This document shows, piece after piece, positions 1 through 64,000 of a stretch of 64,000 nucleotides of DNA. The notes below the pieces were generated by a model, which saw only the letters and a program-made list of their open reading frames with translations, was not told the origin of the DNA and searched no databases. The stretch comes from Mycobacterium spongiae (GTDB taxonomy: Bacteria > Actinomycetota > Actinomycetes > Mycobacteriales > Mycobacteriaceae): contig NZ_CP046600.1 in NCBI RefSeq assembly GCF_018278905.1, positions 3,844,001 to 3,908,000 of the forward strand, written 5' to 3'. Numbering within the stretch: the stretch's first letter is position 1; the number at the start of each line of letters is the position of its first letter. Both the position numbers and the translations under genes were made by a program.

Positions 1-685
1 CCGCTTCCTGCCCCGCGTGCTCGCCAGCCGCCAGCTTCGCACCGAAAACCCGCGACTCCTCCACGGACAATCCGAGGAGTGCGTCGTCGAGTCCGGCGAT
101 GAGCCGGCCGGAGCCGACCTCATGGGAGAGGCCCTCAGCCGCAGCGTTCGGCACCTCCTCTCCGTCGACCGTGGCGGACAGGTCGATGGAGACGAAGTCG
201 CCCGCACCTACCGGCCGGTCTACCGCGGTCAGCGTGCCGAACCGAGCACGGAGCGCCTCAAGCTCGGCGTCGACCTCCTCGTCGGTGACCTCGATTGCGT
301 CCACCGACACCTGCAGCGCGCTCAGATCCGGAAGCGCGAGCGTGGGGCGGACGTCAACCTCGACCGTGAAAGCGAGGTCCTCACCATATTCTTTCTTGGT
401 GACGTCGATATCGGGGCGGCCGATCGGTTGGATTTCCGATTCGGCCACCGCCTGCCCGTACCGGGCGGGCAGCGCGTCGTTGACGACCTGGTCGAGCATC
501 ATTTCCCGGCCGAAACGCGCTTCGAGCAACTTGGCCGGCGCCTTCCCCGGCCGGAAGCCTGGCAGGCGCACCCGTTTGGCCAGCTCCTTGTAGGCCCGAC
601 GAAAATCAGGCTCCAGCTCGTCGAAAGGCACCTCCACATTGATACGAACCCGGGTGGGGCTCAGCTGCTCGACAATGCTCTTCAC
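1..685 (-). CDS. tig: Trigger factor (N-terminal part; 3' end outside window)
   Basis: Ribosome-associated peptidyl-prolyl isomerase and chaperone that binds nascent chains at the exit tunnel. The minus-strand frame is open from a GTG at 683-685 to the window edge and gives [20 protein letters not shown] followed by FDELEPDF and the ribosome-docking signature [12 protein letters not shown]. That signature marks the N-terminal ribosome-binding domain (about residues 1-115). It is followed by the start of the FKBP-like PPIase domain ([20 protein letters not shown]). About 228 of the expected roughly 465 residues lie here, so the C-terminal chaperone domain is beyond base 1. The GTG start is chosen because the protein starts as in other mycobacterial Tig proteins. 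In mycobacteria tig usually leads a clpP1-clpP2 locus, which would lie to the left. Confidence 0.95.
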
Positions 686-719
686 GGGTGTGCTCCTCGG
701 TGTCGTTCTGGCGGTCGGC

Positions 720-796
720 TGGTCGGGGTGACAGGATTTGAACCTGCGGCCTTCCGCTCCCAAAGCGGATGCGCTACCAAGCTGCGCTACACCCCG
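720..796 (-). tRNA. tRNA-Pro(TGG)
   Basis: Read on the minus strand, the sequence folds into a full cloverleaf. It has acceptor arms CGGGGTG/CACCCCG, a D-stem GCGC/GCGC, an anticodon stem TCCGC/GCGGA around loop TTTGGGA (anticodon TGG), and a T-arm with loop TTCAAAT. The discriminator is A and the 3' CCA is encoded. The total is 77 nt, directly upstream of tig. Confidence 0.97.
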
Positions 797-1265
797 CGCT
801 GACCTCGCGATCCTACGGCCCGGCGGCAACAGCCCCGCAACGACCTCGTAGTAAGCCCTTGGTCTCTTCGACCGGGTCGAAAGCGTCGGCTGTTCCGTGT
901 CGTCGAGGCGCAGAACAGGCCGGAGGTCTTTCCAGACGCACCGCCGCTCCCGCCAATAACGCCGAATGGACCAGCAGCGAGGACATTGGCCACGCTCCGG
1001 GATGCACCAACGCAACAATCTGTGATCTATGCCACAGTAGCGACGGCCATCGTGCTCTCAACACCGGCATCCACACGCCGCGACATCATGGAGCTCGTCC
1101 AGCCAACGTCGCAACCAAACGCGAACACGGGAATGAACACGCGATTGGATGTAGGCCGCCAAGGCATAGCGTCGCGCCTCGGGCATTCCTCACGAGAAGG
1201 TCTCAAGACGGATCCGATTAGATTTGACGTCCGCTGGCACGTACAGTCTCGCTCGACTAGTACAC
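797..1265. other. Gene-free stretch between two tRNA genes
   Basis: About 470 bases without a convincing gene. Several short frames are open on both strands, but none has a Shine-Dalgarno sequence, a recognisable domain or an unambiguous start, and they overlap one another as high-GC shadows do. The stretch must carry the promoters of the divergent tRNA-Pro and tRNA-Gly genes. I could not pick out a clear -35/-10 pair. Confidence 0.5.
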
Positions 1266-1336
1266 GCGGGCGTAGCTCAATGGTAGAGCCCTAGTCTTCC
1301 AAACTAGCGACGCGGGTTCGATTCCCGTCGCCCGCT
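1266..1336 (+). tRNA. tRNA-Gly(TCC)
   Basis: A complete 71-nt cloverleaf: acceptor GCGGGCG/CGCCCGC, D-stem GCTC/GAGC, anticodon stem CTAGT/ACTAG with loop CTTCCAA (anticodon TCC), T-stem GCGGG/CCCGT with loop TTCGATT, and discriminator T as is usual for tRNA-Gly. CCA is not encoded. Confidence 0.97.
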
Positions 1337-1379
1337 CGGAGCATGCATCTGCCGCACAGAAAGGCACCATGAGCCACCC

Positions 1380-2564
1380 ATGAGTGACTTTGACATCAGC
1401 GGCACGTGCGCGCCGGACTTCGCTAAGGTGCGCGACGCGTTCGAACGCAACTTTGTCCAGCGTAACGAGGTCGGCGCAGCGGTCGCCGTGTGGGTGGACG
1501 GAGATCTCGTCGTCAATCTTTGGGGCGGCTGCGCCGATAGCGCCGGCACCCGCCCGTGGCGCCAGGACACTCTGGCCACCGTGCTGTCCGGCACCAAGGC
1601 CCTCACAGCCACGTGCGTTCACCAGCTGGCCGACCGCGGCGAACTTGATCTGCACCAACCGGTGGCCCGGTACTGGCCCGAATTCGGGCAAGCCGGCAAG
1701 GAAGCCATCACGCTGGCGATGGTGATGAGCCACCGGTCCGGCGCAATTGGGCCGCGCAACCGGATGACCTGGGAGAAGGTCGCCGACTGGGAATTCGTGT
1801 GCGAGCAACTGGCCGCCGCGGAACCCTGGTGGGAGCCGGGCACGGCGCAGGGCTACCACATGACCACCTTCGGATTCATCCTCGGCGAAGTGTTCCGGCG
1901 AGTTACGGGGCGCTCGGTCGGCCAATACCTGCGTACCGAGATCGCGGAACCGCTGGGCGCCGACGTCCACATCGGGGTATCTCCCACCGAGCAACGCCGC
2001 TGCGCCGACCGGATCAACAAACCGCATGCGCGAGACCTGCTCGACGACGTGCAAGCCCCCGGCTACCCGACCAGCCTCGCGGAGCACCCCAAGGCCGGCC
2101 TGTCGGTGTCGATGGGGTTCGCCCCCGACGACGAACTCGGCTCCAACGACCTGCAACTGTGGCGCCAACTGGAGTTCCCCGGAACCAACGGGCAGGTGTC
2201 GGCACTAGGGCTGGCGACGTTCTACAACGCGCTCTCCCAGGAGAAACTGCTCAGCCGGGAGCACATGGACCTGGTCCGGGTCTCCCAAGGTGGTTTCGAC
2301 GTCGATCTGGTGCTCGGCAAGCGGGTCGCCGACCATGGCTGGGGTCTGGGCTACATGCTCAACCAGCGCGGGGTCAACGGACCCAACCCGCGGATTTTCG
2401 GCCACGGCGGACTGGGCGGCTCGTTCGGGTTCGTCGACCTGGAGCACCGCATCGGCTACGCGTATGTGATGAACCGTTTCGATGCCACCAAAGCCAACGC
2501 CGACCCCCGCAGCGTCGCCCTGTCCAACGAGGTCTACACCGCACTCGGAATAAGCCCCACCTGA
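1380..2564 (+). CDS. lipP: Serine beta-lactamase-fold esterase/lipase LipP
   Basis: A 394-residue protein of the class C beta-lactamase/family VIII esterase fold, the same length as M. tuberculosis LipP. The nucleophile motif S-x-x-K is visible as SGTK at residues 70-73, a candidate general-base Tyr lies at 159 (GYHM), and the third motif is the HGG in GHGGLGGSFG near residue 340. Such enzymes hydrolyse short- to medium-chain esters, and the natural substrate is not deducible. No signal peptide is present, so a cytosolic or peripheral location is likely. An upstream ATG at 1369 is closed at once by TGA, so translation starts at 1380. The gene converges on nei2 with only 8 bases between stops. 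Confidence 0.93.
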   Translation: MSDFDISGTCAPDFAKVRDAFERNFVQRNEVGAAVAVWVDGDLVVNLWGGCADSAGTRPWRQDTLATVLSGTKALTATCVHQLADRGELDLHQPVARYWPEFGQAGKEAITLAMVMSHRSGAIGPRNRMTWEKVADWEFVCEQLAAAEPWWEPGTAQGYHMTTFGFILGEVFRRVTGRSVGQYLRTEIAEPLGADVHIGVSPTEQRRCADRINKPHARDLLDDVQAPGYPTSLAEHPKAGLSVSMGFAPDDELGSNDLQLWRQLEFPGTNGQVSALGLATFYNALSQEKLLSREHMDLVRVSQGGFDVDLVLGKRVADHGWGLGYMLNQRGVNGPNPRIFGHGGLGGSFGFVDLEHRIGYAYVMNRFDATKANADPRSVALSNEVYTALGISPT

Positions 2565-2572
2565 CTACCTCG

Positions 2573-3391
2573 TCACGTTTGGCAGGCCGGGCACCAGAAG
2601 ACATTGCGGCCCTCAAGCACGGACGTGCGGATCGCGCCCGCACACACTCGGCAGGGTTCACCCGCGCGGCGGTAGACGTAGGTGCGAGGCCGCCCGGGCA
2701 GGTAGGACGGCGGGCCATGGTCATGCTCCGGGCGGACCACCACGATCTTGCCGCGCCGTAGGCCAATCTTCATCAGCGCTACCAGATCGGCCCACGCCGC
2801 GGCGAACTCGGCCTCGACGACCCCGCGACCAGTCCGGTAGGGGTCAATCCCGTGGCGAAACAGCAACTCGCTGCGATACACATTCCCAACACCGGCTATC
2901 ACCGTCTGGTCCATCAGGAGAGCGCCAATAGGCCTGCGGGACTTTGCGATCCGCATCCAAGCTCGCGAAGCATCGGCATCCGTGCGCAACGGGTCGGGTC
3001 CGAGTCGGGCAACCACATCGACGACTTGACTTTCGTCGATCAGCTCGCACACCGTCGGGCCCCGCAGGTCCGCGCCGTAGTCGGCGCCGACCATCCGCAT
3101 CCGCACCTGCCCGACGGGTTCGGGAAGGTGCGCATCGGTCGGGCGCGCCCATTCGGTGAAGGTGCCGTAGAGCCCGAGATGCACATGAACTACCCGACCC
3201 CCAACCGCGCCATCGCCGTAGTGATGAAAAAGATGCTTGCCCCAAGCGCTAGCGCGCCGCAACACCCCGCCGTCCACGACGGCGGCGGAATCGGCGAACC
3301 GGCCCTGTGGGCTCGACACTGCGACTGGCGCACCGGCAAACCGACGCCGGTGCAGGCGAGCCAGCCGATGCAGGGTATGCCCTTCGGGCAC
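2573..3391 (-). CDS. nei2: Endonuclease VIII-like DNA glycosylase Nei2
   Basis: A base-excision repair glycosylase/AP lyase of the Fpg/Nei family (272 residues). The mature N-terminus is PEGHTLHRLA, which supplies the catalytic Pro2 and Glu3. A helix-two-turn-helix segment with GVGNVYRSELLF follows around residue 170. The C-terminus carries a zinc finger of two Cys pairs (CRVC...CPAC). PEGH rather than PELP and the finger type place it with Nei rather than Fpg, so oxidised pyrimidines are the expected substrates. The start is a GTG (3389-3391), fixed by the need for Pro as the second residue. It lies downstream of rpiB on the same strand with a 47-base gap. Confidence 0.93.
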   Translation of the reverse strand: MPEGHTLHRLARLHRRRFAGAPVAVSSPQGRFADSAAVVDGGVLRRASAWGKHLFHHYGDGAVGGRVVHVHLGLYGTFTEWARPTDAHLPEPVGQVRMRMVGADYGADLRGPTVCELIDESQVVDVVARLGPDPLRTDADASRAWMRIAKSRRPIGALLMDQTVIAGVGNVYRSELLFRHGIDPYRTGRGVVEAEFAAAWADLVALMKIGLRRGKIVVVRPEHDHGPPSYLPGRPRTYVYRRAGEPCRVCAGAIRTSVLEGRNVFWCPACQT

Positions 3392-3398
3392 GGGCTAC

Positions 3399-3429
3399 TC
3401 CTGAATTGTGGTCCTGAACTGTGGTCCTG
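3399..3429. repeat. Short 13-bp tandem repeat between rpiB and nei2
   Basis: Two copies of TCCTGAAYTGTGG (13 bp, one mismatch) plus the start of a third (TCCTG), immediately before the nei2 start codon in the transcript direction. It could vary in copy number between strains. Confidence 0.6.
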
Positions 3430-3438
3430 CTTGTCGCC

Positions 3439-3927
3439 TCAAGAGCTGGTGCCAGGTACCGGCGGCGCCTCGTGGGTCCGTTCGTATTCGGTGAGAATGT
3501 CGATGCGCCGTTGGTGCCGTGGCGCCTGAGACCATGGCGTGGAAACGAAGGCATCGACGATGGCCAGTGCCTCGGCAACGGTATGCATACGCCCGCCGAT
3601 GCCGATCAGCTGGGCATTGTTGTGCTCACGGGCCAGGCTCGCGGTCTCGACGCTCCACGCCAGGGCGCAACGGGCGCCAGGGACCTTGTTGGCGGCTATC
3701 TGCTCGCCGTTGCCGGATCCGCCCAGCACGATCCCCAGGCTGCCCGGGTCGGCCACCGTACGTGCCGCAGCGGCGATGCAAAACGGTGGGTAGTCATCGT
3801 CGCCGTCGTAGCTGAAAGCGCCACAGTCAATTGGCTCGTGTCCGGACTTCTTCAGGTGATCGACGATCTGCTGCTTAAGTTCGAATCCGGCATGGTCGGC
3901 ACCCAAGTAGACGCGCATGCCGGACAT
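3439..3927 (-). CDS. rpiB: Ribose-5-phosphate isomerase B
   Basis: Interconverts ribose 5-phosphate and ribulose 5-phosphate in the pentose phosphate pathway. The protein (162 residues from MSGMRVYLGADHAG) matches the length of M. tuberculosis RpiB. The phosphate/anion loop SGNGEQ lies at residues 71-76. Glu75 in it is the residue that replaces the catalytic Cys of E. coli-type RpiB in actinobacterial enzymes. The His-Arg pairs HAG (12-14) and GGRMHTV near the end are also conserved. An in-frame start 27 bases upstream exists, but the internal ATG gives the family N-terminus. The gene precedes nei2 on the same strand and follows a DsbA-like gene. Confidence 0.95.
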   Translation of the reverse strand: MSGMRVYLGADHAGFELKQQIVDHLKKSGHEPIDCGAFSYDGDDDYPPFCIAAAARTVADPGSLGIVLGGSGNGEQIAANKVPGARCALAWSVETASLAREHNNAQLIGIGGRMHTVAEALAIVDAFVSTPWSQAPRHQRRIDILTEYERTHEAPPVPGTSS

Positions 3928-4011
3928 TCTGCACGACAAAGAATCCGACACCATCGCCCTATCCGCGTGGGGTAGGCGCCCGGGGTGGCCGAACTAGCCC
4001 GGCGCGTCTGG

Positions 4012-4647
4012 CTAGTCGTATTGGGGCGGTTCGGTCCGGGTCCGCTTGAGCTCAAAGAAGTGCGGATACGCCGCAAAGGTCACCGAAGCGTCCCAGAGTT
4101 TGCCGGCGTCCTCGCCGCGCGGGATCTTCGACAGCACCGGGCCGAAGAACGCCACACCGTTGACGTGGATCGTCGGTGTGCCGACGTCGTCGCCCACCGC
4201 GTCCATCCCCGCGTGGTGACTCTTGCGGAGGGCGTCGTCGTAGGCATCTGTGCTAGCGGCCTCGGCCAGTTCGGCGGGCAGACCTGCTTCGGCGAGAGAG
4301 GCCGCGATGACATCGTCGAGGTCCTTGTTCCCCTGGTTGTGAATCCGCGTGCCCATCGCCGTGTACAACCGGTCCAAGACACCAGCGCCATGAGCCTGCT
4401 CGGCGGCGATTGCCACCCGTACGGGCCCCCAAGCCTTGCCCATGAGCTCGCGATACTGTTCGGAGAGCCCTTCCCGGCCTTCGTTGAGCACCGCCAGGCT
4501 CATGACGTGGAAGTTCACCTGAATGTCGCGGACCTTCTCCACCTCAAGGATCCAGCGCGACGTAATCCAGCACCACGGACACAGCGGATCGAACCAGAAA
4601 TCGGCTTGCGACTTCTGCAAAGACTTCTCGGGGGCCTTCTCGGGCAT
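4012..4647 (-). CDS. DsbA-family mycothiol-dependent thiol reductase (Rv2466c-like)
   Basis: A 211-residue thioredoxin-fold protein with the DsbA helical insert. The active-site motif CPWC is at residues 23-26 ([11 protein letters not shown]), and the cis-Pro loop is GTPTIHVNG near residue 155. The M. tuberculosis orthologue Rv2466c is known as an oxidative-stress-induced, mycothiol-linked reductase that activates thienopyrimidine prodrugs. No signal peptide is seen, which fits a cytosolic reductase rather than a periplasmic oxidase. The frame stays open for another 570 codons upstream, antisense to pepN, but family length and the MPEKAPEK start place the initiator at 4645-4647. It is divergent from pepN with 180 bases between the starts. 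Confidence 0.93.
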
Positions 4648-4827
4648 TGTGTGGTCCTCTCGTACGTGAAACAGCGGCGTCCGCTCACCACAACCACCGC
4701 CGCAGCCAGACTGTTCCCGTCGAACGCTGTCGAGTTGCGGCGTCCGGCTGTGACGAACCATTCGGAGCTCGCGGACCAACCCACCGCCTGACACGGGCGC
4801 CGCGCTCCTGCCGTTATGTTGGAATCC

Positions 4828-7431
4828 GTGGCCCTTCCTAACCTCACTCGGGACCAGGCTGTCGAACGCGCCGCGCTGGTCACCGTCGGCAGCTACCAGA
4901 TCAACCTCGATGTCACCGCTGGCCCCGATGCCAGCGGCGCGCCGGGCGAACACACCTTCCGGTCCACTACCACCGTCGTCTTCGACGCGCTGGCCGGCGC
5001 TGACACGGTCATCGACATTGCCGCCGAGACGGTGCGCAGCGCTACCCTCAACGGCCGGGAATTGGACGTCTCTGCCTACGACGAATCGACCGGGATCCCG
5101 CTGCGCGGGCTGGCCAACCGCAATGTTGTGATCGTCGACGCCGACTGCCGCTACTCCAACACCGGCGAGGGCCTGCATCGCTTCGTCGACCCGGTGGACG
5201 GGGAGACCTACCTGTACTCGCAATTCGAGACCGCCGACGCCAAACGCATGTTCGCCTGTTTCGATCAGCCCGACCTCAAGGCCACTTTCGACATGCGGGT
5301 CACCGCTCCCCGGCACTGGAAGGTCATCACCAACGGCGCGGCCACCAACGTCGCGCAGACCGGCGCGGGTACGGTACATACCTTTGCCACCACTGTGCGG
5401 ATGAGCACCTACCTGGTGGCCCTGATCGCCGGACCGTATGCCGCGTGGGACGACACCTACCGCGACGAATACGGGGAAATTCCGCTGGGTATCTACTGCC
5501 GGACCTCGCTGGCCGAACACATGGACGCCGAGCGATTGTTCACCCAAACCAAACAGGGATTCGGCTTCTACCACAAGCACTTTGGCGTGCCTTACGCATT
5601 CGGCAAATACGACCAGCTCTTTGTTCCCGAATTCAACGCCGGCGCAATGGAAAACGCCGGTGCGGTGACTTTCCTGGAGGACTACGTGTTCCGCAGCAAG
5701 GTCACTCGGGCATCGTACGAACGGCGGGCCGAGACGGTGCTGCACGAGATGGCGCACATGTGGTTCGGCGACCTGGTCACCATGACCTGGTGGGACGATC
5801 TGTGGCTGAACGAGTCCTTCGCCACCTTCGCGTCGGTGCTGTGCCAGAGCGAGGCCACCGAATTCACCGAGGCCTGGACAACATTCGCAAACGTAGAAAA
5901 GTCGTGGGCTTACCGGCAGGATCAGTTGCCTTCCACGCACCCGATCGCTGCCGAAATCCCGGACCTGGCCGCGGTCGAAGTGAACTTCGACGGCATCACC
6001 TATGCGAAGGGCGCTTCGGTGCTCAAGCAACTCGTCGCGTACGTCGGGCTGGACCACTTCCTCGCCGGGCTGCGCGACTACTTCCGCACCCACGCATATG
6101 GCAACGCCACATTCGACGATCTGCTGACGGCACTGGAGACCGCTTCGGGCCGCGACTTGTCGACATGGGGGCGACAGTGGCTGAAAACAACCGGTCTCAA
6201 CACATTGCAACCAGACTTCGATGTCGACGCCGACGGCCGGTTCACCCGGTTCGCGGTACAGCAGAGCGGCGCCGCGCCCGGTGCCGGTGAGACCCGGGTG
6301 CATCGGCTGGCGATCGGCATCTATGACGACGACGGGTCGGGCAAGCTGGTACGCATCCATCGGGAAGAGATCGACGTCGCGGGCGCAGTCACGGAAGTTC
6401 CTGCGATGATTGGGGTTTCGCGGGGAAAACTGATTCTGGTCAACGACGATGACCTCACCTACTGTTCATTGCGGTTGGATACCGAGTCGCTGCAGACGGC
6501 GATGAGACGCATCGCCGACATCGCCGAGCCGCTGCCGCGCACCCTGGTGTGGTCGGCGGCCTGGGAGATGACCCGCGAAGCCGAATTGCGCGCCCGCGAT
6601 TTCGTCTCACTCGTTTCCGACGGCGTGCACGCCGAGACGGAGGTTGGGGTGACACAGCGGCTGCTGCTGCAGGCGCAAACCGCACTGGGATCCTATGCGG
6701 AACCGGATTGGGCCCACGAGTACGGCTGGCCGCAATTCGCCGACCGGCTGTGGGAATTGGCGCGCGCCGCGGCGTCGGGGTCGGATCATCAACTCGCGTT
6801 CATCAACGCGTTGTGTTCGTCGGTGCTGTCGCCGCGGCACGTGCAGACGCTGGCTGCGCTGCTCGACAGTGACCCCACGGAGCTGGGGATGACGGGCCTG
6901 GACGTCGACACCGACCTGCGCTGGCGGATCGTGACCGCCTTGGCGCGAGCGGGCGCTATCGACTCTGACGAGCAACAGACACCGACGATCGACGCTGAGG
7001 CCGAACGCGACCCGACGGCGACTGGCAAGCGCCACGCCGCTCAAGCCCGCGCAGCGCGCCCGCAATTCGAGGTCAAGGACCGCTCGTTTACCACGGTCGT
7101 CGAGGACGACACCCTCGCCAATGCCACCAGCCGTGCGATCATCGCGGGCATTGCCTCCCCGGGACAGGGAGCCCTGCTCCAGCCGCTCACGGCACGCTAC
7201 TTCGATGCGATTCCCGGGGTGTGGGCACGCCGGTCCAGCGAAGTCGCACAAACGGTGGTGATCGGCCTCTACCCTCACTGGAACATCAGCGAGGAGGGCA
7301 TCGCCGCCGCCGATGATTTCCTGGCCGCCCCGGACTCGGAGGTCCCGCCGGCATTGCGCCGGCTGGTGCTCGAAGGCCAGGCGGCGGTGAAGCGCTCGCT
7401 GCGCGCCCGAAAGTTCGACGCTGTCGCCTAG
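4828..7431 (+). CDS. pepN: Aminopeptidase N (M1 zinc metallopeptidase)
   Basis: An 867-residue cytosolic M1 aminopeptidase that removes N-terminal residues from peptides. The substrate-anchoring motif GAMEN is at about residue 272. The zinc site HEMAH-x18-E is at 306-310, with the third ligand Glu at about 329 (NESFA). The C-terminal helical ERAP1-like domain follows (about residues 530-867). The chosen start is the GTG at 4828 ([14 protein letters not shown]), preceded by GGA, because M. tuberculosis PepN begins at the same residue. An in-frame ATG four codons upstream (4816) is possible. The gene ends in a hairpin shared with the convergent downstream gene. Confidence 0.95.
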
Positions 7432-7463
7432 CCGGCGCGGCGAGCGGCAGCGGGTCCGGCTAG
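7428..7463. terminator. Bidirectional hairpin shared by pepN and the convergent gene
   Basis: An 8-bp perfect inverted repeat CTAGCCGG (7428-7435) / CCGGCTAG (7456-7463) lies between two convergent genes. The TAG stop of pepN is in one arm and the TAG stop of the opposite gene is in the other. There is no U-tract, as is usual for mycobacterial intrinsic-like terminators. Terminator function is inferred from position. Confidence 0.5.
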
Positions 7464-7963
7464 CCGGGGGAAATTCCTGCGCTGAGTACGCGGATCGCGC
7501 TGACCAGCCCGTCGACCAGGTCGCCCTGCTCGAACGCGGAGGCAGCTGCGGCTACCCCCAGGGGAGCGGCCGATTCGGCGCCGCGACCGCGGACCTGCGA
7601 ACCATAGACGACCTCGATGGCGCACTGGTTGGGCGAGACCGCGATCAGCACGGCATTGTCCGGCGTCGGCACCTTGGCCAGGATTTCGCGAGCGCGTACC
7701 GCAGTGTCGCTGCCCAAGTCGCCGAGGTAGATCGCGAACCGCGCCTTCGACGCTCGTGAGCTGTAGGTCAGCGCGTCGTCCAGGGCCACGAGGTCGTTGA
7801 TCGGGAACGGGTAGTGCACGGACAGTTCCCCGGGCTCGGTAACCGCGGAGATCCGTCCGCTGGTGGTCAGCACTGAGCCTTTAGGAAGCTCGGGGTGCTC
7901 GATCGTCGCAACCTCACCATGTGCCACTGGCGCCACCTCCAACTGTGAACTCTGCCGCGTCAT
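7460..7963 (-). CDS. DUF5130-type conserved protein (Rv2468c-like)
   Basis: A 167-residue protein, the same length as Rv2468c. The N-terminal 40 residues are polar and poorly structured. The remainder has an alternating pattern ([20 protein letters not shown], then [20 protein letters not shown]) resembling TPM/DUF5130 proteins, which are typically associated with membranes. There is no transmembrane helix or signal peptide. The biochemical role is unknown. The ATG at 7961-7963 is chosen for length agreement. This makes the 5' end overlap the 3' end of the upstream small membrane gene by 50 bases, so the two are probably co-transcribed and translationally linked. Confidence 0.85.
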
Positions 7964-8150
7964 GCCCACCGTGCCCGCCGTGGGAGTCACCGACCACTTC
8001 GTCGGTGGCGGCCCAGAGGATCGGCGGATGTGTCCACTGCTCCGAGAGAGTGTAGGTCGCCGGGTGGGGTCCCTTGCGGGACCAGATCGGCACCGCCAGC
8101 ACGACCACCAGCAATAACGGGATTCCGACAAAGAAGAGGTGGATCTCCAT
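7914..8150 (-). CDS. Small single-pass membrane protein (Rv2468A-like)
   Basis: A 78-residue protein with one strong transmembrane segment near the N-terminus ([19 protein letters not shown]), a short basic stop (SRKGPH) and a His/Gly-rich tail ([13 protein letters not shown]). It is the first gene of a two-gene unit with the DUF5130-type gene, overlapping it by 50 bases. An in-frame GTG three codons upstream (8157-8159) is an alternative start. The tail could bind metal, but nothing proves it. The function is unknown. The M. tuberculosis locus carries a small conserved gene at the same position. Confidence 0.75.
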
Positions 8151-8297
8151 AGCGCTCACGAAGCAAACCGTATCCCACTGGGGCGGCGATTGGCGCAGCT
8201 GGACACAAGGTGGACACGAGATTGGTTCACCGGAGCACTAAACGAGTCGGGCGAAATCAGGCGGCGGGGTGGGATCAGAATCCCATCACGTCTGCGG

Positions 8298-8939
8298 TCA
8301 GGCGGCGCCTTCACCGAGGTATCGCGCCCAGGAGGGATCAAGCTCCTTGACCGTGGACAGCAGTCGCCAATGCTGTCCGCTCGGCGGCAGTGGCGCACGA
8401 CGTAACGCCCAACCGAGTTCGGTGAGCAGCTTGTCCCCTTTGCGGTGATTGCACGGCGAGCAGCAGGCGACGCAGTTCTCCCAGGAGTGGCCCCCACCGC
8501 GGCTGCGGGGCACTACGTGGTCGACGGTGTCGGCCTTGGCGCCGCAATACGCGCAGCAGAATCGGTCCCGGTGCATGAGGGCCGCGCGGGTCATCGGGAC
8601 CCGTGCCCGGTAGGGAACCCTGACGTAAGACCGCAGCTGGATCACCGACGGCACAGCGATCGATCGCGTGGCCGAGTGGATGACCGGGCCGGCCGGGTCG
8701 TCGTGGACCACATCAGCCTTACCGCAGACCACCATGACGATCGCCCTGCGCATCGGCAATGCAGTGAGCGGCTCGTACGTCGAGTTCAGCAGCAGCACTC
8801 GCCGACGGTTCCAGATCGATGCGGTCTCGTGGCGATTGGGCGGATGGGTGCCGACGCTGTGCAGGCATGACGCGGGCCCGGGTACACCCGCCGCGGGACC
8901 GGAACTGCGGTGGCCGCGGCGCTTCTTGCCGTGCGCCAT
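8298..8939 (-). CDS. HNH endonuclease-domain protein (Rv2469c-like)
   Basis: A 213-residue protein with a C-terminal HNH nuclease fold. The motif is [20 protein letters not shown] (about residues 130-149), then [18 protein letters not shown], giving a treble-clef zinc site of two Cys pairs plus the DH and N-H-R-K residues. The N-terminal part contains [11 protein letters not shown], typical of the actinobacterial stand-alone HNH family. The substrate is unknown, and these proteins are not linked to any phage or restriction system here. The start ATG at 8937-8939 has an excellent Shine-Dalgarno sequence (GGAGG six bases upstream), so the longer frame up to 9062 is rejected. It is divergent from glbO. 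Confidence 0.9.
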
Positions 8940-9063
8940 AGAACCTCCGCCGAACAGTCCACCACGATTCGCCACTAATCGCACGACAATTGTCACGGCC
9001 GCGCCGTGTCGATCGGATGAACAGCCGGGGGGCTGGCCGGGCGGCTGCCGCAAATGGACCACA

Positions 9064-9468
9064 ATGGCGGGGATGGATCAACAGCAACAGTCGTTCTATG
9101 ACGCAGTCGGTGGCGCCGATACCTTTCGCACCATCGTGTCGCGGTTTTATGCGCTGGTCGCCGAGGACGAGATACTGCGTCAGGTCTACCCCGAGGATGA
9201 CTTGCCGGGCGCCGAGGAACGCTTGCGGATGTTCCTCGAGCAGTATTGGGGTGGCCCGCGCACCTACTCGGAGCAGCGCGGCCACCCCCGGCTGCGGATG
9301 CGCCATGCCCCGTTTCGGATTTCGCTGATCGAACGCGACGCTTGGCTGCGGTGCATGCACACCGCTATTGCCTCCATCGATTCCCAAACCTTGGACGACG
9401 AGCACCGGCGCGAATTGATCGACTACCTCGAAATGGCAGCCCACTCGCTGGTGAACTCCCCGTTTTGA
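9064..9468 (+). CDS. glbO: Truncated haemoglobin O (group II)
   Basis: A 2-on-2 globin of about 131-134 residues that binds haem and O2. In mycobacteria it is linked to peroxide/nitrosative chemistry and respiration at the membrane. The family core is complete: FYDAVGG, the GRR-like stretch [19 protein letters not shown] with the proximal His (MRHAPF), the group II Trp ([10 protein letters not shown]) and ERDAWLRCM. Two starts are possible, ATG 9064 and ATG 9073, and neither has a well-spaced Shine-Dalgarno sequence. Its TGA overlaps the ATG of aglA by one base (TGATG), so translation of the two is likely coupled. Confidence 0.95.
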
Positions 9469-11243
9469 TGGACCACGACCAGCGACCGGCTCGGACGGGC
9501 CCCGGCTCTCCTCGCGCCAGCGCTCGTCGACCGGAGCCGAATCCGATGGGCTCCGGCTCTCCTCGCGCCAGCGCTCGTCGACCGGAGCCGAATCCGATGG
9601 GCTCCGGCTCTCCTCGCGCCAGCGCTCGTCGACCGGAGCCGAATCCGATGGGCTCCGGCTCTCCTCGCGCCAGCGCTCGTCGACCGGAGCCGTGGTGGTC
9701 GCGCGCGGTCTTTTACCAGGTCTATCCCCGATCGTTCGCGGACAGCGACGGCGATGGGGTCGGCGACCTGGACGGGTTGACCGACCGGCTGGATCACCTG
9801 GTAGAGCTCGGTGTCGATGCGATCTGGCTCAACCCGGTCACCGTGTCGCCGATGGCGGATCACGGCTATGACGTCGCCGATCCCCGCGACGTCGACCCGT
9901 TGTTCGGCGGAATGGTCGCCCTCGAACGGCTGATCGCCGCGGCGCACCAGTTGGGCATCAGGGTCACCATGGACGTGGTGCCCAACCACACCAGTTCGGC
10001 GCATCCCTGGTTTCAGGCGGCACTGGCCGCCGGCCCGGGCGGCACGGCACGCGACCGCTATTTGTTCCGCGATGGCCGGGGCCCCGATGGGACCGTGCCG
10101 CCGAACAACTGGAAATCGGTGTTCGGCGGTCCGGCCTGGACTCGGGTGGTCGAGCCGAATGGCAAACCCGGCCAGTGGTATCTGCATCTGTTCGACACCG
10201 AGCAGCCAGATCTGAATTGGGACAACCCGGAAGTCTTCGCTGATTTCGAGAAAACGCTGCGCTTCTGGTTGGAACGCGGGGTGGATGGTTTCCGCATCGA
10301 TGTCGCCCACGGCATGGCCAAGCCGCCGGACCTGCCGGACTCACCAGACCTCGGCATCGCGGTGTTGCAGCAGTCCGATGACGACCCGCGCTTCAACCAC
10401 CCGAGCGTGCACGCGATACACCGCGACATCCGGACCGTGATGGATCGATACCCCGGTGCGGTGAGTATCGGCGAGGTGTGGGTACAGGACAATGCCCGCT
10501 GGGCGGAGTACTTACGGCCAGACGAACTACACCTCGGCTTCAATTTCCGGCTGGCGCGGACCGACTTCGATGCGACCGAGATCCGTGACGCGGTCGAGAA
10601 CTCGCTGGCGGCCGCGGCGATCGAAGCCGCCACGCCAACCTGGACGCTGGCCAACCACGACGTAGGCCGGGTCGTCACCCGCTACGGCGGCGGCGAGGTC
10701 GGGCTGGCTCGGGCACGAGCCATGGCGATGGTGATGCTCGCCCTGCCAGGTGTGGTCTTCCTCTACAACGGTCAGGAGCTGGGGCTGCCCGACGTGGAAC
10801 TGCCGGATGAGGCGCTGCAGGATCCGACCTGGGAACGGTCGGGACATACCGAACGCGGCCGCGACGGCTGCCGTGTTCCCATTCCGTGGTGCGGCGACAA
10901 TCCCCCGTTTGGGTTTTCCACGCACGCCGACACTTGGTTACCAATGCCGCCGGAGTGGGCCGCGCTGAGCGTGGAGGAGCAGTCCATCGACCCCGACTCG
11001 ACGCTCTCATTCTTTCGACACGCGCTCCAATTACGCAGGGGACGTGACGAATTCGACGGGACCGATGTCCAGTGGCTCACCGCACCGAAAGACACGCTGA
11101 TATTCCGCCGCGGTGGCGGGCTGATGTGCGCACTGAACGCCGGTGACCGTCCACTGGCACTACCGGCCGGAGAACTGTTACTGGCCAGCGCGCCGTTGGC
11201 CGACCACACATTGCCGCCGGACAGCGCAGCTTGGCTGGTGTAG
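9468..11243 (+). CDS. aglA: GH13 alpha-glucosidase AglA with repeat-bearing N-terminus
   Basis: A 591-residue glycoside hydrolase family 13 enzyme acting on alpha-glucosidic bonds. The barrel begins at AVFYQVYPRSFADSDGDGVG. The four conserved regions are visible: DVVPNHTSS (I), GFRIDVAHG with the nucleophile Asp (II), IGEVW with the acid/base Glu (III) and LANHDVGR (IV). The N-terminal about 75 residues are not barrel sequence. They contain 3.7 copies of a 17-residue repeat (GSPRASARRPEPNPMGS) encoded by a 51-bp tandem repeat. The start overlaps the glbO stop (TGATG). If translation started downstream of the repeat the enzyme would still be complete, so the repeat may be expressed or may be 5' leader. 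Confidence 0.92.
   Translation: MDHDQRPARTGPGSPRASARRPEPNPMGSGSPRASARRPEPNPMGSGSPRASARRPEPNPMGSGSPRASARRPEPWWSRAVFYQVYPRSFADSDGDGVGDLDGLTDRLDHLVELGVDAIWLNPVTVSPMADHGYDVADPRDVDPLFGGMVALERLIAAAHQLGIRVTMDVVPNHTSSAHPWFQAALAAGPGGTARDRYLFRDGRGPDGTVPPNNWKSVFGGPAWTRVVEPNGKPGQWYLHLFDTEQPDLNWDNPEVFADFEKTLRFWLERGVDGFRIDVAHGMAKPPDLPDSPDLGIAVLQQSDDDPRFNHPSVHAIHRDIRTVMDRYPGAVSIGEVWVQDNARWAEYLRPDELHLGFNFRLARTDFDATEIRDAVENSLAAAAIEAATPTWTLANHDVGRVVTRYGGGEVGLARARAMAMVMLALPGVVFLYNGQELGLPDVELPDEALQDPTWERSGHTERGRDGCRVPIPWCGDNPPFGFSTHADTWLPMPPEWAALSVEEQSIDPDSTLSFFRHALQLRRGRDEFDGTDVQWLTAPKDTLIFRRGGGLMCALNAGDRPLALPAGELLLASAPLADHTLPPDSAAWLV
9504..9692 (+). repeat. 51-bp tandem repeat (3.7 copies) in the 5' end of aglA
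   Basis: Three 51-bp units (9504-9554, 9555-9605, 9606-9656) and a partial fourth (9657-9692). I see no differences between the units by eye. 51 is divisible by three, so copy-number change keeps the aglA frame. The near identity suggests recent expansion. Confidence 0.95.
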
Positions 11244-11286
11244 CGACGAGCGCGGCCAATAACGGATCGGCAGCCCGATCCCCGGA

Positions 11287-11519
11287 GTGATCAACGTTCG
11301 GACCGAGGCGTTGCTGGGGCGCCCGCTGATCGGTGACGGCACCAACGGCCGGCCGGGTCACAACGGTGGCGGGCAGGGGGCAGCAGCACGTATGGCCCCG
11401 GCGTCGGTGGCGGCGACGTCGGCGCCACCGACGCCGGGGAGCCGGCCGCACCCGAAGGGACCGCCGGTGCCAGCGGTCTTGGCTGGCTGCTGTTCGGCCC
11501 ACCTGGCAACCCCGGCTAG
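11287..11519 (+). pseudogene. PE_PGRS remnant lacking the PE domain
   Basis: Two pieces of a PE_PGRS protein occur in different frames. Bases 11287-11370 read as the family linker [20 protein letters not shown] followed by GRPGHNGGG. From about 11385, another frame reads TYGPGVGGGD and ends in the typical PGRS carboxyl terminus GWLLFGPPGNPG plus TAG at 11517-11519. There is no PE domain, start or Shine-Dalgarno sequence, and most of the PGRS region is missing. The linker resembles that of the intact PE_PGRS gene directly downstream, so this looks like a decayed duplicate. Confidence 0.75.
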
Positions 11520-11669
11520 CCATGTGCCCCTGTCTGCGTGGGTAGGTAACAACCAGCGCGGCAAACCCCGGCGGGTACCACGCGATCCCGATACGCTGAC
11601 CTCACAGCTCCCGCTGTGACGGCGACACGCCCGGCTCAGCGGTCCACGGAGCTTCCTCGGAGGTCAGCG

Positions 11670-13448
11670 ATGGCGAATGTGACGGCGGCACCGGAGGTTC
11701 TGATTGCCGCAGCGGCCGACCTGGACGGGATCGGCTCGGCACTGAGTGCGGCCAATGGTGCCGCGGCGGAGCCGATCACGGAAGTGCTGGCAGCCGGCGC
11801 CGACGACGTGTCGGCCGCCGTCGCGGCGGTGTTTTCCGGGCACGCGCATGCGTATCAGACACTCAGCGCCCAGATGGCGGGGTTTCACCAGCAGTTCGTA
11901 GGAGCCCTTAGCGCCGCCGGAGCCTCTTATGCGTCGGCCGAGGCGACCAACGCCGCTCCGCTACAAGCCGTTGAGCAGCAGATCCTCGGAGCCATCAACG
12001 CGCCTACCCAAGCATTACTCGGGCGCCCGCTGATCGGCGACGGCGCCAACGGGGCGCCCGGACAAGACGGAGGAGCCGGCGGGTTGCTTTTTGGCAATGG
12101 CGGCGCCGGCGGCGCCGGCACCGAAGCCAACCCCACCGGGGGCAATGGCGGGGACGCCGGGCTGATCGGCAATGGCGGAGTCGGCGGGGCCGGATTCAGT
12201 CCAGACACCGGGACTGGGGCCGATGGAGGCACCGGCGGTGCCGGCGGCCGTGGCGGATGGCTGTACGGAAGCGGCGGTGCTGGTGGGATCGGCGGCACCG
12301 GCGGCGGCGGCACCACGGGCGGCGCCGCTGGTCACGGCGGTGGGGGTGGCGTCGGCGGCGCCACCGGGCTCTTCGGCTACGGCGGCGCCGGTGGTGGCGG
12401 AGGTCAGGGCGGTGGGGACAACTTCGCACTGACTGCCGGGGCGGGTGGTGCCGGCGGCGCCGGCGGGCAGGGCGGACTGCTGTACGGCAACGGCGGTGCC
12501 GGCGGCGTTGGTGGAGTCGGTGGCAGCATTACCAACGCGGAAGCCGGGGTCACCGGCGGTCTCGGCGGCAGCGGTGGTGGTGGCGGCGCCGCCGGGCTGT
12601 GGGGTGATGGCGGTGCCGGCGGCGCGGGCGCCGCCGGCGGCAACGGCGGCGGGGGGCTGGACAGGAGCGTCGGCGACGGCGGCAAAGGCGGCACCGGAGG
12701 TATTGGCGGAGAAGGTGGGTTGCTGTTAGGCAACGGAGGCGCCGGCGGCACTGGCGGGCAAGGCGGCATCGGCCGCTTCAGCGGTACAACCGCGGGCGCG
12801 GGTGGCACCGGGGGCGCCGGCGCGGTCGGCGGGTCCGGTGGGGGGTTGTGGGGTAACGGCGGCGCGGGCGGCGCGGGCGGCGACGGCGGCGCTGGTGGCG
12901 ACGGCGGACTCGCCGGCGAGGGCGGACAAGGCGGCCAGGGCGCCATCGGCGGTGCCAGTGGGTGGCTGCTCGGCGACGGCGGCACCGGGGGTCACGGCGG
13001 GGCAGGCGGGCGAGGCGGCGACACCAGTGGTGGAGCTGGCGATCAAGGCGGCAACGGTGGGGCCGGTGGGGCCGGCGGAGCCGGCGCGAACGGCGGTTTG
13101 CTGATCGGCAATGGCGGGGCCGGCGGCTCCGGAGGTGACGGCGGGCAAGGCGACGGATCCGTCTCGGCTCCGTTGGGCGACGGCGGATCCGGCGGCTCCG
13201 GGTCCGCGGGCGGTGCCGCCGGGTGGTTGTTCAGCACTGGCGGCCACGGCGGCACCGGCGGCAACGGAGGCAGCGGCGGGACATTCGGGGGTGGCGGTGC
13301 CGGCGGCGACGGCGGCAACGCCCAGCTGATCGGCAACGGCGGGGCCGGCGGGGCCGGAGGGACCGGGCCGCCCGATGGGACCGGCGGCGAAGGCGGCGCC
13401 GGCGGGCTACTCTTCGGCACACCCGGCACACCCGGCACGCCCGGGTAG
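11670..13448 (+). CDS. PE_PGRS family protein
   Basis: A 592-residue PE_PGRS protein. Residues 1-95 form the helical PE domain ([20 protein letters not shown], then the secretion-type Y-x-x-x-E signal YASAE). The linker GRPLIGDG is near residue 118, and about 465 residues of GGAGG/GGxGG repeats follow, ending [13 protein letters not shown] proteins are exported by ESX-5 and reach the mycobacterial surface. No function can be given for this one. The ATG at 11670 follows GGAGG with six bases spacing, so the frame's earlier GTG (11616) is not used. The gene lies between aglA and the Rv2473-like gene, a position without a PE_PGRS gene in H37Rv as far as I recall. Confidence 0.95.
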
Positions 13449-13586
13449 CCAGCAGGAACGGTTCGTCGCGCGGGTCCGCCCAGCCAGCCCCGGGTGGATG
13501 TCGCTAGAACCGCCACCGTCTCCATCACGAGAGCAACCTAGAACTCCGCGGTGACCGCTCGGGTGAGGTTGACCAACGAACTCCGC

Positions 13587-13602
13587 CCGACCGCGCGGTC
13601 GG
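13587..13602. promoter_or_regulatory. 16-bp perfect palindrome upstream of the Rv2473-like gene
   Basis: CCGACCGCGCGGTCGG is a perfect palindrome ending 22 bases before the ATG at 13625. A TACCAT hexamer (13613-13618) seven bases before the ATG could be a -10 element of a leaderless transcript, and no Shine-Dalgarno sequence precedes the ATG. A regulator site is inferred. A chance GC-rich palindrome cannot be excluded. Confidence 0.4.
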
Positions 13603-13624
13603 CAGTCAGAGATACCATCGGCCG

Positions 13625-14221
13625 ATGTCCGATATCCCGTTCGCCGAGCCCTATCCCGAGCCGGGTCCGCAGGGGTTCCCTGCCCAGCCACAATGGGCGG
13701 GGCCGCCGCAGCCACCACCGCCAGCGACGCCGGACGGGCCTCGACGTTGGCCCATCGTGGCAGCCCTGGCGCTGGCAGTCGTCGCATTGAGCGTCGGATT
13801 TGTGGGATGGTTTCGTCCGCAACCGGACAGCAACCGATCGCCGTTGGCATCCGATCCAACGTTCACCAGCCAACAGATTTCCGACGCGAAAGACAGCGTC
13901 TGTGCCACGCACCGGCTCGTGCGCCAGGCAACCGTGTCGAACACCAATCAGATCAACCCGGTACCCGGGGACGCGATCGGCGATCTGGCGGTAGCAGTCA
14001 ACGCGCGCCTGGCCCTGTACAGCGGAGGCGACTACCTCCTGAATCGGCTCACCGCGGAACCAGCGACTCCTACCGAGTTGAGCGATGCCGTCCGCAAACT
14101 CGCACACGTGCTCCAGGAGCTCGCGATCAGCTACCTGGCCGGAGCCCCCGATTCCGTCGTAACTCCGCTGCGTCAGGCCTCGGATGAGCACACCCGAACG
14201 GTGGACTTGCTATGCACATGA
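13625..14221 (+). CDS. Alanine/proline-rich single-pass membrane protein (Rv2473-like)
   Basis: A 198-residue protein. A Pro-rich cytoplasmic N-terminus (about 40 residues, PQPPPPATPDGPRR) is followed by one transmembrane helix (WPIVAALALAVVALSVGFVG, about residues 42-61) and a roughly 135-residue extracytoplasmic domain. That domain has two Cys (SVCATH and the C-terminal LLCT), which could form a disulfide. This organisation is common among mycobacterial envelope proteins of unknown function. It lacks a Shine-Dalgarno sequence and may be read from a leaderless mRNA. The downstream gene converges on it with a 29-base gap. Confidence 0.85.
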   Translation: MSDIPFAEPYPEPGPQGFPAQPQWAGPPQPPPPATPDGPRRWPIVAALALAVVALSVGFVGWFRPQPDSNRSPLASDPTFTSQQISDAKDSVCATHRLVRQATVSNTNQINPVPGDAIGDLAVAVNARLALYSGGDYLLNRLTAEPATPTELSDAVRKLAHVLQELAISYLAGAPDSVVTPLRQASDEHTRTVDLLCT

Positions 14222-14250
14222 CTGCTGTGGCGACACGACAATCCGGACCG

Positions 14251-14937
14251 TCACCGCAGGACCAGCGCGGGATGGCCGCGACGTCGATACACAGACCCAA
14301 ACCGAGCGTCCAGACGCAACCACGCCGGCAGCACCCGGACGCGGATCATCTCATCGGCATCGATCGAGTCCGGTGACTGCGGCAGGAAACCCATTGCGGT
14401 CAAAGCGAACACACAGCGCATCGGCAGCCCAACGACAATGTCGCCGGAGCTGACCTGCACAACCTCCTGGTCGAGCAACGACACCGGCGGACCAGACGAA
14501 CTGCCGTGCTCCTTGGCCAGTTGCGCCCCGCGCTGCGCGAGCTCGAGCATCACCTGAGCGGGCACGTCGTCGACGTGGGTGAAGCCGGCTTCCGGGGGCA
14601 GCACGCCCCGCCACGCCGAGTCCATCGAGTAGCCGGGATCGACATAGCTCGAGGTATCCATCGTCGCCAGCCCTTGTGCCAGTTCCCGCGCGCCGACCGA
14701 CAAGTCGTCGGGACGAACGGTGCCAGCCACCACCCGGCTGGCCAACACGTCGAAACCCGTTGCTACCCATACCGAAAGCAACCCGGCAGACCGTGCGCGG
14801 ATCCGGATGACCGCAGCATCGTCGAGCCGCAGAACGTGGTCCACAAACGCGACCAGATCGCTGCGGTGCGCCGTGTCCGGAAGCCACAGCCCGCGCTCGG
14901 CTTCGTCCCCCGCTCCCACCCCTATTCCCTTCGCCAC
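14251..14937 (-). CDS. Conserved hypothetical protein (Rv2474c-like)
   Basis: A 228-residue mycobacterial protein with no domain I recognise. It is mostly helical, with segments such as RSDLVAFVDHVLRLDDAAVI and VPAQVMLELAQRGAQLAKEH, and a basic, Arg-rich C-terminus. There is no signal peptide or membrane helix. The start is GTG, and a later GTG (VGAGDE) is an alternative. Its 5' end overlaps the thioesterase gene by 16 bases, and it forms the tail of the ettA-gdh-thioesterase run on this strand, so co-transcription is likely. Confidence 0.82.
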   Translation of the reverse strand: MAKGIGVGAGDEAERGLWLPDTAHRSDLVAFVDHVLRLDDAAVIRIRARSAGLLSVWVATGFDVLASRVVAGTVRPDDLSVGARELAQGLATMDTSSYVDPGYSMDSAWRGVLPPEAGFTHVDDVPAQVMLELAQRGAQLAKEHGSSSGPPVSLLDQEVVQVSSGDIVVGLPMRCVFALTAMGFLPQSPDSIDADEMIRVRVLPAWLRLDARFGSVYRRRGHPALVLR

Positions 14938-15338
14938 CGTTGCAGGTACTCCCGATGATGTTGTGACAACCGCACCAGCCGCTGTTCATCGATATGAAAG
15001 GCGGCCAGTTGTGACTCGGCGATGACGGCTGGCTTTGAGTCGGGCTCGGCGCTGACCGATCGCACCTCATACCCGAGGGTGAAGTCCACCGCCCGCAACC
15101 GCTTCACCCATATTGTCACTTGCAGCGGCGAATCCGCCAGCCGCAGCTGACCTTTGTAGGTCACCCGGACATCGGCAATCAGCAGGCCGGTAGAGGTGAT
15201 GCCGGGACCGAATGCGTCTTTGAGGAACGGAACACGCGCCTCTTCCAGAATCGTGACCATGGTGGCGTGGTTGATGTGCTGGTACATGTCGATGTCCGAC
15301 CAGCGCACTCCCACCGGCGCGACGAACCCGACGCTCAT
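14922..15338 (-). CDS. Hotdog-fold acyl-CoA thioesterase (Rv2475c-like)
   Basis: A 138-residue 4-hydroxybenzoyl-CoA thioesterase-type hotdog protein, the same length as Rv2475c. The N-terminus [20 protein letters not shown] contains the catalytic Asp of this class ([10 protein letters not shown]). The long helix [10 protein letters not shown] follows, and the C-terminal strand set has [10 protein letters not shown]. The expected reaction is hydrolysis of a short or branched acyl-CoA. The ATG overlaps the gdh stop as ATGA, so translation is coupled to glutamate dehydrogenase. A longer in-frame extension to 15488 lies wholly inside gdh and is rejected. Confidence 0.9.
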
Positions 15339-18300
15339 CCCGCGATTCCCCGGCCACTTGTTCGAGTCATGCGCCGGATCTGCCGCGCCGCCACGGACAA
15401 CGTTGCCAGATCCGTCTGGCCGCTGGCGCGGATATCGTCCAGCGTCCGGCGCGCCCGCGCCAACCGCGAGGCGCTGACCTGCTCCCACTCGGCGATTTTC
15501 TCTTCACTACTTTCCCCCGGCTCTCCCACAGCCAGCACGTCGAAACACAACGATCGCAACGCGCCATAGATGTCGTCGCGAATCGCCAAGCGCGCCAACG
15601 AATGCCAGCGGTCTGTTCGGGGCAGGCCGGACACCGCCGTCAGCAGGGCGTCGGTGCCCAAGCGATCCATCAGAGCGAAGTAGGTGTCGGCGACCTCTGC
15701 GGTGTCGATATCGGCGATGTCGGCAATGTCGATGATGTCGAGCAAGCTATAGCGATAGAGGCCGGCTGCCACCCGGTAGGCCAAGTCGTCGGACACGCCC
15801 TGCGAGATGAAACCCGTGGCCGTCTTTTCCACGATCGCCCTGTCGTCGCCGCGCAACCACTCCGACATCCGCGGCGTCAGCGCTTTGACCTTTGCGGCGA
15901 AACGATTGATCTCGGCGCCGACGGCCAACGGCTGCGGGCGATAATTGAGCAGCCAGCGTCCGGCCCGGTCGATCAGCCGGCGAGTATCCAGCGTCAACCG
16001 GTCCGACAGCGCTACCGGGAGGTTCTCCGAGCGGATCCGGCGCCAGAGATGCCCCACACCGAAGATCGCATCGGTGGCGATATAGGTGCGCACGGCATCG
16101 ATCGAGGTCACACCGACGTCCTCGGCGAGCCGGAAGGCGTAGGTGATACCGGCGGTGTCCACGAGGTCGTTGATGAGCATCGTGGTGACTATCTCGCGGC
16201 GCAGCTGATGCGAGCGGATATCCGGGGTGAAACGATCTCGCAACGGCTTCGGGAAGTACTGCGGCAGCCTGGACGCGAACACTTCCTGGTCGGGTAGCTC
16301 AGTGGCCAACAACTCCTCTTTGAGCCCCAGCTTGACGTGCGCCATCAACGTTGCAAGTTCGGGCGAGGTGAGCCCGATGCCGGTCTCCGACCGCCGCACG
16401 ATCTCCTTCTCCGACGGCAGCGCTTCCAATTCGCGGTTGATGCCGCGCTCGGCCACCAGGTACTTGATCTGCAGGTCGTGCACCGGCAGCATGCTGGCCG
16501 CGTTGGCACGACTCGTGCCCATCAGGTCGTTCTGATCCTCGTTGTCGGTGAGCACGAGGTCGGCGACCTCGTCGGTCATCGACTCCAGCAGCTGGCTGCG
16601 TTCAGCAGCGTCGACCTTGCCCGCGCTCACCAGCGAGTCGATCAGGATCTTGATGTTGACCTCATGGTCCGAGCAGTCCACGCCCGCGGAATTGTCCAGC
16701 GCGTCGGTATTGATCCGGCCGCCGGCCAGATCGAATTCGACGCGGCCCAAGGCCGTTACCCCGAGATTGCCGCCCTCGCCGATAACCTTGGCGCGTACTT
16801 GATTCGCGTTGACACGCACCGGATCGTTAGCGCGATCGCCGACCTCGGAATCGGGTTCTATCTCGGCTTTGATGTAGGTGCCGATACCGCCGTTGAACAG
16901 CAGATCCACGGGCGCCTGCAGGATAGCGCGAATCAAGTTGGGCGGGGCCATCTCGGTAACGTCTCCGTCGATCCCCAGTGCGGCACCGACCTCCCGACTG
17001 ACCGGGACGGCCTTCTGCTGGCGGCTGTACACCCCGCCGCCCTCGCTGATCAGGGACTTGTCGTAGTCCTCCCAGCTGGATCGGGGCAGGTCGAACATCC
17101 GCCGACGTTCCTCCCAGGATCGGCCAGCATCGGGGTCCGGGTCGAGGAAGATATGCCGGTGGTCGAACGCCGCAATCAGCCGGATGTGCTTGCTAAGGAG
17201 CATGCCGTTGCCGAACACGTCGCCACTCATATCGCCAACGCCCACGACGGTGAAATCCTGGGTCTGCGTGTCGACTCCGAACTCGCGGAAATGTCGTTTG
17301 ACGGCTTCCCAGGCGCCTCTCGCGGTGATGCCCATGACCTTGTGGTCGTAGCCCACCGATCCGCCCGATGCGAACGCATCGCCTAGCCAGAATCCGTAAG
17401 ACTTGGCGACCTCATTGGCGATATCGGAGAACGTCGCGGTGCCCTTATCGGCGGCCACCACCAGGTAGGAGTCTTGGCCGTCGCGGCGCAACACCCCGGG
17501 CGGTGGGCTGACCTTCCCCGTGGCGTGGTCGACGTTGTCTGTGACGTCGAGCAATCCCGAAATGAAAAGCTGGTAGCAGGCAACGCCTTCGGCGCGGGCG
17601 GCGTCGCGGTCCGCGGCGGGTTCGCCGGTGGGCAGCGGTGGCCGCTTGACGACGAATCCACCCTTCGCCCCGACCGGCACAATAACGGCGTTCTTCACCG
17701 CTTGCGCCTTGACCAAACCGAGGATCTCGGTCCGGAAGTCGTCGCGGCGGTCCGACCAGCGCAAGCCGCCCCGCGCAACCGGGCCGAACCGCAGGTGCAC
17801 GCCTTCGACGCGGGGCGAATACACGAAGATTTCGAACTTGGGGCGCGGCAGCGGAAGCTCGTCGATCAGTTGGGCATTGAGCTTGAGCGCGAGTACGTCC
17901 TTGCTGCGGGCCGAGCCTGCGCGTGTCACAAAGTAATTCGTGCGTAGCGTGGCCTGAACCAACGACGCAAAGGCCCGCAGCATGCGGTCGGTGTCCAGGC
18001 TCACCAACGCGTCAATGTCCGCTGCGACCGCGGCGGCAGCCGCTTGGGCATCGCGACCGCTGGGCGATTTCGACGGTGCCGGATCGAAGAGGGCTTCGAA
18101 CAGTGCGACCAGCGACCGGACAGTCGTGGGGTGCTCGTTCAGCACCGATTCGATATAGGACTGACTGTACGGAAAGCCCGCCTGCCGCAGATATTTCGCG
18201 TAGGCGCGCAGCAGCGCAACCTGCTGCCAGGTCAGCCTTGCCCGCATCACCAACTCGTTGAACCGGTCGACCTCCACCCGACCCTGCCAGATCGCGGTCA

Positions 18301-20176
18301 CCGCGTCGGCGAACCGCTCTGCGGTCGCGTCTCGCTCGGGACCGGGCGGGGCGAGGGGGATGGTGGGGTGGGGCGAGATCCTGAACTGATAGATCCATAC
18401 CGGCAGCCCATCGGGCCGGTTGACCTTGAACGGCCGCTCCTCGAGCACCACGACACCCATGCTCTGCAGCATCGGAAGCAGCTGGCTCAATGAGGCCGAA
18501 CGCCCACCCAGATACCAGGTCAGCTTGGCTTCTCGGCCCTCGTCGCGCTCAGACAAGACCAATTTCACCGAATCATCAGTCAGCTCTTCGATAGTGGCGA
18601 TGTCGGCTATGGCATCGGTCGGCTCGACCGTCTGCTTGTAGGCCTCGGAGAATGCCGCAGCGTAGTGTTCGGCGTCGGCGTGCCCGACCGAACCGGCGGC
18701 CGCGGCGGCGATCAACCTGTCGGCCCAGGTTCGCGCGGCTTCGCTCAACAATCCCTGGATCCGCAACCGGTTCGGCTCGGAGACATCCACCGAGCCCCGG
18801 GGCCCGCCGTCGGGCAACCGGACCATGAAATGCATTAGTGCCCAAGGCGATTCGCTGACACGAGCGGTAAACTCCAGGCGCGTCCCGCCGAACTCACGGA
18901 CCAGGATGTCTTCGATCTGCAAGCGCACCGGCGTCGTGTAGCGATCGCGAGGGACATACACCAGGCACGAGACGAAGTACTGCAACCGGTCGGCCCGCAG
19001 GAACAACAACGCGTGCCGTTGTGATGCAAGCTCCACTACGGCCTTGGCCATCGCGAGCAGCCGTTCCGCGCTCAGCGCGAACAACTCCGGACGCGGAACC
19101 GTCTGCAGTACGTCGAGTAGCAGCTGGCCCGGATGGTTGGGATCGCTCTCAGCCATCGCGAGGGCCTCCCGGACCCGGCACGAGATGGTCGGGATTTCCA
19201 GCACATCGGCGTTCATGGCCGAGACGGTGAAGAGCCCGACGAAGCGGTGCTCGACAATGCCGCCACCCACGTTTTCGCGGACTGCGATGGCATACGGGTA
19301 GGCGCCGTAACGCAGGTAGCTGCCGACCCGTGCTTGGGCTAGGACCAGCAGTTTGTCATCGTCAGTCAGGCGGGGGCGCGAACCCGTGCGACCCCGCAAT
19401 ACGCCCACGCCGCTCGACCCCTCGCCGTAGACCAGTCCATCGTCCACCCGGCAGCGTTGGTAACCCAGCAGCAAGAAGTTCCCGTCGCCCAGCCAGCGCA
19501 GTAGCTTCCCGACGTCCTCGCGGTCCGGAGCGGAGAATCTGCCCTCGGAATTGGCTTCGACCTCGTCGGCCAGTTCACCCAGGATGGTGATCAATGCCGC
19601 GGCGTCGGTGGCGACCCGCTGAACGTCGGTGAGGACCCTGGGCAGCAATCGCTCGACTTCGGCGAGAGCCTTGCTGTCGACGGGCGAGGAAAGCTGAACG
19701 TGTATCCACGCCTCCCCCACGTACGGCGACGTGCCTTGCGCCTTCGGTTCGATTCGCAGCAACTCGCCCCTTGGTCCGCGATGAACCTCGAACACCGGGT
19801 TCATGATGGCCGCGTAGGCGACTCCCAGCCGATGGAGTAGCACGGTGACGGAATCCATCAGCATGCTGCCTTGTTCCGTGACGACCTGGAGCGCGGGCCC
19901 GAAACCTGCCGGGTCGTCCGGCGGGTAGACGGCGACACAGCTTTCACCGCCGGCTCGATGCTGGCCAAGCCGATAGTGCGCGCCCAGCATCTCCGGGGTC
20001 ACCAGGGAGGCTGGCATCCGACTGCCCCCGTGGGTTATCGCGGCTTCGACGGCATCGTCGCGCGGGCCTCGATAGCTTTGTAGGTAGGCCTTCGATATCC
20101 AGTCGGGGATATCGAGAGTCCGGGTGAATGTGGTCCACCCTCCGGCATCCTGCTTGGCCCCGGAATCGGTCGTCAT
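15335..20176 (-). CDS. gdh: NAD-specific glutamate dehydrogenase (large, 180-kDa type)
   Basis: A 1613-residue large NAD-dependent glutamate dehydrogenase that oxidises glutamate to 2-oxoglutarate and ammonia. The order is: an N-terminal ACT-like regulatory region (about 1-650, including [19 protein letters not shown]), the catalytic core with [20 protein letters not shown] and [12 protein letters not shown] (substrate and catalytic Lys region, about 800-850), an NAD-binding Rossmann part ([18 protein letters not shown]), then a long C-terminal helical domain. The mycobacterial enzyme is regulated by the FHA protein GarA. The start at [10 protein letters not shown] is chosen by family agreement over an upstream in-frame start at 20251. 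The stop overlaps the thioesterase start by four bases. Confidence 0.96.
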
Positions 20177-20228
20177 ACCGATTGCTCCCAACTCGCGACG
20201 GATACCACTAGCCTCAATTGCCACACTC

Positions 20229-20261
20229 CTCCGCGGCCATTGCGGCCACATCGTCGCGGAG
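20229..20261. terminator. Candidate hairpin between ettA and gdh
   Basis: Inverted repeat CTCCGCG (20229-20235) / CGCGGAG (20255-20261) with a 19-nt loop that itself contains two GGCC boxes. It lies downstream of the ettA stop and upstream of the gdh start on the minus strand. It could attenuate read-through. There is no U-tract. Confidence 0.35.
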
Positions 20262-20278
20262 CGTTGGCAAAGCTGACA

Positions 20279-21955
20279 TTAGTCCCGTGTGAGCTTGCGA
20301 TGGGTCACGCGGTGCGGTCGGGCGGCTTCCGCACCGAGCCGTTCGACTTTGTTCTCCTCGTAGGCACCGAAGTTGCCTTCGAACCAGAACCACTTGGCCT
20401 CGTTGTCGTCATCACCTTCCCACGCCAGGATGTGCGTGCACGTGCGGTCGAGAAACCAGCGATCGTGAGAAATCACTACGGCACAACCGGGGAAATTCAC
20501 CAACGCGTTCTCCAGCGAGCTCAGGGTCTCGACGTCCAAGTCGTTGGTCGGTTCATCCAGCAGGATCAGGTTGCCGCCCTGTTTGAGCGTCAGAGCGAGG
20601 TTCAGCCGGTTGCGCTCGCCACCGGATAGCACGCCGGCCGGCTTCTGCTGGTCGGGCCCCTTGAAACCGAACGCCGACACGTAGGCTCGCGACGGCACTT
20701 CAGTCTGCCCGACCTCGATGTAGTCCAAACCGTCGGAGACGACCTCCCACACAGTCTTCTTGGGGTCGATACCGGCGCGGGCCTGGTCCACGTAGCTGAG
20801 TTTCACGGTCTCGCCGACCTTGACCGTGCCGCTGTCGGGCTGCTCGAGCCCCACGATGGTCTTGAACAAGGTTGTCTTGCCCACCCCGTTGGGACCGATG
20901 ACACCGACGATGCCGTTTCGGGGCAAGGTGAAAGACAGGTCCTTAATCAGCGCCCGTCCGTCGAAACCCTTGTCCAGGTGATCGACCTCGACGACCAGGT
21001 TGCCCAGTCGGGGGCCGACCGGGATCTGAATCTCCTCGAAATCGAGTTTGCGAGTCTTCTCGGCCTCGGCCGCCATCTCTTCGTAGCGCTGCAGGCGGGC
21101 CTTGCCCTTGGCCTGGCGCGCCTTGGCCCCGGACCGGACCCACGCAAGTTCCTCGGTCAGCCGCTTCTGCAGCTTGGCGTCTTTGCGGCCCTGCACCGCC
21201 AATCGTTCGGCCTTCTTCTCGAGATAGGTGGAGTAGTTGCCCTCGTACGGATAGGCACGCCCGCGATCCAGCTCCAGAATCCATTCGGCGACGTTGTCCA
21301 GGAAGTAGCGGTCGTGGGTGACGGCCAAGATCGCCCCGGCGTAGCTGGCAAGGTGTTGTTCGAGCCACTGCACGCTCTCGGCGTCCAGGTGGTTCGTCGG
21401 CTCGTCGAGCAGCAAGAGGTCTGGCTTCGACAGCAACAGCGCGCACAGCGCTACGCGGCGCCGCTCGCCACCGGACAGATTCGTCACCGGCTCGTCGGGC
21501 GGGGGGCAGCGCAGCGCATCCATGGCCTGCTCCAGCTGCGAGTCGAGGTCCCATGCGTCGGCGTGGTCCAGTTCCTCTTGCAGCCGGCCCATCTCTTCCA
21601 TCAACTCGTCGGAATAGTCAGTGGCCATCAACTCGGCGACCTCGTTGAATCGGTCGAGTTTGATCTTGATATCGCCCATGCCCGCTTCGACGTTGCCGCG
21701 GACGGTCTTGTCCTCGTTCAGCGGCGGCTCCTGTTGCAGGATGCCGACGCTGGCGCCGGTGGCGAGGAAGGCGTCGCCGTTATTCGGTTTGTCCAGACCG
21801 GCCATGATCCGCAAGACGCTCGACTTGCCAGCCCCGTTGGGGCCGACGACGCCGATCTTGGCACCCGGGAAGAAGCTCAACGTGACATCGTCGAGGATCA
21901 CCTTGTCGCCGTGCGCCTTGCGGACCTTCTTCATCGTGTAGATGAACTCAGCCAT
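20279..21955 (-). CDS. ettA: Energy-dependent translational throttle protein EttA (ABC-F)
   Basis: A 558-residue soluble ABC-F ATPase that binds the ribosomal E site and gates the first elongation step according to energy status. There are two ABC domains: Walker A GPNGAGKS and GPNGVGKT, signature LSGGERRRVALC and LSGGERNRLNLA, and Walker B plus switch LLLLDEPTNHLD and LILLDEPTNDLD. The inter-domain linker (about residues 245-310) is rich in Arg/Lys/Ala (GAKARQAKGKARLQRYEEM), as in EttA. There is no membrane segment, so this is not a transporter despite older annotation of the orthologue Rv2477c. It is upstream of gdh on the same strand. Confidence 0.96.
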   Translation of the reverse strand: MAEFIYTMKKVRKAHGDKVILDDVTLSFFPGAKIGVVGPNGAGKSSVLRIMAGLDKPNNGDAFLATGASVGILQQEPPLNEDKTVRGNVEAGMGDIKIKLDRFNEVAELMATDYSDELMEEMGRLQEELDHADAWDLDSQLEQAMDALRCPPPDEPVTNLSGGERRRVALCALLLSKPDLLLLDEPTNHLDAESVQWLEQHLASYAGAILAVTHDRYFLDNVAEWILELDRGRAYPYEGNYSTYLEKKAERLAVQGRKDAKLQKRLTEELAWVRSGAKARQAKGKARLQRYEEMAAEAEKTRKLDFEEIQIPVGPRLGNLVVEVDHLDKGFDGRALIKDLSFTLPRNGIVGVIGPNGVGKTTLFKTIVGLEQPDSGTVKVGETVKLSYVDQARAGIDPKKTVWEVVSDGLDYIEVGQTEVPSRAYVSAFGFKGPDQQKPAGVLSGGERNRLNLALTLKQGGNLILLDEPTNDLDVETLSSLENALVNFPGCAVVISHDRWFLDRTCTHILAWEGDDDNEAKWFWFEGNFGAYEENKVERLGAEAARPHRVTHRKLTRD

Positions 21956-22047
21956 CGCGCGGTTTAGCCTTTCTGATCTTCCGGAAATATCCCGCGGACC
22001 ATCCTAGGCATCACCGAGTGGCACCCGGCCGGCCCCTGCGCCGAACC

Positions 22048-22554
22048 CTAGGCCGGCACGGCCAGCGCGGCTTGGCTAGCACTGCTAGCGCCGTCAGCCA
22101 CCTCCGAGACCGAGTCGATGACCGCGGCGGAGTCGTCGCCGCCCACCGCGATCTCGGTTGCGGTGGTGGCCGGACCCTCCGACGCGCTCGGACCTGTGTA
22201 GGCGGGCTTCTCGATGCGCACGATCACGCGCGACAAATCCGGGCCAACCGACGTCGCGCGCATCTCCAACGACGTGCGACGTACACCCTCCCGGTCCTCA
22301 TACTCGCTGGTGTAGACATGGCCGACCACGATCACCGGGGCGCCCTTGCCCAACGCGGCACCCACCCCGGTAACCAACCGTCCCCAACAATTGACGCTGA
22401 CAAACAGCGATTGGCCGTGCTCCCAACCGCCGTCACCGGTGCGCTTCCGCGAATTGCTGGCCACCCGGAACTTCACGACCTCATGATCACCGACCTTGCG
22501 ACGTTGCAAATCATTGACGATGTGACCGACCACGGTCAGTGGCGTTTCGAACAT
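22048..22554 (-). CDS. Second single-stranded DNA-binding protein (SsbB-like, Rv2478c-like)
   Basis: A 168-residue OB-fold SSB paralogue. The fold runs from MFETPLTVVGHIVNDLQRRK through VVKFRVASNSRK, SLFVSVNCWGRL and VIVVGHVYTSEYEDREG. The C-terminal tail ends QAALAVPA and lacks the acidic tip (DDxIPF-like) that recruits partners in the main SSB. This marks it as the auxiliary SSB, associated in mycobacteria with stress, recombination or competence-like roles. The ATG at 22552-22554 is chosen because the protein begins at the OB fold. The frame's 25-codon extension runs through a 14-bp tandem repeat and is rejected. Confidence 0.9.
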   Translation of the reverse strand: MFETPLTVVGHIVNDLQRRKVGDHEVVKFRVASNSRKRTGDGGWEHGQSLFVSVNCWGRLVTGVGAALGKGAPVIVVGHVYTSEYEDREGVRRTSLEMRATSVGPDLSRVIVRIEKPAYTGPSASEGPATTATEIAVGGDDSAAVIDSVSEVADGASSASQAALAVPA

Positions 22555-22569
22555 GTGCTCATCCTTTCG

Positions 22570-22605
22570 TTGGCTGCCTTTGGTTGGCTGCCTTTGGTTG
22601 GCTGC
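22570..22605. repeat. 14-bp tandem repeat upstream of the SSB paralogue
   Basis: 2.6 copies of TTGGCTGCCTTTGG, identical, located 16-51 bases before the start codon of the SSB gene (minus strand), i.e. in its 5' leader or promoter. Copy number could affect promoter spacing. Confidence 0.85.
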
Positions 22606-22743
22606 GGCAGTCGCCGTAGCAAGTGCCATTCACCCCAGCAGCACTGACACGTGACCGGACTAGCCGTCGCCGCACCGCGACCCTGTGAGCGATGCCGCAA
22701 CTGTGGATGAGTTGGTGCGTCCAAGAAAAACCACCATCACCCA

Positions 22744-22811
22744 TGTATTCGCCAAGCGGATGTATTCGCCAAACGGCTGTATTCGCCAAACGGATGTATT
22801 CGCCAAACGGC
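22744..22811 (+). repeat. 17-bp tandem repeat, four copies
   Basis: Units TGTATTCGCCAARCGGM at 22744, 22761, 22778 and 22795. They differ at only two positions, and the last base alternates A/C/A/C. They lie about 110 bases before the first small gene. The second small gene has a single diverged unit (GTATTTGCCCAACCGC) at the corresponding place. Confidence 0.93.
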
Positions 22812-22919
22812 CCTCCGCAGCGCGGCGACGGCGATACCATCCGGTGGTCGCGGTCTTACCGCCGCGACAATATTCGGGCTGGAATCGCCAGGATCTGGCG
22901 CCATCGAAGGGGCGAGAAG

Positions 22920-23117
22920 ATGAAGATAGGGAACCCGAGAACGCTCATTGCGTGGCTGCTCGGCGCTGTGGTGGTGGGGTTCTACGTGCTTCTGGCGACA
23001 GGCTGCGCGGCCCAAATGCCAATGGCTCCGCAACCGGAAATGCAGGGTTGGGGACAGCTAGCTCCTGTGCCCGCGTCGGATACTGCCGTCGTGGCGCCGA
23101 TGCACATCCCCAGCTAG
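22920..23117 (+). CDS. Small secreted or lipoprotein-like protein, copy A
   Basis: A 65-residue protein I do not recognise. The N-terminus is basic (MKIGNPRT), followed by a hydrophobic stretch (LIAWLLGAVVVGFYVLLA) and then TGCAAQ, a lipobox-like Cys at residue 29 with a non-canonical Ala at -3. The rest is a short Pro/Met-rich tail without secondary-structure signal (MPMAPQPEMQGWGQ). It could be a tiny lipoprotein or a single-pass membrane peptide. The Shine-Dalgarno AAGGGG is seven bases from the ATG. A 65-residue paralogue lies 216 bases downstream on the same strand, with about two-thirds of residues identical by eye. Confidence 0.75.
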   Translation: MKIGNPRTLIAWLLGAVVVGFYVLLATGCAAQMPMAPQPEMQGWGQLAPVPASDTAVVAPMHIPS

Positions 23118-23333
23118 CCAAAACTGGCAGCCCACTCGCTCGGTACTTGGGCGAGAGTTCGTTCGCGCCGGCAACCACAACGTCGTTCGTGCGGCCGGGA
23201 AAGACCAACTTCATCGAGTATTTGCCCAACCGCCTAACGCGGCAGAGGTGACGGCGATAGCATCCGGTGACCGCGGTTTGCGACCGCGGCGCTAATCGGG
23301 CAATAACTACGGCGCCGTCGAAGGGGCGAGAAG

Positions 23334-23531
23334 ATGAAGGTTAGGAACCCACGAACGCTCATTGCGTGGCTACTCGGGGCGGTGGTGACCGGGTTGTACG
23401 TCATTCTGGCGACGAGCTGCTCGTCGCAAATGCCCGCCGCTCCGAATCCGCAGATCGGATGCTCCGGCCAACTCGGTCCGGTGCCGGCGCCCGACACTGC
23501 GGTCGTCGCGCCGTCGCACTTCGCCATCTAG
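23334..23531 (+). CDS. Small secreted or lipoprotein-like protein, copy B
   Basis: A 65-residue paralogue of the gene at 22920. It has the same start (MKVRNPRTLIAWLLGAVV), a hydrophobic core, a Cys at residue 29 (LATSCSSQ) and the closing PAPDTAVVAPSHFAI that parallels the first copy's PASDTAVVAPMHIPS. It has one extra Cys (IGCSGQ). Shared termini with a diverged middle suggest purifying selection on the membrane segment and the C-terminal DTAVVAP motif. The same AAGGGG Shine-Dalgarno sequence sits seven bases before the ATG. The function is unknown. Confidence 0.75.
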   Translation: MKVRNPRTLIAWLLGAVVTGLYVILATSCSSQMPAAPNPQIGCSGQLGPVPAPDTAVVAPSHFAI

Positions 23532-23614
23532 GCCGTCTAGCCCGTCCAGCCGATTTCACCGGGCGACTCGTTCAGGTACCCGTTCGAGCGTGTCCTCGGG
23601 GCAGTAGGTGAACT

Positions 23615-24511
23615 ATGGAAGACATCTTCCTCATGTTGCTGGCGGGGGTGTTGGTGCTGATGGGGATCGAATTCCTCAGCTACCGCTTAGACAAGAACCC
23701 CTCCCGGCAGCGAGTTGGCGTGTCAGCTCGTGACACCGCCACAAGTTTGTCGGTCTACGCCCTCGCCCGGATCACCCGCCCGCTCGCACAGTTCACCGGA
23801 GTCCCGCTCGTCGTGCTCGCGGCCGCGCTGACACCGCTGGCGCTGCCGGCGTCACAGTGGTGGGTTTGGGTGGCCGCCCTAGTGCTGACCGACCTGGCCT
23901 ATTACGCCAAACACCGTATGGCACACCGTATTCGGTTTTTTTGGGCGGCGCATAGCGTGCACCACTCCAGCCAGCACTTCAACCTGTCGACAGGGTTGCG
24001 GACACCGTGGCTGGTCCCGGGTTGGTTTTTCCTGTCGTCGATTGTGTATGTGCCACTGGCGCTCGTCGGCTTCCCCGTGTGGATGATCTTCGGGTGCCAC
24101 GGCATCGTGATCTTCTACCAGTTCCCGATCCACACCGAACGGATCGACCGACTGCCGAGGCCGATCGAGTACCTGTTCAATACGCCCTCGCACCATCGGG
24201 TGCATCACGGCGCCAACAACCCGTATCTCAACAAGAACTACGGGGGGATCCTCATTGTGTGGGACCGGCTTTTCGGTAGCTTCACCGAGGAAGGTGGACC
24301 CGTGCGCTTCGGTCTGAGAAAGAACATCGCCACCCACAATCCGATCAAGGTCAACTTCGGAGAGTTCGTAGCGATGCTTGGCGACGTTCGGCGCTCACGC
24401 ACGTGGCGAGGCCGCGTCGGCTCCCTGCTGGGTCCTCCTGAATGGACCGACGCGAACGCCGAACAGTCCCCGACACGCGACGACTCGCGGCTCGTCGAAG
24501 CCGGAAGCTAG
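23615..24511 (+). CDS. Sterol desaturase/fatty acid hydroxylase family membrane protein
   Basis: A 298-residue integral membrane di-iron enzyme of the fatty acid hydroxylase superfamily. Three or four hydrophobic segments occur (residues 5-20, about 62-95, about 138-170), and the expected histidine clusters face the cytosol: HRMAH, HSVHH, and HHRVHH near residue 200, plus HTERID. The fold is that of C-5 sterol desaturases, alkylglycerol monooxygenases and carotenoid hydroxylases, and the substrate cannot be told from the sequence. AGGTG precedes the ATG with suitable spacing. It converges on plsB2 with a 59-base gap. The C-terminal tail after residue 270 is polar and variable. Confidence 0.9.
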   Translation: MEDIFLMLLAGVLVLMGIEFLSYRLDKNPSRQRVGVSARDTATSLSVYALARITRPLAQFTGVPLVVLAAALTPLALPASQWWVWVAALVLTDLAYYAKHRMAHRIRFFWAAHSVHHSSQHFNLSTGLRTPWLVPGWFFLSSIVYVPLALVGFPVWMIFGCHGIVIFYQFPIHTERIDRLPRPIEYLFNTPSHHRVHHGANNPYLNKNYGGILIVWDRLFGSFTEEGGPVRFGLRKNIATHNPIKVNFGEFVAMLGDVRRSRTWRGRVGSLLGPPEWTDANAEQSPTRDDSRLVEAGS

Positions 24512-24570
24512 CCTCGCTGGCCATTCGCGCCCGTGTGAAGGCGTCCTCGCTACTGCCCGTAGCTGTCGGC

Positions 24571-26940
24571 TCAGTCTTCCGGGCGCCCTTGGCGTGCTTT
24601 GAATTCTCTGGCGACGAACTGGTTGCGTGCGACCTGCTCGACAGAGTCGAAATCACGGAGGATGTTGCGCAGTTCCCGCCGGAAAGCGATCCGGCGTTCG
24701 GCAAGGTCGGGTGCCGGCGCTATCAGATCCTGATCGACAACGACCTGGCGCGCGGTGGCGAATAGCAGCGTCGAGACGGGTTCGCTGCTGCGCACCCGTG
24801 ACTGTGCCACGTACTGACGGCCGACCCCAAGCGCCAAGTCAGTCAGCTCTTTCTGACCGATGTCCGCGGGAGCATCGCGCAACACGTCCGCCACAATCTC
24901 ATAGGCTTCGAAGAACACCCGTAACATCGCATCCGACATCAGCGGCCGCTTCGCGTACAGCATCGCGTCGAGGTCGCGGCCCCCCGCGGCGAGATTTGCT
25001 TCCCAATCCTCGTACCACGCCATCTCTGCGGCGATGTTGGCGCGAAACGCGGCCGAATCGGCGAAATAGAAGTCGAACTTCAGCAAATCGCGCAACCGCA
25101 TCGCCTGCGCCCAGAAGGTCGCTACCCGGTCGCCTTGACTGTTGCGGGCATGCGCCAGCGCGAGCTCGACGATCGACGTCTCCAGAAAGGCATGAATCAC
25201 CGAGTTTCGGTAGAAAGCCGCAGCGTGTTCGTCGTCTTCGGCGATGTACCACACGGGCTCGCGGCCGCTGTCCACCCTAGTCACGGGGTGCCCGTTGGAC
25301 AACGCATCCACGGCGGCGCGCACACCCTCACGCGAGCGAAGCCGCAATGCACTCGTCGACATTGGTGTTTGTTTGCGTTCGAGATAATCCAGCGAATCCT
25401 GCAATGTGTGGTGCAGCTGATCGAGCGTCAACGCAGTACCGCGGGCGGTGAGCAGCAACGCCGACACCAACCCTGTCGCGGTCACTGGCGTCGACTGCAA
25501 AATCCGCCAAGCAACCTCGAACGACATCTTCTGCAACGCAAGTCGTTTCGCGGCTGGATCCTGGGCCAGTGGACCATGCGGTGCGCCAAGGTACTGCCGC
25601 ATGGAGACTGCTTCGGGGAACCGGACATAGATCTTGCCGTAGTTGCGTTCACCCTGCGCTTTGATGAAGTTGTAGAGCCAGCTGAAACCCTCGGGAGTCT
25701 TTTCGGCGCCGCGCGCATAGGCAGCGTATTCGGCGATCTCGTGTAGTTGGTCGAAGCAGATCGACACCCCTTGCAGCAGGATGTCATCGCTGCGGCCATC
25801 AAGGTACGCGTCCGCTACGTAGCTCATCAGACCGAGCTTGGGCGGCAACATCTTTCCCGTACGCGACCGAGTGCCTTCGATGGACCAACTCAGGTTGAAC
25901 CGTTTCTCGACGACATAGCCCACATACTCCCTGAGCACATATTTGTACAGCGGGTTGTCGCCGATATTGCGCCGGATGAATATCATCCCCGAACGTCGCA
26001 TCAGGGGACCCATCACACCGAATGACAGGTTGATGCCACCGAACATGTGCACCGGCGGGAGCCGGTTGTCTTGCATGGCCACCGGCACGACCGCGCCATC
26101 GATATAGGACCGGTGGGAGAACAACAAGACCGCCGGATGCGCTTCCAGCGCAGTACGCATGGCGGCAACCTGATACTCGTCGTAATCGAACTCGGGATCG
26201 AATCCGCGACTGATCAACCTGCCAAGGACAGAAATCAGGTCTACCGAGACCTGGCTCCAACCCGTCGCGAGCTCGTCGAGCATCTCCCCCGCTTCTTCGA
26301 CGGTTGCGCCGGGAATCTCTTTCAGGCCGGCGCGAAACCGCGCCGAGGCCAACATCTCTGGTTTCACCAAACGCGGCGACTTGTATTGCGGCCCAAGGAT
26401 CCGATATTCCGCGCGCGCCAACGCCAAGATCGCACGACGGCTCACGAACTGGGCGAAATCGCGGGTGTCCTCGCCGACAGTGTTGTCGCGCCACTGTTGT
26501 CGCAGTTCGGACACCTTCGCCGACTCGCCGGCCAGCACCCGGGCGCGGTGCGGTTCGGTGCGCAGGATGCGCCGCTGCTGACGTTGGCTGGGCTGATAGG
26601 GATCCCGTCCCGGCAGCAGCGCGGCAACCTTGCCTGCCCTGCTGCGCTCGGCCGGGGGGAACCAGAACACCCGCACGGGCACGATCGAACGATCCTCCCG
26701 AGATGCAGCCTCGGATTCGGGACCGGACTCAAGCCGCTCGACAAGCGCCGTGAGCGCTGCCGGCGGAGCATTCCGCGGCGGCAGCTTCAATACGTCGAGG
26801 CTCGCCCCCGGATTGCGAGCACGTTGCTCGCCTAGCCAATCCATGACCAGCTGCATTTCGACCGGTGATTCCATCGACGCGAGCACCAACGTGTCTTCGG
26901 CGGTGAGGACTGCGCTGGTATCGGCGACCGGTTTGGTCAC
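24571..26940 (-). CDS. plsB2: Glycerol-3-phosphate acyltransferase PlsB2
   Basis: A 789-residue membrane-associated acyltransferase (the same length as M. tuberculosis PlsB2) that adds the first acyl chain to glycerol 3-phosphate. The PlsB motifs are in order in the central region: SHRSYIDG (HX4D catalytic box, about residue 280), [18 protein letters not shown] then [22 protein letters not shown] (substrate box), and VSICFDQL. N- and C-terminal helical extensions are as in E. coli PlsB. Its start overlaps the plsC stop (four bases), so it is the last gene of a translationally coupled tgs-plsC-plsB2 operon of glycerolipid synthesis. Confidence 0.96.
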
Positions 26941-28892
26941 GGCCGTCCTCTGTGCCCAGCGCTCGACGAATCGGTGGCGTCACTCTGGCCGCGATCGCCC
27001 TGCGCCTGACCATCTTTGGTAACGATCGTCGATTCGTCGGGTTTCGCCTTGGCCGGCGTATTCGGCGAGGGCTTGGCAGCGGGCTTGGTCTCTCGTTTCG
27101 GCGTGGCTTTGGCCGAGGCCACCTTCGTGGCCTTCTTGACGACCTTCTTCCCCGCCGGGCTGGCGGTCTTCTTTGCGGCCGGGCTCGCCGCCTTTTTCGT
27201 GGCGCCTTGTGCGGCGGCCTTTGTCGGAGCGGCCTTTTTCGTGGCGGACTTTGTCGGAGCGGCCTTTTTCGTGGCCGACTTTGTCGTGGCGGACTTAGTC
27301 GCAGCGCCTTGTGCGGGCGCCTTCCGTGCCGTTGTCTTCTTCGCGGTGGTCGTGGCGGTCTGAGCCCTGGCTTTTGACGCAGCTTTCTTCGGGGCGTTCA
27401 CATCGACCTTGGGCAACGTGTCGATCGGCCAGTCATGCAGGGTGTCGAGGTAGAGCTGGCGCACTTTGGCGATGCGATCGGGCAGCGTGTCCAGGGTCCA
27501 GCTATCGACGGGAATCGGCGGAAAGACTGCGATGTCGACGGTGCCCGGATTGATTGTGGTCGAGTTTCGCGACGCGACGATCTCCGCGTTGCGGATCACG
27601 ATGGGAACGATCGGGATCTTCGCCGCCATGGCGATCCGGAATGGCCCCTTCTTGAACGGCCCAACCTCGGTGGTGTCCAGCCGGGTGCCTTCGGGAGCGA
27701 TCACAATAGACAACCCATTGCGTGCCCGCTCCTCGACGGTGTGCAGCGTCTCCACCGCGGCCGCCGGGTCATCGCGGTCAATGAAAACGCCATCTAGTAG
27801 CTTGCCCAGCGTGCCCATGATTGGGTCGTTTTCCAATTCCTTCTTGCCCACGCCAACCCAGTTGTCACGCACCAGCGCACCGGCAATGACCGGGTCAACC
27901 TGGTTTCGATGGTTGAAGAGGAAGACGGCGGGGCGCTGGGCTGTCAGGTTCTCCTTGCCGATCACATTGAGGTGCACTCCGGCGGTCGCCAGCAACAACT
28001 GAGAAAAGTTTGAGGTGAAGAAATTGACGCCGCGGCGCCGGCTGCGGGTCAGTACGCCAAGCCCCACCGCACCGGCCGCGACGGGAACCATCGAACTGAA
28101 CCCGGCAAGGGTCCGCAACTGGCGCCGAAGGCCAACGCCGCCACGGCTGCTGAACTTCAGAATCGGCCAACCCCGACGCTTGGCGACTGCGGCCATCTTC
28201 CCTTCGGGATTGGTAGGCCTGGGATTGCCGACCAAATACATCAGTGCGACGTCCTCGTCACCGTCGGCATAGAAATAGCTGTCTTTGAGGTCGATGTCGT
28301 GATCGGCCGCGAACCGCTGCACCGCGCTGGCTTTGCCCGGCCCCCACAAGATGGGCTTTAGTACGCCGCCGGTGAGCAACCCGTCTTCGTTCGTCTCGAA
28401 CGTATTGGTGAGCGTGTTGGTGATCCCCAGAAAACGTGCCACCGGATTGACTTGGATGGTCAGCGCCGACGAACTGAGCACCACGGTGTGGCCGCGCGCC
28501 GCGTGCGCTCGCACCAGCTCGCGCATTTCCGGATAGATCCGGGACTCGATTCGTTGCGCGAACAGCCGCTCGCCGACCTCCTCCAGGTCATCGATCAATC
28601 GCCCGGCAAGCGCCGATGCGGCCTTGCCGATCAGGTCTTCAAACTCGATGCGCCCCAGCGTGTGATTCAGACCGGCCTGCACCATGCCGAGCAGTTCGCC
28701 TACGCCCATGTCACGGCGCCGCAGCCGCTCCTGGGTGAGGATGACGGCAGTGAAGCCCGCGACCAGCGTCCCGTCGAGGTCGAAAAACGCACCGACCTTG
28801 GGCCCGGCCGGACTTGCCATGATCTCGGCCACCGAGCCGGGCAGCCGCAAGTCCCGCGCCGCTTTGTCCGTCTGCTCTTCGGAGCCGCTCAT
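26937..28892 (-). CDS. plsC: Bifunctional HAD phosphatase/1-acylglycerol-3-phosphate acyltransferase PlsC
   Basis: A 651-residue two-domain protein. The N-terminal HAD phosphatase (SerB-like) begins with the catalytic [13 protein letters not shown] (about residue 36), continues through [14 protein letters not shown] and ends with [11 protein letters not shown]. The lysophosphatidic acyltransferase domain follows, with FNHRNQVDP (HX4D, about residue 330) and [13 protein letters not shown]. Together they could make diacylglycerol from lysophosphatidate. The last about 130 residues are an Ala/Lys/Thr/Pro-rich tail with [10 protein letters not shown] repeats, resembling histone H1 or HupB tails, and make this protein longer than the 580-residue H37Rv PlsC I remember. 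Four-base overlaps link it to tgs upstream and plsB2 downstream. Confidence 0.95.
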
Positions 28893-30367
28893 GAGCCTGA
28901 ACCCGATCGCGAGACCGAACCAGCGGGAGCTGCAAACGAAGCCGGTACTGCGCGCGGTGCCGGATCACCCGCTAGCGCCAGGATCTCGTCGAAACCTTCT
29001 AGCAGGCACTGCGCGAACAGTTCGTCGTTTCGCACCGAAGCCCGGTCATAGCGCACGGTGATCGTGCACCACCCCCCTCTGGAGATCAGCACCACCATCA
29101 TCGCCACCCCCGGCAGGGGACCAATGCCGTACTGTCGCAGAATTTTTGCGCCCGCAATGTAGGTGTCTCCCGGGTAGACCGGCACATTGCTGGCCTGCAC
29201 GTCAGAGCCGATCACCGAACCGCTGATCCCCTCGAGCACCGCCGTCGGCAAGACACTGAGCACCGGCGCCATGGACCCGATGATGTTCATCGCCGGCTCG
29301 TCGCGGCGCTGCGTCATTTGCGCCCGGATCTTTTTCATCCGGGCGATCGGATGGACGGTGCCTATCGGCGCCGCCAGGTTGACCCCGGTGAAACGGTTGC
29401 CGCCGGCCGCATCGGCTTCGGCTCGCAGATTCACCGGCACTGCCATGGGCAACGTACTAATTGGCACCCCAAGCGCTTCGTGATAGCGGCGCAGTGCGCC
29501 GCACAGGCCGGCCAGATAGGCATCGTTGATCGACCCGCCACCTGCCTTTGCGGCCGTGTGCAGCTCGGAGAGCCGAAGATCGATCGCCTCGGTACGGGTG
29601 GTCAGGCTGCGCCGGCGCAGCAGCGGCGACGGCTCCGCGGCTCGGTTGAGCACTCGCATGCCCGATAGGGCGTAGCCGGCGATTCCCGACACGGTGGACA
29701 TCGGTTCGAGAACTGCCCGCCCGGCCGCTGACACCACCCCGGAAAGCGCCCCCAGAACACCCTCGACCACCGCTACAGGCAGATGGTTGATGCCCTCCCG
29801 CATCAGGTCGTTAGGGGTCAAGTCCTCCGGAATCGGTTGCGGGGGCGTCGGCCTGGCCGGGGGATCGCGCTCGAGGTCATAGATCTCGGCGAACATCTCG
29901 ACCCCGCCAACACCGTCAGTGACCGCATGGCTGATGTGGAGCAGTGTCGCAGCCTTGCCGCCGGCCAAACCCTCGATCAAGGTGGCCGTCCACAGTGGCC
30001 GCGAAATGTCCAACGGCGACTGCAGGATCACCTCGGCGAGGTCGATGACGTCGCGCAGCGTGCCGGGCGCGGACACGCGCACCCGACGCACGTGGAAGTC
30101 CAGATTGAAGTCTGGATCGACCACCCAGCGCGGCGCCGCCGTCGGCAGGGTCGGCACCACAACCTTCTGCCGGAGCCGCAACACCCGTCGGGAGGCGTTT
30201 TCGAATCGGGTTCGAAATCTATCCCAGTCTGGCGTGCTGTCGAGCAGCTCCAGCGCCATGATTCCCGAGCGCGTCCGTGGATTCGCCTCTCCCCGATGCA
30301 TCAAATAATCGACCGGCCCGAGTTCATCGGACAACGCGACGGCCTCGCCAGCCTCAGCCATGCTCAT
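28889..30367 (-). CDS. Wax ester synthase/diacylglycerol acyltransferase family protein (Rv2484c-like)
   Basis: A 492-residue WS/DGAT (Tgs) protein expected to form triacylglycerol or wax ester from an acyl-CoA. The N-terminal motif GPVDYLMHRGE, the PLW segment (ISRPLWTATLIEGL) and the C-terminal GPLPGVAMMVVLISRGG region are typical. The active-site motif HHxxxDG reads SHAVTDG here (HISHAVTDGVGG, about residue 146). The catalytic second His and the Asp-Gly are kept, but the first His is Ser. It is the first gene of the tgs-plsC-plsB2 operon, and its stop overlaps the plsC start. The context with both phosphatidate-forming acyltransferases favours triacylglycerol synthesis, but activity with the altered motif is uncertain. 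Confidence 0.93.
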   Translation of the reverse strand: MSMAEAGEAVALSDELGPVDYLMHRGEANPRTRSGIMALELLDSTPDWDRFRTRFENASRRVLRLRQKVVVPTLPTAAPRWVVDPDFNLDFHVRRVRVSAPGTLRDVIDLAEVILQSPLDISRPLWTATLIEGLAGGKAATLLHISHAVTDGVGGVEMFAEIYDLERDPPARPTPPQPIPEDLTPNDLMREGINHLPVAVVEGVLGALSGVVSAAGRAVLEPMSTVSGIAGYALSGMRVLNRAAEPSPLLRRRSLTTRTEAIDLRLSELHTAAKAGGGSINDAYLAGLCGALRRYHEALGVPISTLPMAVPVNLRAEADAAGGNRFTGVNLAAPIGTVHPIARMKKIRAQMTQRRDEPAMNIIGSMAPVLSVLPTAVLEGISGSVIGSDVQASNVPVYPGDTYIAGAKILRQYGIGPLPGVAMMVVLISRGGWCTITVRYDRASVRNDELFAQCLLEGFDEILALAGDPAPRAVPASFAAPAGSVSRSGSGS

Positions 30368-30576
30368 GACCTAGCGCGGTAGCTCGACATGCCAATGTCG
30401 TCACCGATCAAACCTCCTGAGTCAGATCGCCAACCCACGTGCAATCACAACGCTAGTCCGGTTGCCGCGGCGGTGAAAGTAACGATCGCCGCGGCACCCG
30501 TCACGCAACAACGAATCCCGAAACTTCGTGCTGGACCGAAACCTTGGAGTATCGGCGCACTGACGCCCGGCCTGGT

Positions 30577-31863
30577 TCAGCTGGCCGACGATGCGGATAG
30601 GGCCAGCGAGCCCATGCGCGAGCCAGCACGCCTCCCGTAAACGACACCCAGGAAGTCCGACACCGCACGGGCAGCCACGCGCGATCGCTGCGTCGGGGCG
30701 AGGTCAAAAGCATGGTGCGCATTGGCGAGCTCGGCATGCGACACCGTCGAGGCCCCCGCCGCACGTAGCGCAGCGCAAAACGTTCGCGCTTGCGTGCTCG
30801 GCGCCATCGGATCCCGGTCGCCGTGCAACACAAAAAACGGCGGCGCGTCGCGGTGGACGTGCGAGATCGGCGACGCCAACCGGAACGGCTCGGGGTCGTC
30901 GGCGTAGCGGGCTTTCATCACAAAGTGCTCCAGGAACGGCAGCACCATTTCGTGCATGTTGTCGACATTGGTGAAGTCGTACAAGCCGTAGTACGGCGCC
31001 ACGGCCTGAACCGTCGTGTCAGTCTCTTCGAACCCGGGCTGAAACTGGGGGTCATTGGGTGTAAGCGCGGCCAGCGAAGCCAGGTGAGCGCCTGCTGACC
31101 CACCGGTCATCGCGATGAAGTCGGGGTCGCCACCATAGTCGGCGATGTTCTCGCGGACCCACGCGATCGCCCTCTTCACATCGATGACGTGCGCCGGAAA
31201 TGTGGAGCGTGGACTCTTGCTGTAATTGATCGAGACGCAGATCCAGCCCAGTTCGACCATCTGACTCATCAGCGTGTAGGCCTGCGGCCGTTTGCCGTTG
31301 ATAGCCCAGGCCCCGCCCGGGACCTGGAGCAGCACCGGGGCGCGACGGCCGGGTGCCAGATCGGGCCGCCGCCATACGTCGAGCAGGTTCTCACGACCGC
31401 CGGGGCCGTACGGGATGTCAGAGTTCTGCGCGGCGTAGCGACGGTGCGGCCCGGGCATCGGCAACAATCCGCCGCGGCGGGCCTCCTCGGACTCTTCGCA
31501 GGTCGGATGGCATACCAGGTCGCGGAAGTCCGCACCGAAGGTGTCCTCCAGCGCGGAGTTGAGGACCTGATCGGCCCGTTGCGCCGCCCACGCGGCGGCA
31601 ACCTTGCCGATCGGCGACGGAGACACTCGGGACAACGCGTGCCCGGTAAGCACATGCGGCGGAAACTCGCTGGACAACCAGCCGGCAACCCATCCCAGGG
31701 CGAACGGCGAACCCCGTAGAAGCAGCGCACCCGCTCGGTAGGTGTCGACGGCGTCAGCAGCGAGCTGCGTTCCCTGCCGCCACGCCTCGGCACCCGCCTG
31801 CGAGCATCTAGAAGCCAGACTCGCCAAGCACATACAAAGCCCACCCCTCAACGTCGGGGACAC
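30577..31863 (-). CDS. lipQ: Alpha/beta hydrolase-fold carboxylesterase LipQ
   Basis: A 428-residue esterase of the hormone-sensitive lipase-like group. The oxyanion-hole segment is VPGGAWAINGKR. The nucleophile elbow is GGSAG (in AMTGGSAGAHLASLAAL, about residue 254), the acid Asp lies in LHGDRDPMAPSTQ, and the His lies in ELANAHHAFD. The N-terminal 100 residues are a helical extension with a hydrophobic stretch (GSPFALGWVAGWLSSEFP) that may attach it to the membrane. Start candidates are GTG 31863 and ATG 31833. The ATG has a G-rich stretch ten bases upstream and removes ten residues. It lies upstream of the lipid operon with a 209-base gap. Confidence 0.92.
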   Translation of the reverse strand: MSPTLRGGLCMCLASLASRCSQAGAEAWRQGTQLAADAVDTYRAGALLLRGSPFALGWVAGWLSSEFPPHVLTGHALSRVSPSPIGKVAAAWAAQRADQVLNSALEDTFGADFRDLVCHPTCEESEEARRGGLLPMPGPHRRYAAQNSDIPYGPGGRENLLDVWRRPDLAPGRRAPVLLQVPGGAWAINGKRPQAYTLMSQMVELGWICVSINYSKSPRSTFPAHVIDVKRAIAWVRENIADYGGDPDFIAMTGGSAGAHLASLAALTPNDPQFQPGFEETDTTVQAVAPYYGLYDFTNVDNMHEMVLPFLEHFVMKARYADDPEPFRLASPISHVHRDAPPFFVLHGDRDPMAPSTQARTFCAALRAAGASTVSHAELANAHHAFDLAPTQRSRVAARAVSDFLGVVYGRRAGSRMGSLALSASSAS

Positions 31864-32019
31864 GCGTCGTTGCGGTTAACGATCGATTACCGACCGGTGT
31901 TGTACGTGTGTCGCGGCTCACACCATAACCGATCGAAGGCCCAATGGAACACTTTTCGCCCGCGTTGTGTCAGGCGAGACCGGTTGATCCACACCCTTAG
32001 ATAGACTGACCTGCGCATT

Positions 32020-32093
32020 GCCTCCGTAGCTCAGGTGGATAGAGCAAGGGCCTTCTAATCCCTAGGTCGCACGTTCGAGTCGTGCCGGGGGCA
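32020..32093 (+). tRNA. tRNA-Arg(TCT)
   Basis: A 74-nt cloverleaf: acceptor GCCTCCG/CGGGGGC (one T-G wobble), D-stem GCTC/GAGC, anticodon stem AGGGC/TCCCT with loop CTTCTAA (anticodon TCT), and T-stem GCACG/CGTGC with loop TTCGAGT. The innermost anticodon-stem pair is C-T. It marks the left border of the PE/PGRS-rich accessory stretch. Confidence 0.93.
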
Positions 32094-32222
32094 CAACCAC
32101 TCGACCCCCGGGCGAGCAAGTTGTTAGCTGTGCTTACTGTGTTGCGGCCTTGACCTGCACATATACACTGGTCGAGCTCCATCAAGGACTTGCCAGGTAA
32201 CGAGGGTGCGCGGAGGTTCGCA

Positions 32223-34175
32223 ATGTCGGTTGTCAGCGTTGCGCCGGAGATGATGACGACGGCGGCGTCAGATTTGGTACGTATCGGCTCATCGGTCAAT
32301 ACGGCCAACGCGACAGCGCGGGCGTCGACGACGCAACTGTTGGCCGCCGCTGAGGATGAGGTGTCGGCGGCGATCGCGGCGTTTTGGGGCGAACATGGGC
32401 GGGCTTATCAGGCGATCAGCACGCAGGCCGCGACGTTTCACCAGCAGTTCGTGCAAGCCCTCAACGCTGGGGCGCGCAGTTATGCGGCCGCCGAGGCGGC
32501 CAACGCCTCGCCGTTGCAGACCCTCGAGCAGCACGTCCTGGGCGTGATCAATGCGCCCACCAACGCGTTGTTGGGGCGCCCGCTGATCGGCAACGGCACC
32601 GACGGCGCCCCGGGGACCGGCCAACCCGGAGGCCCGGGCGGGATCTTGTGGGGCAACGGTGGCAATGGCGGTTCCGGGGCGGCCGGACAAACCGGCGGTG
32701 CCGGCGGGCCGGCGGGATTGTTCGGCAATGGCGGAACTGGTGGGGCCGGCGGAACTGGCGTCACCGGCACGACCGGCGTCGCCGGTCAGATCGGCGGTCC
32801 CGGCGGCATTGGTGCGGCCGGCGGGGTCGGTGGTCGCGGCGGGCTGTTGTTCGGCGCAGGAGGGACCGGCGGCGTCGGCGGGATCGGGGGCATCGGTGGG
32901 GTCGGCGGCCCGTCCGACGGCGGAAGCGTGGCAGGTGTCGGCGGTAGAGGCGGCACCGGCGGCCTCGGCGGCGCTGGCGGCGCGGCCGGGTTGTTTGGGA
33001 GCGCCGGTCACGCGGGCGTCAACGGAACCAACGGCGGCAACGGCATTCCCGGCGGCCCGGGTTTTTTCCCCATCGAGTTCACCAACAACACCGGCTTCGG
33101 CAACGACGACGTCTACGTGACCGCACTCGGCCAGACGACACCTGGCCAGTGGTCGTGGATCGACCAGACCGGCACGGCCCACCCGATCGACCACGCCGCC
33201 GCGAACGCCCCTGGCCACCTCACGAAGAACGGGATCAATTACGCCAACATGTCGTTCACCCTCGACCAGACGGGTGGCGACTTCTGGATGCCGCCCGAAT
33301 TCCAGGGGGGCCGGATATTTCTGTCGATGGAGGAGCCGCTCTACATCGCCATAAGCCCCGACAATTCGGGTTGGGCAGGTCTCGACCCGGCCAACTCTGC
33401 CGATCCGAACTACGCCACGGTCTACGACTGGTACGAGATGACCTTCAAGTATGGCGAAATCCCCTTCGGCGGCAATACGACTCAGGTGGATCAGTTCGGC
33501 TTCCCGTTCACCTTCACGCTGGAGCAGGATTCCACTGGCTTCGCGGACACCCGCGGCCTGACGCTGTTGCGGGATGACGTGTTCCAGCAGTTCATGACCA
33601 CGGTCCCAGCCGAGTTCCACTCGCTGGTGATCAACGATGATGTCACCGGCGATCCGCTGCGGATCGTGGCTCCGCGGTCCGTCCAGCCCGGAGGCCTGGC
33701 CACCTGGCTTGATTCACCAATCAATGACTTCTGGACGACCTATGAAACCAACCCGTTCAACTACGACGGCCCCGGCTACACGGTGCAAGGCAACGTCAAC
33801 GCCAGCGACGAGTTCGTGTACACCGTGACCCCCACCGGGGGCAGCAGCACGATGTACTCGATGATGAAGCCCACAACGGCGCAAACCTTCGCCGCCAACG
33901 GCCCCTTCGTCGGCACCGAGCAGCAGGGGGCGTTTCTCGCCGAGCTCAACGCGGCGTTCAACCGCGGCGTGGCGTCCTCTCCAGATCAATGGGCCGATGT
34001 CGATGCGTACTATCCGACCGGAGAGCGGTGGAACGATTGGGCACAGTTCTTCCACGCCAACAGCATCGACAACCTCGCCTACGGCTTCCCCTTCGACGAC
34101 GTGAACAGCCAGAGTTCGGTGTTGATCCTCAGCAACACTGAGCCGCCGACGAAACTGTCGTTCGACCTTGGCTAG
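32223..34175 (+). CDS. PE_PGRS protein with C-terminal beta-1,3-glucanase (GH64-like) domain
   Basis: A 650-residue modular protein. The PE domain is residues 1-95 ([20 protein letters not shown], with Y-x-x-x-E export signal YAAAE). The linker is GRPLIGNG (about 120), followed by a short PGRS region (about 125-275). From residue 281 a non-repetitive domain begins [20 protein letters not shown]. It follows the pattern of GH64 laminaripentaose-producing beta-1,3-glucanases: a thaumatin-like N-terminal half, then WYEMTF and NTTQVDQFG. Glu405 and Asp423 match, as I recall, catalytic Glu154 and Asp170 of the Streptomyces matensis enzyme, and the end is [14 protein letters not shown]. The PE domain implies ESX-5 export, placing an enzyme outside the cell. 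GGAGG lies seven bases before the ATG. Activity on beta-glucan is an inference from motifs. Confidence 0.88.
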
Positions 34176-34180
34176 CGAGT

Positions 34181-34200
34181 TCGCGGTGTCTTGACCGCGA
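34181..34200. terminator. Hairpin after the PE_PGRS-GH64 gene
   Basis: A perfect 7-bp inverted repeat TCGCGGT/ACCGCGA with a 6-nt loop (GTCTTG) begins five bases after the stop codon. There is no U-tract. It lies between two convergent genes and may serve both. Confidence 0.5.
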
Positions 34201-34285
34201 TGGCGCCGCCGATGTCGCGACCACCCCGAATTCACCGAACGGCGCGGTGTTGGACTCGAGTTACCAACGCGGCGTAGCTCGTTGA

Positions 34286-35770
34286 CTACTTCGGCGTGAT
34301 CGCGCCCGCGAGTTGTTCGGATGCGTAGTGCAGGGCGGGAACCAGACCTCCGATGGGCGTGCCACCGATGGACACAGTTTCGCCGCCCGGCACCGTCGCC
34401 GTGTAAGTGGTCTGCGGAGCAAGGATTCCCGTGAAGGGAAGGTTCAATACCACCGGCACGCCCCCGGCATTCAGCGGCACGGACGCGACTGCTTGTCCAT
34501 TGAGGAAACCGTTCGCGATGGTGGCCGGTGCATCGATGAGTGAGCCGATAACCCCTTCTATGTTTCCCGACTGGGCCGAGAGCAGAATCCGTAGCGCGAC
34601 GGTGTAGACCGCGCCGATCGTGCTGACCGGTGAACCCAGCGCCTGAATGGCAAGCGCCAGCGGCAGCCCAAAGTCGACCGTGTTGTCGGTCGGAGCGATA
34701 CTGAAGGGATCGATATTCGCCGTGAACGAGATATCGGTGGCCGTAAAGAGCACGTTTGCTATGTTCCGCACGATCTCGCCGGGGATGGCGGTGATGGGGA
34801 ACAGATCTGCCACGGCATCCCCGAGCGTCGCGAAAAGGTTGCGGTACCCCGTCGCCAGGTCGGTGAGCGCGCCACCGATGTCACCCGCCAAGAGAGCTTG
34901 GAAAGCCGACTCATAGGCCGCTGGCAAGGCGGCCAGCCCGGCACCGACCTCCCCGGCCGCATTCGTCAGGGACGAGCCGATCGTGAAGACGTAGCCCTGC
35001 TGGTTGGCGATGATCTGGCTCAGGAACGGCGTGGGGTCAGCCTCCCAGGTCGCGCCGATCAGATCCAGATTAGCGACCGTCGTGGCGAAGAGTGCGTCGT
35101 ATGCGCCGCCGATGCTCTGGCTGGCCGCCGGCAACGCGAGCGCGGGCGCTGCCAACGCCGCGCCGAAGGTCGCGGGCGCGGCAGCGAGAGACTCGGTCGC
35201 CGCCCCCACTCCGGCTGCGACGCGAGACGACAACAACGGGGCGGCGCCCTCGATTGCCGCTGCGCCCCGAGCTGCCGCACCGGCTACTGCGGCTGGAGCC
35301 GCGGTCAAGGGCGTCCCCCCGGCAGGAATGGCCGCTAGGGCGGCGCCTTCGGACGCGAGCCCACCTGCGCCCGGGCCGGGCAGCGCACCGCTTCCGACGG
35401 TCACGCCGGCGACGGCGTTGGCGATCACCGGGTGGCCCAGCAGTGCTTGTGCGGGCGCATTCACGACAGCGGCTGCATTGCGCTGAGCGTTAGCGTATTC
35501 CGCGCCCGCATAGGCAGCCACGCTGCCGTTCAGCAGGCTGACGAAGTGCTCATGATATGTCCCCACCTGGGCACTCAGGCCCTGATACTCCTCGGCCTGG
35601 GAAGTGAACAAGGCCGTGACGGCAGCAGACACCTCATCGGCGGCCGGGGCCAATGTCTGGGTCGTAGCCACCGCCGCCGCGGCGTTAGCCTGATCGAGAG
35701 CCGAGCGGATGCCCGCCAAGTCTCCGGCCGCCGTTGTTACCACATCCGGAGACATCCATACGAACGACAA
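34286..35770 (-). CDS. PE family protein with unrecognised C-terminal domain
   Basis: A 494-residue PE protein without PGRS. Residues 1-100 are the PE domain (MSFVWMSPDVVTTAAGDLAG, with export motif YAGAE). The TTG at 35768-35770 is chosen as start because it gives the invariant MSFV beginning and has GGAG seven bases upstream. The in-frame extension to 35881 lacks these. Residues 110-235 are Ala/Gly-rich. Residues 235-494 form a domain I cannot name, with helical segments (GAYDALFATTVANLDLIGAT, AGDIGGALTDLATGYRNLFA) and a beta-rich end (GVPVVLNLPFTGILAPQTTY). Similar tails occur on other PE/PPE proteins. It is divergent from the phytanoyl-CoA dioxygenase-like gene. Confidence 0.88.
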   Translation of the reverse strand: MSFVWMSPDVVTTAAGDLAGIRSALDQANAAAAVATTQTLAPAADEVSAAVTALFTSQAEEYQGLSAQVGTYHEHFVSLLNGSVAAYAGAEYANAQRNAAAVVNAPAQALLGHPVIANAVAGVTVGSGALPGPGAGGLASEGAALAAIPAGGTPLTAAPAAVAGAAARGAAAIEGAAPLLSSRVAAGVGAATESLAAAPATFGAALAAPALALPAASQSIGGAYDALFATTVANLDLIGATWEADPTPFLSQIIANQQGYVFTIGSSLTNAAGEVGAGLAALPAAYESAFQALLAGDIGGALTDLATGYRNLFATLGDAVADLFPITAIPGEIVRNIANVLFTATDISFTANIDPFSIAPTDNTVDFGLPLALAIQALGSPVSTIGAVYTVALRILLSAQSGNIEGVIGSLIDAPATIANGFLNGQAVASVPLNAGGVPVVLNLPFTGILAPQTTYTATVPGGETVSIGGTPIGGLVPALHYASEQLAGAITPK

Positions 35771-36119
35771 AATCCAACTCCCCTCGACGTAATGCGACGG
35801 TTCACCTGCACCTATCGCGGCAAACTGTGACACTAGACACAACTCCCCGGCGCGCGCAGAAGAATCGAAGTTTTTGACCACATGCGTTGCTCGTTACGTC
35901 ATCCAGCCATCGGTGTCGGTTTGCGAGCCGCAGGCAATACTCCGGGGTCTATTCGCGTCAGCACCACGACAGTGAATTGAGAAACCCGGCACAACCGGCC
36001 GCCGCCTACGCCCACAACAGTCCGCTCGCGGCGATTATTGAGACAAAATCTTGCTTAAACGTATACTTCTGAGTTGAAACCAAGTAATCAAGTCCAGTCT
36101 CACCGCCGAGGAACGAGTC
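35771..36119. other. Divergent promoter region, PE gene and dioxygenase gene
   Basis: 349 bases between divergent starts. It is more AT-rich than its surroundings at the right end, where a sigma-70-like promoter is visible. It contains no coding sequence I can support. Confidence 0.5.
36038..36067 (+). promoter_or_regulatory. Candidate SigA-type promoter of the dioxygenase gene
   Basis: TTGAGA (36038-36043) and TATACT (36062-36067) are separated by 18 bases and placed about 50 bases before the ATG. The predicted leader is about 45 nt and contains GAGGAA near the start codon. It is one of the few near-consensus -35/-10 pairs in this GC-rich window. Confidence 0.55.
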
Positions 36120-37052
36120 ATGACCGCATCGGCCCCCGAATTCACTACCCTGCGCACATTGCCCGAGGACGCGTCCGTCGACGAAGTGTGTGCGGCGCTC
36201 GACGCAAGTGGCGCAGTGATTCTCGAGCATTTCGTCGACGACACCATGCTTGCGGCGCTGTGGGCCGACCTCGGGCCGGCGTTCGAGTCTCAGGGATGGG
36301 GTGAGGAGGGCTTCATCGGCAACCGCACGCGCCGGGTGTGTTCGCTCTTCGCGAAGACGCTGCACTCAGCTGCACTGGTCACCGAACCTCGCTTCTATGG
36401 TGCGGCAAGCTACTTCCTGCAGCGGCCGGTGGCGGGTTTCCTGGGGGACGAGCGCTACGAAGTGACCCCATCGATGCAGATCGGCGTCGGCCACGGGGTC
36501 CAGATCTGGCCCGACGAAACGCTGCAAGGCCTCCATCGCGACGACATCGTGCACCTCAATACCCACCCCGGCCGGCAGACCAGGGTGCTGGCAATGGTTG
36601 CGCTGACGGATTTCACCGCCGAGAACGGCGGAACGTGGGTCGTCCCCGGCAGTCATCTCTGGGATGACGAGCGGGCTCCGAAATCTGAAGAGGCGGTGGC
36701 CGCCGAGATGTCCGCCGGTTCGGCTCTGCTCTGGCTCGGCAGCACCTACCATTGCGGCGGCCCCAACACATCGGCAGACCCCCGCACCGGGCTGATCTAC
36801 GCATTGGATTGTGCGAACTACCGGCAAGAGGAGAACCAGTACCTCGCGGTACCTATCGATATCGTGCGTCGCTACCCCGAACAGGTACAGCGGCTTCTCG
36901 GCTACGACGTCGCAGCCCCGTTCTGCGGCTACGTCGACATGGCTGACCCCCACGTCCTACTGGACGGCACCGGCCGCCAACTAGGCATGGCCGAGCAAGT
37001 ACCCCTCTCGCCAGCGGTCGGCGCGGCCCACACACCTGCCGTTTCGGCGTAA
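36120..37052 (+). CDS. Phytanoyl-CoA dioxygenase (PhyH) family 2-oxoglutarate/Fe(II) oxygenase
   Basis: A 310-residue PhyH-fold protein expected to hydroxylate a small molecule or lipid using 2-oxoglutarate, O2 and Fe(II). The facial triad is visible as H-x-D in GLHRDDIVHLN (about residues 139-141) and the distal His in STYHCGGPN (about 211). Arg in DPRTGLIYAL is the probable 2-oxoglutarate ligand. The fold-typical AENGGTWVVPGSHLW segment lies between them. No signal peptide is present. It is flanked by PE genes and lies 90 bases upstream of a PE_PGRS gene on the same strand. I know of no orthologue at this locus in H37Rv, so it is probably accessory. The substrate is unknown. Confidence 0.9.
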   Translation: MTASAPEFTTLRTLPEDASVDEVCAALDASGAVILEHFVDDTMLAALWADLGPAFESQGWGEEGFIGNRTRRVCSLFAKTLHSAALVTEPRFYGAASYFLQRPVAGFLGDERYEVTPSMQIGVGHGVQIWPDETLQGLHRDDIVHLNTHPGRQTRVLAMVALTDFTAENGGTWVVPGSHLWDDERAPKSEEAVAAEMSAGSALLWLGSTYHCGGPNTSADPRTGLIYALDCANYRQEENQYLAVPIDIVRRYPEQVQRLLGYDVAAPFCGYVDMADPHVLLDGTGRQLGMAEQVPLSPAVGAAHTPAVSA

Positions 37053-37142
37053 GGCTCGATGCCAAGCTAGGAACCCGGGCTACGGTGAACTCACCGACCG
37101 GATTGAGGGTGATCGGGCCCGGACGGGTTGAGAGGTTGTCTC

Positions 37143-39800
37143 GTGTCGTTTGTGTTCGCGGTGCCTGTGCTCGTGGAGTCCGCGGCGCAGGATTTGGCTG
37201 GCCTTGGCTCGACGCTCACCGCGGCCAATGCTGCGGCATCGGCGCAGACGACCGCGATCGTGACAGCGGCCGAGGATGAGGTATCGGCGGCGATCGCGGC
37301 ACTGTTCTCGTCCCACGCTCAGGCCTATCAGCGGGTAAGTGCGCAAGCGGAAGCGTTTCACCGCCAGTTTGTGCGGGCATTGACCGCCGGGGCGGGAGCC
37401 TATGCAGTCGCCGAGGCTGCTAGCGCCTCGGCGCTGCCTACCGTGCAGCAGGGATTTCTCACCGCGGTCAATGGGCCCGTCGAGACGCTCACGGGGCGCC
37501 CACTGATCGGCAACGGCGCCAACGGCGCTCCCGGAACCGGCGCTGCGGGCGGCCCGGGCGGGTGGTTGTTCGGCAACGGCGGGGCCGGCGGATCCGGTGC
37601 CCCGGGTATGGCCGGCGGTGCCGGTGGGGCGGCCGGACTCATCGGCGCTGGCGGGGCCGGCGGTGCCGGCGGGAGCACGTCGGCTCTCGGCGTGATCGGC
37701 GGCGCTGGCGGTACCGGCGGAGCCGGCGGATGGCTGTGGGGCCCGGGCGGAAACGGCGGAGCCGGCGGATTGGTCACTGCAATAGGTTCGACGGGCGGTG
37801 CTGGCGGAGTCGGCGGGGCGGGTGGGCTATTCGGCGCCGGCGGGCTCGGCGGAGCCGGCGGAGCCGGCCTTGGTACCAGCTCGACCGGCGGGGTCGGCGG
37901 GGCTGGCGGAGCCGGCGGGCTGTTGGCCGGGCTGGTCGGCGCCGGCGGCGGTGACGGTGGCATCGGCGGTACCGCCGACACGACGGGCGGCTTCGGCACC
38001 GGCGGCTCGGGAGGCGCAGGGGGCAACGCCGGCTGGTTCGGCGGCGGCGGGGCCGGCGGCGCCGGCGGGGCCGGCGGAGCTGGCTTCGGTGCCATGAGCG
38101 GGGACGGTTTTGGTGGCGCCGGCGGGGCCGGCGGCGCTGGCGGGCTGCTGGTTGGCCCCGGCGGAACGGGCGGGGCAGGCGGAGCCGGCACCGGCGCTGG
38201 GGACGGCGGGGCCGGCGGAGCCGGCGGCAATTCCGGGCTGCTGCTCTCCAACGGCGGGGCCGGCGGGCCTGGCGGTGAGGGCGGGGATAACGGCGTTAGC
38301 GGCAGTGGCGGGGCAGGCGGTGACGCCGGCTGGGTTGGCAATGGCGGCGCCGGCGGGATCGGCGGCAACGGCTTTTCCAACACCGGCGCGGGCACCGGTG
38401 GGACGGGCGGCAGCGGCGGACTGCTCGTCGGCAACGGCGGTGCCGGTGGTGCTGGCGGGACCGGCTTCGGTGGCGTCGGCGGGTTTGGCGGGGCCGGCGG
38501 GTCCGGCGGGGCCGGCGTGCTGGTCGGCAACGGTGGCAACGGGGGCGTCGGCGGCACCGGCCCGACCCCCGGAGGCACTGGCGTGGGCGGCCCAGCCGGG
38601 CTGCTGCTGGGCCTGGACGGCTTCAACGCGGCCGCGAGCACCTCGCTACTGCACACCCTGCAGCAACAGGCTCTGGGCGCGATCAACGCGCCCATCCAAG
38701 ACCTGACCGGGCGCCCGCTGATCGGCAACGGCACCCCGGGAGCAGCCGGCAGCGCGGCCAACGGCTCACCCGGTGGCTGGCTACTTGGCGCCGGTGGCGC
38801 CGGCGGGTCAGGGGCGACGGGCCCGGGGCTTTCCGGCGGGGCCGGCGGGGCCGCAGGACTATTCGGCACTGGCGGCGCCGGCGGTACCGGCGGGTTCTCG
38901 GCCGTGGGCACCAGCGGGCCCGGCGGAGTCGGTGGGGCTGGTGGGTGGCTGTTCGGCGATGGCGGGGTCGGCGGTGCCGGGGGGCTGGGCCTGTTCGGTG
39001 GGGCCGGTGGGGCCGGTGGCGTCGGCGGTCTGTTGGGCGCAGGCGGGGTCGGCGGCGCCGGCGGGAACGGCGGTGGCGCCGGCGGGGTAGGCGGTGCCGG
39101 GGGGCTGCTGGGCGGTCTGGTCGGCGCCGGCGGCGGAGACGGTGGTACCGGCGGATTGGGCACCAACGGGGGCGCCGGTGGAGCGGGCGGGAGCGCCGGA
39201 TTGCTCGGCGGTCCCGGAGGCGCCGGCGGCGCCGGGGGTGCCGCCGGATTCAGCCCTGCCGGTGGGGCTGGCGGGGTCGGCGGGGCGGGCGGCAATGCCG
39301 GGCTGCTCTACGGCAGCGGCGGAGTCGGCGGAAGCGGCGGGTTCGCCGGGTTCAGCCTCGCCGGCGGGATGGGCGGGGCCGGCGGGGCCGGCGGCGATGC
39401 CGGGCTGCTGTTCGGCAGCGGCGGGGCCGGCGGGCTTGGCGGGCTCGGCAATCAGGACGGCGGGGCCGGCGGGGCCGGCGGCGGGGCCGGCTGGATCGGC
39501 GGCGGCGGGGCCGGTGGGGCGGGCGGCATCGGCGATACCGGCGGCGGTGGAGACGGCGGGAACGGTGGCACGGGCGGGCAATTGTTGGGAAGCGGCTCCG
39601 CCGGCGGAGCCGGCGGAGAAAGCGATGTCGACGGCGGCGGCGGGGACGGCGGGGACGGCGGGAGCGGCGGGAGTGCCGTACTGATCGGCAACGGCGGCAA
39701 CGGCGGCAATGGCGGCGCAGGCACCACCCCTGGCAACGCTGGCGACGGCGGCGGTCGCGGGCTGCTGTTGGGCGAGAACGGGATCGACGGAGTGTCGTAG
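37143..39800 (+). CDS. PE_PGRS family protein with two PGRS modules
   Basis: An 885-residue PE_PGRS protein. The PE domain ([20 protein letters not shown], export motif YAVAE) spans residues 1-95, followed by linker GRPLIGNG near 118 and a first PGRS block. At about residues 495-530 the PGRS is interrupted by [20 protein letters not shown] followed by [17 protein letters not shown]. This second copy of the PE-to-PGRS linker is followed by a second PGRS block ending [12 protein letters not shown]. The structure suggests fusion of two PE_PGRS genes with loss of the second PE domain. The start is GTG at 37143 (MSFV), with GAGAGG seven bases upstream. The same two-module arrangement occurs in the gene at the right window edge. 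Confidence 0.94.
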
Positions 39801-39928
39801 CCGGGACAACCGAACACAACGGCGATTCGCGCCCAGCCCGTTACCCGGGATGCGGGACGGATCCGCGCGCAACGTACCGTGATGAGGTTGGGGGGCGTTG
39901 CGGCCCAAGACATCGGCGGAGGTGCCCG

Positions 39929-40699
39929 ATGACCGATTCCGACCTGGTCTTGCTGAGCGTGACGAACCACGTCGCGCTCATCACCGTGAATGATCCCGAT
40001 CGGCGCAACGCGATCACCGAGGATATGTCGGCGCGGCTGCGCGACGCCGTCGAACGAGCCGAAGCCGATCCCGATGTGCACGCCGTGGTGGTCACGGGGG
40101 CCGGTAAGGCGTTTTGCGCCGGGGCCGACCTGAGTGCTCTGGGCAATGCCGGCGCTGGCGCGCCGGAGGCGGCACTGCTGCGGGTCTACGACGGCTTCCT
40201 GGCGGTGGGCAATTGTGCGCTGCCCACCATCGCCGCGGTCAACGGCGCGGCGGTCGGCGCCGGGCTGAACCTAGCGCTTGCCGCCGATGTCCGAATCGCC
40301 GGGCCAGGCGCATTGTTTGACGCCCGCTTCCAGAAGCTGGGCCTGCACCCCGGCGGCGGCGCAACGTGGATGCTGCACCGCGCGGTGGGCCCGCAGGTGG
40401 CGCGCGCGGCCCTGTTGTTCGGCATGCGCTTCGACGCGGAATCCGCGGTACGGCAGGGGTTGGCGCTGAGCATTGCCGACGATCCGGTCGCCGCTGCGAT
40501 GGAGTTGGCGGCAGGACCGGCAGCCGCCCCGCGCGACGTTGTGTTGGCCACCAAGGCGACGATGCGTTCCACGGCCAGCCCCGGATCGCTGGATAGCGAG
40601 CACCACGAACTCGCGATGCGTACCGAACTAGGGCCACAAGCGAAATCGGCTGCATCGCCGGAGTTCGCCGCCCGGTTGGCCGCTGCACGACGCGGCTAG
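39929..40699 (+). CDS. echA14: Enoyl-CoA hydratase/isomerase family protein EchA14
   Basis: A 256-residue crotonase-fold protein, the same length as M. tuberculosis EchA14. The CoA/oxyanion motifs are present ([14 protein letters not shown], then [20 protein letters not shown]). By my alignment with rat mitochondrial hydratase, the two catalytic glutamates are both replaced: the region FGQPE becomes FDARF, and SLAMEM becomes QVARAA. A classical enoyl-CoA hydration is therefore doubtful, and it may bind acyl-CoA or catalyse another crotonase reaction. GGAGG lies six bases before the ATG. It follows the two-module PE_PGRS gene by 128 bases. Confidence 0.92.
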
Positions 40700-40795
40700 T
40701 CTGCACTTAAATCACTTGTGCCTCAGTGGTTTCACGGGGTTTCCGGGGAACTCTGGGCAACCATTATTGTCGGTGGTCTCGGCTAGTTTCGGAGT

Positions 40796-42193
40796 ATGAG
40801 TTCGGGCGCTGTGGCGGATCGCGAAGCGATCACCGCAGCCTTTGATGCCGTGGACGCCGCCCTCGATACCGTGGCCGGCTTGGACTTCGACGCGCTCACC
40901 ACCCCGGAGTGGTTGGCGCTGTTGGAGCGCTGCGAGCGGGTGCGCCGACGCATCCCGACCCCCGAGCATCAGCTGATCAACAATCTGACACGCCAAGCCA
41001 GCCCCGAAGACCTCGGCGGCAAGCTCTCCCATGCGATCGCCGATCGGACGCTGATCAGCCGCGCCGAAGCCTCCCGGCGCATCAACGAAGCCGCCGATCT
41101 CGGACCGCGGCACGGGCTCACGGGCGAGCCGTTAGCGCCTGTCTTGGCCAGCACAGCGAAGGCCCAACGCGCCGGAAAACTCGGCTCCGGCCACATCGCG
41201 GTGATCCGCCGTTTCTGCCACCAGCTGCCCAGCTGGGTCGACCAGCCCAGCCGCGACCAGGCCGAAGCCGATCTGGCCGCAACGGGCACCCAGTACCGGC
41301 CCGAACAACTAGCCGGGTTCGCCGACAAGATCGCCGACTGCATCAACCCCGACGGCAACTACACCGACGAAGACCGGGCTCGGCGCCGCGGGCTCATCCT
41401 GGGCAAACAAGGCGATGACGGCATGTCCAAACTGAGCGGCTGGCTGACCCCCGAAGCCCGCGCCACCCTAGAGGCCGTATGGGCCAAACTGGCGACCCCG
41501 GGCATGGCCAACCCCACCGACGACACCGCCTTCGTGGACGGCCCGCCCAGCCATGACGCCATCGAGCGTGACACCCGCAGCCCCGCCCAACGCCAGCATG
41601 ATGGGCTCAACGCCGCGATGCGCGCGGTATTGGCTTCGGGAAAGGTAGGCCAACACAACGGGCTGCCGGCCTCGATCATCGTGACCACTACCCTGGCCGA
41701 ACTGCAAGCCGCCACCGGCAACGGACTCACCGGCGGCGGCAGCCTCGTGCCCATGTCCGATGTGATCCGGCTCGCGCGCCATGCCCACCACTACCTGGCG
41801 ATCTTCGACAACGGCAAACCCATCGGGCTGTACCACACCAAGCGCCTCGCCTCACCGGGACAGCGGATTGTCCTCTACGCCAAGGATCGTGGTTGCTCGT
41901 CACCGGGATGCGACGTACCCAGCTACCTCTGCGAAGTGCACCATGTCGATGAGTACGCCAACTGCGGACAAAGCCACATCGACAACCTGGCATTCGCCTG
42001 CGGCCCGCATCACCGGCTGCTCAAACCCGGCGGCTGGACCACCCGAAAACGCGCCAACGGCGACACTGAATGGCTGCCGCCGCCACACCTGGATCGCGGA
42101 CAACCGCGAACCAACGGGTTCCACCACCCCGAAAAACTGCTTCGCGACGGCCACGAAGACGACAACGGCGAAGACGGCGACCTAGAGATCTAA
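40796..42193 (+). CDS. 13E12 repeat family protein (DUF222 plus HNH endonuclease)
   Basis: A 465-residue member of the multicopy mycobacterial 13E12 family. The N-terminal DUF222 region (about 10-330) contains the family stretch [20 protein letters not shown]. The C-terminal HNH nuclease is [20 protein letters not shown]...CGPHHRLL (about 355-400), with paired Cys and the HH-D residues intact. In M. tuberculosis these elements (REP13E12) are dispersed repeats and serve as integration targets for prophage phiRv1. The acidic tail ([11 protein letters not shown]) is typical. It overlaps the convergent bkdC gene by 12 bases. It lies between echA14 and bkdC, where H37Rv carries different genes, so a mobile or recombining element is likely. 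Confidence 0.92.
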
Positions 42194-43363
42194 CAGCGCA
42201 GTCTCCGGCGACTCAATGAGATCGGTTAACTCGGACAGGAACTGAGCAACCTGAGCGCCGTCAGCAACGCGATGATCGAATGCGCACGTCAGCCGCATGG
42301 TCGGCCGAACGACAACCTCGTCGCCGACAACCACCGGACGCGGCTTTATCGTACCCATACCCAGGATTGCCGCCTCTGGATGATTAATCACCGGCACACC
42401 GTCGTCGACACCCAGCGCCCCGAAGTTCGACACGGTGAACGTCGAGCCACGCAGCTCTGCCGGCGTGAGGGTGCCCCCGCGTGCCCCGGCGATCAGTTCA
42501 GCCGTGCGGCGACATAATTCGCGAGTCGTCTTGCGATCGGCATCGGCGACCACTGGGACCAGCAACCCGCGCTCGGTGGCCACGCCAAAGCCTAGATGCA
42601 TGCCGGGATGGACGTGGATCTGCGGGCCCTGCGCCGAGTCCACCCACGTCGCGTTGAGAATCGGGTTGTTCTTCAACGCAATAACGAGCAACCGCAGCGT
42701 CAGCACAAAGGACGTGATCTCGGGCAACCCAGCACGGAACCCATCACGCAGCCGCAGCAGTTCGGCGCAATCAACCTCGACACTCGCCGTTGCAGCCGGA
42801 ATTTCCTTGTGAGACAACGACATTTTCTCGGCCATCTGCGCGTGTACTCCGCGGACCGGCCGCACATCGGTTCGGGCGCTTCCCGCGGCCGCCAGCACGT
42901 CCGCCCGGGTGATCACCCCACTAGCACCTGATCCGGGCTGCAGCGCAGAAAGGTCAACCACCAGCTCCTTGGCCAGCTTGCGCACCGGAGGCGCGGCCCG
43001 CGCCCGGCTGGGCCGCCTGCTGGTGTCGATACCGGCGTCGGCGCCATAGCCAACCAGCGTGGGCACAGCGGACTCGCCGTTGGTCGGCGCACCGAGGGAA
43101 CTGGCGGTGTCGATGCGGACCAGCACCGCACCCACCTTGATGACATCGCCTACCTCACCTTTCGGGCCGCCGCGTTCGACGATCCGGCCGGCGTACGGGC
43201 TCGGGATTTCGACTTCGGCCTTTGCCGTCTCCACCGAGCACAATGTCTGATTGAGCTCTACCTCGTCACCGACGACAACGTTCCAACACGTCAGCGTTAC
43301 CTCTTCGAGTCCCTCACCGAGGTCAGGGACGCGGAAGGACTTGATCCTGTCGTCGCCGCTCAT
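42182..43363 (-). CDS. bkdC: Branched-chain keto acid dehydrogenase E2 (dihydrolipoyl acyltransferase)
   Basis: A 393-residue E2 core enzyme that moves the branched acyl group from E1 to CoA. The lipoyl domain (1-85) carries the lipoyl-Lys in [16 protein letters not shown] peripheral subunit-binding domain (about 125-160, [20 protein letters not shown]) links it to E1/E3. The catalytic domain (about 175-393) ends with the active-site [15 protein letters not shown]. It has the same length as Rv2495c. The stop TAG overlaps the convergent 13E12-family gene by 12 bases, and the start overlaps bkdB by four. No E3 gene is in the cluster, so the general Lpd is presumably shared. Confidence 0.96.
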
Positions 43364-44418
43364 GGCTGCCCCAACGCACGCTCGACGCAGTCCAACAGCC
43401 GATCTGGGCCCGGCAGCCAGAATTTCTCTAACCGAGCGGGCGGGTACGGCGTGTCAAAGCCGCAGGCTCGCAACACCGGAGCCTCCAGCTCGTAGAACAT
43501 TTCTTCCTGGATACGCGCGGCCAGCCCCGCGCCATATCCCAGACTTCGCGGCCCCTCATGCAGCACCACGCAGCGTCCCGTGCGGTGAATCGAGTCGGCG
43601 ACCGTATCGAAGTCCAAGGGCACCAGCGACCGGAGGTCGATGACCTCCAGGCTCCAACCGTGTTGCTGCTGCGCCTCTTCCGCGGTAGCCAGAGCGGTCG
43701 CTACCAAGCTTCCGTACGTCACGACGGTCACATCGGTGCCGGTGCGACGCACCACAGCTTGCCCGATCGGCGGTGCCGGTCGACTCGTGTCGACCATTCC
43801 GCGGACCTGATAGCGCCTCTTGGGCTCCAAGAACATCACCGGATCGGGACAGGCGATCCCATGCCGCAACAGCCAATAGGCGTCGTCGGGTGTTGACGGG
43901 ACCACCACCTTCAAGCCTGCGGTGTGCGCCCAGTACGACTCGGTGGAATCCGAATGGTGCTCGGCCGCGCCAATACCACCGAACGACGGAATCCGCACAG
44001 TCACCGGCATGTTCACCTCCCCGCGGGTGCGGGTCCGGTACTTGGCGAGGTGACTGACCACCTGGTCGAAGGCCGGGTAGGTAAAGCCGTCGAACTGAAT
44101 CTCAGGCACCGGCACAAAGCCGCGCAACGCTAGCCCCACCGCGATCCCGACGATCGCGGACTCCGCCAGCGGCGTGTCGAAGCACCGGTCCGCCCCGAAC
44201 GTTTCGGCCAGACCCTCCGTCACACGGAACACCCCGCCCTCGACCGCGACATCCTCACCGAACACCAATATCCGGTCGTTCGCCGCCATCGCGTCGTGCA
44301 ACGCACGGTTGAGGGCCGCCACCATGGTGAGGGATTGCGCGCCAAGAGCCGCGGCCGCCGCCATCGCCACTGCGGGCGTCTTCTCCGGGCGGGCCGGACG
44401 ATCAGCAAGCTGAGTCAT
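43360..44418 (-). CDS. bkdB: Branched-chain keto acid dehydrogenase E1 beta subunit
   Basis: A 352-residue E1-beta of the alpha2beta2 thiamine-diphosphate decarboxylase. Family landmarks are [58 protein letters not shown] and [11 protein letters not shown]. The His in [20 protein letters not shown] belongs to the active-site channel. The stop overlaps bkdC (ATGA), and it starts ten bases after bkdA, so the three subunits are made from one transcript. It acts on 2-ketoisocaproate, 2-ketoisovalerate and 2-keto-3-methylvalerate. Confidence 0.96.
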
Positions 44419-44428
44419 GCAAGCCTCC

Positions 44429-45532
44429 TCAGTCCGCCCGGGCCAGTTCGGCCCGCAGCTGTTCGCGCTGCGCTCGCAATCCCGGTGTCATCTCCGCGTA
44501 CACCATCGTGAACACGTCATCGATATCGAAGTCAGGCGCATCGACGACGGCGTCGCGCAGCTCAGCCCGCATTCGCTTCGATCGCGCGGCGACTCGGCTC
44601 TCGAGGCGCTCCGAGAACAAACCCTGGCCTCGAAGATAGGTCCGGTAGCGCGGAATCGGGTCCAGGGCGAGCCATCGGTCGACTTCCTCCTGGCTCCGGT
44701 AGCGGGTTGGATCATCGGCCGTAGTGTGCGGGCCGAGGCGGTACGTGACCGCTTCGATCAGTGCCGGCCCTGCACCCGCCCGCGCCCGGGCAGCGGCTTC
44801 GGCCATCACCGCGTAGCAAGCCAACACGTCGTTGCCGTCGACCCGGATACCGGGCATCCCGTAGCCGATCGCCTTGTGCGCGATCGAGGGCGCTGCCGTC
44901 TGTCGCGATACCGGCATTGAGATCGCCCACTGGTTGTTCTGCACGTAGAACACACACGGGGTCGCGAACACCGCCGCGAAATTCAGCGCCTCGTGGACGT
45001 CGCCCTCGCTCGTAGCTCCGTCACCAAGAAACGCCACCGTCACGGAATCCTCACCCAGACGTTGTGCGGCCATCGCTGCGCCGACAGCGTGCAAGGTTTG
45101 GGTGCCGATGGGAACCGACATCGGCGCGCAGCACTTCTTGGTGAATTCCAAACCACCGCACCAGGTTCCGCGCCACGCAGCCCCCACATGTCCCGGTGGG
45201 ATCCCCCTCACCAAATACGCACCCAATTCCCGATACTGGGGAATCAACCAGTCGGTCTTGCGCAGGCACGCGGCCGCACCCACTTGCGCGGCTTCCTGCC
45301 CTTGACACGGCGTATACAGCGCCAGCTCACCTTGGCGCTGCAAATTGACGAACTCAGCGTCTAGATCGCGAGCGACCACCATCATTTCGTACAGCCAACA
45401 CAGCGTCTCCGCGGGAAGGTCGCGGCTGTAACGATGTTCGGCGGTCGGCGTTCCATCAGGGTCGACAAGTTGCACCGGCTCGATGTCGACAGACGCGAGC
45501 GACCCAAGCGGCATTCGCGAGACCCCGGCCAT
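44429..45532 (-). CDS. bkdA: Branched-chain keto acid dehydrogenase E1 alpha subunit
   Basis: A 367-residue E1-alpha (the same length as Rv2497c). The thiamine-diphosphate motif GDG-x(n)-NN is visible in FLGDGATSEGDVHEALNFAA followed by VFYVQNNQWAIS (about 165-205). The conserved TYRLGPHTTADDPTRYRS loop, a phosphorylation-loop equivalent, follows. The frame opens eight codons earlier, but the ATG at 45530-45532 is preceded by GGAGGAGG and gives MAGVSRMP, as in the orthologue. It is the first gene of the bkdABC unit. Confidence 0.95.
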   Translation of the reverse strand: MAGVSRMPLGSLASVDIEPVQLVDPDGTPTAEHRYSRDLPAETLCWLYEMMVVARDLDAEFVNLQRQGELALYTPCQGQEAAQVGAAACLRKTDWLIPQYRELGAYLVRGIPPGHVGAAWRGTWCGGLEFTKKCCAPMSVPIGTQTLHAVGAAMAAQRLGEDSVTVAFLGDGATSEGDVHEALNFAAVFATPCVFYVQNNQWAISMPVSRQTAAPSIAHKAIGYGMPGIRVDGNDVLACYAVMAEAAARARAGAGPALIEAVTYRLGPHTTADDPTRYRSQEEVDRWLALDPIPRYRTYLRGQGLFSERLESRVAARSKRMRAELRDAVVDAPDFDIDDVFTMVYAEMTPGLRAQREQLRAELARAD

Positions 45533-45836
45533 ACCGCCTCCTCCGCTCGCAACCACAACGCGGTTACGCGGTCAGCAGATGCCGTCCCTTACGTCGCTAC
45601 GTCGATATCGGGAGTCGATCACCGACCAACAGCGTTCCACCCTTCGCGTCAGCGCTGGTGGTGCGGCAATCACAGCAGGTTCCCGCCTGGGTACCGCCGC
45701 GAGCCGAAGTCCATCGCCAGCCACGCGTTAGCTTCCGCTCGCCGCAACACTGGCGCTTCTTCCATTATGCCCGTAAATCCGAGGAACCCGGGCTGATTGC
45801 GAGTTCATCGCGTCCGTGTCGCGCTGATTCGCCACC
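45533..45836. other. Gene-free stretch between citE-like gene and bkdA
   Basis: 304 bases upstream of bkdA and downstream of the citE-like gene on the same strand. I see no supported coding region and no copy of the GTTA-N8-TAAC site found at scoA and fadD35. An independent bkdABC promoter is possible here but not identifiable by eye. Confidence 0.5.
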
Positions 45837-46658
45837 TCACTCAGGGGGTGCTTCACCCGCCCGGCGCAACATCGTTTCCGCGTGCCGCAGCACCGGTGAG
45901 TCGACCATCTGACCTTCGAACGCGAACGCCCCGCGCTCGTTTCGTGAGGCGACCAACACTCGCCGCGCCCAGTCCAGCTTGTCCTCGGTAGGTCGATAGG
46001 CCGTGCGCACAGTGGCGATCTGGCTTGGATGAATGCACACGGTTGCGTCGAACCCAACCGCGGCGGCGTCGGTGGCCTCCGCTTGCAGGCCCTCCACGTC
46101 ACGAATGTCCAGATGGACGGCGTCGAGCGCGATCCGGCCGAAGCCCGACGCCGCCAGCAGGATCGTCGACCGCACATGGCGGGCCACATCCCGGTAGGCA
46201 CCGTCGGCGCCCCGGCTGGAACTGCCACCCAGCGTGGCGATCAGGTCCTCGGCGCCCCACATCAGTCCCACGGTGGGATCCGCGGCGGCGATGTCGGCAG
46301 CAAAGACCGCGCCACGCGGCGTCTCTACCAACCCGATGACACGGCGCGGCGCCAGCTCCATCACCTGCGTTGCCGATTCGGCCTTGGGCAGCATCACCGT
46401 TGTGTAGGCGGTCTCGGCCAGTGCCTCTAGGTCGCGGGCCTGATCATCGGTGCCGGCGGCGTTGATTCGCACCACGGTGCGCTCTGGGTCGAGCGGGGTG
46501 GCCTGTAGCGCCCGCCGCGCGGCCGGCTTTTCCGCCGCAGACACGCCGTCCTCGAGATCGAGGATCACCACATCCGCGGCGTCGGCGGCCCTACCGAAGC
46601 GCTCGGGGCGGTCGGCCGGGCAGAACAGCCACGCAGGCCCGGCAGCGCGCAGATTCAT
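45837..46658 (-). CDS. citE: CitE-like beta-hydroxyacyl-CoA lyase
   Basis: A 273-residue HpcH/HpaI-fold lyase, the same length as Rv2498c. Landmarks are [20 protein letters not shown], the metal/substrate loop [15 protein letters not shown], the general IGLVETPRG strand with the metal-binding Glu, and [12 protein letters not shown] with the Asp ligand. There are no CitD or CitF partners, so it is not part of a citrate lyase complex. The orthologue has been reported as a bifunctional lyase of leucine catabolism (HMG-CoA cleavage) and itaconate dissimilation (citramalyl-CoA cleavage). This fits its position between bkdA and the MaoC-type hydratase, whose stop it overlaps by four bases. Confidence 0.94.
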
Positions 46659-47170
46659 CGGGCCGCGTCTCCCGTGGTCGCGTCCACCGGCCGTTTCTGC
46701 ACGAGCGTGGTGCGCACCGCGCGCGCCACCACATCACCGTGCTGGTTGCGACCGGTGTGCTCCAGGGTGACAATGCCTTCGCCCGGCCGGCTCTTCGACT
46801 CGCGTTTGGCCGTGCACACCGTCTCCGCGTACAGGGTGTCGCCGTGGAAGACCGGGTTGGGGAAGGACACCTCGGAGAACCCGAGGTTGGCCACGATCGT
46901 TCCGAGCGTCAGCTGCGCAACCGATAGGCCGACCAGCGTGGAGAGCGTGAACATCGAGTTCACCAGCCGCTCGCCCCGAAAGCCGGGTTGCTGGGCGGCC
47001 CACGCAGCGTCCAGGTGCAGCGACTGGGTATTCATGGTCAACGTGGTGAACAGCACGTTGTCGGCTTCGGTGACCGTACGACCGGGCCGGTGCAGATAGG
47101 TGGTGCCGATCTCGAATTCCTCAAACCACAATCCGCGCTGAACGACCGACTTGCCGCCCGGCTCGGTCAT
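46655..47170 (-). CDS. MaoC-type hydratase (probable methylglutaconyl/itaconyl-CoA hydratase)
   Basis: A 171-residue hotdog-fold MaoC-like protein (Rv2499c-like). The hydratase-2 box reads [14 protein letters not shown]: the catalytic His is present, but the Asp of the canonical GDxNPxH signature is Asn here. That variant is the one I associate with mesaconyl-CoA and itaconyl-CoA hydratases. Coupled overlaps with the CitE-like lyase and with fadE19 support hydration of 3-methylglutaconyl-CoA in leucine breakdown, or of itaconyl-CoA, just before the lyase step. The assignment of substrate is an inference from context. Confidence 0.9.
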
Positions 47171-48333
47171 TGCAGCCCCAACGATCGCGCGATGAGCATC
47201 AACTGCACTTCGGTCGTGCCCTCCCCAATCTCGAGCACCTTGCTATCGCGGTAGTGGCGCGCCACTGGATACTCATTCATGAAGCCGTAGCCCCCGTGGA
47301 TCTGCGTGGCATCGCGGGCGTTGTCCATCGCCGCCTCGGACGAGATCATCTTCGCGATCGCTGCCTCTTTTTTGAAGGGCTTGCCCGCCAGCATCTTCGC
47401 GGCGGCCTCGTAGTAGGCCGTCCGCGCCACGTGGGCACGCGCTTCCATTCGCGCGATCTTGAAGCTGATCGCCTGGTAGGAACCAATCGGCTGACCGAAC
47501 GACTCGCGCTCCTTGGCGTACTTGACGCTCTCGTCGACGCAGCCCTGAGCGACGCCGGTGGCCAGCGCCGCGATCGCGATCCGACCCTCGTCCAGGATGG
47601 AGAGAAAGTTCGCGTAGCCGCTCCCGCGGGCTCCCAACAGGTTTTCGGCCGGAACCCGTGCGTCGACGAAGGTGAGCGGGTGGGTGTCCGAGGCATTCCA
47701 GCCCACCTTGTTGTAGACCGGTTCCACGGTGAATCCCGTTGTGCCGCTGGGCACGATGATCGTCGAGATTTCTTTCTTGCCATCCGCGACACTGCCGGTA
47801 ACCGCGGTCACGGTGACCAGCGACGTGATATCGGTGCCCGAGTTCGTAATGAACTGCTTGGAGCCGTTGATAATCCACTCGTCGCCCTCAAGGCGCGCAG
47901 TAGTGCGTGTGCTGCCCGCGTCGGAACCCGCGCCCGGCTCGGTAAGCCCGAAACCGGCCAACGCTCGCCCAGCGGTCAAGTCCGGCAGCCATTGACGCTT
48001 CTGCTCCTCGCTGCCGAACCGGAAGATCGGCATTGCGCCCAGCCCTACCCCGGCCTCCAGGGTGATCGCCACCGACTGATCGACCTTGCCGAGTTCTTCC
48101 AGCGCCAGTGACAAAGCAAAGTAGTCGCCGCCCATGCCTCCGTATTCCTCGGGAAACGGCAGACCGAACAACCCCATCTCGCCCATCTTGGCAACGACCT
48201 CGTACGGGAAGCTATGCTCCTCATCGTGTTTGGCCGACACCGGTGCGACGACGGTGCGTGCGAAATCGGCGACGGTATCCCGAAGATCCTCGTATTCCTT
48301 GGGTAGTGTCGCTGCGGTAACGGTTGTCGTCAT
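47167..48333 (-). CDS. fadE19: Acyl-CoA dehydrogenase FadE19 (isovaleryl-CoA type)
   Basis: A 388-residue FAD-dependent acyl-CoA dehydrogenase. The two family signatures are visible: [15 protein letters not shown] (substrate/FAD loop, about 130-145) and [20 protein letters not shown] near the C-terminus, followed by [20 protein letters not shown]. In this operon it is expected to oxidise isovaleryl-CoA, and probably 2-methylbutyryl-CoA, to the enoyl-CoA. It overlaps accA1 upstream and the MaoC gene downstream by four bases each, so the unit is tightly coupled. Confidence 0.95.
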
Positions 48334-50357
48334 ACTTGGTCCTCGCTTTGTTCCTTCTCGGTCTCGGTGTCAGCCTCCGGGACCAGCCGGGCCAGTACCT
48401 GGTCCACTGCCACCTGCTCGCCAACGGACACCAAAACCTCCACCTGCCCCGCGACCGGAGCAGTCAGAGAATGTTCCATCTTCATCGCCTCCACCACTGC
48501 CACGACGTCACCTTCGGCGACATGGGCGCCGGAGGCAACCTGAACAGCGATCACGCTGCCCGGCATCGGACTGATGACCTCGGCCGGACGCGCGCCCACC
48601 GCGCGGTGAATCTTGTGCTCCTCCGCTTCGCGCAACTGCCAGGTGCCCCGCCCGTCGGCGATCCACAGGTGCCGGTCGGCCTCTGCCCACGCATAGTCGC
48701 GACGCAGCCCGTTCACGGTAACGCTCATCCGCCCACCATCGAGTTGTACGCTTGCGGAGAGAATCTCACCATCACCGACCTGAACCTTGGCAGCGTCGGG
48801 CGATCCCCACACCGACACCGTCTCGGTACGCAGTGCAGTGCGCATGGCGGTACGGACCGGAGCCACAACACCGCCGACACGCCAGCCGGTCGGCGCGGCC
48901 CACAGGTTGTCGGACGCGCGCCGGCCCCGGTGAGCCAGCGCCCACTGCCGATACAGACCCCCGGCGGCGAGCACATCGTCGGGCGCAGGCAGCGGTGCGA
49001 AGTCGGCAAGTCGCTCATCCAGCAACGCAGTATCCAGATCACCGGCGCGCACCCGCTCGTCGGCGAGCAGAAAGCGCAGGAACTCGACATTGGTCTGCAC
49101 CCCCAGCACCGCGGTTCCCGCCAGTGCCTCGTCGAGACGACCTATAGCCTGCTCGCGATTCGCCCCGTGCGCGATCACCTTGCTCAGCATCGGGTCGTAG
49201 TCACTGCCGACCACGGTGCCCGCTGCCAGCGACGAATCCACCCGCACGCCCTCGCCCGCGGGTTCGAGCACCTGCAACGCCTGCCCGCCCGTGGGCAGAA
49301 AGCCCCGACCAGGATCCTCCGCATACACCCTGGCCTCGATCGCGTGGCCGCGCAGCTCGACGTCATCCTGGGCAAAGGCCAACTTCTCATCGGCACCCAC
49401 GCGCAGTTGCCACTCGACGAGGTCCAGTCCGGTGACCGCCTCGGTGACTGGATGTTCCACCTGCAGGCGGGTGTTCATCTCCATGAAGAAGAATTCGTCC
49501 GGACGCCGCGCCGAGACGATGAACTCGACCGTGCCGGCGCCGACGTAGTCGACGCTGCGCGCCGTGTTAACGGCCGCGGCCCCGATCCGGGCTCGGGTCG
49601 GCGGGTCAAGCAGCGCCGACGGCGCTTCCTCGATGACCTTCTGATGACGCCGCTGCAGGCTGCACTCGCGCTCGCCTAGGTGCACGACGTTGCCGTGCGC
49701 ATCGGCAAGCACCTGCACTTCGATGTGCCGCGGCCGCAACACAAACCGCTCAAGGAACAACGTGTCGTCGCCAAACGAGGATGCCGCTTCACGACGCGCC
49801 CCAACTAGCGCCTCGCGCATACCTGCCGGTTCGTGGACCAACCGCATGCCCTTGCCGCCGCCGCCGGCCGATGGCTTGATCAGTACGGGATATCCCACCT
49901 CATCGGCGGCGGCCATCAGCTCGCCGTCGGTGAGCCCGGGGCGCGCCACGCCGGGCACCACGGGCACGTCGAAGGCGGTGACCGCGTTCTTCGCGGTGAT
50001 CTTGTCACCCATAATCTCAATCGCCCGGGCTGGCGGACCGAGGAATACGATCCCGGCCCGTTCACATGCGGTCGCGAAATCGGCATTCTCGGAAAGAAAC
50101 CCGTAGCCCGGATGAATCGCTCGGGCTCCAGTGCGTGCTGCCGCATCGAGGACGCGTGCGATATCGAGGTAGCTCTCCCGCGCCGCCGCCGGTCCCAGCC
50201 GCACGGCCATGTCCGCTTCGCTGACGTGCCGGGCACGGGCATCAGGGTCGCTGTAGACGGCCACCGACCGGATGCCCAGCCGGCGCAGGGTCCGGATCAC
50301 CCTGACCGCGATCTCGCCGCGATTGGCCACCAGCACGGTGTCGAAAAGCTCAGTCAT
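48330..50357 (-). CDS. accA1: Acyl-CoA carboxylase biotin-carboxylase/carrier subunit AccA1
   Basis: A 675-residue alpha subunit of 3-methylcrotonyl-CoA carboxylase. The biotin carboxylase part (1-450) contains [15 protein letters not shown], the ATP-grasp Gly loop [14 protein letters not shown] and [18 protein letters not shown]. The C-terminal BCCP domain carries biotinyl-Lys in [11 protein letters not shown] (about residue 630). The start at ATG 50355-50357 ([15 protein letters not shown]) is preferred over the TTG and GTG codons just upstream, and it lies six bases after the accD1 stop. The acidic tail ([11 protein letters not shown]) overlaps the fadE19 start. Confidence 0.95.
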
Positions 50358-50363
50358 CACCAA

Positions 50364-52703
<2,340 letters not shown>

Positions 52704-52707
52704 GTCA

Positions 52708-53451
52708 TTACCGCACCGTCTCCCTCTCGACCCGTTTAACGGGATTGGGAACGTGCACGACCCGCTGCACATAAATTCCCGGGGTGTGCACGGCGGCGGG
52801 GTCGATTTCTCCGGGGCCGACCAGGTGTTCGACCTCGGCGATGGTGACCTTGCCGGCGGTGGCACAGTCGGGGTTGAAGTTGCCGGCCGCCTCGCGGTAC
52901 ACCAGGTTGCCGTGCCGATCCCCTTTCCAGGCGTGCACCAACGCGAAATCGGTGCGGATGGCGCGCTCGAGAACGTAGGTGACACCGTCGAACTCGCGCG
53001 TCTCCTTAGCCGGCGATACCACCGCGACCGCGCCCGAGGGATCGTAGCGCCACGGCAGCCCACCGTTGGCAATCTCGGTGCCGACCCCAGCCGGTGTATA
53101 GAACGCCGGGATACCCATCCCGCCAGCACGCAACCGCTCCGCCAGCGTCCCTTGGGGGGTGAGCTCCACCTCGAGTTCGCCCGCCAGAAACTGGCGCGCG
53201 AATTCCTTGTTCTCGCCGACGTAGGACGAGACGGTCCGACGAATTCGTTTGTGCTGCAACAGTAGCCCCAGCCCAACGCCGTCAACTCCGCAGTTGTTCG
53301 ACACCGTCTGAAGGTTGGTGACCCCACTGTCCGCCAGCGCGGCGATGAGCGCTTCGGGGATGCCACAGAGACCGAATCCCCCGACCGCCAGGGAAGCCCC
53401 ATCCGCGATGTCCGCGACTGCCTTCGCGGCCGTAGCCACCACCTTGTCCAT
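52708..53451 (-). CDS. scoA: 3-oxoacid CoA-transferase subunit A
   Basis: A 247-residue alpha subunit of the CoA-transferase. Landmarks are GASLAVGGFGLCGIPEALI (the GGFGxCGxP CoA-binding signature, about 22-35), VSNNCGVDGVGLGLLL, and GIPAFYTPAGVGTEIANGG. The C-terminal HLVGPGEIDPAAVHTPGIYV is also typical. The frame opens at 53514, but MDKVVATAAK at 53451 is the family start, with GAGGAGG upstream. It is the first gene of the sco-acc-fadE19-maoC-citE unit. An inverted repeat resembling the sites upstream of bkaR lies 70 bases before it. Confidence 0.95.
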   Translation of the reverse strand: MDKVVATAAKAVADIADGASLAVGGFGLCGIPEALIAALADSGVTNLQTVSNNCGVDGVGLGLLLQHKRIRRTVSSYVGENKEFARQFLAGELEVELTPQGTLAERLRAGGMGIPAFYTPAGVGTEIANGGLPWRYDPSGAVAVVSPAKETREFDGVTYVLERAIRTDFALVHAWKGDRHGNLVYREAAGNFNPDCATAGKVTIAEVEHLVGPGEIDPAAVHTPGIYVQRVVHVPNPVKRVERETVR

Positions 53452-53928
53452 TGCCGCAAAAGCCTCCTCACCGCCGGCGCTCCGCAGCCTTGTGACAACG
53501 CGACGGGCAGCCAAAGTTCAGTTAATTTTGATTAACCGACGTGAGGTTACCACCAGCCCGCCACGCGCGTCCAGACAGGAGGGTTGCCACATCGAGATGC
53601 GTGGCCGCAATGGGGCCTACCCAGCAGCTGAGGCGCTTCGGTTGTTCTGGACTTCGCCACGCAGCAGACGTCCCGGCCTCCTCGTGAAAACTTCACCCGG
53701 CGCCCGACATTGAGTGAAGAGACCACCGCCGCGCCCTAAGAGGAATAGAGTTCTTCCTGCGTAGTTGCTCGAGGTGTCGGGTACACACCCGAGCCTTGTC
53801 GGTGGGAGGCACCGCATCGTGTCTGCGATCACATCATCGGATCCACGATGGCCAGCGATGTGGACGGACATCGTGCAACGAAGTTGCCGGCCAGGGCACG
53901 TGCAGCGGGCCGAGAAGGGACGAATCGG
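53452..53928. other. Intergenic region between scoA and the divergent PPE gene
   Basis: 477 bases. They contain a GTTA-N8-TAAC operator-like site near scoA and the leader of the PPE gene near the right end. Short frames in between have no Shine-Dalgarno sequence or recognisable product. In M. tuberculosis fadD35 lies directly next to scoA here, so part of this DNA probably arrived with the PPE gene. Confidence 0.5.
53521..53536. promoter_or_regulatory. Operator-like inverted repeat upstream of scoA
   Basis: GTTAATTTTGATTAAC is a perfect 6-4-6 inverted repeat 70 bases upstream of the scoA start codon. It shares the form GTTA-N8-TAAC with two sites between fadD35 and the TetR gene bkaR. Its location suits repression of the sco-to-citE operon by BkaR. 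Confidence 0.65.
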
Positions 53929-56900
53929 ATGAGCTTCCTGACGTTGCCGCCGGAGATCAATTCGCTGCGGATGTTTACCGGAGCAGGGTCTGCCCCTACG
54001 TTGGCCGCGGCGGCGGCCTGGGATGGGCTAGCCGCAGAGTTAGGTGATGCCGCAGCCGCGTTTTCGTCCGCCACCTCGGGGCTTGCGGCGCAGTCGTGGC
54101 AGGGTCCGGCAGCGGCAGCGATGGCGACCGCAGCGGCCCCGTATGCGGGCTGGCTGAGCGCCGCGGCAGCACGGGCTCTTGGCGCCGCAGCTCAGGCCAA
54201 GGCGGCTGCAGCGGTGTTCGAAGCGGCGCGAGCTGCCACGGCGCATCCGCTGCTGGTAGCAGCCAACCGCAATCAGCTGGTGTCGCTGGTGCTGGCGAAC
54301 CTGTTCGGCCAGAACGCTCCGGCGATCGCGGCGACCGAGGCCGCCTACGAGCAGTTATGGGCCCAGGATGTCGCGGCGATGGTGGGCTACCACACCGGGG
54401 CATCGGCGGTGGCCGGCCAACTAGCGCCGTGGCAGCAGGCGCTTCGGGCACTGCCCGGCGCTGTGGCTGCGGCGGCGGCAGCCCCCGCGGCTGCAGCTCG
54501 GGCAGCTGTGGCCGGAGCGGGTGCACCTACGGCCGCTGCACTGGCATCGGGCCCCGCCGCCCTCGCCATCCCGGCGCTGGGTATCGGGAACACCGGCGTG
54601 GGCAACGTTTTGAGCATCGGCAACATCGGCAACTACAACCTGGGCAACGGAAACACCGGCGACTTCAACCTCGGCAGCGGGAACATCGGCAACGCCAACC
54701 TCGGCAGCGGGAACATGGGCCAGGCAAACCTAGGCGGCGGAAACTTCGGCTTCTTCAACCTGGGCAGCGGAAACACCGGGAACACCAACTTCGGGTCCGG
54801 AAACTTCGGCACTCTCAATCTGGGCGGCGGAAACGCCGGCGACGGCAACCTCGGCTTCGGCAACATCGGCAGCGGGAACTTCGGCAGCGGCAGCTCCGGT
54901 ACCAGCAACTGGGGCAGTGGCAACGCCGGCGGGTTCAACTGGGGTCACGGAAACAACGGCTTCAACAACGTCGGCTTCGGCAACCGTGGCAACTTCAACC
55001 TCGGCTTTGGGAACAACGGAAACAACAACATTGGCTTCGGGCTCACCGGCGACAACATGATCGGCATCGGGGCACTGAACTCGGGTATCGGAAACATCGG
55101 CTTCGGAAACTCCGGGGACAACAACATCGGCTTCTTCAACTCCGGCAGTAACAACATCGGGTTCTTCAACTCCGGGGACAACAACTTCGGCTTCGACAAC
55201 GCCGGCAACACCAACACCGGCCACGGCAATGCCGGCAGCACCAACACTGGCTTTGGAAACGGCGGCTTCAGCAACTTCGGCTTCGGCAATACAGGCATCC
55301 AGAACATGGGTGCGGGCAACTCCGGCTCCAACAACTGGGGATTCGGCAACGCCGGTGGCTTCAACGCGGGCAACTTCAACTCTGGCTCGTCCAACACGGG
55401 CGACTTCAACGCGGGCGACGTCAACACCGGGTGGGGCAACTCGGGTGACACCAACACCGGTGCCTTCAATGCGGGCGACCTGAACACTGGCATTGGCAGC
55501 CCGGACAACCAAGCGGTAGCTAACTCCGGCTTCGGCAACACCGGCACAGGCAACTCGGGCTTCAACAACTCGGGCGACCTCAATTCGGGCTTCCAGAACA
55601 CGAATACCGGCGCCTTTGCCGGCAACTCGGGCCTGCTCAACGTGGGCGATGGCGGAAGTGCCGGAATCGACAACGCCGGCCGGTCCAACACGGGCCTGTT
55701 CAACACGGGCATGTTCAACACCGGGATCGCAAACTCAGGCACAAATCCCCTGTTCCCGTTCACCTCAGGTGTGGGCAATGCGGGCGACAACAGCTCAGGC
55801 TACTTCAACACCGGTGACGGCCAGTCGGGTTTCTTTGACATTTCGAACCTTTCATTTGCGGCGGCTGCCGGCGTGGCCTCCGCGCTCAGCGGCCCCGCTG
55901 CCACGCTGACCGCCGCCCTACCCGCGGTCGACGTGCCGGTCTTCAATGTGGGCATCGGCAATACCGGCGACTACAACCTAGGCAGCGGAAACATCGGTGA
56001 CGTCAACCTCGGTTTCGGGAATATCGGCAACGCCAACCTGGGCAGTGGGAACATGGGCCAGGCAAACCTGGGCAGCGGAAACTTCGGCTTTTTCAACCTG
56101 GGCAGCGGAAACACCGGCAACACAAACTTCGGCGATGGGAACAATGGCTCGATCAATGTGGGCGGCGGAAACACGGGCGATGGGAACTTCGGTCTTGGGA
56201 ACTTTGGTGACGGAAACCTAGGCAACGGAAACTTCGGCAACACCAACCTTGGCGGTGGGAATTTCGGTAATCTCAACCTAGGGTCCGGAAACAGCGGCAA
56301 CTCAAACGTAGGATTCGGCAACCTAGGGACTAACAACCTGGGCTTTGGGAATACCGGCAACAACAATATCGGCTTTGGGCTCACCGGCGACAACCTGATC
56401 GGCATTGGTGCACTGAATTCCGGCATCGGAAACATCGGCTTCGGCAACTCCGGTGATAACAACATCGGCTTCTTCAACTCAGGCAGCAACAACGTGGGAT
56501 TCTTCAATTCCGGTGACGGTAACTTTGGCTTCTCGAACTCCGGCGACACCAATACCGGCTTTGGGAACCGGGGCAGTACCAATACCGGCTTCGGCAACGC
56601 GGGATTCAACAACTTCGGGTTCGGCAACGCGGGCAGCTTCAACATGGGCACCGGGAACTCCGGCGGGCAGAATCTTGGTTTCGGGAACTCGGGCAACTTC
56701 AACTCGGGCAGCTTCAACTCGGGCAACAGCAACACGGGCGACTTCAACGCCGGCGACACCAACACCGGGTGGGGCAACTCGGGCGACACCAACACGGGCT
56801 TGTTCAACTCAGGCGACCTGAACACCGGCATCGGCAGCTCAGTCGACCAGGTTGGCCCAAACTCGGGCTTCGGCCACATTGGCATCGGAAATTCCGGCTT

Positions 56901-57162
56901 CAATAACTTCGGTGACAACAACTCGGGGATCCAAAACATCAGCACCGGCCTCGTTGGCAACGCAGGTCTGCTCAACACCGGCACCAACAACGTCGGTGTC
57001 AATAACTCGGGCACGGGCAACACGGGCATCTCGAACACCGCAACTGGCAACACCGGCATCGGAAATAACACGGGCGGCTTCAGCTCCGGCGTGGTCAACT
57101 CGGGCATGTTCAGCTCGGGCGGCTTCAACACCGATGACATGCAGTCGGGGTTCTTCAACTAG
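53929..57162 (+). CDS. PPE family protein, MPTR subgroup
   Basis: A 1077-residue PPE-MPTR protein. The PPE domain (1-180) starts [20 protein letters not shown] and contains the WxG-type [10 protein letters not shown]. An Ala-rich linker follows. From about residue 217 the protein consists of pentapeptide-like NxGxGN repeats ([20 protein letters not shown]) in two long blocks, about 217-636 and 670-1077, separated by a non-repetitive [20 protein letters not shown]. The expected location is the cell surface after ESX-5 export, and the function is unknown. The ATG at 53929 follows AAGGGA, and the frame's upstream extension is rejected. No PE gene precedes it. It separates scoA from fadD35. Confidence 0.95.
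54580..57159 (+). repeat. MPTR repeat array with whole-block duplication
   Basis: Two blocks (about 54580-55836 and 55942-57159) carry the same ordered set of motifs: [55 protein letters not shown] and DLNTGIGS, and both end in a QSGFF motif. This indicates one long duplication inside the gene in addition to the short-period repeat. Confidence 0.88.
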
Positions 57163-57200
57163 GCGTGTTTCTCCAACGTGGAGGGGCTCGCTGCCCGGGG

Positions 57201-58847
57201 TCAGTCTCGACCCTCCCGAAGATATTCGATCGCCAGCTCGCGCATCTCCACTTTGCGGACCTTGCCGGTGACGGTCATCGGAAACGCCTCGACGATCCAC
57301 AGATACCGCGGAATCTTGTAGTTGGCGATCCGGCCCACGCAGAATTCGCGCAGCTTCTCGATGGTCAGCTCCGGTGCCCCCGGGCGCAGCCTGACCACCG
57401 CCATCAGCTCCTCCCCATACTTCTCGTCGGGCACTCCGATGACGTGACCGTCGACGATATCGGGATGCGTGAAGAGGAACTCCTCGATCTCACGAGGCGA
57501 GATGTTCTCCCCACCGCGCACGACAATGTCTTTGAGCCGTCCGGTGATCCGGATGTAGCCACCCGAGTCCATCGCGGCGAGATCGCCGGTGTGCATCCAG
57601 CCATCTGCGTCAATCACCTCCGCCGTCCGCTCGGGCTCGTTCCAGTAACCCGCCATCACCGAATAGCCCCGCGTGCAGAACTCGCCGGCCACACCACGAG
57701 GCACTGTCTCGCCGGTGCCCGGGTCGACTACTTTGACCTCCACATGTGGCCCCACCCGGCCCACCGTGCTGACACGCCGCGCCAGCGAATCGTCGGGCCG
57801 CGTCTGGGTAGCCACGGGCGACGTTTCCGTCATGCCGTAGCAGATCGATACCCCTGGCATATGCATCCGCTCAATGACTTCGCGCATCAACTCGATTGGG
57901 CACGGCGCGCCAGCCATGATCCCGGTGCGCAGGCTGTCCAACTCGTAGTCGGCGAAGTCCGTCAAGCCGAGCTCGGCGATGAACATCGTCGGCACGCCAT
58001 AGAGGCTGGTGCACCGCTCGGCTTGCACCGCCGTCAGCGTGGCGGCAGGGTCAAAACCGGGACCCGGTATCACCATGCAGGCGCCATGGCTGGTGGCCGC
58101 GAGGTTGCCCATCACCATGCCGAAACAATGATAGAACGGCACCGGGATACAGATCCGATCGTGCTCCGCGTATTCGAGCAACTCGCCGACAAGATAGCCG
58201 TTGTTGAGCACATTGCGGTGGCTGAGCGTGACGCCCTTCGGGGATCCCGTTGTCCCAGAAGTGTATTGGATGTTTATGGGATCGTTGCTGGCTAGTGTCG
58301 CGGCGATCTTGCGCAAGATAGCCAAGTCGGCATCCGCTCGGGCCAGCGCGTCCCAACGGGGGCTTTCCATGAACACCACGTGCCGCAGGCCAGGGCACTG
58401 CGGCGCCACCTCGGCCAGCATCGCGCGGTAATCAGCGTCCTTGAATCCGGCGGCAGCGATCACCATCGCAACGCCGGACTGCCTGAGCGCATATGCCAGT
58501 TCGCTGGTCCGGTACGCGGGGTTGATGGTTACCAGGATCGCGCCGATCTCGGCGGTCGCGTACTGGACGAGCACCCACTCCCACCGGTTGGGCGCCCAAA
58601 TGCCTACCCGATCACCCGTGGTGATACCTGCGCGCACCAATCCCGTTGCCAGCCGGCGCACATCGGCGAGCAGTTCCGCATAGTTCCACCGCAGCCCCGC
58701 CCGGACATCGACCAGCGCATCGCGCTGCGCGCAGGTAGCCGCGCACCCGGACAGGTTGGCGCCGATGGTGGTCTCGAGCAGCGCCGGCGTTCGCGTGCCG
58801 CGGTCGTAGGACACACGACAACGGTCTGTGGCTCCGGTGGCTGCCAC
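57201..58847 (-). CDS. fadD35: Fatty-acid-CoA/AMP ligase FadD35
   Basis: A 548-residue ANL-superfamily acyl-CoA synthetase. The AMP/phosphate loop is [19 protein letters not shown] (about 185), with [25 protein letters not shown] (hinge) and the C-terminal catalytic Lys in [12 protein letters not shown]. The GTG at 58845-58847 is chosen: GGAGG sits five bases upstream and it gives the [15 protein letters not shown] start close to the orthologue. The frame's extension to 58898 would cover an operator-like palindrome. Divergent from the TetR regulator, it probably activates a branched-chain acid or a downstream intermediate of the leucine route. Confidence 0.94.
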
Positions 58848-58886
58848 GGCTCCTCCACGCGCTTGCTGGCCACACAACAAACTCGA

Positions 58887-58902
58887 GTTAATGCCCAATA
58901 AC
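58887..58902. promoter_or_regulatory. Operator-like inverted repeat 1 between fadD35 and bkaR
   Basis: GTTAATGCCCAATAAC, embedded in a longer palindrome with 7-bp arms CGAGTTA/TAACTCG (58884-58905). It lies 40 bases upstream of the fadD35 GTG and is the left one of a pair spaced 25 bases start to start. Confidence 0.65.
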
Positions 58903-58911
58903 TCGTGCTAC

Positions 58912-58927
58912 GTTAGTGATGATTAAC
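58912..58927. promoter_or_regulatory. Operator-like inverted repeat 2 between fadD35 and bkaR
   Basis: GTTAGTGATGATTAAC matches the scoA-upstream site at 13 of 16 positions and is followed, like that site, by CGA. It ends 36 bases before the bkaR ATG. The positions fit autorepression and control of the divergent fadD35. Confidence 0.65.
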
Positions 58928-58963
58928 CGAAGTGTCCAGGACGAGGTGCGTACGGAGGCGATC

Positions 58964-59611
58964 ATGACAGCGTCCGCCGCCGACAGCCGACCCGGCCAGC
59001 CCGAGAACCCAAATCGGCGCAGCCAGTTGAAGTCCGACCGGCGCGTCGCGCTCCTGTCGGCCGCCGAGCGACTGTTTGCCGAGCGGGGCTTCCTGGCGGT
59101 CCGGCTGGAGGACATCGGCGCCGCCGCCGGGGTCAGCGGTCCGGCCATCTACCGACACTTTCCCAACAAGGAGTCGCTGCTGGTGGAGTTGCTGGTCGGC
59201 ATCAGTGCCCGGCTGCTCGCGGGTGCGTCCGACGTCATCACCGGCAGTGCCAACTCGGCCGCGGCGCTTGATGGCCTCATCGAATTTCACCTCGACTTTG
59301 CGCTGGGCGAACCAGATCTCATTCGGATCCAGGACCGCGACCTTGCCCACTTGCCCCCGTCGGCCGAGCGCCAGGTCCGTCGGGCGCAGCGACAGTACGT
59401 CGAGACCTGGGTAGACGTCCTGCGCGGCCTAAGCCCAGACCTGGCCGAGGCCGACGCTCGCGTGATGGCGCACGCCGTATTCGGCCTGCTGAACTCGACA
59501 CCGCACAGCATGAAATCGACGGAGGCCCAGCCAGCGCGTGTGACGCATTCACGGGCCATCATGCGGGCGATGACGCTCGCCGCACTGACGGCTGGACGTC
59601 AGTGCCACTAG
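58964..59611 (+). CDS. bkaR: TetR-family repressor of branched-chain keto acid metabolism
   Basis: A 215-residue TetR regulator, the same length as Rv2506, whose orthologue is known as BkaR. The helix-turn-helix is LFAERGFLAVRLEDIGAAAG followed by SGPAIYRHFPNKESLL (about residues 30-65). The C-terminal ligand-binding helices include GLIEFHLDFALGEPDLIRIQ. GGAGG lies five bases before the ATG at 58964, so the earlier frame start at 58916 is not used. The gene is divergent from fadD35, and two candidate operators sit between them. A third lies before scoA, which marks the leucine catabolic operon as target. Confidence 0.94.
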   Translation: MTASAADSRPGQPENPNRRSQLKSDRRVALLSAAERLFAERGFLAVRLEDIGAAAGVSGPAIYRHFPNKESLLVELLVGISARLLAGASDVITGSANSAAALDGLIEFHLDFALGEPDLIRIQDRDLAHLPPSAERQVRRAQRQYVETWVDVLRGLSPDLAEADARVMAHAVFGLLNSTPHSMKSTEAQPARVTHSRAIMRAMTLAALTAGRQCH

Positions 59612-59687
59612 CGGCCCTGTCTTCCGCGGCATCCGCCAGCCCCCCGGACGCGTCGGGCGCGGGTACCCTGCAACCCATGAGGTGGAC

Positions 59688-60485
59688 ATGACCGATCCAC
59701 GTCGACATCAGCGGTTTGGTCCCCCTCAAGCGGGTTTTGGGCCGACCGGACCCGCTGCGCCGCGGGGTTCCCACAATCCGTCGACGACGGACCCCGCCTA
59801 CGCCGACCAAGCGTCCTATGGACCCGCCTATGAGGCCCAGATTCCTCAGTGGGCGCCAGGCCCCTACCAATCCAACCCACCCCCGCAGCCCCCGCCCTAC
59901 TGGCCACAAGATCCGTCGCTATCCGATGAACCCACGCAACCGGGCCAGGCTCCCTCGCCACCGCAGGGACCGAAATCGCCGCGCTGGCTATGGGTCGCCG
60001 CCGGCGCGGCTGTGCTGTTGGTTGTGTCATTGGTCATCGCATTGGTGATAGCCAACGGCTCGGCCAGGAGACAGACCGCGGTGGCACCGTTGCCAGCGAT
60101 GCCTGGGCCCAATTCGACTGTTCGTACCCCGACGACGACGTCGACACCGTCGCCCAGCGCAGCGCCCGCGCCCACCACCACGAGCAGCCCGGGTGCGCCC
60201 ACCGACACGACCGGCCCGGCCGCGATGCAGACCGTTGTGTACAGCGTCTCCGGCGAAGGACGGGCGATCAGTGTCACCTATATCGATACCGGCAACGTCA
60301 TTCAGACCGAGTTCAATGTGGAATTGCCGTGGAGCAAACAGGTCCGCCTGTCGGAGTCGGCGATACACCCGGCGAACGTCACGATTGTCAACATCGGACA
60401 CAACGTCACCTGCTCGATCACGGTGGCCGGGGTTCAGGTGCGCCAACGCACCGGAATGGGCCTGACGATCTGCGACGCGAGCTAA
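59688..60485 (+). CDS. Proline-rich membrane protein with MmpS-like domain (Rv2507-like)
   Basis: A 265-residue protein. The cytoplasmic N-terminus is Pro/Gln/Tyr-rich (about 100 residues). One transmembrane helix (WLWVAAGAAVLLVVSLVIAL) follows, then a Thr/Ser/Pro linker and a C-terminal domain (about 170-265). That domain, with VVYSVSGEGRAISVTYIDTG and SITVAGVQVRQRTGMGLTIC, resembles the extracytoplasmic beta-sandwich of MmpS proteins. There is no MmpL partner next to it. The ATG at 59688 has AGGTGG just upstream, and a GTG six bases earlier is an alternative. It converges with the MFS gene, stops overlapping by four bases. Confidence 0.88.
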   Translation: MTDPRRHQRFGPPQAGFGPTGPAAPRGSHNPSTTDPAYADQASYGPAYEAQIPQWAPGPYQSNPPPQPPPYWPQDPSLSDEPTQPGQAPSPPQGPKSPRWLWVAAGAAVLLVVSLVIALVIANGSARRQTAVAPLPAMPGPNSTVRTPTTTSTPSPSAAPAPTTTSSPGAPTDTTGPAAMQTVVYSVSGEGRAISVTYIDTGNVIQTEFNVELPWSKQVRLSESAIHPANVTIVNIGHNVTCSITVAGVQVRQRTGMGLTICDAS

Positions 60486-61837
60486 ATCGGTTCGACGGCG
60501 ACCGTGTCGCCCCTGGGCCGCACTCGCACCCGCAGCATCAATAGCAGACCCACGCTCAGCACCAGGCAAACCCCGCCCAAGCCGGCCCGGTCGGCATGGA
60601 AGACGTCGACGAAGACAGAGAACAACCATGGGCCCACGAACGACACCGCTCGACCCGTCATTGTGTACAAGCCGAACGCCACGCCCTCTTTGCCACGTTG
60701 AGCCATGTGCAGCAACAACGCGCGCGCCGACGACTGCGACGGCCCGATGAACAGGCACAGCGCCAGCCCGCACACCCAGAAAGCCACCGGCCCAGACAGC
60801 GACATCAACGTCAGCGCCAAGGTGATGATCGCCACCAGCGAGCCGACGATGACCGGCTTGGAACCGATCCGGTGGTCGACAAACCCGCCGGTCACCGCCC
60901 CCAGCGCAGCTACCAGGCTGGCGGCCACACCGAAAATCAGGACGTTGGCCTGCGAGAGGCCATACACATTCACGCCGAGCACGGCGGCGAAGGCGAACAT
61001 CGCGGCAAGCCCATCTCGGAAGACCGCGCTCGCGAAGAGGAAGTGGACCAAGTTGCGGTCGCGGCGCCATTCCGCGGTGATGTCCGCCCATAATTTGCGG
61101 TAGCTACCCAGCATGCTTGTGCTGGCGTGACGAGCGTGGGCAGCCAGATCGGCCTCGAGGCCGGTCGCGGGGAGCCGATGGGCCACTACAAGCAGCGGCA
61201 GGCCAAACACTGCCAGCCAGGCCGCGGCAACCAGCATCGCCACCCGCACGTTGGTTCCGTCCTGGATCGGCAGGTGCAGTAGCCCACGCTCGGAGCCGCT
61301 TCCGGACATGAAGCCCACATACATCACCAAGAGCAGCAAAACGCTGCCGACGTAGCCCGATGCCCAACCGATCCCAGAGATCCGGCCCGCCGTCTGCGGC
61401 GTGGAGAGCTGGCGCAGCATCGCGTTATACGGAACAGTGGCCAGGTCACTCGATGCTGCCGTAGCCGCCAGCAATGCCAGGCCGGGCAACAGGTAACTCG
61501 TGTCGTCACGAATCAGGCTCATCAGGCTGGTCAAGGTCACTGCCAGGCCGGTCAGCACAGCTAGTGCCAGCCGCCGGCGGTGTGGGGCCTCCACCCACAC
61601 GCCGATGGCCGGCGCCAGCAGCGCGATGGTCAGCCCGGAGATGGCCAGGGCACGACCCAACCAACTCGCCGCCGACGTGCCTTCGGGCAGGCCCGCACCC
61701 ACCGAGTCGGTCAAGTAGACGGAAAACACGAAAGTCGCCACGATCGCGTTCAGACCGGTGGAACCGCAGTCCCACAGTGCCCACGTCACTACCCGAAAGT
61801 GCAGCAGGGTGTCCGAACGCGACCCCGGTTTGCTCAT
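60482..61837 (-). CDS. Major facilitator superfamily transporter (Rv2508c-like)
   Basis: A 451-residue polytopic protein with about twelve hydrophobic segments (for example ALAISGLTIALLAPAIGVWV and PVIVGSLVAIITLALTLMSL) in two six-helix halves joined by a basic loop (LGSYRKLWADITAEWRRDRN). It resembles the UMF1/Atg22-like branch of MFS. The motif GGFVDHRIGSKPVIVG after the loop corresponds to the MFS signature between helices. The substrate cannot be predicted. The start MSKPGSRSD (61837) is preferred to the frame's earlier start (61918). It is divergent from cmrA with a 147-base gap. Confidence 0.9.
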   Translation of the reverse strand: MSKPGSRSDTLLHFRVVTWALWDCGSTGLNAIVATFVFSVYLTDSVGAGLPEGTSAASWLGRALAISGLTIALLAPAIGVWVEAPHRRRLALAVLTGLAVTLTSLMSLIRDDTSYLLPGLALLAATAASSDLATVPYNAMLRQLSTPQTAGRISGIGWASGYVGSVLLLLVMYVGFMSGSGSERGLLHLPIQDGTNVRVAMLVAAAWLAVFGLPLLVVAHRLPATGLEADLAAHARHASTSMLGSYRKLWADITAEWRRDRNLVHFLFASAVFRDGLAAMFAFAAVLGVNVYGLSQANVLIFGVAASLVAALGAVTGGFVDHRIGSKPVIVGSLVAIITLALTLMSLSGPVAFWVCGLALCLFIGPSQSSARALLLHMAQRGKEGVAFGLYTMTGRAVSFVGPWLFSVFVDVFHADRAGLGGVCLVLSVGLLLMLRVRVRPRGDTVAVEPI

Positions 61838-61984
61838 GCCCGGCACTCTAATTGGATTGGCGCCGTCACGTCGCCAACAGCAGGACTCCGGTGCTCGTGC
61901 CCGCGAGCGCCCCATCACATTGGTAGCGACCCACTGCGCCCGGTGTCACCGCGCTTGCGATCGCCAGCTGTCTACGATTGGCCC

Positions 61985-62791
61985 ATGTCAATCCCCGCAC
62001 CCAATGCCGACGCCCGCGCCGTGGTCACCGGAGCGTCGCAAAACATCGGCGAGGCCCTGGCGACGGAACTCGCCGCACGCGGGCACAGCCTGATCGTTAC
62101 CGCGCGCCGCGAGGACGTGCTGACCGACCTGGCCGCCCGCCTGGCCGACAAGTACCGCATCGCCGTCGACGTGCGACCGGCCGACCTTTCCGACCCGGGA
62201 GAACGGGCCAAACTGTGCGACGAACTGTCTACCCGGCCCATCTCGATTCTGTGCGCCAACGCGGGTACGGCAACATTCGGCCCGGTCTCGTCGCTGGAAC
62301 CGGCCGGCGAGAAGGCGCAGGTGCAGTTGAATGCTCTGGCGGTGCACGACCTTACGCTGGCGGTGCTGCCGGGCATGATCGAGCGCAGGGCCGGCGGGAT
62401 CTTGATTTCCGGTTCCGCGGCGGGCAATTCGCCCATTCCCTACAACGCTACGTATGCCGCCACCAAGGCCTTTGTGAACACCTTCAGCGAATCGCTGCGG
62501 GGTGAACTACGTGGCTCCGGTGTGCACGTCACCCTGCTGGCACCCGGTCCAGTGCGCACCGACCTACCGGATGCCGCCGAGGCATCGCTGGTCGAGAGAC
62601 TGGTGCCGGACTTCTTGTGGATCTCGACCGAACACACCGCCCGGCTATCGCTGGATGCCTTGGAACGCAACAAGATGCGCGTTGTTCCAGGCCTGACGTC
62701 GAAAGCGATGTCGGTGGCGAGCCAATACGCTCCGCGCGCTATCATCGCTCCGATCGTGGGCAGCTTCTACAAGAAGCTGGGCGGCGGGTAG
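61985..62791 (+). CDS. cmrA: Short-chain dehydrogenase, mycolate reductase CmrA
   Basis: A 268-residue classical SDR, the same length as Rv2509. The cofactor motif is TGASQNIGEAL (about 15-25), NAG is in LCANAGTATFGP, the catalytic Ser is in LISGSAAGNSP, and the Y-x-x-x-K pair is in YNATYAATKAF (about 160-170). The orthologues reduce the beta-keto group of newly condensed mycolates in the last step of mycolic acid synthesis, using NADPH. The ATG start is fixed by the short distance to the cofactor loop. The much longer in-frame upstream extension is antisense to the MFS gene and rejected. Confidence 0.95.
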   Translation: MSIPAPNADARAVVTGASQNIGEALATELAARGHSLIVTARREDVLTDLAARLADKYRIAVDVRPADLSDPGERAKLCDELSTRPISILCANAGTATFGPVSSLEPAGEKAQVQLNALAVHDLTLAVLPGMIERRAGGILISGSAAGNSPIPYNATYAATKAFVNTFSESLRGELRGSGVHVTLLAPGPVRTDLPDAAEASLVERLVPDFLWISTEHTARLSLDALERNKMRVVPGLTSKAMSVASQYAPRAIIAPIVGSFYKKLGGG

Positions 62792-62925
62792 CTGTACGCC
62801 GTAACTGTCGCAACCAACCGGAAACGGTTGGTCGTCAACGACTCCAGCCCTATCCACGACGATCATCGGCGCTTTGTTGAGCGTCGTCGGACGATTAGCT
62901 GCCGGAGGTCTGCGGTGCCACGCGG

Positions 62926-64000
62926 CTACGGCAACCCGTTGAGCCCGTTGTGACCTAGCAGAAGTCCGCCGGTGCCGGGGCTGCCCGTGGGTGTGCCATT
63001 GCCGCCGTTGCCGCCGTTGCCGATCAGCACGGCGTTCCCGCCGACCCCACCGGGCCCACCCTTGTCGCCTTCCCCGCCAGCGCCACCGGCCCCACCGCTG
63101 CCGAACAACTGCCCACCGGTGCCGCCGGTCCCGCCGGCCCCACCGGTGTCGCTGCCGAAACCGCCGTCCCCGCCGACGCCGCCGGCGCCGAACAGCAACC
63201 CGGCGTTGCCGCCGGCCCCACCAGCACCCCCGTCGCCACTAGAGCTGAATCCGCCGGCCCCGCCGGCACCGCCGGCACCGCCGAGTAGCCCGGAGTTGCC
63301 GCCGATCCCGCCGACACCCCCGCCGACGCCGCCGAATCCGCCGTGGCCGCCGTTACCGCCGCCAGCGCCGAGCAACCCACCGAACAGCCCGCCGGCCCCG
63401 CCGGCCCCACCGGCCCCGCCGTCGCCGCCGAAGCTAGCCGCACCGGCCCCGCCAAGCCCGCCGGCGCTCAATAGCCCGCCGACCCCGCCAGCCCCGCCGA
63501 CCCCGCCGCCGGCGACACTGCTAGCTCCGCCGGCCCCGCCGGCCCCGCCGTCGCCCAACAGCCACCCGCCGACCCCGCCAGCCCCGCCAGCCCCACCGCT
63601 GCCGACACTGCTGGCTCCGCCGGCCCCGCCCATCCCGCCAGTGCCCAACAGCCCGGCAGCCCCGCCGGCCCCGCCCCGCAGACCCGAGTCTGTAGTGCCG
63701 GATCCGCCGGTCCCGCCATCGCCGAGCAACCATCCCCCGGGGGCTCCATTGGACCCACTACCAGGCGCCCCGGGCACACCGTTGCCGATCAGCGGCCGTC
63801 CGGTCAATGCCTGGATGGGCGCGTTGATCGCGCCCAGTGTCTGTTGTTGCAGGGAATGCAAGGGCGAGGTGCTGGCCGGGGCGTTGAAACCGTCCAGCCC
63901 TAACAGCAGCCCACTGGTACCGCCGACACCGGTGCTGCCGGTGGTGGTGCCGGCGCCGCCGATGCCGCCGTTGCCGCCGTTGCCGATCAACGCACCATTG
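62926..64000 (-). CDS. PE_PGRS family protein, C-terminal part (5' end outside window)
   Basis: The frame is open to the window edge and ends at TAG 62926-62928. The visible 358 codons begin in PGRS sequence ([17 protein letters not shown]), pass through [20 protein letters not shown] and [17 protein letters not shown], then continue as a second PGRS block ending [12 protein letters not shown]. The internal linker and the ending closely match the second module of the PE_PGRS at 37143-39800, so the two genes are recent paralogues. The PE domain must lie beyond base 64000. Confidence 0.92.

What the first reader, a model, noticed from the sequence alone, without database searches (positions are those of the whole stretch)
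32223..34175. Exported beta-1,3-glucanase-like enzyme built on a PE_PGRS scaffold
The sequence shows a PE domain, a short PGRS spacer and a roughly 370-residue globular domain with the GH64 pattern. Both candidate catalytic acids are present (Glu405 in WYEMTF, Asp423 in NTTQVDQFG), as is the closing [11 protein letters not shown]64 enzymes cleave beta-1,3-glucan. An ESX-5-exported version would act outside the mycobacterium, for example on fungal, algal or plant glucan in the environment, or on beta-glucan encountered in a host where Dectin-1 ligands matter. PE_PGRS genes carrying enzymes are few, and this one sits in accessory DNA beside a tRNA.
Basis: partly seen in the sequence, partly recalled or inferred. 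Interest (0 to 1): 0.75.

Follow-up and report, generated by a model that had tools for sequence, protein, structure and literature searches.

The report
PE_PGRS-fused beta-1,3-glucanase of a mycobacterium
This mycobacterial gene joins a type VII export tag and a glycine-rich surface linker to an intact-looking enzyme that should cut beta-1,3-glucan, the sugar polymer of fungal, algal and plant walls; the design was already reported for M. marinum, but in several related species the enzyme is paired with a second exported glucanase.

The parts
32223..34175 (+). PE_PGRS-GH64 gene, 650 aa plus stop
   Evidence: single open frame; three Pfam domains
32212..32216 (+). GGAGG, likely ribosome-binding site
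   Evidence: read directly; 6 nt before the ATG
32232..32504 (+). PE domain, residues 4-94
   Evidence: PF00934 E 3.7e-33
32481..32495 (+). YxxxE type VII secretion motif, Y87-E91
   Evidence: Y in 17 of 17, E (16) or D (1) in 17 of 17 full-length relatives
32574..32591 (+). GRPLIG motif, residues 118-123
   Evidence: RPLI in 17 of 17; motif described in PMC9436101
32586..33059 (+). short PGRS glycine-rich linker, residues 122-279
   Evidence: PF21526 E 4.9e-9 on residues 122-188; the rest by eye
33066..34133 (+). GH64 beta-1,3-glucanase domain, residues 282-637
33435..33437 (+). Glu405, predicted catalytic acid
   Evidence: E in 55 of 55 GH64 rows; aligns with the position that is E in 5h9x and A in 5h9y and with the E of 3gd0
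33489..33491 (+). Asp423, predicted catalytic base
   Evidence: D in 53 of 55 rows; aligns with the D of 3gd0
32020..32094 (+). tRNA-Arg(TCT), core neighbour upstream; not part of the function
   Evidence: beside the lipQ-like gene in 7 of 7 relatives fetched

Best explanation
A surface-displayed or released inverting endo-beta-1,3-glucanase. Steps: (1) the PE domain with YxxxE hands the protein to a type VII system, most likely ESX-5 [inferred]; (2) the GRPLIG-PGRS part carries or holds the cargo at the mycomembrane, and a PecA-like protease may remove the PE part [inferred from other PE_PGRS proteins]; (3) the GH64 domain binds a beta-1,3-glucan chain in its groove and hydrolyses it with Glu405 as acid and Asp423 as base [fold and residues shown, activity inferred]. 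The substrate would be glucan outside the cell: fungal, oomycete, algal or plant [inferred]. The PE-fused GH64 domains share one origin. In several sister species the gene stands beside a PE_PGRS-GH16 endo-beta-1,3-glucanase gene; this genome has only the GH64 gene.
For: GH64 by sequence and predicted fold. Catalytic pair: E 55 of 55, D 53 of 55 GH64 rows; both 17 of 17 among full-length PE_PGRS-GH64 proteins. Purifying selection: NG86 dN/dS 0.26-0.40 against 10 PE-type domains. Export motifs 17 of 17. Scaffold follows PE richness: the 8 genomes with PE-fused GH64 have 97 or more PE matches, the other 24 GH64 genomes 0-8; of 22 loci read from those 24 (best copy each), 21 show no PE or PGRS before the domain and one is truncated. 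Partner gene on the same strand behind a GH64 copy in 8 of 9 cases (coordinates), its domain matching endo-1,3-beta-glucanase 3dgt at E 6.6e-91. The window genome also encodes a PE protein with three CBM2 and three GH12 domains.
Against: No activity, expression or secretion data for this protein. M. tuberculosis Rv0315 is a precedent for a mycobacterial glucanase homologue without activity (PMC4606783, abstract). Of three residues that the 2016 paper says mark subsite +5 in LPHase (Thr156, Asn158, Trp163), only Thr156 is kept (T407); the others read Lys409 and Gly416 in the alignment, so the product may not be laminaripentaose. The window copy gives higher dN/dS (0.26-0.40) than close pairs among its relatives (0.08-0.13). 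The full-length model is poor (pLDDT 54.5), so exposure of the groove on the PGRS was not shown. The window genome lacks the GH16 partner, and 7 of 15 GH64 copies in the 8 genomes stand alone. A copy in G104 is split between frames. ESX-5 genes of this genome were not searched.
Confidence: 0.75

Rival explanations
1. A glucan-binding or antigenic protein on a GH64 fold that has lost catalysis, like the GH16 homologue Rv0315 of M. tuberculosis.
For: Precedent PMC4606783 (abstract). Two of the three subsite +5 residues named for LPHase differ. The window copy has higher dN/dS than close pairs of its relatives.
Against: Both catalytic acids and the NTTQVDQFG motif are intact, and the acids are near-invariant; Trp163 is also not at that place in another laminaripentaose producer, 5h9x.
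Confidence: 0.15
2. The enzyme acts on a glucan of the mycobacterium or its biofilm, or on host beta-glucan-receptor ligands, rather than on foreign cell walls.
For: Surface location is the published model for PGRS proteins (PMC9436101, passages). No direct evidence.
Against: Patchy occurrence, 8 of 61 PGRS-rich genomes, does not suit a housekeeping role. No beta-1,3-glucan synthase was looked for.
Confidence: 0.06
3. A decaying accessory gene: poorly expressed or not exported, kept by chance.
For: Lone copy without the partner in this genome; the copy in G104 has its PE part and GH64 part in different reading frames.
Against: Single open frame, likely ribosome-binding site, dN/dS well under 1.
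Confidence: 0.04

Closest known systems
PE proteins with LPHase domain, e.g. M. marinum WP_012394280.1 (PMC4758615, 2016)
   Same: PE domain plus C-terminal GH64 domain, same two catalytic residues, by homology modelling on 3GD9; also listed for M. ulcerans str. Harvey and Mycobacterium sp. 012931
   Different: Another species: M. marinum GH64 domains in the protein search are 75% identical to the window's. The section and passages read do not mention a GH16 partner, a single origin or the scaffold contrast; its supplement was not read
GH64 laminaripentaose-producing beta-1,3-glucanases (S. matensis 3gd0, P. barengoltzii 5h9x/5h9y) and the C. beijerinckii GH64 domain 5h4e
   Different: 24-36% identical over the aligned part; two of three subsite +5 residues of 3gd0 differ
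Other PE_PGRS or PE enzymes: PecA/PE_PGRS35, PE_PGRS16 (aspartic proteases), LipY (lipase)
   Same: export module plus C-terminal catalytic domain (PMC6819658, passages)
   Different: unrelated catalytic domain; those act on proteins or lipids
GH64 proteins of other mycobacteria, e.g. P0034 (M. austroafricanum), P0069 (M. psychrotolerans)
   Same: 58-63% identical GH64 domain
   Different: no PE domain; signal-peptide-like start judged by eye; some members have Big_9 or a weak GH17-like N-terminal region

Membership tests
GH64 (PF16483) | profile score over curated cut-off, nearly full length | tested here: met
   216.8 bits vs 27; profile positions 3-361 of 370
GH64 (PF16483) | barrel plus mixed alpha/beta two-domain fold | tested here: met
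GH64 (PF16483) | catalytic Glu and Asp (Glu154, Asp170 in 3GD9 numbering) | tested here: met
   E405 and D423 aligned; E 55/55, D 53/55
GH64 (PF16483) | inverting hydrolysis of beta-1,3-glucan | not testable with these tools
   needs an assay
Laminaripentaose-producing GH64 | subsite +5 residues Thr156, Asn158, Trp163 as named in PMC4758615 | tested here: inconclusive
   Thr kept (T407), others read Lys409 and Gly416; Trp is also not at that place in the producer 5h9x
PE_PGRS | N-terminal PE domain | tested here: met
   PF00934 E 3.7e-33
PE_PGRS | YxxxD/E secretion motif after the helical hairpin | tested here: met
   Y87-E91; 17 of 17 relatives aligned
PE_PGRS | GRPLI motif and glycine-rich PGRS repeats | tested here: met
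   GRPLIG 118-123; PF21526 E 4.9e-9
PE_PGRS | ESX-5-dependent export | not testable with these tools
   needs an ESX-5 mutant; ESX-5 genes of this genome were not searched

The most novel reading that the evidence does not exclude
Some slow-growing mycobacteria export a two-enzyme beta-1,3-glucan-degrading cassette by type VII secretion: adjacent PE_PGRS-GH64 and PE_PGRS-GH16 genes, one inverting and one retaining endo-glucanase, displayed together on the cell surface. The window holds a lineage that has, or kept, only the GH64 half. It would be a T7SS analogue of a laminarin- or fungal-wall-degrading system.
Probability: 0.65. Interest if true: 0.6.

Novelty: new member of a known kind. Interest (0 to 1): 0.42.

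Why it matters
Most PE_PGRS proteins have no known function (established view, not searched here). In this one the function of the cargo can be read from its family and tested with one cheap assay, so the gene is a good reporter for what PE_PGRS scaffolds do with a defined enzyme: secretion, cleavage, surface display. The GH16 partner in related species, and the PE-CBM2-GH12 protein in the same genome, point to an environmental glycan-attack role of type VII export, rather than only host interaction.

Tried and rejected
Integrative-element reading of the tRNA: no second copy of the tRNA 3' end in the window, and the tRNA is core. Dropped for lack of evidence, not excluded.

Direction of the scaffold change: the first tree placed the PE clade inside the other mycobacterial type, but holding all non-PE mycobacterial rows together is not rejected (AU p 0.596, and the held tree scored higher). 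Only the single origin of the PE-fused clade is claimed. Both trees are quick searches without bootstrap, and both print long-branch warnings. In one search the PE label needed 3 changes, because P0045 and P0047 had been labelled non-PE. By eye, P0047 starts in a shifted reading of a PGRS, and P0045 has no PE but keeps a PGRS-like remnant (Pfam finds only GH64 in P0045). Relabelled after seeing the tree, the clade is one branch with SH-aLRT 100.

Rows dropped: 4 of 152 proteins with a short domain match; P0006, P0011, P0013, P0014 from both trees; from the second tree also P0080, P0083, P0084, P0087, P0088 and 12 rows of one dense clade; of the rows after P0089 only chosen outgroup rows were used. 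In one search, domains under 500 bits, the non-PE loci and L032 were left out; dN/dS was printed for the 10 pairs with the window and for 15 of 55 pairs.

GH16 in general is not specific: 12 of 12 genomes scanned have some GH16 match. Only the partner type, at E <= 1e-60, is confined to 6 genomes.

The full-length model (pLDDT 54.5) was used for no claim. A Peptidase_M4 match below cut-off was dismissed as chance. PGRS matches are scored for about 14 candidates per genome, so they say only 'saturated' (61 of 396, counted by hand in the listing) or not. The sigma-70 scan found no promoter, uninformative for mycobacteria. GH17-like N-termini of some GH64 proteins are below the Pfam cut-off.

Paper searches: PE_PGRS with GH64, 0 papers; with glucanase, 1; with laminarin, 0; with GH16, 0. 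Mycobacterium with laminaripentaose, 5; Mycobacterium with GH64 and glycoside hydrolase, 11, of which 10 listed; WP_012394280, 1. The library holds open-licence papers only, and no supplement could be read. A 2024 M. marinum PE/PPE proteome paper (PMC11395111, outline and passages) does not use the word glucanase in its main text.

Full report
What is there. The frame 32223-34175 (+) codes for 650 aa and starts 6 nt after a GGAGG. Pfam finds PE (4-94, E 3.7e-33), PGRS (122-188, E 4.9e-9) and Glyco_hydro_64 (282-637, E 6.8e-64, 216.8 bits, cut-off 27).

Export module. Y87xxxE91 and RPLI are present in 17 of 17 full-length PE_PGRS-GH64 proteins aligned (chosen from the PE-type hits, partial ones left out). 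That PE_PGRS proteins go out by ESX-5, that YxxxD/E is the motif, and that PecA cleaves LipY and itself near the PE domain comes from PMC6819658 (passages). That PGRS may ferry C-terminal enzymes along the mycomembrane is a published model (PMC9436101, passages). None of this was tested for this protein.

Already known. PMC4758615 (2016; section 14 and passages) reports PE proteins of M. marinum, Mycobacterium sp. 012931 and M. ulcerans str. Harvey with the LPHase domain and both catalytic residues. The protein search names M. marinum, M. ulcerans, M. paragordonae, M. camsae, M. intermedium, M. shinjukuense and M. gordonae among the close relatives (120 of 346 and 120 of 311 hits listed).

Distribution and scaffold. 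GH64 occurs in 32 of 396 genomes of the genus sample. In the 8, I traced 15 GH64 copies: 13 lie in one frame with RPLIG, one (L033, taken to be G119:C241 by contig number and position) is cut by a contig end within the PGRS, and one (G104) has PE and GH64 in different frames; a further short fragment in G119 was not followed. Of the 24 others, 22 had a locus: 21 show a stretch without GRPLI or PGRS-like glycine before the domain, one is truncated, and two weak hits (G208, G382) had no locus. Only the best copy in each of these genomes was read. 61 of 396 genomes are PGRS-rich (14 or more scored matches, counted by hand), so the PE-fused form is in 8 of 61. The domain tree makes the PE-fused set one clade, SH-aLRT 100; whether it arose inside the other mycobacterial type is unresolved (AU p 0.596).

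The partner. In several of these species a second PE gene follows on the same strand, 15 nt behind the GH64 gene in L031, 22 in L086 and 42 in L084. PE is found in three of the four partner frames scanned by Pfam; in the fourth, from G104, the PE part lies in another frame. The C-terminal domain of the L031 protein matches endo-1,3-beta-glucanase 3dgt at E 6.6e-91, 308 bits, and has GELDIMES, the GH16 ExDxxE motif (motif recalled). Pfam sees GH16 in it only weakly: a sub-cut-off GH16 match in one of four and sub-cut-off SKN1_KRE6 matches in all four, which may be why it went unnoticed. With a strict threshold (E <= 1e-60) the partner domain occurs in 6 of 396 genomes, all 6 among the 8 above, in 9 copies. 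Eight of the nine lie 0.9-1.1 kb behind a GH64 domain on the same strand; the ninth (G046:C28) starts 225 bases from a contig end (coordinates). Seven of the 15 GH64 copies are alone, the window's among them. The species are related, so these are not independent events. One assembly (G346, 6% contamination) has GH64 and another GH16 in a single open frame, a further hint that the two activities go together.

The window genome. It has one GH64, one GH16 match in a 302-aa frame that is not the partner type, no GH18 match, and a PE protein with three CBM2 and three GH12 domains. So this organism probably exports both a beta-1,3-glucanase and a cellulase-type enzyme on PE domains [inferred].

Setting. 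Upstream lie genes that by eye look like plsC, a WS/DGAT and a lipQ-like esterase; downstream a PE gene and, after a phytanoyl-CoA-dioxygenase-like gene, a PE_PGRS gene (the PE and PE_PGRS genes Pfam-checked), then an echA14-like gene (names by eye and from recalled M. tuberculosis gene order). In 7 of 7 relatives fetched the tRNA-Arg(TCT) is beside the lipQ-like gene. In the 6 of these with 13-15 kb behind the tRNA, none has GH64 there; two show echA14 after 3.4 and 5.6 kb with other open frames between, four show none. The stretch is variable; the tRNA is not evidence of mobility. GC of the GH64 part is 0.617 against 0.659 for the window, GC3 0.846: no clear foreign signal.

Selection. NG86 dN/dS of the GH64 domain against 10 PE-type domains is 0.26-0.40. 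Among the 15 lowest-dS pairs printed, 7 close pairs of other loci give 0.08-0.13 and the other 8 give 0.23-0.40. This is constraint, looser between the deeper branches. The method is crude.

Verdict. The enzyme is probably real and active (0.75). The gene is a new member of a published kind; the tandem with GH16 in its relatives is the part worth following.

Noticed in passing
L031:7126-8817, L084:9384-11036, L086:6280-7953, L074:10080-11315 (PE part in another frame): PE_PGRS-GH16 endo-beta-1,3-glucanase genes directly behind PE_PGRS-GH64 genes in related species; not found in the papers searched.
   Followed up: yes
L091:1851-5720 (-), same genome as the window, outside it: 1289-aa PE protein with three CBM2 and three GH12 domains: a repeated PE-linked cellulase-type enzyme. 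The 2016 paper describes PE proteins with one or two cellulose-binding domains and GH12.
   Followed up: partly
window 39277-39368 (+): ARAGORN tRNA-Arg(ACG) call inside the PE_PGRS reading frame 37128-39800; probably a false call from GC-rich repeats.
   Followed up: no
window 37146-39800 (+): PE_PGRS protein with two GRPLIGNG motifs, like the two-motif arrangement that PMC9436101 describes for PE_PGRS3 and Wag22.
   Followed up: no
L074 (G104): In this genome both the GH64 and the GH16 PE_PGRS genes have PE part and enzyme part in different reading frames; assembly error or decay. Described only.
   Followed up: partly
P0045 (protein from a public sequence set): Member of the PE-fused GH64 clade without a PE domain; by eye a signal-peptide-like start and a PGRS-like remnant precede GH64. 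Possible swap to another export route.
   Followed up: partly
P0026, P0061: GH64 proteins with an N-terminal region weakly like GH17 (E about 0.005, below cut-off), hinting at two glucanase domains in one chain.
   Followed up: partly
window 40796-42193 (+): HNH-endonuclease-like protein resembling the 13E12 repeat family (recalled), next to the echA14-like gene.
   Followed up: no
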